DNA of 34,177 nucleotides. Source: Candidatus Iainarchaeum sp. (GTDB lineage: Archaea > B1Sed10-29 > WALL01). The DNA lies in the NCBI GenBank assembly GCA_021162685.1, contig JAGGYF010000042.1, positions 1 through 34,177 of the forward strand. Direction: 5' to 3'. Within the stretch, counting starts at the first letter, position 1. Each line of letters begins with the position of its first letter. The notes under the pieces were generated by a model. The model was not told where the DNA came from. It did no database searches and was given only the letters and a program-made list of their open reading frames with translations. The translations under genes were made by a program, and so were the position numbers. Below are positions 1 through 34,177 of the stretch, in pieces.

Positions 1-21
1 ACGAGAAATCGCCTTGTATCC

Positions 22-930
22 CTAAAATTTTATGAGTTTCCCAAGGTGTTCTGAGGACTCTATTGCTTTCCTAAGGGCCTCTCCAACATTTTCTCCCATA
101 ATCGCTCTCATATTGTACATAATGTTGTGCATATCTCCCTTTTCCTCTACAAATTTCTTTATCTCATTTATGTGCTTGTTGTTTAATAGCCCCCGTTTTG
201 CTAGTTCCTCAAACAATTGTATTCTTACTGGTATGTCCTCTTTCTCATTTAGTTCCCAAGTCGCGGTCCAGAGTGCCTCAGATACCTCTTCTGCTGTTTT
301 TATGGCACCTTTTTTTACAAGGTGGGTTAGTATCTTTATTTTTTCATTAGTGATACTGGGAGAGCCCATCTGTATTGTTTTGTGGCCCATAAAGAGTGTG
401 TAGGGTGTTCTGGAGACCTTTTCTCTTATGTCCTCAAAGTATTTCTTATCAACAAGGTTATGGTCAAAAAGTTCTCTTAATAGCCTTATACTGGCACCTG
501 TTACCTCCTCCCCCTTATTCAGATCAAATTCAAGGTGCGGCATGACTACCTTTTCCATTATTTGATGTATGTGTTCCTTTTCAAGCATATTGTGATCTAT
601 AAGGTCTACTATTAGATAGGATGCCCTCCATACATTTCCAGAGTTTGAGAGGTGTTCTATTAGTTTTGGCATTAGGATAGGGATGTGTTCCTTTTTGAGA
701 AGGTCCTTTTCTACCATGTGAGAAAGCAATTGATATTCGTAGTGGTAGGGTATCCATGACTCTTCCATATATTTTAAGATTTTTGGGAGGAGAATGTCAA
801 CGTGTTCCTTTTTGAGTTTGTTGTTTGCGATGGCGCGTTCAATGCGATTAAGCGCTTTGTGGTGTTCTTCACCCCCTTTTCCAAGGCCCCTGCCAAGCCA
901 TTTTGCTGTAAACGATTCTTTAAGTCCCAT
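22..930 (-). CDS. Helical-repeat (alpha-solenoid-like) protein, function unknown
   Basis: I do not recognise a named family. The 302-residue product is almost entirely predicted helix, with no signal peptide or membrane segment. It contains at least four copies of a roughly 40-residue unit with a core like KKEHIxxLxxKxxxHL (LKKEHVDILLPKIL, LKKEHIPILMPKLI, LEKEHIHQIMEKVV, LNNKHINEIKKFV), spaced like HEAT/ARM-type repeats, which suggests a protein- or RNA-binding scaffold. The frame stays open upstream through the tRNA gene, but the ATG at 930 is preferred. A TATA-like element (TATTTTATAAAG on the minus strand, about 949-960) sits about 25 bp upstream, and the tRNA 3' end lies at 969. Transcription is probably leaderless. 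Real gene: confident; function: unknown. Confidence 0.75.
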   Translation of the reverse strand: MGLKESFTAKWLGRGLGKGGEEHHKALNRIERAIANNKLKKEHVDILLPKILKYMEESWIPYHYEYQLLSHMVEKDLLKKEHIPILMPKLIEHLSNSGNVWRASYLIVDLIDHNMLEKEHIHQIMEKVVMPHLEFDLNKGEEVTGASIRLLRELFDHNLVDKKYFEDIREKVSRTPYTLFMGHKTIQMGSPSITNEKIKILTHLVKKGAIKTAEEVSEALWTATWELNEKEDIPVRIQLFEELAKRGLLNNKHINEIKKFVEEKGDMHNIMYNMRAIMGENVGEALRKAIESSEHLGKLIKF

Positions 931-968
931 GATATTATTATTGCAATACTTCTTTATAAAATAAGTAG

Positions 969-1107
969 CGCCGGGGGTGGGACTCGAACCCACGTGTCCC
1001 GAAGGACAGTGACTCTCTGCCATCCAACCTTGCGTTGGACTTCGGGTTTCAAAAGGGTGAAACCCTTTGTTAGCAGGCCACCGCAATAGCCACTATGCGA
1101 CCCCGGC
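969..1107 (-). tRNA. tRNA-Ser(GCU) with a 56-nt intron
   Basis: The acceptor stem GCCGGGG/CCCCGGC, the T arm GTGGG-TTCGAGT-CCCAC, discriminator G73 and a long variable arm (TGTCC-TTCG-GGACA) identify a class II tRNA. The anticodon loop reads C-T-GCT-A-A, giving tRNA-Ser for AGC/AGU codons. CCA is not encoded. The 5' exon (1107-1071) is exactly 37 nt and the 3' exon is 1014-969. The intron, 1070-1015, is at the canonical 37/38 position. Mature length is 83 nt plus CCA. The anticodon stem GTGGC pairs with GTCAC through one G-U. Its 5' end is partly duplicated upstream (1170-1194). Confidence 0.95.
1015..1070 (-). other. tRNA-Ser intron with bulge-helix-bulge splice motif
   Basis: The splice junctions form a canonical archaeal bulge-helix-bulge. 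A 4-bp helix CTGC/GCAG is flanked by two 3-nt bulges (TAA on the 5' side, AGA on the 3' side), and cutting after the second base of each bulge restores a normal 7-nt anticodon loop. The intron itself folds into two perfect hairpins: GGGTTTCA/TGAAACCC (8 bp, plus-strand 1044-1065) and TCCAAC/GTTGGA (6 bp, 1023-1039). The motif is the substrate of the tRNA-splicing endonuclease EndA. Confidence 0.9.
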
Positions 1108-1343
1108 TTCAACGATTTCTGATAGTGTGGTCTTGTGCCACACTACGAACGCCCATATGTAATTTGGGCCTATGCGACCCCGGCTTCAACGATTCTGACA
1201 TCCATGTAATTTGTCAAGCATAAGCGCCAAAGGCGCACTTGTTCGCCGGCAGGGCGAACATGGTTATACTTTCCCCAGGCTTTTTCCGCCTGAAGCGGAA
1301 AAAGGCTGCCACACTACGAACGCCCATATGTAATTTGGGCCTA
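1108..1343. repeat. Hairpin-rich repeat island with duplicated tRNA 5' end
   Basis: This spacer is GC-richer than its surroundings and packed with short inverted repeats: TAGTGTGG/CCACACTA (1123-1145), GCCCA/TGGGC (1151-1169 and 1322-1340), GCGCC-AAA-GGCGC (1224-1236), GTTCGCC/GGCGAAC (1241-1259) and CTTTTTCCGC/GCGGAAAAAG (about 1280-1304). A 25-bp direct repeat (1093-1117 and 1170-1194) duplicates the first 14 nt of the tRNA plus 11 bp of 5' flank. A 37-bp direct repeat lies at 1136-1172 and 1307-1343. No coding potential is evident. It sits between the tRNA and the small membrane protein gene, whose stop codon is the last three bases of the second 37-bp copy. Confidence 0.8.
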
Positions 1344-1499
1344 CATTGTTTCTAGGTAGCCCCCAAGGAAGCGGTATAGGATTATGAACGTTACGATATT
1401 TATAGGCAACATAATTACTAATGGCCAGTGATATGTCATTTTGAAGACAGTAATGTACTGGACAACGGCCACTATGAGCATGATCAGGAATTTATTCAT
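1341..1499 (-). CDS. 52-residue two-helix membrane protein
   Basis: ATG at 1499 and TAG at 1341 enclose 52 codons (starts MNKFLIMLIV, ends GGYLETM). Two hydrophobic stretches, about residues 4-19 and 27-43, are separated by a short KMTYHWP loop, as in small integral membrane proteins. Upstream on the minus strand an AT-rich TATA-like element (about 1520-1535) is shared divergently with the transglutaminase gene. The stop codon lies inside a 37-bp repeat, so the repeat boundary may have set the present C-terminus. The function is unknown. The composition argues for a real gene, but the short length keeps confidence moderate. Confidence 0.55.
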   Translation of the reverse strand: MNKFLIMLIVAVVQYITVFKMTYHWPLVIMLPINIVTFIILYRFLGGYLETM

Positions 1500-1551
1500 G
1501 GACAATATTTAGGGTATAGTAATTTAAATATTATTTTGTTAATCTTGTGCG

Positions 1552-3687
1552 ATGAGAAGGGTTCTTATTGGCATAATGCTCATTATGGCGTTCTCAGTAG
1601 CGTTGGATATCCAGGATCCAAAGCTCGTAAGCTCTTTAAATGCAACTGTGGTTGATGCTGGCTCTATTCAGATACTAAATGGTAGGGCATATTCTATTGA
1701 TTTGAACATTACGATTCCGCAAAACACGGAGTTCCAGGTTGCTAGGTATGATGGAAGAATTGTTAGGGATGAGGAAGGGAATGAACTGGCAAATATATAT
1801 GTTGTAAACCCTGACAATCCGTTTGAATATCGTTTGGTGACAAATGTTGAAACACGGACAAGGAAAGTGGGTTTATTACCAGAGGAGTATGATATACCCC
1901 CAGAGATATCTGAATATGTAGAATCAACAGAACACACGCAGAGCAGCAGTGATGAGATAAGGGCACTTGCTGAGGAGATAACTGCGAATTCCACAGATGA
2001 TTTTGAGAAGATTGCAAAGCTGGCTATATGGGTAAATCAATACATAACATATGACATAAGCATGGTTGGAGAGAAGAGGGACGCGCTCTGGGTTCTTCAC
2101 AATAGGAGAGGGGTTTGTATAGAGTATGCGACATTATTCTCAGCACTTGCTAGGTCATTGGGTTATCCCACGAGGTATGTTCTTGGTCAGACATATGGTG
2201 ATTATGGTTGGTTGGGGCATGCATGGGTTGAGGTTTACTTGGGCGATTGGGTAGCAGTTGATCCAACATGGTTGGAAGTAGGAAAACTTGACGCAACACA
2301 TATTGTATTTTACAGGTCAAGGGGAGTGAATGCAAATAGCAGGGTGCAAGCAAAGGTCACAGAAGGAGCGATGATGAAATGGAACAGACAGGAATTTACA
2401 GGCCAATCTATAAATGAGAGCAGGATATTTGTGAATGAGATATCCTATGATAAAAAAGGAGATTATGACCTTTTCATTGGTGCGAATAGTATAGGTGCTG
2501 GTGATAAAACCATTGTTATTTTGGAGTATAACGGAGAAGAATACACTATCGCTGATGCAACACTTGTTCCGTGCAAAGCATCTTTTCCTGTTGTGTACAT
2601 AGAGGATGAGGAGAAAAAGGCAATCGTTGAGCCAAATAAGAGGATAGTTTTGGCATGGGTTGTTCAGGCTTCAGATAATCTTCAAAAGAATGTGTTGTAC
2701 TCATGCCCTTTAACGCTTAACTCACGTGTTTTGAAGAACAAATCTATTGTTTTGACTATGAGCGAAAAATCAGAAGAGCCAGACATAGATGTTACATTAA
2801 GTAGGAGGGTTGTTGGGCTGGGTGAACCTGTTAGGGTGTATGTAAAAACCAGTGAGAGTGATGTTGGTGTAGGTATTGTAACGAGTGAGGCATACGAACT
2901 CAGAAATATTGGGGGGAGGGAAACAGTATTTTCTGTTAATTTCTCCCGTCCAGGTGAGCAAACTATATATGTATTTACATCAAAGGGAGGCGTTGCAAAG
3001 AGAATAGTATCTGTGGTGCAGGAAAAACCACATGCTTACGTTTCCTCTGTTGATGTTCATGAAAAGATCCTAAAAGGGAGGAGCATTGGATTGAATGTTT
3101 CTATAGAGAGTGAAGGAAAACTTGATGCAAATCTCTTTGTTTCTTTAGGAAACTATAAGACTGCAAGAAAGGTTGTCATAAGTGGAGAGCAGACCTTTAT
3201 GTTTGAGATTCCTCCTCAGGAGGAGGGAGAGCATATACTAACTGTCATATTGAGAGGAGAAGGTATCTATGATGAGCAGCATATTCCTGTCCTCATATAT
3301 TCACGTCCTATTATTGCGGTCTCTAGTATATCGTTCAAAAGGATAGATGGAAAAATCAGGAGCGTTATTGAGTTCTATAGGAAAGGACCAGCACAGAACG
3401 TAACAGTAACTATTGGAAATCAAACAATTGAACTTCAGGATGATACATTAGAAATTGTTTTGGAACCAGGACAGTATTTTGTTGTGATGAAATGGATGGA
3501 TCCAGCTGGAAACCATTATTCTGCAGCAGCGTTTTTAGGAGTACCAGCGTTAGAGGAAGAGAAAGAAAGAGAGCTCTCGTTTGCAAATCTGTTCGCGTTT
3601 CTTATTATTGTTGTTATGGTTGCAATCTTTGTTCTGATTAGTGTGCTTACAATATCTGCTATCACTCTACTCAGAAAAGGCTCATAG
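1552..3687 (+). CDS. Secreted, membrane-anchored transglutaminase-like protein
   Basis: The 711-residue protein starts with a signal peptide (residues 1-18) and ends with a membrane helix (about 682-705, LFAFLIIVVMVAIFVLI) and a short basic tail, so the bulk lies outside the cell. A transglutaminase-like core holds the Cys-His-Asp triad: C189 in RRGVCIEYATL, H223 in GHAWVEVY and D237 in VAVDPTW. Downstream, residues 290-670 look like several beta-sandwich (Ig/CARDB-like) domains. Archaeal proteins of this architecture are thought to act as envelope peptidases or crosslinking enzymes; the substrate is unknown. A TATA-like TTTAAATATT about 25 bp upstream makes the mRNA probably leaderless. The 3' end overlaps the convergent small gene by 6 bp. 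Confidence 0.88.
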   Translation: MRRVLIGIMLIMAFSVALDIQDPKLVSSLNATVVDAGSIQILNGRAYSIDLNITIPQNTEFQVARYDGRIVRDEEGNELANIYVVNPDNPFEYRLVTNVETRTRKVGLLPEEYDIPPEISEYVESTEHTQSSSDEIRALAEEITANSTDDFEKIAKLAIWVNQYITYDISMVGEKRDALWVLHNRRGVCIEYATLFSALARSLGYPTRYVLGQTYGDYGWLGHAWVEVYLGDWVAVDPTWLEVGKLDATHIVFYRSRGVNANSRVQAKVTEGAMMKWNRQEFTGQSINESRIFVNEISYDKKGDYDLFIGANSIGAGDKTIVILEYNGEEYTIADATLVPCKASFPVVYIEDEEKKAIVEPNKRIVLAWVVQASDNLQKNVLYSCPLTLNSRVLKNKSIVLTMSEKSEEPDIDVTLSRRVVGLGEPVRVYVKTSESDVGVGIVTSEAYELRNIGGRETVFSVNFSRPGEQTIYVFTSKGGVAKRIVSVVQEKPHAYVSSVDVHEKILKGRSIGLNVSIESEGKLDANLFVSLGNYKTARKVVISGEQTFMFEIPPQEEGEHILTVILRGEGIYDEQHIPVLIYSRPIIAVSSISFKRIDGKIRSVIEFYRKGPAQNVTVTIGNQTIELQDDTLEIVLEPGQYFVVMKWMDPAGNHYSAAAFLGVPALEEEKERELSFANLFAFLIIVVMVAIFVLISVLTISAITLLRKGS

Positions 3688-3891
3688 CTTACAGAAGTAT
3701 ACAATTAGAGGAATGCCTAAAAAGGTTACTACAAGAAACCATGAGATAAGGAATAGCACGTCTTCTGGGATAGGATAAAAACTTGCGGCAATGAGAAGGA
3801 TTGCGATGACAAATCCGACAAAAGGAAGGATACCTGCTACTAGGCTTGCCAATACATTCCAGTCTGGAATTAGTGGCTTCTGTTTTTTCAT
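3682..3891 (-). CDS. Small two-helix membrane protein (69 aa)
   Basis: The product begins MKKQKPLIPDWNVLASLVAG and has two strong membrane segments (about residues 13-35 and 44-65) joined by a short YPIPED loop. I do not recognise the family. A longer reading frame exists upstream, but the ATG at 3891 is chosen. The TATA-like CTATTAAATA on the minus strand (3923-3914) is about 23 bp upstream, and the upstream frame would run antisense through the Nudix gene. The gene appears leaderless and shares its TATA region with the divergent Nudix gene. Confidence 0.65.
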   Translation of the reverse strand: MKKQKPLIPDWNVLASLVAGILPFVGFVIAILLIAASFYPIPEDVLFLISWFLVVTFLGIPLIVYFCKL

Positions 3892-3913
3892 ATGTGCATT
3901 GTGTACTACAAAG

Positions 3914-3923
3914 TATTTAATAG
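3914..3923. promoter_or_regulatory. Shared divergent TATA element
   Basis: TATTTAATAG lies 31 bp before the Nudix start on the plus strand. Read in reverse (CTATTAAATA) it lies about 23 bp before the small membrane protein start. Both spacings match archaeal leaderless or very short-leader promoters, so one AT-rich element probably drives both directions. This is inferred from position and sequence only. Confidence 0.45.
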
Positions 3924-3944
3924 TAAAGGGCATAATGAAGAGAT

Positions 3945-4367
3945 ATGGAAGAAAAGTCGTGCGGTACAGTGGTATACAACCCAAAAATACAAAAATTTCT
4001 GCTCCTACGCTATTCAAAGCATTGGGGCTTTCCAAAGGGGAATCAGGAACCAGGTGAGACAGAGGAGCAGACGGCATTGAGAGAGTTAGAGGAGGAAACA
4101 GGCATACATGCAGAGAGAGTGGAACCTAATTTTAGAAAGGAGATAGAATATTTTTATGTTAGAGCAGGTAAAAGAATTCATAAGACAGTTGTTTTCTTTT
4201 TGGTGAAAACAGAGAAAACAGATGTGAAGGTTTCATGGGAGCATAAGGGATATAAGTGGCTCAGCTATGATGATGCTATGAAACACCTAACATTCAATAC
4301 AGCGAAGGAGGTTCTGAAGGAAGCAAAGGCATTTCTGGACCAGAGGACATTAGTCTTCTATACCTAG
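3945..4367 (+). CDS. Nudix hydrolase, Ap4A hydrolase-like
   Basis: The 140-residue protein carries a complete Nudix box, G-x5-E-x7-R-E-L-x-E-E-x-G-I, beginning at GNQEPGE and ending RELEEETGI (about residues 52-74). The N-terminal MEEKSCGTVVYNP and the HWGFPKG segment just before the box are typical of diadenosine tetraphosphate (asymmetrical) hydrolases of the NUDT2/MutT group. Predicted role: cytoplasmic hydrolysis of dinucleoside polyphosphates or other nucleoside diphosphate-X compounds with Mg2+. The exact substrate cannot be read from sequence. The 3' end overlaps the convergent glutaredoxin gene by 18 bp. Confidence 0.9.
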   Translation: MEEKSCGTVVYNPKIQKFLLLRYSKHWGFPKGNQEPGETEEQTALRELEEETGIHAERVEPNFRKEIEYFYVRAGKRIHKTVVFFLVKTEKTDVKVSWEHKGYKWLSYDDAMKHLTFNTAKEVLKEAKAFLDQRTLVFYT

Positions 4368-4586
4368 TAATTGTTTTACGCGCAAGACGTCGAATCCTAT
4401 TATGATGTTGCCGTCTATGTCAATCACTGGAACGCCCATCTGTCCCGATTTCTGGATCATTTCCATGGCTCTTGCTCTGTCTTTTGATACATCAACATCC
4501 TCAAATGGTATGTTGTGCTCCTTCAAAAACTGTTTTGCCCTTGTACACCAGGGGCAAGATGGCGTGGAATACACAATAACCTTCAT
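4350..4586 (-). CDS. Glutaredoxin-like protein with CPWC motif
   Basis: A 78-residue single-domain thioredoxin-fold protein. The redox motif CPWC is at residues 11-14 within YSTPSCPWCTRAK. The cis-proline segment GVPVIDIDG and the C-terminal GFDVLRVKQLL helix complete a NrdH/Grx-like fold. It probably acts as a small cytoplasmic dithiol electron carrier; the electron donor cannot be deduced. A TATA-like CTTTTTATATG (minus strand, about 4617-4607) and a purine-rich GAGGT before the ATG support the start. Confidence 0.9.
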   Translation of the reverse strand: MKVIVYSTPSCPWCTRAKQFLKEHNIPFEDVDVSKDRARAMEMIQKSGQMGVPVIDIDGNIIIGFDVLRVKQLLGIED

Positions 4587-4630
4587 ATTAATCCCTTACC
4601 TCTTCTTCATATAAAAAGATGGTGGAGGAA

Positions 4631-6388
4631 TTAATCCTCCATGGTTGATAGGTCTCCTACTGGCAACCCTAGTTCTTTTGCTTTTAGCACCCTCCTCATT
4701 ATCTTCCCTGATCTTGTTTTTGGTAGTTTGTCTATGAACTCTATCTCCCTTGGCTTTGCATGTGCTGCTAGCTTTGTTTTAACGAATTCCATGATTTCCT
4801 TCTTTAGTTCTTCGGATGGCTGGTATCCTGGCCTTAGCACTATGAATGCTTTTATGATGTTTCCTCTGAGCGCGTCTGGCTTTCCTATTACTCCTGCTTC
4901 TGCAACTGCTGGGTGCTCCACAAGTTTGCTCTCTACTTCAAATGGTCCAACTCTTTCTCCAGATGTTTTTATTATGTCGTCAAGTCTTCCTTGGAACCAG
5001 AAGTAGCCCTCTTCATCTGTGTATGCAGAGTCACCAGAAACATACCATTCTGTTCCGTCACTGCCCTTAACAAAGTAACTCTTGTATTTCTCCTCGTTTT
5101 TCCAAATGGTTTTCATCATGCTTGGCCATCCCTTCTTTATTGCTAGGTTTCCTATTTGCAGTGGTGGAAGCCTATTTCCATTGTCATCAACAATTGCGCC
5201 TTCAAGACCAGGGAAGGGTTTTCCCATTGAACCTGGCTTTATTGGCATGCAGGGGTAGTTACAGACCAATTGCATACCTGTTTCTGTCATCCACCATGTG
5301 TCATGGATTGGTAGTTTCCAGACATCCATTGCCCATCTCACTACCTCTGGGTTAAGAGGTTCTCCAACTGAGTATATCAATCTAAGGGAGCTGATGTCAT
5401 ACTTCTCTGCAACACCTGCTCCTGCGGCCATGAACATCCTGAATGCTGTTGGTGCGCTGTACCATATTGTTACCTTGTAATCCTGTATTGTTTGGTACCA
5501 GCTTTCAACGCTAAACCTTCCTCCTCTTATTACTTCGGATGCACCGTTGAGCCAAGGACCGAATATACCATAGGATGTTCCTGTAACCCATCCTGGGTCA
5601 GCAGTACACCAATAGATGTCCTCATCATGCAAATCCAAGACGTATTTTGCAGTTGCATAGTGACCAATCATAGCCCTTTGTGCATGAAGAACACCCTTTG
5701 GCTTTCCTGTTGAACCAGATGTATAGTGTATAAGTAATGGGTCTTCTAGGTCAAGCCACACAATATCAAACTTGTCAGATGCCTCCTTCATCTCCTCATA
5801 GTAATTAATTTCGTTGTCATGTATCTCTGCACTGTCTCCTACCATGATTGTGTGCTTCAGTGCAGGCAAATCCTTGTATGCAATCCTGTCCCTCATGGAT
5901 GGAACTGTTATGATACCAACTGCATCACAGTCCTTCATCCTATCCTTCACTGCTTCTTCCATAAATGCTTCAAAAAGAGGAACAGGAATTACACCTGCTT
6001 TTAGCATTCCTAAAAGTGCAATATACATCTCAGGACTTCTTGGCATAAAGACGCCTACACGTTCTCCCTTTCCTATGCCATGCTTTTTCAAAACATTTGC
6101 GAACTTGTTGGATAAGTATTTCAGATCCTGGTAGGTATATTTCTCTTGCCTTTTGTCTGATACATAGTACAAAGCGACCTTGTTCTTTCTCCATGTCTCT
6201 GCGTGTCTATCAATCGCTTCATATGCCATGTTTACTTTCCCTGTTTTATACCATGTAAACTGCTTCTTTATCTCTTCCCAGTCCCAGTTCTTTCTCGCTT
6301 CATCATAGTTTTCAAGATTGGGTTTTAACCTCAGTTGTTCCAATGGTTTTTCTATTTTTTCAACTTCATGCATTGCTTTTTCTGCCAT
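4631..6388 (-). CDS. acs: AMP-forming acetyl-CoA synthetase (acyl-CoA synthetase)
   Basis: The 585-residue ANL-family enzyme activates acetate (or another short acyl acid) with ATP and CoA in two steps. Motifs: TSGSTGKPKG P-loop-like at residues 223-232, GWVTGTSYGIFGPW, DTWWMTETG (the Trp that shortens the acyl pocket in Acs), YVSGDSAYTDEEGYFWFQGRLDDIIK hinge region, and the adenylation Lys in KTRSGKIMRR at about 562. It is shorter than typical 640-650 residue Acs, mainly at the N-terminus. An ATG at 6388 with Shine-Dalgarno AGGTGAT fixes the start; a longer frame upstream would cross the promoter. TATA-like GTTTAAATAC is at about 6457-6448. A pair of dyad operators lies some 30 bp upstream of that. 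Confidence 0.9.
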   Translation of the reverse strand: MAEKAMHEVEKIEKPLEQLRLKPNLENYDEARKNWDWEEIKKQFTWYKTGKVNMAYEAIDRHAETWRKNKVALYYVSDKRQEKYTYQDLKYLSNKFANVLKKHGIGKGERVGVFMPRSPEMYIALLGMLKAGVIPVPLFEAFMEEAVKDRMKDCDAVGIITVPSMRDRIAYKDLPALKHTIMVGDSAEIHDNEINYYEEMKEASDKFDIVWLDLEDPLLIHYTSGSTGKPKGVLHAQRAMIGHYATAKYVLDLHDEDIYWCTADPGWVTGTSYGIFGPWLNGASEVIRGGRFSVESWYQTIQDYKVTIWYSAPTAFRMFMAAGAGVAEKYDISSLRLIYSVGEPLNPEVVRWAMDVWKLPIHDTWWMTETGMQLVCNYPCMPIKPGSMGKPFPGLEGAIVDDNGNRLPPLQIGNLAIKKGWPSMMKTIWKNEEKYKSYFVKGSDGTEWYVSGDSAYTDEEGYFWFQGRLDDIIKTSGERVGPFEVESKLVEHPAVAEAGVIGKPDALRGNIIKAFIVLRPGYQPSEELKKEIMEFVKTKLAAHAKPREIEFIDKLPKTRSGKIMRRVLKAKELGLPVGDLSTMED

Positions 6389-6485
6389 AGAATCACCTAA
6401 ATTAATGGATTTTAGGAAAATGAGACATAGGATTATGGCATTTCTAGTATTTAAACGTTTATTGCCGAATTTTGATATTTGCCTA

Positions 6486-6533
6486 GTAACACTTTTGTAA
6501 CAAAATGTGATAATGTTGGAACACTTTTGTAAC
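6486..6533. promoter_or_regulatory. Paired 16-bp dyad sites upstream of acs
   Basis: Two near-identical sites, GTAACACTTTTGTAAC (6486-6501) and GGAACACTTTTGTAAC (6518-6533), have start points 32 bp apart, about three helical turns. The consensus GTTACA-CTTT-TGTAAC is a dyad with 6-bp arms. The pair lies about 30 bp upstream of the acs TATA box and ends one base before the ATPase stop codon. A matching pair with the same 32-bp spacing lies at 7733-7780. Probable operators; the binding protein is unknown. Confidence 0.7.
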
Positions 6534-6534
6534 A

Positions 6535-7701
6535 CTAGTACAAAAAGCCAAATGCGACCAATGGTAGTTCATTTTTTCCAGGAAGTTTGCTATCCACTAC
6601 CAAATAGTCCGGTTTTTGCCTCCTTGTTTTTCCTGGACCGCCAATCTCATAAGATTCTTTACCAATATAGAAATCTGTGTGAGAGCCGGGGTCATATGAT
6701 AAGCCCAAGTGGAAGGCATGTTGGACAAAGAACTCTTCTCTCTCTAACCCGCGATTGCGTGGTTTTTTCAACTTATCAAGGATTGCTGTTCTTATCGGAG
6801 GGGTAAGATAAATCTTTTTGTCCTTTTGTAGTGCTTTCACCTTCCCCCTTGCCCTGACCTCTTTTAATATTAGGCCATCATTTAATAGTTGCAGATATCT
6901 ATGAACTTGTGTTTTGTTTATTCCTATGCGTTGGGAAAGAGAAGAGAGGGAAAGTTGTTCAGACGATAAAGCTATGTTATACAGCAATTTTTCAATCTCA
7001 AGAACATTCTCCATATCCATTTTCCTGAATGCAATGAGGTCGTGTCTTAGGAATTTCGTTATCAACTCAAATATATCCGCATCGCTTTTCAACATGTACG
7101 GAAGCGCCTTTGCCATATACTCTGGGATTAATGGAGAATACTGGAGAAATTCCTTCCATCTCCCACTAAGTATCTGCTTTAGGCTTATGGGTGCTATATC
7201 TCTATTTTTTGAAAGGAGGAGGAACTCTCTAAAACTCATAGGCTCAAGTGTCATCCTCTTTATCCTTCTCGCAAGCTCTGTGGGATACAAAGCAAGTGCT
7301 GCTGACCCAGTAATCACTAAGGATAACTCTCCTTTATATGCTTCATAAAATGCTTTTATATCGTGAAATGCCATACACTCCTGAAATTCATCAAGAACAA
7401 TTACATCTACATCCTTTGTTGTGGCAATGTATTCCAGTGTATCATATACATTTTGAGATTTTAGTGGCGTGTAATCCATAGAAAGATACGCATACTTCAT
7501 ATCAGAAACAAGTTGGCTGACAAGAACAGTTTTTCCAGTGCCTCTCAGCCCAGATAGTACGGTTATCTGGTGGGGGTTTTGTATACTCTTTTTGAGAGTG
7601 TCATAGAGATATCTATGTTTTCTATAATTCTTACTATTGTTTTCTACAATCTTTGTTCCGAACAAAAGACATCTCTCTATGATGTCTGTATCAACGGCCA
7701 T
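6535..7701 (-). CDS. AAA_14/DUF4143-type ATPase with winged helix
   Basis: The 388-residue protein has Walker A GLRGTGKT (51-58), Walker B VIVLDEF (about 99-105), and a sensor region VITGSAALAL followed by LEPMSFREFL, a hallmark of AAA_14/DUF4143 ATPases. A helix-turn-helix follows (SLSSLSQRIGINKTQVHRYLQLL). The C-terminal part (DFYIGKESYEIGG, then KPDYLVV) resembles the degenerate PD-(D/E)xK-like domain of that family. The cellular role of these proteins is largely undefined. The gene is bracketed by the two operator pairs at 6486-6533 and 7733-7780, suggesting autoregulation through its own HTH or acquisition as a cassette. A TATA-like TTTATATAC at about 7728-7720 precedes ATG 7701. Confidence 0.85.
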   Translation of the reverse strand: MAVDTDIIERCLLFGTKIVENNSKNYRKHRYLYDTLKKSIQNPHQITVLSGLRGTGKTVLVSQLVSDMKYAYLSMDYTPLKSQNVYDTLEYIATTKDVDVIVLDEFQECMAFHDIKAFYEAYKGELSLVITGSAALALYPTELARRIKRMTLEPMSFREFLLLSKNRDIAPISLKQILSGRWKEFLQYSPLIPEYMAKALPYMLKSDADIFELITKFLRHDLIAFRKMDMENVLEIEKLLYNIALSSEQLSLSSLSQRIGINKTQVHRYLQLLNDGLILKEVRARGKVKALQKDKKIYLTPPIRTAILDKLKKPRNRGLEREEFFVQHAFHLGLSYDPGSHTDFYIGKESYEIGGPGKTRRQKPDYLVVDSKLPGKNELPLVAFGFLY

Positions 7702-7732
7702 GATATCTTATAATATGTGCTAGTATATAAAT

Positions 7733-7780
7733 GTTACACTTTTGTAACGAAAAACACGTTTTCTGTTACACTTTTGGAAC
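7733..7780. promoter_or_regulatory. Paired 16-bp dyad sites between divergent promoters
   Basis: GTTACACTTTTGTAAC (7733-7748) and GTTACACTTTTGGAAC (7765-7780) are again 32 bp apart. They sit between the ATPase TATA box (about 7720-7728, minus strand) and the phosphate transporter TATA box (GGTATAAATACTT, about 7788-7800, plus strand). A bound protein could control both promoters. The same arrangement in front of acs suggests one regulon. Confidence 0.75.
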
Positions 7781-7831
7781 AAGGAGAAAAGGTATAAATA
7801 CTTGTTATACGTAAATGGTCAATGACTATTT

Positions 7832-8926
7832 ATGGATAGAAAGCTAATCCGCATAGTGCTATTACTTCTTGCTATATACCTCTTTCTTCTCTCAATAAAG
7901 CTCATGGGCTCTGGTTTTAAGGCATTGGGTACAGAATTCGCAAAAAGCGTGATCGCGACGACCTCAAATCCGATTGTTGGATTGTTTATAGGTATCCTGG
8001 TTACCACGGTTGTGCAGTCATCCTCATGCACCACATCATTAGTTGTTGCGCTTGTTGGAAGCGGAGCTATGACTATAGCAAATGCTATACCTATTATCAT
8101 GGGAGCGAATATGGGGACAACTGTCACAAATACAATTGTTTCCTTTGGGCACATCACACGGAGAACAGAGTTTCAAAAAGCATTTGGTGGTGCAGTTGTA
8201 CATGATATCTTCAACCTTCTTTCTGTTCTTGTGTTACTTCCATTAGAGATGGTTTTACATCCAATACAAACGATATCAACTATGCTCGCAGATGCGTTCT
8301 ATGGTATAGGTGGTTTTACATTTACAAGTCCACTGCATGTGATAATTGACCCAGCAAAACATTATGTTATTGCTATATTAGAATCTATTTTTGGGAATAA
8401 TCCTGTAGCCATTATTGTGTTTGCATTAGCACTTTTGTTTCTTTCCTTAAAGATTATTGTGGACTCCATGCGTTCTGTTGTACTCAGTGAAATTGAGACA
8501 CTTATTGATTCATTTCTCTTCAGGAATGGGTGGACAGGGTTTTTTACTGGTTTGTTCTTTACAGCAGTTGTCCAATCAAGTTCTGTTACAACATCCATTG
8601 TCATACCGCTAATAGGGGCAGGCCTACTTTCTATTGAGAAGGTATTTCCTTATGTTCTAGGCGCAAATGTTGGAACAACAATAACGGCAATTCTTGCAGC
8701 ATTAGCGATCTCAGGACCAACAGCAAAAGCAGCAATAACCACTGCATTTGCCCATCTTACCTTTAATCTGCTTGGTATTGCGTTATGGTATCCTCTACGA
8801 AGAGTACCAATCGCATTGGCAAAAAGGCTTTCTGGAATTATTCTTATATCAAGAAAATATGCAATTGCATATGTACTAACAGTATTCTATTTAATACCCA
8901 TTGCATTAGTATTTATACTAAGGTGA
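7832..8926 (+). CDS. Na+/phosphate symporter (NptA/PF02690 family)
   Basis: The 364-residue polytopic membrane protein has the two inverted repeats of the Na/Pi cotransporter family. Each carries the QSSS signature: VVQSSSCTTSL (Q62) and VVQSSSVTTSI near residue 248. Glycine-rich GANMGTT and GANVGTT motifs follow each repeat. It should import inorganic phosphate with sodium. The next gene, a PhoU-like protein, begins 5 bp after its stop, and its Shine-Dalgarno overlaps that stop. Many bacterial homologues carry a fused PhoU domain, so here the fusion is split into two coupled genes. The promoter is adjacent to the operator pair at 7733-7780. Confidence 0.92.
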   Translation: MDRKLIRIVLLLLAIYLFLLSIKLMGSGFKALGTEFAKSVIATTSNPIVGLFIGILVTTVVQSSSCTTSLVVALVGSGAMTIANAIPIIMGANMGTTVTNTIVSFGHITRRTEFQKAFGGAVVHDIFNLLSVLVLLPLEMVLHPIQTISTMLADAFYGIGGFTFTSPLHVIIDPAKHYVIAILESIFGNNPVAIIVFALALLFLSLKIIVDSMRSVVLSEIETLIDSFLFRNGWTGFFTGLFFTAVVQSSSVTTSIVIPLIGAGLLSIEKVFPYVLGANVGTTITAILAALAISGPTAKAAITTAFAHLTFNLLGIALWYPLRRVPIALAKRLSGIILISRKYAIAYVLTVFYLIPIALVFILR

Positions 8927-8931
8927 GAGAG

Positions 8932-9606
8932 ATGGTGTTTAAGGAGATATATGATGTTTGGACCAAAGAGGTTTTGTTGAGGAAGGCATTTGAGAAAACA
9001 TTGAAGATGATGGATAAGGATAAGGAAGCGTTTTCTCTGGCGTATAATGCTCTTATCAAAAACATAGATGAGCATATTGAAAAGGTTGTTAAGGATGAGG
9101 ATAGGGTAGATAAGTATATGCAGGATGTGCGAAGAGAGATACTAGAATACCTTGCTGTTAATTCTGCCCCGGATGTTGCCGCATCTCTCATACTCACTAC
9201 TGTGATTATATCATTGGAGAGGATAGGGGACTACTCAGAGGACATGACAAAACTAGCAGTGAGGTATCCAAAGAAGGTGAGTGAAAAGAAATACCTTGAA
9301 GCATTTGATTCAATATACGAGCGCATTATCAAGCTGTTTGATATGACGAAAAAGGCATTTGCCGATTCTGATGAAGAGGTCGCAAAAGAGGCCATCGCAT
9401 TATATATGAGCATAAAGAAGGACTGTAACACCCTTTATGATAAATTGGAAAAAGAGAAGAGGATGGAACCTAGAACAGCTATGATCTATGCTTTATTGAC
9501 AAGGTACTTGCAGAGGGTTGGAGCCCATTTGAATAACATAAATACCACAGTGGTAAATCCCTTCCCGCTTGCTGGGTCAAAGAAGGCGGTTAAAAGGGTT
9601 GAGTGA
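8932..9606 (+). CDS. PhoU-domain phosphate uptake regulator
   Basis: The 224-residue, all-helical soluble protein has the PhoU-type motif SLERIGDYSEDMTKLA (about residues 101-116), and a second, more diverged half (LQRVGAHLNNINTTV) is visible near the C-terminus. Start ATG 8932 follows the Shine-Dalgarno AGGTGAGAGAG, which overlaps the stop of the transporter, so the two genes form an operon. PhoU proteins bind metal clusters and restrain phosphate transporters. Here the likely partner is the Na/Pi symporter encoded upstream. Confidence 0.9.
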   Translation: MVFKEIYDVWTKEVLLRKAFEKTLKMMDKDKEAFSLAYNALIKNIDEHIEKVVKDEDRVDKYMQDVRREILEYLAVNSAPDVAASLILTTVIISLERIGDYSEDMTKLAVRYPKKVSEKKYLEAFDSIYERIIKLFDMTKKAFADSDEEVAKEAIALYMSIKKDCNTLYDKLEKEKRMEPRTAMIYALLTRYLQRVGAHLNNINTTVVNPFPLAGSKKAVKRVE

Positions 9607-9608
9607 AA

Positions 9609-10550
9609 CTAAACAACCTTAGCTCCATCAGCAAGTTTATAAGGAGTAGGAGATATCCTGTATTCTTCAAAAGCTAAAATAACGTCCTCTCTGTCTTTAG
9701 AGCGACATGCAACCACAATTTGACTACCCCCTCCCATGGTATAGTATGCATCAACGCCGCTTGTTCGGAGGTCTGTTACAATATCACATACTCGTTTTAC
9801 CTCTTCATTTCTTATGTCTATTCCTTGGCTCAAAAGAAGAGCATATGCTTCATCTATGTCTTCTTGTGCAACCCTAAATGCCCCCATAAAATCCTTTTTT
9901 ATTATCCTTCTCTCAATTTTATGGCATCTTTTATTGCAGTTGCTTACTCTCTCTTCAAACTGTGGTGAGGCAAGCATTGCTCTATGTATCTTTTCTGACT
10001 CAATCCTAGCCTTTTCAAATGAAAAACCAAACAAGGATACACCTACCAATTCTTTTGGATTTAAAAGTTGTTTCCCTCCTACTTCTGGATATTGCGAAAC
10101 ATCTATCTTGCTTATCCCGCCCAACAAACTTCGTGGGGATGAAGCAGACGCATTGATAATTATAGACACCTTCTCATTAATTGTCAGATTTAATTCAAAA
10201 AGATCGTCCAGTGCCTGTATAAGTGCAGCAGCCCCAGATGCAGAACTCCCACTTTTTATGTTATAGTTTCTAGATTGTATACGAACTCCAGAGTTACCAA
10301 CAATTTTCAATACAGTGTGCACTATACGCAACATTGGTTTTGCCTTTTCCCCACTTATCTCACTATCATTAACATAAAACTTGGTTCCGGTCTTTGAAAG
10401 TGTGGCCTCTGTTACTGTTTTCATATTCTCATCCAAGGTAGTAACTGCCATACCTATTGTATTGTGGTAAGGCGATCTATCGCCCCTTAACCCAGCCAAA
10501 AATATTAGGGGTACTGCAGGATATGCTTCAGAAACTGCTTTTGACTTCAT
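9609..10550 (-). CDS. GHMP-fold mevalonate-pathway enzyme, paralogue B (possible bisphosphomevalonate decarboxylase)
   Basis: The 313-residue protein belongs to the diphosphomevalonate decarboxylase (MDD)/mevalonate-3-kinase branch of the GHMP superfamily. Motifs: AYPAVPLIFLAGLRGDR at the N-terminus, nucleotide loop NIKSGSSASGAAAL, SPRSLLGGISKIDV, and C-terminal YYTMGGGSQIVV. By hand alignment the Lys of the MDD IKYWGK motif is Phe, and the catalytic Asp of the DAGPN motif is not conserved, so a canonical MDD reaction is unlikely. It is paralogous to the protein encoded at 11377-12384 and overlaps the kinase gene by 4 bp. In Thermoplasma two such paralogues act as mevalonate-3-kinase and bisphosphomevalonate decarboxylase. 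Which role this copy has is inferred, not shown. Confidence 0.75.
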   Translation of the reverse strand: MKSKAVSEAYPAVPLIFLAGLRGDRSPYHNTIGMAVTTLDENMKTVTEATLSKTGTKFYVNDSEISGEKAKPMLRIVHTVLKIVGNSGVRIQSRNYNIKSGSSASGAAALIQALDDLFELNLTINEKVSIIINASASSPRSLLGGISKIDVSQYPEVGGKQLLNPKELVGVSLFGFSFEKARIESEKIHRAMLASPQFEERVSNCNKRCHKIERRIIKKDFMGAFRVAQEDIDEAYALLLSQGIDIRNEEVKRVCDIVTDLRTSGVDAYYTMGGGSQIVVACRSKDREDVILAFEEYRISPTPYKLADGAKVV

Positions 10551-11368
10551 TTTTCTCCCACCAGCTTGGCTACCCTATCCATTATAACATCAAGAGCCTG
10601 TTCAAGTGTTTGGTGGAAATCCTCATTTTTTATTATGGGTATATCCCACTCTTTTGCTTTTTCCAATAATCTATCCTGCATTATCCTGTATTTATCAAGT
10701 TGGTTTATAAGTCGTTGAGGGTCGCTCTTTATGTGCGCAAATTCGTTTCTGGATAGGATCCTCTCCTTGTGCTTTTCTATATCGTCTATGTGCAACACCA
10801 TTGGTATAATATTCCTTTTTTTCAATATGTCACTCTCAAAAGTATGAGGCAAGAAATGGAGATATTCAATAACCATATTTTCCCCATCGCGTACACACCT
10901 CTCCATGAGTTTACCCATACATTTGTTCATAATTCGCGATTGTTCCTCATATCCTTTTATGATTGAGTCTTTTGTGGGTTTATCGCTAAAATACTGCCAT
11001 GTATTATACACACTTGTAAATAGAACAGGATGTTCCTCCTTTTTAAGAATCCCACGCAGAAATTCACGAAGAGCATCTCCTCCCATCATCACCCTTATTC
11101 CTAAACTTTTCGCGATTTCTGATGCAAGTGTTGTTTTGCCAGTTCCTGGTAACCCAGCAACAACTATTACCAACGGCTCTTTCAGTTCCCCTGAAATTGT
11201 TTTTTCTAGATATTTTCTCCATATCTTATATCTCCTAACATACTGCGGCCCAAACCTCCCTAACTCCTTCACTATTTTTTCGTGGGGTTCGCCAATAAGA
11301 TGTTTTATCCTTTCAATTGGCAGTCCAGATGCCCTTACTGCCTCTTTTGTTATATCTATGCCTGGCAT
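10547..11368 (-). CDS. P-loop kinase, candidate mevalonate-3-phosphate 5-kinase
   Basis: The 273-residue protein has a Walker A GLPGTGKT (72-79) in IVVAGLPGTGKTTLASEIAKSLG. A small-molecule-kinase core follows (MMGGDALREFLRG, then ENMVIEYLHFLPH, VLHIDDIEKHKERILSR). About 65 helical residues precede the P-loop, as in 2-phosphoglycerate kinase-like proteins. It sits in the middle of an operon between two MDD-superfamily genes, 8 bp after the first and overlapping the second by 4 bp (ATGA). In the Thermoplasma mevalonate route a P-loop kinase converts mevalonate 3-phosphate to the 3,5-bisphosphate. The context makes that the leading hypothesis; 2-phosphoglycerate kinase is the alternative. Confidence 0.75.
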   Translation of the reverse strand: MPGIDITKEAVRASGLPIERIKHLIGEPHEKIVKELGRFGPQYVRRYKIWRKYLEKTISGELKEPLVIVVAGLPGTGKTTLASEIAKSLGIRVMMGGDALREFLRGILKKEEHPVLFTSVYNTWQYFSDKPTKDSIIKGYEEQSRIMNKCMGKLMERCVRDGENMVIEYLHFLPHTFESDILKKRNIIPMVLHIDDIEKHKERILSRNEFAHIKSDPQRLINQLDKYRIMQDRLLEKAKEWDIPIIKNEDFHQTLEQALDVIMDRVAKLVGEK

Positions 11369-11376
11369 ATGGTCAC

Positions 11377-12384
11377 CTATATCCTCCTGACAACGCGGGG
11401 TGAGGGCGCTACTTTACATTCCCTAAAGGAATAGTTGTTTCTCTCTAGGAAATTTCTTATGTGGTCGGCGTGGTCTTTGTGTACTAATATAGATATTTGA
11501 TTTCCACCCCCTGCTGTTGGTACTGCTATTACTCCTCTCTCCTTAGCAATCTTCTTCACATCTTCCCATAGCTCCCGCATTGGGCCTTTTCTTACAACTA
11601 ACCCTCTATCCTCCAATAACTCATGTGCATTTTCAACATCTTCAAGGATTAGGTCAAACATGCGTTTTATGTTCCCTTCTTTGAATGCCTTTTTGATTTC
11701 TAACACCCTCCTTGGTGTTTCCCTCATCCTTATCTTATAATCGGGATGTTTTACTATTTCTTGATGGATCTCATCCGCAGTTATCCTTGTCTTGAACAGA
11801 GGAGATTCATTTTTATATTTTGGTTCTCCTTCCGGTGCATTGAATGGAACAAGAAAAATACGTATGTCCTTTAAATCTTCATGTGATGCAACAGGTATGC
11901 CCCTCACTTCAGGATAGTTATCCACATTTGTTTCACTCAACCCACCTAATAAACTTCTTTGAACAGACTCGGAACCCATCTTCCCATACTTTATCTTTTC
12001 TTCCTTGCTCATGTTTAACCCAAATAGCTCATCAATAGCAGTAACAAGAGCAGCAACACCAGAGTCAGATGAACCGCTTTTTATGTTATGGTTTACAGAT
12101 TCAATTCTAACACCAGACCTTATGCCTTTTTCTGAGAGTATCCTCTTAACCATATTTTTTATATCTTCGCCACGTTTTCCACTGATTTCTTTCCCATTTA
12201 CAAACAGATGAATGCCCTCTTCTTCAGGTAATTGCTTGGCCTTTGTAACTGTCTTCATATCCTCTTCGAGGGTAGTGATTGCCAACCCCATGGAATTGAG
12301 CCTTGGTGCCCTATCCTCTCGTATTCCCCCCAAAAACACAACAGGTATAGTTGGGAACGCTTCTACCTCAACTTCGTTGTACAT
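11377..12384 (-). CDS. GHMP-fold enzyme, paralogue A (mevalonate-3-kinase-like)
   Basis: The first gene of the operon encodes 335 residues. AFPTIPVVFLGGI, HLFVNGKEIS, IKSGSSDSGVAALV, SESVQRSLLGGLS and PTAGGGNQISI match, by eye and from memory, the order and wording of conserved blocks in Thermoplasma mevalonate-3-kinase (AYPTIGVVLLGGI, SGSSDAGA, SESAGRSLFGGL, VTGGSN). The MDD catalytic Lys and Asp are absent, as in that kinase. It probably phosphorylates the 3-hydroxyl of mevalonate without decarboxylation. The promoter is TATA-like TTTATAAA at 12413-12422, shared with speD, and a GGGGG-containing Shine-Dalgarno precedes ATG 12384. Confidence 0.8.
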   Translation of the reverse strand: MYNEVEVEAFPTIPVVFLGGIREDRAPRLNSMGLAITTLEEDMKTVTKAKQLPEEEGIHLFVNGKEISGKRGEDIKNMVKRILSEKGIRSGVRIESVNHNIKSGSSDSGVAALVTAIDELFGLNMSKEEKIKYGKMGSESVQRSLLGGLSETNVDNYPEVRGIPVASHEDLKDIRIFLVPFNAPEGEPKYKNESPLFKTRITADEIHQEIVKHPDYKIRMRETPRRVLEIKKAFKEGNIKRMFDLILEDVENAHELLEDRGLVVRKGPMRELWEDVKKIAKERGVIAVPTAGGGNQISILVHKDHADHIRNFLERNNYSFRECKVAPSPRVVRRI

Positions 12385-12412
12385 AACTAATCCCCCTATC
12401 GTTAACCATAAC

Positions 12413-12422
12413 CTTTATAAAT
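12413..12422. promoter_or_regulatory. Symmetric TATA box shared by GHMP operon and speD
   Basis: CTTTATAAAT contains the palindrome TTTATAAA and can serve both directions. It is about 30 bp from the GHMP start at 12384 and upstream of the speD leader. A second plus-strand candidate, TTTTAAATAAAAA, lies at 12425-12437. This is positional evidence only. Confidence 0.45.
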
Positions 12423-12512
12423 GATTTTAAATAAAAACTTTACACCTATTTTTGCAGATAAATAGGTCTGGAGGTGAAGTCATGGAAACAGAAGCTACAG
12501 GAGGGGAGGGCG

Positions 12513-12851
12513 ATGGCAATCGGCGTCCACATACTTGCAGAGTTCTACGAGTGCAATCCAGACCTACTGGCTACGGTGGATCCTGTTAGAGAGATTCTTG
12601 AGAGCACTGTAGAAGAGGCAAAGCTGAGTAAACTCCATTCGCACTATCATCAGTTTGAGCCATACGGAGTTACAGGTTTTGTTTTACTCGCAGAATCTCA
12701 TATCAGTATACACACCTGGCCAGAGCACGGGTATTGCGCAGTAGATGTTTTCACATGCGGAGAAGAAGGAGACGCCGAACTTGCCTATAAGCTCCTTAAA
12801 GAGAAACTTAAACCAGGGAGAGTTAATAGAGAGAAAAAGGTAAGAGGATGA
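12513..12851 (+). CDS. speD: S-adenosylmethionine decarboxylase proenzyme
   Basis: The 112-residue pyruvoyl-enzyme precursor self-cleaves at the Glu-Ser bond in LAES-HISIHTWPE (E61/S62), leaving pyruvoyl on the alpha chain. H67 and C82 (DVFTCG) are the usual processing and proton-donor residues. Product: decarboxylated AdoMet for spermidine-type polyamines. Some archaeal homologues decarboxylate arginine instead, which cannot be excluded. ATG 12513 is preferred because MAIGVHILAEFYEC aligns with the start of bacterial class 1B enzymes and GGAGGGG precedes it. An in-frame GTG at 12474 would add 13 residues. A separate strong Shine-Dalgarno serves an out-of-frame ATG at 12482. The 3' end overlaps the protease gene by 4 bp. 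Confidence 0.92.
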   Translation: MAIGVHILAEFYECNPDLLATVDPVREILESTVEEAKLSKLHSHYHQFEPYGVTGFVLLAESHISIHTWPEHGYCAVDVFTCGEEGDAELAYKLLKEKLKPGRVNREKKVRG

Positions 12852-13210
12852 GAACAGTAGGCCTTATAGAGCCAGTAGTTGTAGTAGGCAAGAAAAGGAT
12901 AAAGGTACTTGGTAAGTTTGACACTGGAGCATTCAGAACAAGTATTGATGAAAAAGTCGCAAAGAAGGCAGGGTTCAGAGCGGTTGGAAAAGTGAAAACG
13001 AAAAGCGCATTATCCAAAGGAAGGAGAAGAAAATTAGTAAAAGCAAAGATACAGATAGGTAACAAAATATTTGATGTTGAGGCAAGTGTAAGCAAGAGAG
13101 AGCATTCTATTGCAAAAGTGCTTATTGGTAGGGACATACTCTTCAAGAACTTTGTTGTTGATGTTTCAAAAAGACATTCAAGTCCAAAAGAAAGGGACTT
13201 TAAGATTTAG
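12848..13210 (+). CDS. RimB-like retropepsin-fold protease (PF05618)
   Basis: The 120-residue protein contains the aspartic-protease-like motif KFDTGAFRTSI (D25-T26-G27) and the later VLIGRDILFKNFVVDV segment. Both are typical of the ATP-dependent zinc protease/RimB family, whose members are single-lobed and act as dimers. In bacteria RimB-type proteins trim poly-glutamate added by RimK. Here a RimK-like ligase gene lies convergently next door with an 11-bp overlap. The gene is translationally coupled to speD through an ATGA overlap. The substrate is unknown. Confidence 0.85.
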   Translation: MRTVGLIEPVVVVGKKRIKVLGKFDTGAFRTSIDEKVAKKAGFRAVGKVKTKSALSKGRRRKLVKAKIQIGNKIFDVEASVSKREHSIAKVLIGRDILFKNFVVDVSKRHSSPKERDFKI

Positions 13211-14078
13211 CGCGCTCATAGATAAATTTCATTACAGTGTCATAAAGGTCTAATTTTGCAACCGTGCTTATGCCCTTAAGGCTCGGTCCATCGTTGATCT
13301 CAATCAGCACTGGTCCTCTCTCACTTGGTATAATATCTACGCCACATACTTCCATACCTATGGTGCTTGCTGCCTTTATCGCAATTTCTTCTTCTTCTGG
13401 TGTTGGTTTTAATGGTTCTGGTTTCCCACCTATTGTTATATTCGTTCTGAATTCCCCTTCTTTTACTGCCTTTCTCTTCATAGCAGCTGCAACTTGTTCC
13501 CCAACGACGAATAGTCTGTGGTCTTCACCAGGGTTTTTTATAAATTCTTCAACAGTAACAATTTGTTTTAATCTTGACATTGCATCTATGATGGGAGCAA
13601 AATCGCTTTGTGATGAAACCAACATGACACCCTTTCCTCCCATACCTCCTAAAAGTTTCACTACTACTGGAAATTCAAAATCTTTAACTACATCTTCAAC
13701 AACCTTCGGAGAGGTAACTAAAACAGCTTTTGGTGTTGGTAGTCCTGCTTCTGACATTACCTTTAATGTGTAAAATTTGTTTTTGGCTATGGTTATTGCG
13801 TCTGCCTGCACAGGGGAGTAAACCCCAGAATCAGCGAGCATGTCCATAATGATTGGAGCATAATCTATATCAGGAGAGGATGAACGAGGGTATGCTGCAT
13901 CAAACTCACATAGGTTGTAGTTTTTGTAGACTACTCTATTGTTTCCTTTATCTACTACTGCTCTTATCTCTGGGAATGGGGCTTGTACGCATTCTTTAAA
14001 GTATTTTTTTCCAGCATCTATTATCTTCTGGTTCACTTCCTTGTATGTTCTTGAACCTGAAAGTAGAACAAATCTCAT
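13200..14078 (-). CDS. RimK-type ATP-grasp ligase
   Basis: The 292-residue ATP-grasp protein begins MRFVLLSGSRTYKEVNQ. The pre-ATP-grasp domain runs to about residue 95. The ATP-binding core has FPVVVKLLGGMGGKGVMLV, the VEEFI hinge and the Mg2+-binding VCGVDIIPSERGPVLIEINDGPSLKGI. This fits RimK/LysX/MptN-type ligases that add glutamate or another amino acid to a carboxyl group of a protein, LysW or a coenzyme. No LysW or coenzyme gene is nearby. The convergent RimB-like gene makes protein tail glutamylation and its reversal plausible. ATG 14078 overlaps the upstream stop as ATGA; GTG 14087 is an alternative. Confidence 0.85.
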   Translation of the reverse strand: MRFVLLSGSRTYKEVNQKIIDAGKKYFKECVQAPFPEIRAVVDKGNNRVVYKNYNLCEFDAAYPRSSSPDIDYAPIIMDMLADSGVYSPVQADAITIAKNKFYTLKVMSEAGLPTPKAVLVTSPKVVEDVVKDFEFPVVVKLLGGMGGKGVMLVSSQSDFAPIIDAMSRLKQIVTVEEFIKNPGEDHRLFVVGEQVAAAMKRKAVKEGEFRTNITIGGKPEPLKPTPEEEEIAIKAASTIGMEVCGVDIIPSERGPVLIEINDGPSLKGISTVAKLDLYDTVMKFIYERAKS

Positions 14079-15556
14079 GGCTTCCACAACCTTTCTATTC
14101 TTTCTGTTTCTGCTGCTCGGTATTCATCTAAAAACTCTCTTAGGTATTCTGGGAATACATCCTTCACGCGCTTTGATTCTCTGAATATCTGTTTCAATTT
14201 TCTTTCTAGTCCCTTGCTAATCTTTTTGTAGTGGATGGGGTCTGAGTAGTATAATTTATTCTTAATACGCCAGTAGGCTTTTGTTCCACGTGGTGCGTAT
14301 ACTACATAACCTCTCTCTTCTCCTTCAAATGGGCCCATTGCTCTTTCCATGTCCTTGTAGTTTACCAGATAAACACCGCCCGTTTCTTTATTTGGGTCTA
14401 TGATAAGCAATTCGTCACCCTCCACACCCACGCACAATACAGCATGTTTTTGGTCCCTCTTTACTCCTGGGAAGAGTGCAGCTTTGTAAAAGTTCAGTAC
14501 AACAAGTCCACCCTCAGAGAGCCATGCCCTAACCTCATCTCTGAGATTTATAATCTCTTTGTATGGAACAAAAATACCTGCGACATTGCCCTTTGTTAAC
14601 TTATCTACTGCCTTTATTGCATTGGATACTGTTGTTCCACCAGGAACTTTTGTTTTTGCCTCTTTTGCAATTGTCTTTTGTCCGCCTTCTATGTGGAATC
14701 CGAACAGGTCTAAGATCATGTTAAGAACTGCCGGAACGCAATACGATTTTTCTTGGGCAACATAATGCCTGCGCATTGATTCCATTGTTTTGATGTCAAA
14801 TCTTGACTTTTTTATTCGCACTTCTTTTTCTACGATCTTTGCATTTGGTATGGAGATGTAATATCCTCTGCCCGTGTCTATGATTACAGACGTTGATGAT
14901 ATGTCTATAACCTCCCCATCTGCATCATCAACAAAGATACGCTGCCCAAGCTTTACAAGTTTTGAGCTTTTTATGTAGAAACCAGCAAGCCAGTTCCTCG
15001 TAATGTCCTTTGATGCAAAGAAGATAAGGGCAACCACAAGGAATGCAAACCCATAACTTATTGCTGACAAAGAACTTTCAACAACACTCTTTGGTATTCC
15101 GAGTTGAGCAAGTGATATCTGTATTACAATGATGTATAAAAAGAGACGAAGGCCCATGAGTACGAAGTTTACAACTGGCTCATCTATGCCCATACCTTTG
15201 AGGTAAATCTGGAATTTCATTCCCCTGAATGTTACTGTTAAGATTTCCATGATGAGATTAACAATCATTGTTCCGAGGATTAGTATAAGCAACGTTGATA
15301 GGAGTATGGGAGCATAATTGCTCAAACTCGCAAGTAGTCTTTCTGTTATACCTGGGTCTAAAAAGAAAACCGCGATGAAAATTGTTGCTACGAATAGTAG
15401 GTATTCAATGGTTTTGACGAGTATCTTTGCCATGCCTGGCTTTTTTGTTATGGGCGAGCAAGCAATGGAAAATAATCGGACAATTGTAACTCCAACTAAT
15501 AGGATTAAGACTACTTCAAATGCCTTCAGTATTGCTGGAGGAACATACTCTATCAT
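14075..15556 (-). CDS. MscS-like membrane channel fused to C39-like cysteine peptidase domain
   Basis: The 493-residue protein has five predicted membrane helices (about 10-28, 43-66, 82-107, 128-150, 160-182). The last leads into a ring-like MscS beta domain, with KLGQRIFVDDADGEVIDIS, VIIDTG and YYISIPNAKIV at about 202-248. A papain-like C39 domain then follows at about 260-420: Q268 and C273 in AQEKSYCVPAVLNM, H371 in QKHAVLCVG and D387 in LLIIDPN, the complete Gln/Cys/His/Asp set. The C-terminus is basic and helical. Canonical MscS proteins lack a protease domain, so cytoplasmic proteolysis gated by membrane tension is possible. The RimK-like gene overlaps its stop (ATGA). TATA-like CTTTTAAACC is at about 15592-15583. 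Confidence 0.85.
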   Translation of the reverse strand: MIEYVPPAILKAFEVVLILLVGVTIVRLFSIACSPITKKPGMAKILVKTIEYLLFVATIFIAVFFLDPGITERLLASLSNYAPILLSTLLILILGTMIVNLIMEILTVTFRGMKFQIYLKGMGIDEPVVNFVLMGLRLFLYIIVIQISLAQLGIPKSVVESSLSAISYGFAFLVVALIFFASKDITRNWLAGFYIKSSKLVKLGQRIFVDDADGEVIDISSTSVIIDTGRGYYISIPNAKIVEKEVRIKKSRFDIKTMESMRRHYVAQEKSYCVPAVLNMILDLFGFHIEGGQKTIAKEAKTKVPGGTTVSNAIKAVDKLTKGNVAGIFVPYKEIINLRDEVRAWLSEGGLVVLNFYKAALFPGVKRDQKHAVLCVGVEGDELLIIDPNKETGGVYLVNYKDMERAMGPFEGEERGYVVYAPRGTKAYWRIKNKLYYSDPIHYKKISKGLERKLKQIFRESKRVKDVFPEYLREFLDEYRAAETERIERLWKP

Positions 15557-15603
15557 GATATCACACTCTCTTTTTATCCAAATGGGGTTTAAAAGAGTTT
15601 ATA

Positions 15604-15738
15604 TTAAATCCATCCTTTACAGTTCTTACTCCCACAGTTGCATTTCATAGTAAATCCAGGTTCTGATTCATCCCTATAATCTGTTGTTATTTCTTCGCCT
15701 TTTTTTATATCTCTTTTTGCAATGTAACAAAACGTTTG
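15604..15738 (-). pseudogene. C-terminal remnant of a SET-domain protein
   Basis: From a TAA at 15739-15741 to a TAA at 15604-15606 the minus strand is open for 44 codons. It reads QTFCYIAKRDIKKGEEITTD, then YRDESEPG, then FTMKCNCGSKNCKGWI. That is the end of a SET lysine methyltransferase domain: the conserved DIxxGEEIxxDY block followed by a post-SET CxCxxxxCxG cysteine cluster. There is no in-frame ATG, GTG or TTG early enough to make a domain, and the NHSCxPN block is missing. It is therefore a truncated gene rather than a functional enzyme. It lies between the channel and dCMP deaminase genes. Confidence 0.6.
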
Positions 15739-15741
15739 TTA
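15725..15741. promoter_or_regulatory. 17-bp perfect palindrome upstream of dCMP deaminase
   Basis: TAACAAA-ACG-TTTGTTA has 7-bp arms around a 3-bp centre. It lies about 45 bp upstream of the TATA-like CATTTAAATTT (15783-15793) of the dCMP deaminase gene, so it could be an operator. It also falls inside the SET remnant, so chance or inherited coding sequence is possible. Confidence 0.3.
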
Positions 15742-15815
15742 TTCTTCTTTTGTTAAGGTTTTATGGCTTTTTGAAAAACTAAACATTTAAATTTAACTTA
15801 TGAGAAAACTTAGCC

Positions 15816-16349
15816 ATGAATTCTAGACCATCAAAAGACCAATATTATTTGGATATAGCAAAGGCAGTGGCAGAACGTTCTCCATGTATCAGAAGAAAAT
15901 TTGGAGCGATAATAGTAAGAAATGATGCCATAGTCAGTACTGGGTATAATGGTCCTCCAAGAGGGGGAGTAAACTGCTTTGAGATTGGTTGCTTAAAGGA
16001 TGAGATGGATATCCCAAGCTGGCGAGGATACGATTTTTGTCCAGCAGTTCATGCAGAGGAGAATTCAGTTGTAAATGCTGCAAGGCACGGCACCTCTGTA
16101 ATAGGAGGAGTACTCTATATATATGGGATAGATTCAAAAACAGGCAAGCCCACAATTTCTCATCCATGTGATAGATGCAAACGTGTTCTTATCAATGCTG
16201 GCATAAAACAGGTTATTACAATGGATGAGAATGGAAATATTGTGAAATATGATGTAGCAGATTGGATAAAAGAAGATACAGATAAATATGTGCATAAACT
16301 GCAAGAAGTAAGGGAGAAAAAGGAACAGAAAGACTTTAAAGAAGTATAG
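15816..16349 (+). CDS. dCMP deaminase (cytidine/deoxycytidylate deaminase family)
   Basis: The 177-residue zinc enzyme carries HAEEN (H79, E81) and PCDRC (C118, C121), the zinc ligands and proton-shuttling Glu of the deaminase fold. The extended GYNGPPRGGVNCFEIGC segment is characteristic of dCMP deaminases of the ComEB type. Predicted reaction: dCMP to dUMP, feeding thymidylate synthesis. The C-terminal 20 residues are a charged helix (KYVHKLQEVREKKEQK). A TATA-like element at 15783-15793 supports ATG 15816. The P-type ATPase gene starts 13 bp after its stop. Confidence 0.9.
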   Translation: MNSRPSKDQYYLDIAKAVAERSPCIRRKFGAIIVRNDAIVSTGYNGPPRGGVNCFEIGCLKDEMDIPSWRGYDFCPAVHAEENSVVNAARHGTSVIGGVLYIYGIDSKTGKPTISHPCDRCKRVLINAGIKQVITMDENGNIVKYDVADWIKEDTDKYVHKLQEVREKKEQKDFKEV

Positions 16350-16362
16350 TATATAGCTAATT

Positions 16363-18999
16363 ATGGATGATGCAGTATACTGGCATGCAGTTGATATCAA
16401 GACAATATTCAAGTTGTTGAAGACATCAGAGAAGGGCTTAACTTCTGAAGAGGTAAAGAGGAGAAGAAAGGAGTATGGAGAGAATGAGATAACACTCAAG
16501 GAGAATATATCTGCGCTTAAACTCTTTCTTAATCAATTCTCCAGCCCCCTTGTAATAACACTAATTATTGCTGCTGCAGTTCTTATTATCGTATCATTGA
16601 TGTCAAATGATTCGTCGCAATTAATTGATGCCTCGCTGATTATCTTTATTGTTCTTGCCAATAGTGTGTTTGGTTTTTTCCAGGATTACAAAGCAGAAAA
16701 GAGTATGCTAGCGCTTAGGAAGATGACAAAAGTGAACGTTATTGTCGTTAGGGATGGAGTAGAACAAATTGTAGATGCAAAAGAACTTGTCCCTGGTGAC
16801 ATTATTATTGTAGAAGAGGGTTCAAAGATTCCTGCTGATGCCAGAATTATAGGAGTAGAGGACGCATATGTTAATGAGTCTGTGTTAACTGGGGAGAGTA
16901 CGAAGGTGAGAAAGGAGCCATGCGTTCTTCCCATGAATACGCCACTTCATGCTAGAAAAAACATGTTGTTCATGACAACAACAGTTACAATGGGAAGTGC
17001 AACCGCTGTCGTTGTTGGAACAGGAATAAATACAGAAGTAGGAAGGATTGCAAAGCAGATACACGAGACAGAACAGGAATCAACAATTTTCCAGGTTCAG
17101 TTGGAATCACTAAGTAAGAGTATTGGGAGTTTCATTTTAGGAATTATTGTATTTATTGCTCTTGTGCAGGCATTTGTGCACGCGTTTGACCTAAAAACAA
17201 TCTTTTTAACATCGGTTGCATTAGCAGTAGCAGCAATACCAGAAGGACTTCCTGCAGTTGTTACTCTCTCGCTTGCTTATGGAACATCAAAGATGGTAAA
17301 AAAGAATGCACTTGTAAGGAGACTTGCAATCATTGAGAGTTTAGGTTCTGTTGATGTCATATGTACAGATAAAACTGGGACTTTAACGGAAAACAAGATG
17401 ACTGTGAAAAAGATATATTTTGACAATAAGATGTATGATGTTACTGGTTCTGGCCTTGATGAACAAGGAGAGTTTATTTCTGATGGAAAAATAAGAAAAA
17501 GGGAGTTGTACCCTATTTTGCTTACTGGTGTATTGTGTAACAATGCACACGTAGGAAAGAAATATTTTGGAGAACCATTAGAGGTTGCACTTCTTATTGC
17601 AGGAAAAAAGGCAGGGATAGATAAAAAAGAGGTTGAGAAGAAGTATAAACACATAAAGGAGATCCCATTCAATTCAGAAAGAAAACGCATGACAGTTATC
17701 TATTTAATTGATGGAAAGAAGATGGCATTTATGAAGGGTGCACCCGAGGTTGTGCTTCAACATTGTACATACGTATATGAAAACGGAAAAAATAGAAAAC
17801 TTAGTAAAAAGAGAAAAAAAGAGCTTTTGAGTGTTTCACGAGAACTGGAAGCGCAGGGCTTTTATGTATTGGGATTTGCACAAAAAGAACTCAACAGGCA
17901 ATCGGATGCAGAATCAAACATGGTATTCTTAGGCTTCCAGGGCATGATTGATCCTCCGAGGCCAGAGGTAAAGGAAGCTATTGCGGCATGTGAAACAGCA
18001 GGTATCAGAGTTATAATGATTACAGGAGATAGCCCCCTTACTGCAAAGAACATAGCAAAACAGGTTGGTATTGGTACTGAGGTGATGATAGGGGAAGAGG
18101 TTGATAAAATAACAGATAAGGAACTGGAGAATGCTGTTGAAACTATTGATATCTTTGCCAGAGTTTCACCACATCACAAAGTAAGAATACTCAACGCGCT
18201 TAGGGCAAATGAACATGTTATTGCTATGACTGGAGATGGGGTGAATGACGCTCCTGCTCTGAAGAGCGCAGATGTTGGAATTGCTATGGGGGTACGTGGA
18301 ACAGATGTAGCGAGAGAAGCCAGCGATATGATCCTACTAGATGATAACTTTGCGACAATTGCAGAGGCAATAAAAGAAGGGAGAACAATATACGGAAACA
18401 TAAAAAAATTCATAAACTATTTGCTAACATCAAACTTTGCAGAAGTATTTGCGATATTTATCGCATCTCTCTTTGCTTACCTTCCAGTAACAGCAGTTCA
18501 GCTTTTATGGATAAACTTTGTTACAGATGGATTCCCCGCTGTTGCATTAGGAGCAGACCCACCTCCTCCCGATATTATGAAAAGAAAACCGAAGAAGAAG
18601 GACGAACACATCATTGACAGAAGGATGTGGTACTTGATTGCTTTGATCGGCGTAGAGAATACAATCCTCATTTTGAGTGTGTTCTTTATTGGATTGGGGA
18701 TGGGTGGTCTAAAGGTTGCCCAAACAATGGCATTCACTGGTTTTGTACTGTATGAATTTGTGAGAATAGTCGTGATAAGGACACAAGAAAAGTTGGGCAT
18801 GCTATCAAATCACTATTTAACATTGGCAATGATTATCTCAATAGGACTTCAATTTGTTTTGTTGTATTCTCCACTGAATAAACTCTTTGGGGTTGTTCCA
18901 TTGGGCATAGAAAACTGGGCAGTTTTGATAACAGGTACAATTATAGGTTATGTTTCTGCTATATTCATAACGAGATGGGTGATGAGGATGACTGCATGA
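16363..18999 (+). CDS. P-type cation-transporting ATPase (P2, Ca2+-ATPase-like)
   Basis: The 878-residue protein has the complete P-type layout: N-terminal cation ATPase domain, actuator motif LTGES (176-180), PEGLP in helix M4 (293-297), phosphorylation motif DKTGTLT (D336), nucleotide-binding KGAPE, and the hinge MTGDGVNDAPALKSADVGIAMG. About ten membrane helices are present, with a C-terminal block of six. PEGLP with NFVTDGFPAVALG in M6 places it with P2A/P2-type calcium (or sodium/proton) pumps. Exact ion specificity cannot be assigned by eye. Length is typical. It may be co-transcribed with dCMP deaminase (13 bp gap). Confidence 0.92.
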   Translation: MDDAVYWHAVDIKTIFKLLKTSEKGLTSEEVKRRRKEYGENEITLKENISALKLFLNQFSSPLVITLIIAAAVLIIVSLMSNDSSQLIDASLIIFIVLANSVFGFFQDYKAEKSMLALRKMTKVNVIVVRDGVEQIVDAKELVPGDIIIVEEGSKIPADARIIGVEDAYVNESVLTGESTKVRKEPCVLPMNTPLHARKNMLFMTTTVTMGSATAVVVGTGINTEVGRIAKQIHETEQESTIFQVQLESLSKSIGSFILGIIVFIALVQAFVHAFDLKTIFLTSVALAVAAIPEGLPAVVTLSLAYGTSKMVKKNALVRRLAIIESLGSVDVICTDKTGTLTENKMTVKKIYFDNKMYDVTGSGLDEQGEFISDGKIRKRELYPILLTGVLCNNAHVGKKYFGEPLEVALLIAGKKAGIDKKEVEKKYKHIKEIPFNSERKRMTVIYLIDGKKMAFMKGAPEVVLQHCTYVYENGKNRKLSKKRKKELLSVSRELEAQGFYVLGFAQKELNRQSDAESNMVFLGFQGMIDPPRPEVKEAIAACETAGIRVIMITGDSPLTAKNIAKQVGIGTEVMIGEEVDKITDKELENAVETIDIFARVSPHHKVRILNALRANEHVIAMTGDGVNDAPALKSADVGIAMGVRGTDVAREASDMILLDDNFATIAEAIKEGRTIYGNIKKFINYLLTSNFAEVFAIFIASLFAYLPVTAVQLLWINFVTDGFPAVALGADPPPPDIMKRKPKKKDEHIIDRRMWYLIALIGVENTILILSVFFIGLGMGGLKVAQTMAFTGFVLYEFVRIVVIRTQEKLGMLSNHYLTLAMIISIGLQFVLLYSPLNKLFGVVPLGIENWAVLITGTIIGYVSAIFITRWVMRMTA

Positions 19000-19023
19000 T
19001 GAACTCAACATAAACTTTTATAA

Positions 19024-19185
19024 ATGTTCTTTCCCAGATCTTCCACTCATTTTTCAGAAATAATTGAAGCAAAGAGCCTAGAAGAAGCAATAGAAAAGAC
19101 AGATATGAACCTAGAATTAAATGTCGTGATACCTCTGAATAATGAGAACATTGAACATCTTAGGAAGTTGATTATTCAGGAATAG
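19024..19185 (+). CDS. Small ORF (53 aa), possibly a remnant
   Basis: The frame ATG 19024 to TAG 19183-19185 encodes 53 residues with balanced composition (for example EIIEAKSLEEAIEKTDMNLE and VVIPLNNENIEHLRKLIIQE), unlike random AT-rich translation. A TATA-like TTTATAAATG overlaps its ATG, so the intact start may be elsewhere (for example an internal ATG at 19105) or the 5' end may be lost. It lies between the P-type ATPase and the antiporter and has no recognised family. Either a small gene or the 3' relic of a larger one. Confidence 0.35.
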   Translation: MFFPRSSTHFSEIIEAKSLEEAIEKTDMNLELNVVIPLNNENIEHLRKLIIQE

Positions 19186-19233
19186 ATGATTGCATAAGCA
19201 ATGTTTTTAAATCAATGGTTCGTTATGTTTTCT

Positions 19234-20976
19234 ATGGAGCAGGTAGCAGAACTCTTTTTGGAATTGGGCTTGATTCTTGGTACGGCAAGTGTTCTTGCAT
19301 ATATAATGAGAAGGTTCAAGCAGCCAACTATCCTTTCATATATACTCACGGGCGTTATATTTGGCCCAAGTGTGCTGAATGTAATTGGCGCTCATGAATT
19401 TATAAAGGTATTCTCTGAGTTTGGTGTTGCTTTCCTGTTGTTTACTGTTGGTCTGCAGTTGAGTATAAGGGACCTAAAGGAGGTTGGAAAAGTAGCGTTT
19501 CTTACAGGTATAGGCCAGGTTTTGTTCACATTTACAATTGCATTCCTGGGTTTAAACGTACTTGGTTTTGATTGGAAAGCTGCTGTGTACATCGCAATTG
19601 CGCTTTCTTTCAGTAGCACAATTATTGTTGTGAAACTTTTATCAGAAAAGAACGATATTAGCTCTTTATATGGAAAGATTGCAATTGGTTTTCTGCTTGT
19701 CCAGGACTTTATTGCTATATTTGCACTTATCTTTTTGACAGGTGTTGCGCAACAGCAACCAGTTGGCGTGATTATTATAAACACAATCGTAAAGACCGTC
19801 TTTTTGATTGGAGCAATTGCTTTGTTTACGAAGTATATCCTGCACAGGTTGTTTGATAGGATTGCAAGGTGGCACGAACTTCTTTTCATATCAAGTTTGG
19901 GGCTTTGTTTTCTTCTTGCTTATATCACGCATTATTTCGGGTTATCATTGGAAATAGGTTCTTTCCTTGCTGGTGTTTCCCTTGCTACATTAAAATATAA
20001 TATAGACATTGTTGGAAGGATAAAATCTGTCAGAGATTTTTTTATCATCATATTTTTTGTGCTGCTCGGTCTTCAATTGCATATCTCTCTTTCTGATATC
20101 CCACTTGTTATTATCCTCTCACTTTTTGTGCTGATTGGCAATCCATTTATTGTGATGAGCATCATGAGTTTAATGGGGTATAGTACAAGAACAAGTTTAT
20201 TTGCAGGATTTACTGTATCTCAGATAAGCGAATTCTCTCTTATTGTCGCAGCAATGGGTCTTTCTTTAGGGCATATAAGCGAACCAACTGTATCAATCAT
20301 AACCATGGTTGCGCTCGTAACAATAACTGTATCGGTTTACTTTATCCAGTTTAATGAGTATATATATGGGAGAATAGGGAAATTTTTGAAATTTTTGGAG
20401 CGTAAGAAACTCGTTGAACATAGGTCAAGATTACCAAAAGAACTGAGGAATCATGTTGTTCTCTTTGGACATCATCGGATGGGGCACACCATATCAAAAA
20501 AATTGGATGAGTTGGGATACACAATAGTTATTGTGGATTTTGATCCGGATGTCATATCATCCCTACTGAAAAAGGGAAAGAACTGCATGTATGGTGATAT
20601 GAGCGACCCAGAAGTTTTAGAAAAGGTTAATCTGAAGGATGCAAAACTCATTATCTCTACTGTTCCATCAAAAAACGATAATCTTGTTTTACTCCATAAT
20701 GTAAAAGAAGTAGGAAGCAAGGCAATCATTATTGTGACAGCAGAGCAGTTGTTGGACGCCATTGAATTATATAGAGCAGGCGCAGACTACGTGATTATGC
20801 CTCATTTCATAGGAGGAGAGCATGTAAGCTTATTATTGAATAAATTGGTTAAGAATAAAAAATGGAGAGAGGCAGCAAAACAAAAACACATCCTACAATT
20901 GTTGGAACATAGGAGGCGGGGACACGAATTTAACGTCAAAAATATTCAATGGGATCTTCTATCCCTGCTTCCCTGA
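19234..20976 (+). CDS. KefB-type cation/proton antiporter (CPA2) with RCK/TrkA-N domain
   Basis: With start ATG 19234 the protein has 580 residues. About twelve membrane helices form a Na+/H+ exchanger domain (motifs [53 protein letters not shown]). A cytoplasmic Rossmann-like TrkA-N domain follows ([39 protein letters not shown]). The usual GxGxxG reads GHHRMG, so nucleotide binding may be altered. A longer frame begins at 19201, but TTTTTAAAT at 19203-19211 looks like the TATA box, placing a leaderless start near 19234. The 3' end overlaps queC by 41 bp convergently. It probably exchanges K+ or Na+ for H+. Confidence 0.9.
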
Positions 20977-21598
20977 ACCCTTTTAACCGCAATACACAAG
21001 AATCACATTTTCCGCACGCTTTTGGTCCGTTGCTCACATAGCAACTCCACGTAAGGTGCAGTGGCGCTTTTAGTTCCACCCCTTTCCTTACAATCTCGCT
21101 TTTCCTCATATGTATGATTGGAGTAACTACCTCTATCTTTGTCTCTGGCTTTGTTCCTATTTCTATTACTTTGTTAAATGCCTCGTAAAACTCTGGCCTA
21201 CAATCCGGATACCCACTTGAATCCTCAAATACTGCTCCGATATATATCCTTTCAGCGCCTATGACCTCTGCCCAACTTGTGGCAATACTCAAAAGGTTAG
21301 CGTTTCTGAAAGGTACATACGTTACTGGAATCTCTTTCCTCCCTAAATCAGCCTCTGGAACATCTATATTGCTGTCTGTCAATGCACTTCCCCCAATGTT
21401 CTTTAAGTAGTCAAGATCAACCTCCATTGTTTTTGCTCCATAGTACTTGGCGATATCATAGAATGCTTTTCTCTCCCTTTTTTCTGTTCTGTGTCCATAA
21501 TTTGCATGCAGAAAATATAGTTCATCACATTCCTCGTTTGCAATCGCTGCTGCAACGCACGAGTCCATACCGCCAGAAACAAGAACTACCGCCTTCAT
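20936..21598 (-). CDS. queC: 7-cyano-7-deazaguanine (preQ0) synthase QueC
   Basis: The 220-residue PP-loop ATPase has SGGMDS at residues 8-13 and a C-terminal zinc site with four cysteines ([18 protein letters not shown]). It also shows the family-specific [17 protein letters not shown] segment. It converts 7-carboxy-7-deazaguanine and ammonia to preQ0 with ATP. In archaea preQ0 feeds archaeosine in tRNA. The gene directly follows queE (stop and start are adjacent), so the pair is an operon. Full length. Confidence 0.95.
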
Positions 21599-22222
21599 CT
21601 AAACACCTCTTTTGTCTCCCCATATTATCTTATGTAATTGTATTCCTATCCTCATGTTGTCATCAAGTTTTTTTATTTTTTTGGATAAAAATGAGAAGTC
21701 TACGCCACCTTCGGGTATAAGATACAATATCTTTGGATTAATTTGTTTTGATAGTTTCTTTGCCCATTTCCAGTCGCTCTCATTTTTTATTACTACTTTG
21801 AAATAAGCATTCTTCAAACGTTTGAACTCTTTGATTTTGAATGTTGCCTTTACATTTGCGCTTGGAGGTTTTGGGCTGACAACAACGCAATCTAATTGTC
21901 TCAGAAATGGTTTGTATATTGTGCCATTTGTTTCAATGTGAATTTTATAATCTGCTCTTTTCAAATCTCTGACCAGAGGATATATCTCCTGAATTAATGG
22001 TTCTCCCCCTGTGATTATTATGTGCTTTGTTCTGTATTTTTGTATTTTCTTTAAGATCTGCTTTTCACTCATCTCTTTATAATCCTCTGAATCATTCCAT
22101 GTATATTTAGAATCACACCAAGAGCATCGCAGATTACATCCGTGCAATCTGATGAATATTGCAGGCATGCCCATAAACGGACCTTCTCCTTGTATGGAAT
22201 AGAATATTTCAGTCACACGCAT
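21599..22222 (-). CDS. queE: 7-carboxy-7-deazaguanine synthase QueE
   Basis: The 207-residue radical SAM enzyme has a CX3CX2C cluster motif at C29, C33, C36 (HGCNLRCSWCDSKYTW). The N-terminal EIFYSIQGEGPFMGMPAIFIRL and the glycine motif TGGEPLIQ are QueE hallmarks. It converts 6-carboxytetrahydropterin to 7-carboxy-7-deazaguanine. The gene is first in the queE-queC operon. TATA-like GCTTAAATAAC (minus strand, about 22254-22244) lies about 25 bp before ATG 22222. No queD is present in the window. Confidence 0.95.
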   Translation of the reverse strand: MRVTEIFYSIQGEGPFMGMPAIFIRLHGCNLRCSWCDSKYTWNDSEDYKEMSEKQILKKIQKYRTKHIIITGGEPLIQEIYPLVRDLKRADYKIHIETNGTIYKPFLRQLDCVVVSPKPPSANVKATFKIKEFKRLKNAYFKVVIKNESDWKWAKKLSKQINPKILYLIPEGGVDFSFLSKKIKKLDDNMRIGIQLHKIIWGDKRGV

Positions 22223-22284
22223 AGTTGTTTTATTGGCACAAAGTTATTTAAGCATGACTGAAGAAAAAGATAGTGGTGATCGTG

Positions 22285-22800
22285 ATGGATGACGATAAAA
22301 GAAGGTTTTGGAGGAGGCGCAACCCGTTTTTTGACCTTTTCTCTGAGTTTGACAAGATTGACGAGATGATGGACGAGATGATGAAGAAAGCGTTTGATGA
22401 TTTTGAGAAAATCGGCGCTTCTGGAAAGCCATTAACATACGGATTTTCTATAAAGATTGGGCCAGATGGAAAACCCCAGATTAGAGAATTTGGAAACATA
22501 AAACCAACAGAGGAGAAGATTGAAGTAAAAGATGCCAGAGAACCGTTGGTAGATGTGATGAATAGAGATGATGGTATAACAGTGCTTGCTGAAATGCCGG
22601 GTGTAGAAAAAAAGGATATAGATATTAGCGCAACTGAGAAAACGCTAACTATCAAGGCCCCTGATTTTTATAAGGAGGTTGAGCTGCCGGAGGAGATACT
22701 GACTGATAGTGTTAAGGCAAGTTATAAAAACGGTGTGTTAACTGTTGAGATGAAGAAGAAGGTTGCAAAGCCAAAAGGAAAGAAGGTTAGGGTAGAGTGA
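22285..22800 (+). CDS. Small heat-shock protein, Hsp20 family
   Basis: The 171-residue protein has an N-terminal acidic/Met-rich helical arm (FFDLFSEFDKIDEMMDEMM) and an alpha-crystallin domain at about 90-165 (REPLVDVMNRDDGITVLAEMPG, VEKKDIDISATEKTLTIKA, ASYKNGVLTVEMKKK). The tail is short and basic (KPKGKKVRVE). It acts as an ATP-independent holdase oligomer. GGTGAT five bases before ATG 22285 favours this start over GTG 22273. The next gene starts 1 bp after its stop, so they are probably co-transcribed. Confidence 0.92.
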   Translation: MDDDKRRFWRRRNPFFDLFSEFDKIDEMMDEMMKKAFDDFEKIGASGKPLTYGFSIKIGPDGKPQIREFGNIKPTEEKIEVKDAREPLVDVMNRDDGITVLAEMPGVEKKDIDISATEKTLTIKAPDFYKEVELPEEILTDSVKASYKNGVLTVEMKKKVAKPKGKKVRVE

Positions 22801-22801
22801 T

Positions 22802-23242
22802 ATGCCCGCACTTGAAGAAGCATTCAAGATTAGAAGGCGATTATATGCAGTTGCTTCGGGCATTCATACACACGAGGTTGAAGAAGCAGTCAGGGAACTC
22901 TATAACAAACATAAAAGGCCGGTTAGCATAATGGAGATACATGAACATGTAGTGAACAAGCGTGTTGAAAACGCAATTCCTGAAGTAGCAGAGCAGTTGG
23001 GCATTCCTGAGGATAAGATAAGGCAATATGAGCTTTTTGAGACTGACAAGAGAATGTTGCGGACAAAAATAAACGAAATTCTGAACAAGTTGAGGAAGAA
23101 GGGGCAATTAGAGGTATACGTTGTCAAGGACCTCCCAGAAGATATCTCAAGTAAAATTATAGAAGAAACAATACGCCTTGGATATAATGAGAGATTTGGC
23201 TCAGCAAGATTTTTGAAGGCATACAAACCAACTGAGCCATAA
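22802..23242 (+). CDS. Unknown, possibly winged-helix protein downstream of hsp20
   Basis: The 146-residue, soluble, mostly helical protein is rich in charged residues. I do not recognise a named family. The segment EEAVRELYNKHKRPVSIMEIHEHVVNKRVENAIPEVAEQL followed by LRTKINEILNKLRKKGQLEVYVV has the helix pattern of a winged-helix DNA-binding domain with a KKGQLEV wing. Its tight coupling to hsp20 suggests a stress-response role, perhaps regulatory. Both points are inference. Confidence 0.7.
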   Translation: MPALEEAFKIRRRLYAVASGIHTHEVEEAVRELYNKHKRPVSIMEIHEHVVNKRVENAIPEVAEQLGIPEDKIRQYELFETDKRMLRTKINEILNKLRKKGQLEVYVVKDLPEDISSKIIEETIRLGYNERFGSARFLKAYKPTEP

Positions 23243-23274
23243 TGCTTTTATATGCTCATTTGTATTAATTCCAT

Positions 23275-23781
23275 ATGGCAAGACTACATTCAATGGAATA
23301 TCCTGCAAAGAAGCTGTTAAAGATTATTGCCCTAGATATTTATATTCCTGTATTAACCATAGGCATATCTGCTGGCATTATAAGTTTTGTTGCAGATGCT
23401 CTGCTCTCTATTTATGGAAATCCTTTCCCTCAGGTGCTCTGGGACCTTTTCTATGGATTTTTCATGACGTTTTTAGCAATTGGCCTGCTGCTCCATATCC
23501 ATAAGATGTTGCAGATGACAGAGGCATCTATCACAATCATATGGACATGGTTCTTCTACGTTTTTGTTTATTCTATTCTCTACTCAGCAGCAAACTTCTT
23601 ATCATTGATATCCTTTGATTATCCCATTAATTTGATGTCAACATTTATAATTTGGGTACTGGTTGGAACAATCAATGCGATATTCTGGAAATTTATGTCG
23701 GGCGTGTTTGGATACACAAGATGGTATGCATTGAGCACAATAAAGATTGATGAATCACTTCCTGAATCAGAATACCTGTAG
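23275..23781 (+). CDS. Four-helix membrane protein, unknown
   Basis: The 168-residue protein has four predicted membrane helices (about 22-44, 55-78, 86-110, 118-141) and a short C-terminal cytoplasmic-looking tail. I do not recognise the family. TATA-like GCTTTTATATGC lies about 28 bp before ATG 23275, so the transcript looks leaderless. The next small membrane gene starts 8 bp after its stop, suggesting an operon of two membrane proteins. Confidence 0.75.
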   Translation: MARLHSMEYPAKKLLKIIALDIYIPVLTIGISAGIISFVADALLSIYGNPFPQVLWDLFYGFFMTFLAIGLLLHIHKMLQMTEASITIIWTWFFYVFVYSILYSAANFLSLISFDYPINLMSTFIIWVLVGTINAIFWKFMSGVFGYTRWYALSTIKIDESLPESEYL

Positions 23782-23789
23782 GTGCATGT

Positions 23790-24017
23790 GTGGGACTAGG
23801 AAGATTATTGTTGGCACGGCGTGTATTTAGACGCCCAAGGAGAAAACATGAAAACGTACAAAAAGAGAGGCCGAAGTCGCCTCCTGCTAAAATTACGCTC
23901 TTTGCCATTATCATTGCAGTGGTAATCGCTTTTATTGCCTACTCCATGACAAAAAATCTTGTTTTAACAATCTTGCTTCCCATTCTAATGCTGTATCTTT
24001 CGCATCATCATGTATAG
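23790..24017 (+). CDS. Small basic membrane protein (75 aa)
   Basis: GTG start at 23790 preceded by TAGGTG. The N-terminal 30 residues are strongly basic (LLLARRVFRRPRRKHENVQK), followed by two close membrane segments (about 36-50 and 55-70) and the terminus LSHHHV. The basic N-terminus probably faces the cytoplasm. Function unknown. It overlaps the convergent membrane protease gene by 10 bp. Confidence 0.6.
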   Translation: MGLGRLLLARRVFRRPRRKHENVQKERPKSPPAKITLFAIIIAVVIAFIAYSMTKNLVLTILLPILMLYLSHHHV

Positions 24018-24529
24018 GCCATAAAGAAAAGCAGTTGAAGAATAAACCAAAGAAGACCCAAATGCTTTATAGATGCAAAGAATTTAGATAACTCAAGAAA
24101 GCAATATATGGGGACAAAAAGCAGGGGGAGCGAGACCAGTGCAAACAACCAATCAAGCAGGCCTTTTTTGAACGCTAGCGATGCTTTATAGAACTTAATA
24201 AGAGAAGTGGATGCATTATCTATATCTGTTTTGGATGGAAAACAAAAGTATGAAGAAGAGAGCGCAATCCACAGCGTTACAGCCGAGAGAGGTAATTCGT
24301 TTGAATGTAGAGCAATGTAGATAAGTAAAACTGATATACTCGTGCCAAACAAAAAGGGGAATAATGCGATAATGCTATTTATCAAAAAGTTCCTGCTCGC
24401 ATGTGTAACACTTGCTTCTTTTATGCCAAACCATTTTGTGTGGGTCACCTTTGTTCCTGTAATAAGACATGCAACATAGTGTGATAGTTCATGGACCACA
24501 ACACCAGGAAACAGTAGAAACCACAGCAT
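24008..24529 (-). CDS. Membrane-embedded HExxH metalloprotease-like protein
   Basis: The 173-residue polytopic protein has HELSH at residues 13-17 in its first helix (FPGVVVHELSHYVACLITG), the zinc-binding motif of intramembrane metalloproteases. A PSKTDID segment (98-104) between helices could supply the third, acidic ligand, as in M50-like families with a PSxxD motif. Four or more membrane helices. A site-2-protease-like role in regulated proteolysis or membrane protein turnover is plausible. The short size and absent PDZ domain place it among minimal forms. Confidence 0.7.
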   Translation of the reverse strand: MLWFLLFPGVVVHELSHYVACLITGTKVTHTKWFGIKEASVTHASRNFLINSIIALFPFLFGTSISVLLIYIALHSNELPLSAVTLWIALSSSYFCFPSKTDIDNASTSLIKFYKASLAFKKGLLDWLFALVSLPLLFVPIYCFLELSKFFASIKHLGLLWFILQLLFFMAYT

Positions 24530-24573
24530 AGTAATGACAAGGTTTTTATATGTATTAAATCTTTTGTTTGAAC

Positions 24574-25086
24574 ATGGAGTTTTTTGATGTTATCAAAAGA
24601 AGGAAGTCTGTAAGGGCGTTTCTTGATAAGGAGATACCAAAAGATATGGAAATGAAAATAAAAGAGGCCATAAATCTAGCGCCGTCTGCTGGAGACCTCC
24701 AATCATACAAAGTATTTGTTGTCAAAAATGAGTCAATAAAAAAGAGAATCGCAGATGCTGCATATGGCCAAATGTTTGTAGCAGATGCACCATTGGTACT
24801 TGTGTTCTGTGCAGATGCTAGACGTTCATCTTCAAAATATGGAAGGAGAGGGATGGAACTTTATGCACTGCAAGATGCTACAATTGCAGCTGCATATGCA
24901 CAATTGGCTGCTACTGCATTGGGGCTCTCAAGTGTATGGGTTGGTGCGTTTGATGAGGATGATGTAAAGGAAGTTATACGTACAGAACTGAGACCAGTTG
25001 CTATTATACCTATAGGATATGCCGCGAAAAACCCCGAACGCACACCAAGGAGAAGTGTTGAGGAATTATTTGAAGAATATTTATAA
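24574..25086 (+). CDS. Nitroreductase-family flavoprotein
   Basis: The 170-residue FMN-dependent oxidoreductase fold has the FMN phosphate-binding IKRRKSVRAF at the N-terminus, APSAGDLQSYKVFVV, ATALGLSSVWVGAFDEDDV and the C-terminal IPIGYAAKNPERTPRRSVEEL. It should reduce a quinone, nitro or other electron-poor substrate with NAD(P)H; the true substrate is unknown. ATG 24574 is chosen over an upstream TTG because TATA-like GTTTTTATATG is about 25 bp upstream. Its 3' end carries the probable promoter of the downstream guide RNA. Confidence 0.9.
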   Translation: MEFFDVIKRRKSVRAFLDKEIPKDMEMKIKEAINLAPSAGDLQSYKVFVVKNESIKKRIADAAYGQMFVADAPLVLVFCADARRSSSKYGRRGMELYALQDATIAAAYAQLAATALGLSSVWVGAFDEDDVKEVIRTELRPVAIIPIGYAAKNPERTPRRSVEELFEEYL

Positions 25087-25106
25087 GTGGTTCTTGAGTA
25101 AATTAG

Positions 25107-25172
25107 TTGGCTATGATGATACCGCCCCAGTATGAGCAAAAGCAATGATTATCGGAGTAGCTTCTGAGCCAA
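25107..25172 (+). ncRNA. Double-guide C/D box sRNA targeting 23S rRNA
   Basis: All elements fit an archaeal C/D sRNA: terminal stem TTGGC (25107-25111) with GCCAA (25168-25172), C box ATGATGA (25113-25119), D' ATGA (25132-25135, variant), C' ATGATTA (25145-25151) and D CTGA (25164-25167). Both guides are exactly 12 nt. The D' guide UACCGCCCCAGU is complementary to ACUGGGGCGGUA of the 23S P-loop, and the D+5 rule points to the second G, equivalent to universal Gm2251 (E. coli numbering from memory). The D guide UCGGAGUAGCUU matches AAGCUACUCCGG just before the GGGGAUAACAGG motif. TATA-like ATTTATAAG lies about 25 bp upstream. Confidence 0.85.
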
Positions 25173-25207
25173 TGCAATGTATTTATATAACATATGTGAA
25201 ATGTGGT

Positions 25208-25519
25208 ATGATGAAAAAGGATTGGTACCAAAAAGCCTTGGAAAAGCCCATAACTCCAGAGAATCTGAGGGATGCACTTATAGAGTGTTATATGAGCGTA
25301 CATCACTGTGCGTTTAAGAAACAGGTTGTTCCGAAAGAGGCCATTATTCTGCAAATAAAAAATGTATTTAGAACAGTTGGCGCTGATTTTGATCATCCAA
25401 CAAAAAAGGATCTTGAAAATGTTGTTGAAGAGATGAGACATACACTATGTGCAATCATTGATGGAAAGGATGTGGAAACACATTATAAACAGATGAAGGA
25501 CCTCATCAAAAGGTTGTAG
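25208..25519 (+). CDS. Unknown 103-residue helical protein
   Basis: Start ATG 25208 is preferred. A longer frame from 25145 would begin inside the C/D sRNA, whereas TATA-like ATTTATATAA at 25181-25190 fits a leaderless start here. The product is soluble and helical, with two paired elements (PENLRDALIECYMSVHHCAF and LENVVEEMRHTLCAIID). I do not recognise the family. It is followed after 1 bp by the macrodomain gene, so the two are co-transcribed and perhaps functionally linked. Confidence 0.65.
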   Translation: MMKKDWYQKALEKPITPENLRDALIECYMSVHHCAFKKQVVPKEAIILQIKNVFRTVGADFDHPTKKDLENVVEEMRHTLCAIIDGKDVETHYKQMKDLIKRL

Positions 25520-25520
25520 C

Positions 25521-26012
25521 ATGATAACAATCCACCATAAAGACATAACAGAAATTAATGCTGACGTAATAGTAAATGCAGCAAACGAATATCTACAACA
25601 TAAAGGCGGTGTTGCATTAGCAATAGCAAACAAAGCAGGCGAAGATTTGATAAGAGAATCTGAGGAATATGTACAAAAACATGGCCCATTGAAAACAACA
25701 GGGGTTGCAGTAACAACAGCTGGGAACCTAAACGCAAAATATGTCATTCACGCTGTTGGACCAAGAGGAACGAATGAGATGCAACTACAAAAAACAATTG
25801 AAAACGTGATGAAAAAAGCTATGGAATTAGAGGCAAAAACAATTGCGCTTCCTGCTATTTCTTGCGGTATTTTTGGTTTTGATAAAAAACTTGGTGCAAA
25901 GGTCATATATGAAACAGTATTAAAGTATAGGGACTTTTTTGATGAAATAAAGTTGGTCTCTACTGATAATGAAATAGTAAAAGAATGGAGGAGACTAAGC
26001 ACAATTTATTAA
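25521..26012 (+). CDS. Macrodomain (ADP-ribose-binding) protein
   Basis: The 163-residue single macrodomain has DVIVNAANEYLQHKGGVALAI (ADP-ribose binding loop 1 with catalytic-type Asn), VIHAVGP and ALPAISCGIFGFDKKLGA (loop 2). It probably binds or hydrolyses ADP-ribose, O-acetyl-ADP-ribose or ADP-ribosylated targets in the cytoplasm. It is the second gene of an operon with the unknown 103-residue protein, and the frameshifted zincin begins 7 bp downstream. Confidence 0.92.
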   Translation: MITIHHKDITEINADVIVNAANEYLQHKGGVALAIANKAGEDLIRESEEYVQKHGPLKTTGVAVTTAGNLNAKYVIHAVGPRGTNEMQLQKTIENVMKKAMELEAKTIALPAISCGIFGFDKKLGAKVIYETVLKYRDFFDEIKLVSTDNEIVKEWRRLSTIY

Positions 26013-26019
26013 AGAGCTA

Positions 26020-26848
26020 ATGCCTAGTTTCGTTATATCAGAGGTACTTTACAACAAAAATCTTGACCCAGCATTCAAAAAGCTTAAGGCAGAGGAGATG
26101 AAAAAGAGTTTTATTGAATTCAATAGATTGCTTAATGTATTTGATAGGGATGATGATTACTTCCAAAATCCTAATGAGATAAAGCAGAAAGTGAAATATT
26201 TCATAGAAGAGCTAGACAAAACAATCAAAAATCCAGAATATAAAAGAGATAAAAAGGGTACTCAAAGAGAAGGAGAAACTACCAGACAGCACAATAATTT
26301 CCCATGTTGCGAGATTTATGATTGGCGCTGATGTCAGTCGTGCAAGTGATGAAGAGGTAAAGCACGGCATTGTCATGGAGGGATATATCAACAATCTTCT
26401 ACCAAAATATGCTGAAACCCAACTTGCTAACTATTTGCGTACTGTTGATCACTACTCTGCTGTAGAGAGATGGCTAGAGCGATTTCCCGAGATGAGCGAG
26501 TACATTGACGAAATATTGAATAAAATGAGGGCTCAAGAAAACATAATTTTTGTCAATCCATTAGGCATTACAACAATAAAAACAAAGTATCCAGGAATAT
26601 ACTATCTATCAGGTGGGAAAGCAGAGGAGCATGAAACTAGGCACAAGCAATTTGCAGAGAAAGCAATAAAGGAGTATGGACATAAGATGTTAGATAAGAT
26701 ACATCGCAAGCACCCTGTTTTGATGGATGTGTTCAGCGAGGCGTTTGCTATTCATGGTGATGAGAAGAAAGTAAAAGACATGCGTATGGTTCTTGCTTCC
26801 TCTATGTTGCACAGCGACCCAAACCTATTCGCGACTATCCCACATTAG
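26020..26848 (+). pseudogene. Frameshifted zincin (HExxH) metalloprotease-like gene
   Basis: Two adjacent frames form one product. Frame 1 from ATG 26020 (MPSFVISEVLYNKNLDP) runs to about 26255. The +1 frame then reads KRVLKEKEKLPDSTIISHVA and on to RFMIGADVSR and the TAG at 26846-26848. Dropping one A from AAAAAGGG (26251-26258) joins them, giving about 275 residues. The second part has zinc motif HETRH and, 32 residues later, SEAFAIHGDE, a plausible gluzincin Glu ligand. Soluble, helical, unknown substrate. The single-base shift could be a real mutation, a sequencing error or programmed slippage. A further in-frame-1 stretch after 26818 hints at a second shift near the 3' end. Confidence 0.6.
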
Positions 26849-26946
26849 AGAGCAATGGTGAAGAACCAAGAAGATTGGCTCAAGACATGAAAACAGCCCT
26901 ATCAGCCATCAAGAACAGAGATAAGGTTGCTCAATTTCTTACTTCC

Positions 26947-28827
26947 TTATCTAAATCCTCCTCCTCCCCCACCAAAACCTCCTCCAAAACCACCGCCACC
27001 TGACCACGAGCCTCCAAAAGATGAGGAAGAGGATGAGCGAGAAGTGGAGCCATAGGTTGATACTACACTGCTCCTTACTGCGTAGAGTCCAATGGCATTA
27101 ATACTGGTAACATCTATATTTGGTATTGCCATATTCAAGTCTTTTAGCGCTTTCAACACATTTTCAGCTACCCCTAAGGCAGTCGCATACACCAGCCACT
27201 TCCCCCACATATTTATGTCTTCTGGTGCATATTTTTTGATTAAGGAATAGTCGCTCAGCAATTTCCTGAATGCGTTCCACTCCTGTTTTCTCCTTGCATA
27301 TTCATCTTTGTACCTACCAAAAGTATATGACTCAAATAAGGCGGTGAAGATAATGGCAGAAATAGATGCAATGAATAAGCTCTTTGTAGTGATGAACAAT
27401 AACCACATAGAAGGAGTTTTTATAAAATTGAATAGGATAGATTCTGCAAGATAGAAGAATACGGCAGAGATTGTAAGTAAACTCATTACTATCTTCCACC
27501 CTGTTTTATCGTATTCTACTTCAATGTAAGGGGTTTCCAATTTCTCAAACATCTTTAAAATCTCTCTCAAAACGCTCCTTTTTCTTTCTTTGTATATCTT
27601 CTTTGCTACCTCCTTCATATCTAGTTGCCTTCCAGAGCCGTACTTTTCGGACAGGAATTTTAGGAGTTTATACATCTGAAGTTCAACTTCATCCATATAC
27701 TCTACTTTTTTGAACTTTATTATGCTCCCATTAATAGCTATGATGCCCCGCCTCGCAAGCTCTAAAATAACCGCTCTCATTCCATCTATAGTTAGTACTC
27801 CAGGCGTTCCCACATATCTAACATTAACCTCGTGCGGTTTTTCATTAGTTGGTGGGTAATGCAAAACATCTGGTATGTCCTTGAACGTTTTCTCCTTACC
27901 AAAAATGAGATATATAAGGAAGATAAAGATTGCTAAAACAGATGATGCCAATAAAGGAACAACTATAGAAAGAGCATATCTGAGATTTGCGATTGTACCT
28001 TCAATGGCATACTCTAACTTGAGACTCCCTATCGTTTCGTCTGGTTTTCCCGTGTATGTCCATACACCACGAACAGCATCCCTAGGAACAACGATGTTGA
28101 TCTCAAACATCTCGCCTGCTTCCATATTCCCTATCTTCATGTTATTGTGGGAAGGATATGTGAACACATCAAGGACATCACCTGAAACATTTAGAATAGC
28201 ATTTCTAATTGGCAGAATGAACTTGCCTGGACTAAACACCTTCCATCTGATCAAGCACTTTGTTTCATAACAAATGTAAGGATTTGGTACCGCATATTTG
28301 AAACGTACCTTATACTCCCCCTTTTTAATGGGCAAAGAGCTCCGACACGCCAATTCCACTGCATTAAGACGATTATATTTGGTAGCATAAAAGCCGATGG
28401 GGCATTCCATCTCTATTGCTCTCATTCCTTGCATAGGGCCGATAAATTCATAGCTTCTGTATAACTCATGTGCATTCTCCTTGCCAGTCATATGGTAAAC
28501 AAGTGTCTCATCAACAATCATCTCATCTGGATTTGTAGAAATATTAATCTGGTATGGCGAGATGTAGTACTCCGGCGTAGCATGGATAAAAGAGGGTATG
28601 ACCATCCACAAGATATTCATAATGAACACAGAGGCGATTACTGCCCCCAACATCTGTTTTTCATTACTGAATAGGATGTCTGCTTTTATGTTTTTCCTGA
28701 TAGAAAGAAGAAGTGCTGCCCCGAAAAAAACAAAAATGGCAAGAGAAGGAAACAAATCCCTGGGAAGAAAGAAAAAACCGATTACTAAAAATTCTAAAAA
28801 CAACCCCAGTATCAGTGCTTTATACAT
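26947..28827 (-). CDS. DUF2207 membrane protein with glycine-rich tail
   Basis: The 626-residue protein has three N-terminal hydrophobic segments (about 4-21, 28-44, 60-80). An extracytoplasmic beta-rich DUF2207 domain follows (about 85-275, containing the Cys pair NPYICYETKC), then a membrane helix near 285-310, a cytoplasmic winged-helix-like region (RAVILELARRGIIAINGSIIKF), and two more helices (about 447-470 and 478-502). The Ser/Gly tail FGGSWSGGGGFGGGFGG is typical of DUF2207 proteins. Function unknown; the family is routinely paired with LemA, as here, with start and stop overlapping at 28827. Extra N-terminal helices are less usual. Confidence 0.85.
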   Translation of the reverse strand: MYKALILGLFLEFLVIGFFFLPRDLFPSLAIFVFFGAALLLSIRKNIKADILFSNEKQMLGAVIASVFIMNILWMVIPSFIHATPEYYISPYQINISTNPDEMIVDETLVYHMTGKENAHELYRSYEFIGPMQGMRAIEMECPIGFYATKYNRLNAVELACRSSLPIKKGEYKVRFKYAVPNPYICYETKCLIRWKVFSPGKFILPIRNAILNVSGDVLDVFTYPSHNNMKIGNMEAGEMFEINIVVPRDAVRGVWTYTGKPDETIGSLKLEYAIEGTIANLRYALSIVVPLLASSVLAIFIFLIYLIFGKEKTFKDIPDVLHYPPTNEKPHEVNVRYVGTPGVLTIDGMRAVILELARRGIIAINGSIIKFKKVEYMDEVELQMYKLLKFLSEKYGSGRQLDMKEVAKKIYKERKRSVLREILKMFEKLETPYIEVEYDKTGWKIVMSLLTISAVFFYLAESILFNFIKTPSMWLLFITTKSLFIASISAIIFTALFESYTFGRYKDEYARRKQEWNAFRKLLSDYSLIKKYAPEDINMWGKWLVYATALGVAENVLKALKDLNMAIPNIDVTSINAIGLYAVRSSVVSTYGSTSRSSSSSSFGGSWSGGGGFGGGFGGGGGGFR

Positions 28828-29387
28828 CAGAATACCTTTGTGTCAGGTCTCTTTTCTACTTCCTCTCCAAACTCAAGATATGGTTTCTTTGTAAATCCTA
28901 ATAAGCCGGCAAGTAGATTGTTTGGAAACACTTGTATTGTGACATTAAAACTTTGCACTTGGTCGTTATATAGGTATCTAAGTCTTGCGATTTCTGCTTC
29001 TACACTCTTTATACTTTCCTGTAAACTTGTTACTGCCTCTATTCCCTGTACTTTTGGATAGTTTTCAAACACAGCAAATAGTCTTCCTAACAAGCTTCTT
29101 GCTGCAGCATCTGCCTTTTTTATGTCTTCTGGCGTATTAATCGGCATCTGCCTAAGCTTCGTTACATCCACAAATACACTCTTTTCGTATTTTAGATAGC
29201 TTTTAGTAGTGTCCACTAATTGTCCAATCATATCAAACCGCTTCTTCATGCTCACCTGTATTTGATGAAATGTGTTCTCTATTGCATTATTTAATCCAAT
29301 TAATCTATTGTACAGTGTTATGACCCAAACGAGAACAACCAAGACTACAATAAGGAATATTGCCACACCAATATACAAGAGTAACAT
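28827..29387 (-). CDS. LemA family protein
   Basis: The 186-residue protein has an N-terminal membrane anchor (about 3-24) and a long helical bundle with LemA signatures: LYNRLIGLNNAIENTFHQIQVSMKKRFDMI, LLGRLFAVFENYPKVQG, and IARLRYLYNDQVQSFNVTIQVFPNNLLAGLLGF. It is co-transcribed with DUF2207 (1-bp overlap), and the two probably form an envelope complex. The molecular role of LemA is not established. Confidence 0.93.
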   Translation of the reverse strand: MLLLYIGVAIFLIVVLVVLVWVITLYNRLIGLNNAIENTFHQIQVSMKKRFDMIGQLVDTTKSYLKYEKSVFVDVTKLRQMPINTPEDIKKADAAARSLLGRLFAVFENYPKVQGIEAVTSLQESIKSVEAEIARLRYLYNDQVQSFNVTIQVFPNNLLAGLLGFTKKPYLEFGEEVEKRPDTKVF

Positions 29388-29420
29388 ATGCTCACCAATT
29401 GCATTACTTTGTAGTTCTTT

Positions 29421-30176
29421 TTAAGGCTTACGGTATTTTATCTTAACTTCATGTGTTTTCCCTTTTGGATCTGTGATGAATACCTTTGGTTTTCCATCTC
29501 TGCCCATTATAGCTGTTAGCATAGGAATTTTATACTGTTTTACTGCTTTGATATCAGAGGTAGATGGTCTTTCCACATTTACATAAAATGGATGCGTGTG
29601 CCACCACCCATGCGAATCGCTTTCAAGAAGAGCCCTGAGGGATACAATTGCTGAATGTTCATGTGTTACAATATTGCTCGTTATAAGTTTTATTTTATTG
29701 TTCTCTATCCTCATCGTTCCGTTGTACTCAGGAATACCCCAAAAAAGAAAACGATCAAGCATGCCCACATGCTTTGTTGCTTCTAAAAAAGTGGGTTCGG
29801 TTACACCAACAGAAAGGCCAGCTAGATGATAAGCGTCCTGCTCATCAATCTCAAGATTTGAAAAATCTATTTCGCGCAATCTTTCCTGTAGATTCTTAAA
29901 GGATTCCGTATCCTGGAAGAGGTCAAGTACATGTTTCATAGCATCTGATGGAATAGGTATGTCCTTTCCAAGCATCATTAATGCATCGTGAAGATTTGCA
30001 AGTGCTGCATCACTCCGCTCCTTCTCATATTGGTTAAAAGCCTCCTTGACCTTTGCGTACATCTGTTTTGCTTCTTCATCACTTATGAACTTGTCAGGAC
30101 CATAACCAATAATGGCAACACCACGGGCATGTTTTTCCAGTTCCTCTATTGCCTTTTTTAGCTTCTCAAATGACAT
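29421..30176 (-). CDS. JAB/MPN (JAMM) metalloprotease with helical N-terminal region
   Basis: The 251-residue protein has an N-terminal helical region (about 1-110) and a C-terminal JAB/MPN domain. The zinc site reads HGWWHTHPFYVNVERPSTSD, that is HxH followed by nine residues and SxxD, two more than the usual HxH-x7-SxxD. Family enzymes are deubiquitinase-like isopeptidases. In archaea they cleave ubiquitin-like SAMP conjugates or process sulfur-carrier proteins. No SAMP or E1-like gene is nearby. Divergent from the GNAT gene across a 52-bp AT-rich promoter region. Confidence 0.8.
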   Translation of the reverse strand: MSFEKLKKAIEELEKHARGVAIIGYGPDKFISDEEAKQMYAKVKEAFNQYEKERSDAALANLHDALMMLGKDIPIPSDAMKHVLDLFQDTESFKNLQERLREIDFSNLEIDEQDAYHLAGLSVGVTEPTFLEATKHVGMLDRFLFWGIPEYNGTMRIENNKIKLITSNIVTHEHSAIVSLRALLESDSHGWWHTHPFYVNVERPSTSDIKAVKQYKIPMLTAIMGRDGKPKVFITDPKGKTHEVKIKYRKP

Positions 30177-30228
30177 ATTCTAGTTATGGAGTGCAAAATA
30201 TTTAAATGTTAAATGATAAAGAAGATAT

Positions 30229-30635
30229 ATGGAATTTGAGGTAAAGCCTATTGAAAAGCAGCATATTGGTGCTATTAAGCAGTTATTTTCAGAGGAGGGT
30301 TGGCATCTAGAAAATCCACACCCTGAAAACACGCTTGTTCTAGTGAATGAAAGCGATGTTGTAGTAGTTGGGGGCGTACATTTTGATGTGCTGGACAATG
30401 GAACAGGCGAATCAGATATATAAAAACAAAGGTCAGAGGAGAAGAGTTAGGGTCAAGATTAGTACAAGCAGCATTAAAGGAATTGTTTAAGCAAGTTGAG
30501 CTTGTCATCACCACACCCAGCTCGTTTGACCCAAGGATTAAACGTTTTTTTGAGAAAAACGGATTCAAACGGTCATTGGGTGGAAAGATGGCAATAAGAA
30601 AAGATGAATGGAGGGAGATAAATGCCAGAGTATAG
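30229..30635 (+). pseudogene. GNAT acetyltransferase gene with a frameshift
   Basis: Frame 1 from ATG 30229 encodes MEFEVKPIEKQHIGAIKQLF and on to VVVVGGVHFDVLDNGTGE, then hits TAA at 30421-30423. From about 30412 the -1 frame continues as RYIKTKVRGEELGSRLVQAA, then VELVITTPSSF, then RIKRFFEKNGFKRSLGGKMA, to TAG 30633-30635. Together they make a complete GNAT of about 135 residues: acetyl-CoA loop RGEELGS and C-terminal FFEKNGF. One base has been lost near GATATATAAAAAC (or there is a sequencing error). The end overlaps the next gene by 14 bp, so it heads the downstream operon. Confidence 0.7.
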
Positions 30636-30969
30636 GTTTGCAGGTAAGAGGATGAACGAAGTACAAGCAAAAAAACATATTGAGGGAATGAGAGAGATGG
30701 TAAAGAAGCATGTGTTTGAATTTGAAAAACTTGGATTTGAAGGAAATGACAAAATAAAGCAGAGGAGAGCAGCAGAAAAATTATTAGAAGAGTTAAAAGA
30801 GACACATGGGGTTATCCCAGAAAACTTTTGGAAACATCCAGAACTCGGAGAGGAATATGGAAGAAACATTATGTATAATTTCAGCCGACTGGTCATGGGT
30901 CTAGAAAGTGAGAGAGAGGGAGCAATTGAGGGCATATTAAGAGCAATAAAAGAGGCACATGAGATATGA
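30622..30969 (+). CDS. Unknown 115-residue helical protein
   Basis: The protein is soluble, highly charged and predicted all-helical, with a motif VIPENFWKHPELGEEYGRNIMYNFSR that looks like a conserved core. No recognised family. It starts inside the 3' end of the GNAT gene and ends with an ATGA overlap with the next gene, so it is part of a translationally coupled operon with the two following unknown genes. Confidence 0.7.
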   Translation: MPEYRFAGKRMNEVQAKKHIEGMREMVKKHVFEFEKLGFEGNDKIKQRRAAEKLLEELKETHGVIPENFWKHPELGEEYGRNIMYNFSRLVMGLESEREGAIEGILRAIKEAHEI

Positions 30970-31367
30970 ATGAACTAGAAGAAAAGGTGATGAAAGTTAT
31001 AAGGGAGAAAGGAATTATCAGAATTATTCCACAGGATATTGACTCAATTGTAAAACGTGTATTTGATCAGGTTACAAGAGAGCATGAGAAGCAGGTTGTA
31101 TCTGCAATTGGGTCACTTATTGAAAAAAAGGAGTTGCACATCATACACATAGTCAAAAATGAATACATAGACCCAGAAAAAAACTATGAGGAAGCATTGA
31201 GTGCTGTTGGGAGTGAGAACCATCTTGTAGTGCCATCAGAACATGTCAGTATAGTAAGAGATGAACTTGGAAAACATACTGACATAACGAGAGAACTACA
31301 TAAGCCATATACACTAAGAAGAATAAGAAAAAGAATTGAGATGGTAAAACGTTTCCCTACTGGGTGA
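30966..31367 (+). CDS. Unknown 133-residue protein, possible winged helix
   Basis: The N-terminal half (MNELEEKVMKVIREKGIIRI, then IVKRVFDQVTREHEKQVVSA and LIEKKELHIIHIV) has the helix-helix-strand order of a winged-helix domain. The C-terminus is basic (YTLRRIRKRIEMVKRFPTG), which could contact nucleic acid. No named family recognised. It overlaps the upstream gene by 4 bp (ATGA) and lies 4 bp before the large unknown gene. Confidence 0.7.
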   Translation: MNELEEKVMKVIREKGIIRIIPQDIDSIVKRVFDQVTREHEKQVVSAIGSLIEKKELHIIHIVKNEYIDPEKNYEEALSAVGSENHLVVPSEHVSIVRDELGKHTDITRELHKPYTLRRIRKRIEMVKRFPTG

Positions 31368-31371
31368 TGTT

Positions 31372-33120
31372 TTGAGAATAAAGACTATAAGTTTAACGAG
31401 GAGCAGAGGGATAAAACAGATATTTGACATGTTCAAAAATCATCCCTCTAAATCACTTGAAGAGATTACTGCATCCAGACGTATACTTATACCTATGGCT
31501 GCATCCAGATCTAAAGACCATATACGATGGGATGCTGACGCTCCTCTACAGATGAGAAAGGTTCTACCCACGGTTGTATACCACAAAAGAGGATTTAAAC
31601 AGATTCCTTCATTGATTGAGGTAGATGAAAAATACACAATGCCAAAAGAGCCACTATTGTTTATTTCCCCGGATTCTTTTTCACACAGGCGTTTTGTTGT
31701 CATTACAAATAAACCGAGAAAACAATTTCAAATTCGGTTGCCTTCAGTAGGCCATCCTCCCTCTGACTTTGTTGGAGTGTTGCAGGGCACAATTATATTT
31801 CCTTCGCTGCCTCTCTACTTTTTCGAAAGAGAAATTCCTAGGTCACTGGTAATACAACACTTTCTTTCTGATAAGGTAGAGATGAAAACGCGACCCAGTG
31901 GGCTCGTTAGAATAGAGTTTGATAAAAAAGGCCCCCTCCTCTACAAAGAAAGTTTACTCCCTGAAAATGAGGAAGCACTTCAGATAAAGAAGGGAGATGT
32001 AGTTGATGTTTCTGTTCACGAGATAATTGAGCCACATGCACGATTAGGAGTATTGCATGCCGAGTTCTTCAAAACACTTGCTGCTAAACAACTCGCAAAA
32101 GAATTGGGTATAAAAGGGGAAGGTCTTGCTGAGTTTATCAAAAAAACAGAAAAAGGTAATCTTTTGATAAAAAAGAAGAAGAAGATGAAGGACATTGTAG
32201 AAGGCATATTCAGAAATGTTGGCTCCCTATTCTGTAAGGTGCACAATCCAGGAGAAGGAATACATATTATTCTGAATAGGAGTACCCATTCTGATGTATT
32301 TGAGATATTAACTGGAAGAAAAACAAGAAGGTCTACCTTGTTTGCCGGCGAGGGGAACCCACATAACATAGAGATAGGGCTTGATGGTAGTATTGGAATC
32401 GCATCTGATTTTTCGTATGCTATACCTGTTCGTACGGATGGAAGCGCGCCAGAATATATTGAACACCCGAAGATTCCTCAAAAGGTAAAGGTGTGGAAGG
32501 TATCAAAAGAGGAGTATGAACATGCTGCAGCCGCGGACCTAGCTACGTTTGTTCTATTTTGTATGGAAACACCTTCTGTGGTTGAGATCTTGCATGAGGG
32601 AGGTATAATAAATAAAAGACAATTCAATTCCATTATGTCTCTCTTGGAGGAACGAAAGAAACTTCTTGAAGATTTGGGTAAAATACGCTCAGAAGTCAAA
32701 ATGGATGAAGCATACATCAAACACAGAGAAAAGGCTAATAAATTCAAAAAGGCACTCATTGAAGCAGGCATTGAAGATTTGGATGCGCATGACATCCGGG
32801 TATACCTCAATACGAATATATTAGTAAACAGGATGGAAGATGCGCAATTGTCGCCAGCACAGATAATGAACGTTGTGAATGCGTACAAAGACGCATTGGA
32901 ATCGTTCATCAAGTTGGTAGATGCAGGGGAGAGATTGCAGAACAATAAGGAATATCTAGAAAAGGTACGAAAAACAGGCCAATTAATAAAGAAGCTTGCG
33001 AGGAGTAAAGCCACAAAAAAAGTATACGGTCTTCTGATAGAGGGCTACTCCAGAGAATATGAACAAAGGGTGGGGAAGCGAAAACCCTGGTTTTTGGTCA
33101 ACCTGATTAAGTCAGGTTAG
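31372..33120 (+). CDS. Large unknown protein (582 aa), last gene of operon
   Basis: The TTG start at 31372 is preceded by GGTGATG. There is no signal peptide or membrane helix. I do not recognise a family. Residues 1-230 mix strands and basic segments, 240-290 are Lys-rich (LIKKKKKMKD), and 430-560 are mostly helical with coiled-coil-like stretches (LLEERKKLLEDLGKIRSEVK). A segment near residues 325-345 (GEGNPHNIEIGLDGSIGIAS then DFSYA) faintly recalls the NxxxxxxG...DF pattern of kinase-like phosphotransferases, but the catalytic HxD is absent, so this is only a hint. Its tight coupling to two small genes suggests a multi-subunit complex. Confidence 0.75.
   Translation: MRIKTISLTRSRGIKQIFDMFKNHPSKSLEEITASRRILIPMAASRSKDHIRWDADAPLQMRKVLPTVVYHKRGFKQIPSLIEVDEKYTMPKEPLLFISPDSFSHRRFVVITNKPRKQFQIRLPSVGHPPSDFVGVLQGTIIFPSLPLYFFEREIPRSLVIQHFLSDKVEMKTRPSGLVRIEFDKKGPLLYKESLLPENEEALQIKKGDVVDVSVHEIIEPHARLGVLHAEFFKTLAAKQLAKELGIKGEGLAEFIKKTEKGNLLIKKKKKMKDIVEGIFRNVGSLFCKVHNPGEGIHIILNRSTHSDVFEILTGRKTRRSTLFAGEGNPHNIEIGLDGSIGIASDFSYAIPVRTDGSAPEYIEHPKIPQKVKVWKVSKEEYEHAAAADLATFVLFCMETPSVVEILHEGGIINKRQFNSIMSLLEERKKLLEDLGKIRSEVKMDEAYIKHREKANKFKKALIEAGIEDLDAHDIRVYLNTNILVNRMEDAQLSPAQIMNVVNAYKDALESFIKLVDAGERLQNNKEYLEKVRKTGQLIKKLARSKATKKVYGLLIEGYSREYEQRVGKRKPWFLVNLIKSG
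33100..33118 (+). terminator. Hairpin at the end of the unknown operon
   Basis: AACCTGA-TTAAG-TCAGGTT forms a perfect 7-bp stem ending just before the TAG stop at 33118-33120. It is followed loosely by T-rich sequence (CATTTTG, then CCTTTT). It may aid termination or protect the mRNA 3' end. Archaeal terminators usually rely on T tracts, so this is tentative. Confidence 0.3.
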
Positions 33121-33227
33121 CACATTTTGTATAAGCCTTTTATGATAGGCCCAAGTAGTTGATTTCACAATCTTCACAAAAGTTTAAATAGCCCAATTGT
33201 AAAAAAGGGACACAGGTGAGGAATGAA

Positions 33228-34177
33228 ATGAAAAAAGTATTGCTACTTTTGTTGATAATATCTATCGCCCTAGCTGACGGACTTCCAGTAATAAAAGTAA
33301 CGATGGAGGTTCCAGAGATGAAGCAGAGCAAGCAGGTTGCATTTATTGACTGGGATGGAGAGGAGTATACAACTGATATATACGTTACTGTAGGACCCAG
33401 CAATGATGCCTTCTACTGGGTTATTCCTTTTGAAGACGTTCCAGAAGAGGTTTCACTCCACAAAATAAGCGCGATGCAATATACTAATAGGATTAATGCA
33501 TTCAGGAACGATGTTTGGAAATCGAAAAACATGAAGTACCTTTATGATGACGCTTCTGAAAAGCATAAATGGGTCGCGCTTACAAACCCTATAGCACTTG
33601 CAGTAGGAGTGGTGGCTGCACCTATATGGCTAATCACAACAGGTGGATCCACGTTGAGTGCAGGAGGCGCAATCTCCACTACGCAAAAGGTTGTACCAAT
33701 AAAGTCCTTTAATTTTGGTGAACTCGGGTATGCAGAAGTCTACGATGCTTCTGGAGTAAGTCTTAAGCACTTTTTCCAGTCAAAAGGAGTGCCCGTTCCA
33801 GAAAAACTGAATGCATTCGAGGAAAAAAAGATTGTAGTATTCAGTATAAACAGACTTGAAAAAGAAACAAACCTACTTGCATCATTTAGGTTTAAAAGCA
33901 AGGGAAAAATTTTCTACCCATCAAGCACTACATCGATATGGAAAGGCGTGAATTATGATGATTTTGCACTTTACATAAAGACACCAAGGGATTACTCTGT
34001 TGATTATGCATATCCTCTGAAACCAAGGGGCAACACGCATAATATGTTTAACTCGTTTTTCTATTATTATGGAAATGACAAAGTTTTTAGAGAAGACATA
34101 CGTATACAGTTTAAGCATGAGAAGAAAGAGTTCAAGATATCGCAGCTAATTGAGTATTATATTCCTCTGCAGTGGAT
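33228..34177 (+). CDS. Secreted DUF2330-like protein (3' end outside window)
   Basis: An open frame runs from ATG 33228 to the window end (316 codons, no stop). It begins with a signal peptide (MKKVLLLLLIISIALADG). AFIDWDGEEYTTDIYVTV followed by DAFYWVIPFEDVPEEVSL resembles DUF2330 proteins, which have an I.WDG..E....V and F.WVIP.P..P pattern. A hydrophobic segment (about 124-142, ALAVGVVAAPIWLITTGG) may be a loop or membrane insertion. The promoter is TATA-like TTTAAATAG at 33183-33191, with Shine-Dalgarno AGGTGAG at 33214-33220. An overlapping mini-ORF ATGAAATGA (33223-33231) precedes the start. Function unknown. Confidence 0.75.
   Translation, partial: MKKVLLLLLIISIALADGLPVIKVTMEVPEMKQSKQVAFIDWDGEEYTTDIYVTVGPSNDAFYWVIPFEDVPEEVSLHKISAMQYTNRINAFRNDVWKSKNMKYLYDDASEKHKWVALTNPIALAVGVVAAPIWLITTGGSTLSAGGAISTTQKVVPIKSFNFGELGYAEVYDASGVSLKHFFQSKGVPVPEKLNAFEEKKIVVFSINRLEKETNLLASFRFKSKGKIFYPSSTTSIWKGVNYDDFALYIKTPRDYSVDYAYPLKPRGNTHNMFNSFFYYYGNDKVFREDIRIQFKHEKKEFKISQLIEYYIPLQW

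Follow-up and report, generated by a model that had tools for sequence, protein, structure and literature searches.

The window (the whole stretch of DNA analysed, 34,177 nucleotides, from a Diapherotrites genome of 1.1 Mb) contains a single 493-aa open reading frame that fills positions 14075–15556 on the minus strand and joins an MscS-like membrane module to a predicted C39-like papain-fold domain. It is followed by a gene for a RimK-type ligase, on which a gene for a RimB-like retropepsin converges from the plus strand. The plus strand across 14075–15556 has stops throughout and no gene is readable there, which rules out a gene in that orientation. The features are as follows.

12848–13210, plus strand: RimB-like retropepsin (clan AA, D25TG), from PF05618, gag-asp_proteas and the invariant D25-T26-G27
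13200–14078, minus strand: RimK-type alpha-L-glutamate ligase (ATP-grasp), from TIGR00768, PF08443 and the PDB RimK
14075–15556, minus strand: MscS-C39 fusion ORF, 493 aa (P0001), with 46 homologues of the same architecture
15008–15556, minus strand: five membrane helices, residues 1–183, predicted N-out/C-in (hydropathy, positive-inside rule, AlphaFold2)
14819–15007, minus strand: MscS beta domain, residues 184–246 (PF00924, E 1.1e-10; Foldseek match to MscS, E 1.7e-7)
14261–14785, minus strand: C39-like papain-fold domain, residues 258–432, predicted cytoplasmic (AlphaFold2, Foldseek, Pfam over members)
14738–14755, minus strand: codons Q268 to C273 (Q-x4-C; QCHD in 36/46 homologues)
14444–14446, minus strand: H371 codon (homologue alignment, catalytic-set counts)
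14396–14398, minus strand: D387 codon (the Asp is in every row of the 30- and 42-row alignments and in all 46 of the catalytic-set counts)
14078–14260, minus strand: helical C-terminal tail, residues 433–493, conserved (identity, W491), ending R-L-W-K-P

Both partner genes are of the types named by the sequence-only reading, which had a RimK-type ATP-grasp ligase as the next gene and a RimB-like protease opposing it. The rimK start is most likely the ATG at 14078, which overlaps the fusion stop codon in an ATGA (CCATGAGA). The ligase exceeds the TIGR00768 cut-off (173 bits against 143), matches PF08443 at E 8e-42 and the solved RimK 7qyr in the PDB at E 9e-40, and keeps the ATP-grasp loop and the metal ligands; by this class assignment it would add glutamate. 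The convergent retropepsin is above the cut-off for PF05618 (E 1.7e-8, 34.9 bits against 27) and also matches gag-asp_proteas (E 7e-7), and D25-T26-G27 is invariant in five archaeal members. It does not reach the NCBIfam RimB or RloA3 equivalog cut-offs, and we therefore call it RimB-like rather than RimB. Judged by eye it has no evident signal peptide, the protein beginning right at the catalytic domain.

A gene for SpeD (S-adenosylmethionine decarboxylase) overlaps the retropepsin gene by ATGA (window 12474–13210), so that the two are probably co-translated in this genome; gene lists of the relatives do not show this overlap. Upstream of the fusion (16363–20976) are genes for a P-type cation ATPase and for a Kef-like Na+/H+ exchanger that contains TrkA_N. 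At 9609–12384, a relative of mevalonate-3-phosphate 5-kinase and 2-phosphoglycerate kinase, a P-loop kinase, sits between two paralogues of 313 and 335 aa that resemble mevalonate-3-kinase/decarboxylase. This is a possible Thermoplasma-type mevalonate branch in this genome; the matches stay below NCBIfam cut-offs.

Architecture and predicted fold of the fusion protein

The order of parts corresponds to that described from the sequence alone. Hydropathy and AlphaFold2 agree on five N-terminal membrane helices (7–32, 42–66, 68–112, 126–151 and 156–198 in the model), and the Pfam domain search places MS_channel_2nd at residues 184–246 above its curated cut-off, with the MscS beta domain matched in 36 of 42 members of the family. 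The fifth helix aligns with MscS TM3, and the MscS TM3b motif is kept as N188xxAG192 at the start of the beta domain. Relative to MscS-family channels, with which it shares this motif and the beta domain, the fusion differs in having extra N-terminal helices, a Gly/Ala-poor TM3a, and a C39-like domain that replaces the C-terminal vestibule. Positive charges sit on the beta-domain side, which by hydropathy and the positive-inside rule argues for a cytoplasmic C-terminus, and the catalytic C39-like part would thus lie on the cytoplasmic side of the membrane.

All four residues of the proposed Gln268/Cys273/His371/Asp387 arrangement are present, and 36 of 46 homologues keep the complete set. The C39 assignment by Pfam holds for most homologues and not for the 493-aa protein taken alone, in which residues 265–389 match Peptidase_C39_2 at E 0.002 (19.1 bits against a cut-off of 24) and a second C39-like model at E 0.009, also under its cut-off. 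Peptidase_C39_2 matches 31 of 42 homologues, the best at E 2.5e-12, and the Pfam C39 model matches 27 of 42; we use the term C39-like to reflect this difference. The papain-like fold expected after residue 260 is predicted by AlphaFold2 with 42 homologues (mean pLDDT 81.3 for the whole protein and ~90 for the C39 part); residues around 250–260 form a weak hinge. Given the low pTM (0.45), the model does not fix how the two halves are arranged relative to each other. In Foldseek searches against the PDB the N-terminal part finds MscS structures, and the C-terminal part finds papain-fold enzymes, with TM-scores by target length of 0.77–0.79 for the ComA peptidase domain (PEP), 0.68 for PCAT1, and up to 0.64 for Alr0975; the pseudomurein endoisopeptidase PeiR is also among the matches. 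Taken together, the Foldseek, profile and Pfam member matches make 'C39-like papain domain' the right name, and the protein as modelled combines a papain fold with an MscS fold.

The best solved relatives by sequence profile are the entries for Alr0975 (E 3e-6), a primitive phytochelatin synthase (PDB 2BTW/2BU3) that aligns with the fusion at Cys, His and Asp within the papain fold and is among its best papain structure matches. By analogy the fusion could hydrolyse or transpeptidate gamma- or alpha-glutamyl peptides, its substrate being a small thiol or a compound resembling a cofactor that RimK builds, as Alr0975 acts on glutathione, and the relationship of the ligase to glutathione synthetase (GSH-S_ATP, E 3e-16) is in keeping with this. 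Pfam Phytochelatin matches 12 of 42 homologues and not the 493-aa protein itself, whereas Peptidase_C39_2 matches more members and does so better, and both ComA and PCAT1 exceed Alr0975 in TM-score by target length. Alr0975 also differs in being soluble, with <20% identity to the fusion in the fold alignment, and a retropepsin as partner suggests that the substrate is a protein or polyglutamate. We consider a small-molecule hydrolase of this type quite improbable.

Distribution and gene linkage across archaea

The sequence-only reading had suggested looking for the same fusion in related genomes, and it is present as one ORF in 46 genomes; the 46 aligned homologues span several lineages of archaea with genomes of 0.5–1.5 Mb, Diapherotrites among them. 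These genomes are independent assemblies, some of them complete one-contig genomes. An assembly or annotation error joining two genes is ruled out by this recurrence, the likelihood of such an artefact being negligible, and the fusion is a real and widespread protein family. A profile of its C39 part, run against 394 sampled archaeal genomes, identified the domain in 28 further genomes; 26 of these 28 matches are strong, and lie in open frames of about 500–540 aa or at contig ends. No match to the fusion was found in the plasmid collection. The literature searched contains nothing relevant on MscS fused or linked to C39, papain or RimK, and within it the family is apparently undescribed so far, and the composition of its membrane subunit unprecedented.

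Within the 19-genome phylum that includes the window genome, full-length orthologues are present in three further genomes of the same order (59–66% identity). All four have the same arrangement, with rimK starting inside the fusion end by the same overlap (ATGA, taking the internal ATG as start as was done for the window) and the convergent retropepsin coming next. The retropepsin is thus found in 4/4 fusion genomes and in 1/15 others of the phylum (Fisher p 0.0013, with relatedness ignored); that one genome has the ligase and retropepsin as an overlapping pair and no fusion. At the thresholds used, the fusion, ligase and retropepsin are all absent from the other 14 genomes.

In a second group, a phylum that appears nanohaloarchaea-like as judged by its acidic proteins, the C39 part is present in 25 of 28 genomes. 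Wherever enough downstream sequence could be read, a degenerate RimK and then an intact RimK come after the fusion, the first ATP-grasp gene lacking both the Gly-rich loop and the metal ligands; this pairing of a dead paralogue directly before an active ligase is seen in loci L055–L065, L071–L080 and L177–L183. Searches of 21 such genomes gave no retropepsin. The fusion operon is downstream of eS6 and eIF2gamma in most loci, and many have TrkH/TrkA genes (K+ transport) upstream on the other strand. Ion-homeostasis genes thus recur near the fusion, given the ATPase and exchanger in the window.

The third group is a large phylum in which full-length fusions are present in 11 of 279 genomes, and all 11 contain a retropepsin, compared with 128 of the 268 others (Fisher p 0.0004, again with relatedness ignored, the chief weakness of both tests). 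Most of the loci read in this group have no ligase adjoining the fusion, and the retropepsin is located elsewhere in the genome, beside RimK in three of the four cases looked at; in one locus (L172) fusion, RimK and retropepsin are side by side. Taken together, the gene linkage of the family is strong. Short stand-alone C39-like proteins (~150–225 aa) are also encoded in this large nanoarchaeal-type phylum (L094–L109), and match the C39 part of the fusion at E 1e-7 to 1e-14.

Conservation and loss of the catalytic residues

Identity among the Diapherotrites orthologues is lowest in the membrane part (44%) and rises through the beta domain (56%) to the C39 domain (78%) and the tail (79%), and W491 is present in 28/28 alignment rows that reach it. 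Selection thus acts mainly on the cytoplasmic part. The Gly/Ala-rich pore-lining TM3a of an MscS-type channel is absent, the G+A+S fraction of TM3a averaging 0.32 over the family (0.40 in the 493-aa protein) against 0.53 in three ordinary MscS proteins of the same phylum; with the weak conservation of the membrane part, a working pore should not be assumed.

The full QCHD set is present in 36 of 46 fusion sequences, and most homologues have C-G-P-A at the Q-x4-C site. The other ten have lost the Cys, and most of these also the Gln or His, with Asp387 retained. A tree of 30 sequences gives an ancestor with an intact triad and at least two losses, and both the fusion and the ligases are kept in lineages after the loss. 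Members with an intact triad are probably peptidases. Cleavage cannot be universal, given the ten sequences without the triad, and since fusion and ligases outlast Gln, Cys and His in at least two lineages, these must have a non-proteolytic function, which argues for binding or scaffolding as one of the fusion's roles.

Such losses would also be expected of an osmotic channel that is ligand-gated or modified, in which the C39-like domain would serve chiefly as a sensor, gating an MscS-type pore when it binds RimK-made poly-glutamate in free form or a glutamyl peptide, with cleavage secondary or lost. Cyclic-nucleotide domains gate an MscS-type pore in the bCNG channels, which offer a parallel, and the retained TM3b motif and the TrkH/TrkA genes at many group-2 loci are consistent with an osmotic role. 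TM3a without the packing of ordinary MscS points the other way, however, as does a C39 part far better conserved than the membrane part, and by these comparisons we find a channel function of this type unlikely on balance.

The C39 domains of ABC exporters such as ComA and PCAT1, which cleave double-glycine leaders, resemble that of the fusion in their papain fold, Q-C-H-D residues, cytoplasmic location and attachment to a membrane protein. Here the domain is not N-terminal to an ABC exporter but C-terminal to an MscS-like module, with an extra conserved tail and no ATPase or exporter, and no ABC gene is beside the fusion in the window. In an export role by analogy, a small peptide modified by the RimK-like ligases would lose its leader to the C39-like domain and leave through the MscS-like pore; C39 peptidases with ABC transporters often neighbour graspetide ATP-grasp genes (PMC8939145), and ATP-grasp genes adjoin the fusion. 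The ligase is a RimK, however, and RimK is kept apart from the graspetide enzymes (PMC8939145). There is also no ATPase to energise export, the triad is lost in 10/46 fusions, and among ORFs of at least 60 aa there is no conserved small ORF in or beside the unit, in which fusion and RimK overlap directly. Graspetide or RiPP export is given low weight because no precursor gene was seen among these ORFs, and we judge it very unlikely.

A candidate membrane-anchored tagging module

The three component types of rloABC from Pseudomonas aeruginosa (Lormand et al. 2025, PMC12239564), a membrane protein with a papain/transglutaminase-type domain, an ATP-grasp protein and a retropepsin, all recur in the archaeal unit, and for this reason we propose a membrane-anchored RimK/RimB-like tagging module. 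The fusion would be its membrane subunit, either as a peptidase or as a scaffold, and we regard this as its likeliest role, with the case for it evenly balanced. A function shared by the fusion with RimK and the retropepsin is suggested by their linkage. An MscS-derived membrane ring, presumably oligomeric, would carry the C39-like domain on its cytoplasmic side, where MscS normally has its C-terminal vestibule. The RimK-type ligase would put glutamate or a similar amino acid on a target and the cytosolic retropepsin would take it off, with the papain domain binding the tagged peptide or a nearby target, and in triad-intact members (including the 493-aa protein) probably cleaving it. Tagging would thereby be localised to the membrane and regulated by it, plausibly via osmotic state.

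The products of rloABC, of which the membrane-anchored one is an inactive transglutaminase and the others are a retropepsin and an ATP-grasp protein, act in one hypoosmotic-tolerance pathway, in which loss of RloB or RloC rescues loss of the proteases (PMC12239564). A catalytically dead domain is a further likeness, always in RloB and in 10/46 of the fusions, and the hypoosmotic setting belongs to Rlo. There is no evidence for homology of the membrane subunits: RloB has a transglutaminase-like domain on seven helices that faces the periplasm, whereas the archaeal subunit is MscS-C39. RloA is secreted, unlike the archaeal retropepsin with no evident signal peptide; the archaeal ligase is a true RimK; and all of the archaeal catalytic domains are predicted to be cytoplasmic. 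The fusion is thus not a member of an rlo operon, having no inactive transglutaminase on seven helices and no secreted-type retropepsin. RimB removes the glutamates added by RimK (Little et al. 2025, PMC11957791), and in rimBK of Pseudomonas the RimK ligase and RimB retropepsin are likewise encoded together and both cytosolic, but there is no membrane subunit (PMC11957791). The archaeal unit is a RimK/retropepsin kind of system with a different membrane subunit.

Control of the tagging module by membrane tension is attractive because of the MscS origin of the membrane part, and is speculative, as is the tension-dependent proteolysis or peptide processing suggested by the sequence-only reading. 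The fullest version, an archaeal counterpart of Rlo built of other parts, in which an MscS-derived ring and papain peptidase edit or read RimK tags under tension or osmolarity control and dead versions serve as scaffolds with a dead RimK paralogue, strikes us as rather doubtful. Should the link be functional, an ATP-grasp ligase and a retropepsin would have been combined with a papain-type domain anchored in the membrane in two domains of life, and comparing the two would make the mechanism of Rlo and of hypoosmotic tolerance testable. For the fusion, which almost every genome of one halophile-like archaeal phylum (group 2) encodes, the link also offers a first indication of function.

Ribosomal protein bS6 (RpsF) is bacterial. 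At many group-2 loci the gene two positions upstream of the fusion encodes an eS6 with SEEEEE at its end (L063:3556–3936 and similar). A Glu-rich eS6 tail near RimK may be coincidence, and as the eS6–eIF2gamma gene pair is a common archaeal order, eS6 is simply noted as a possible RimK target. Some group-2 genomes also have a second, shorter MscS-like gene (285–307 aa) near the fusion operon (L056:9335–10225, L074:9348–10271, L180 and L182).
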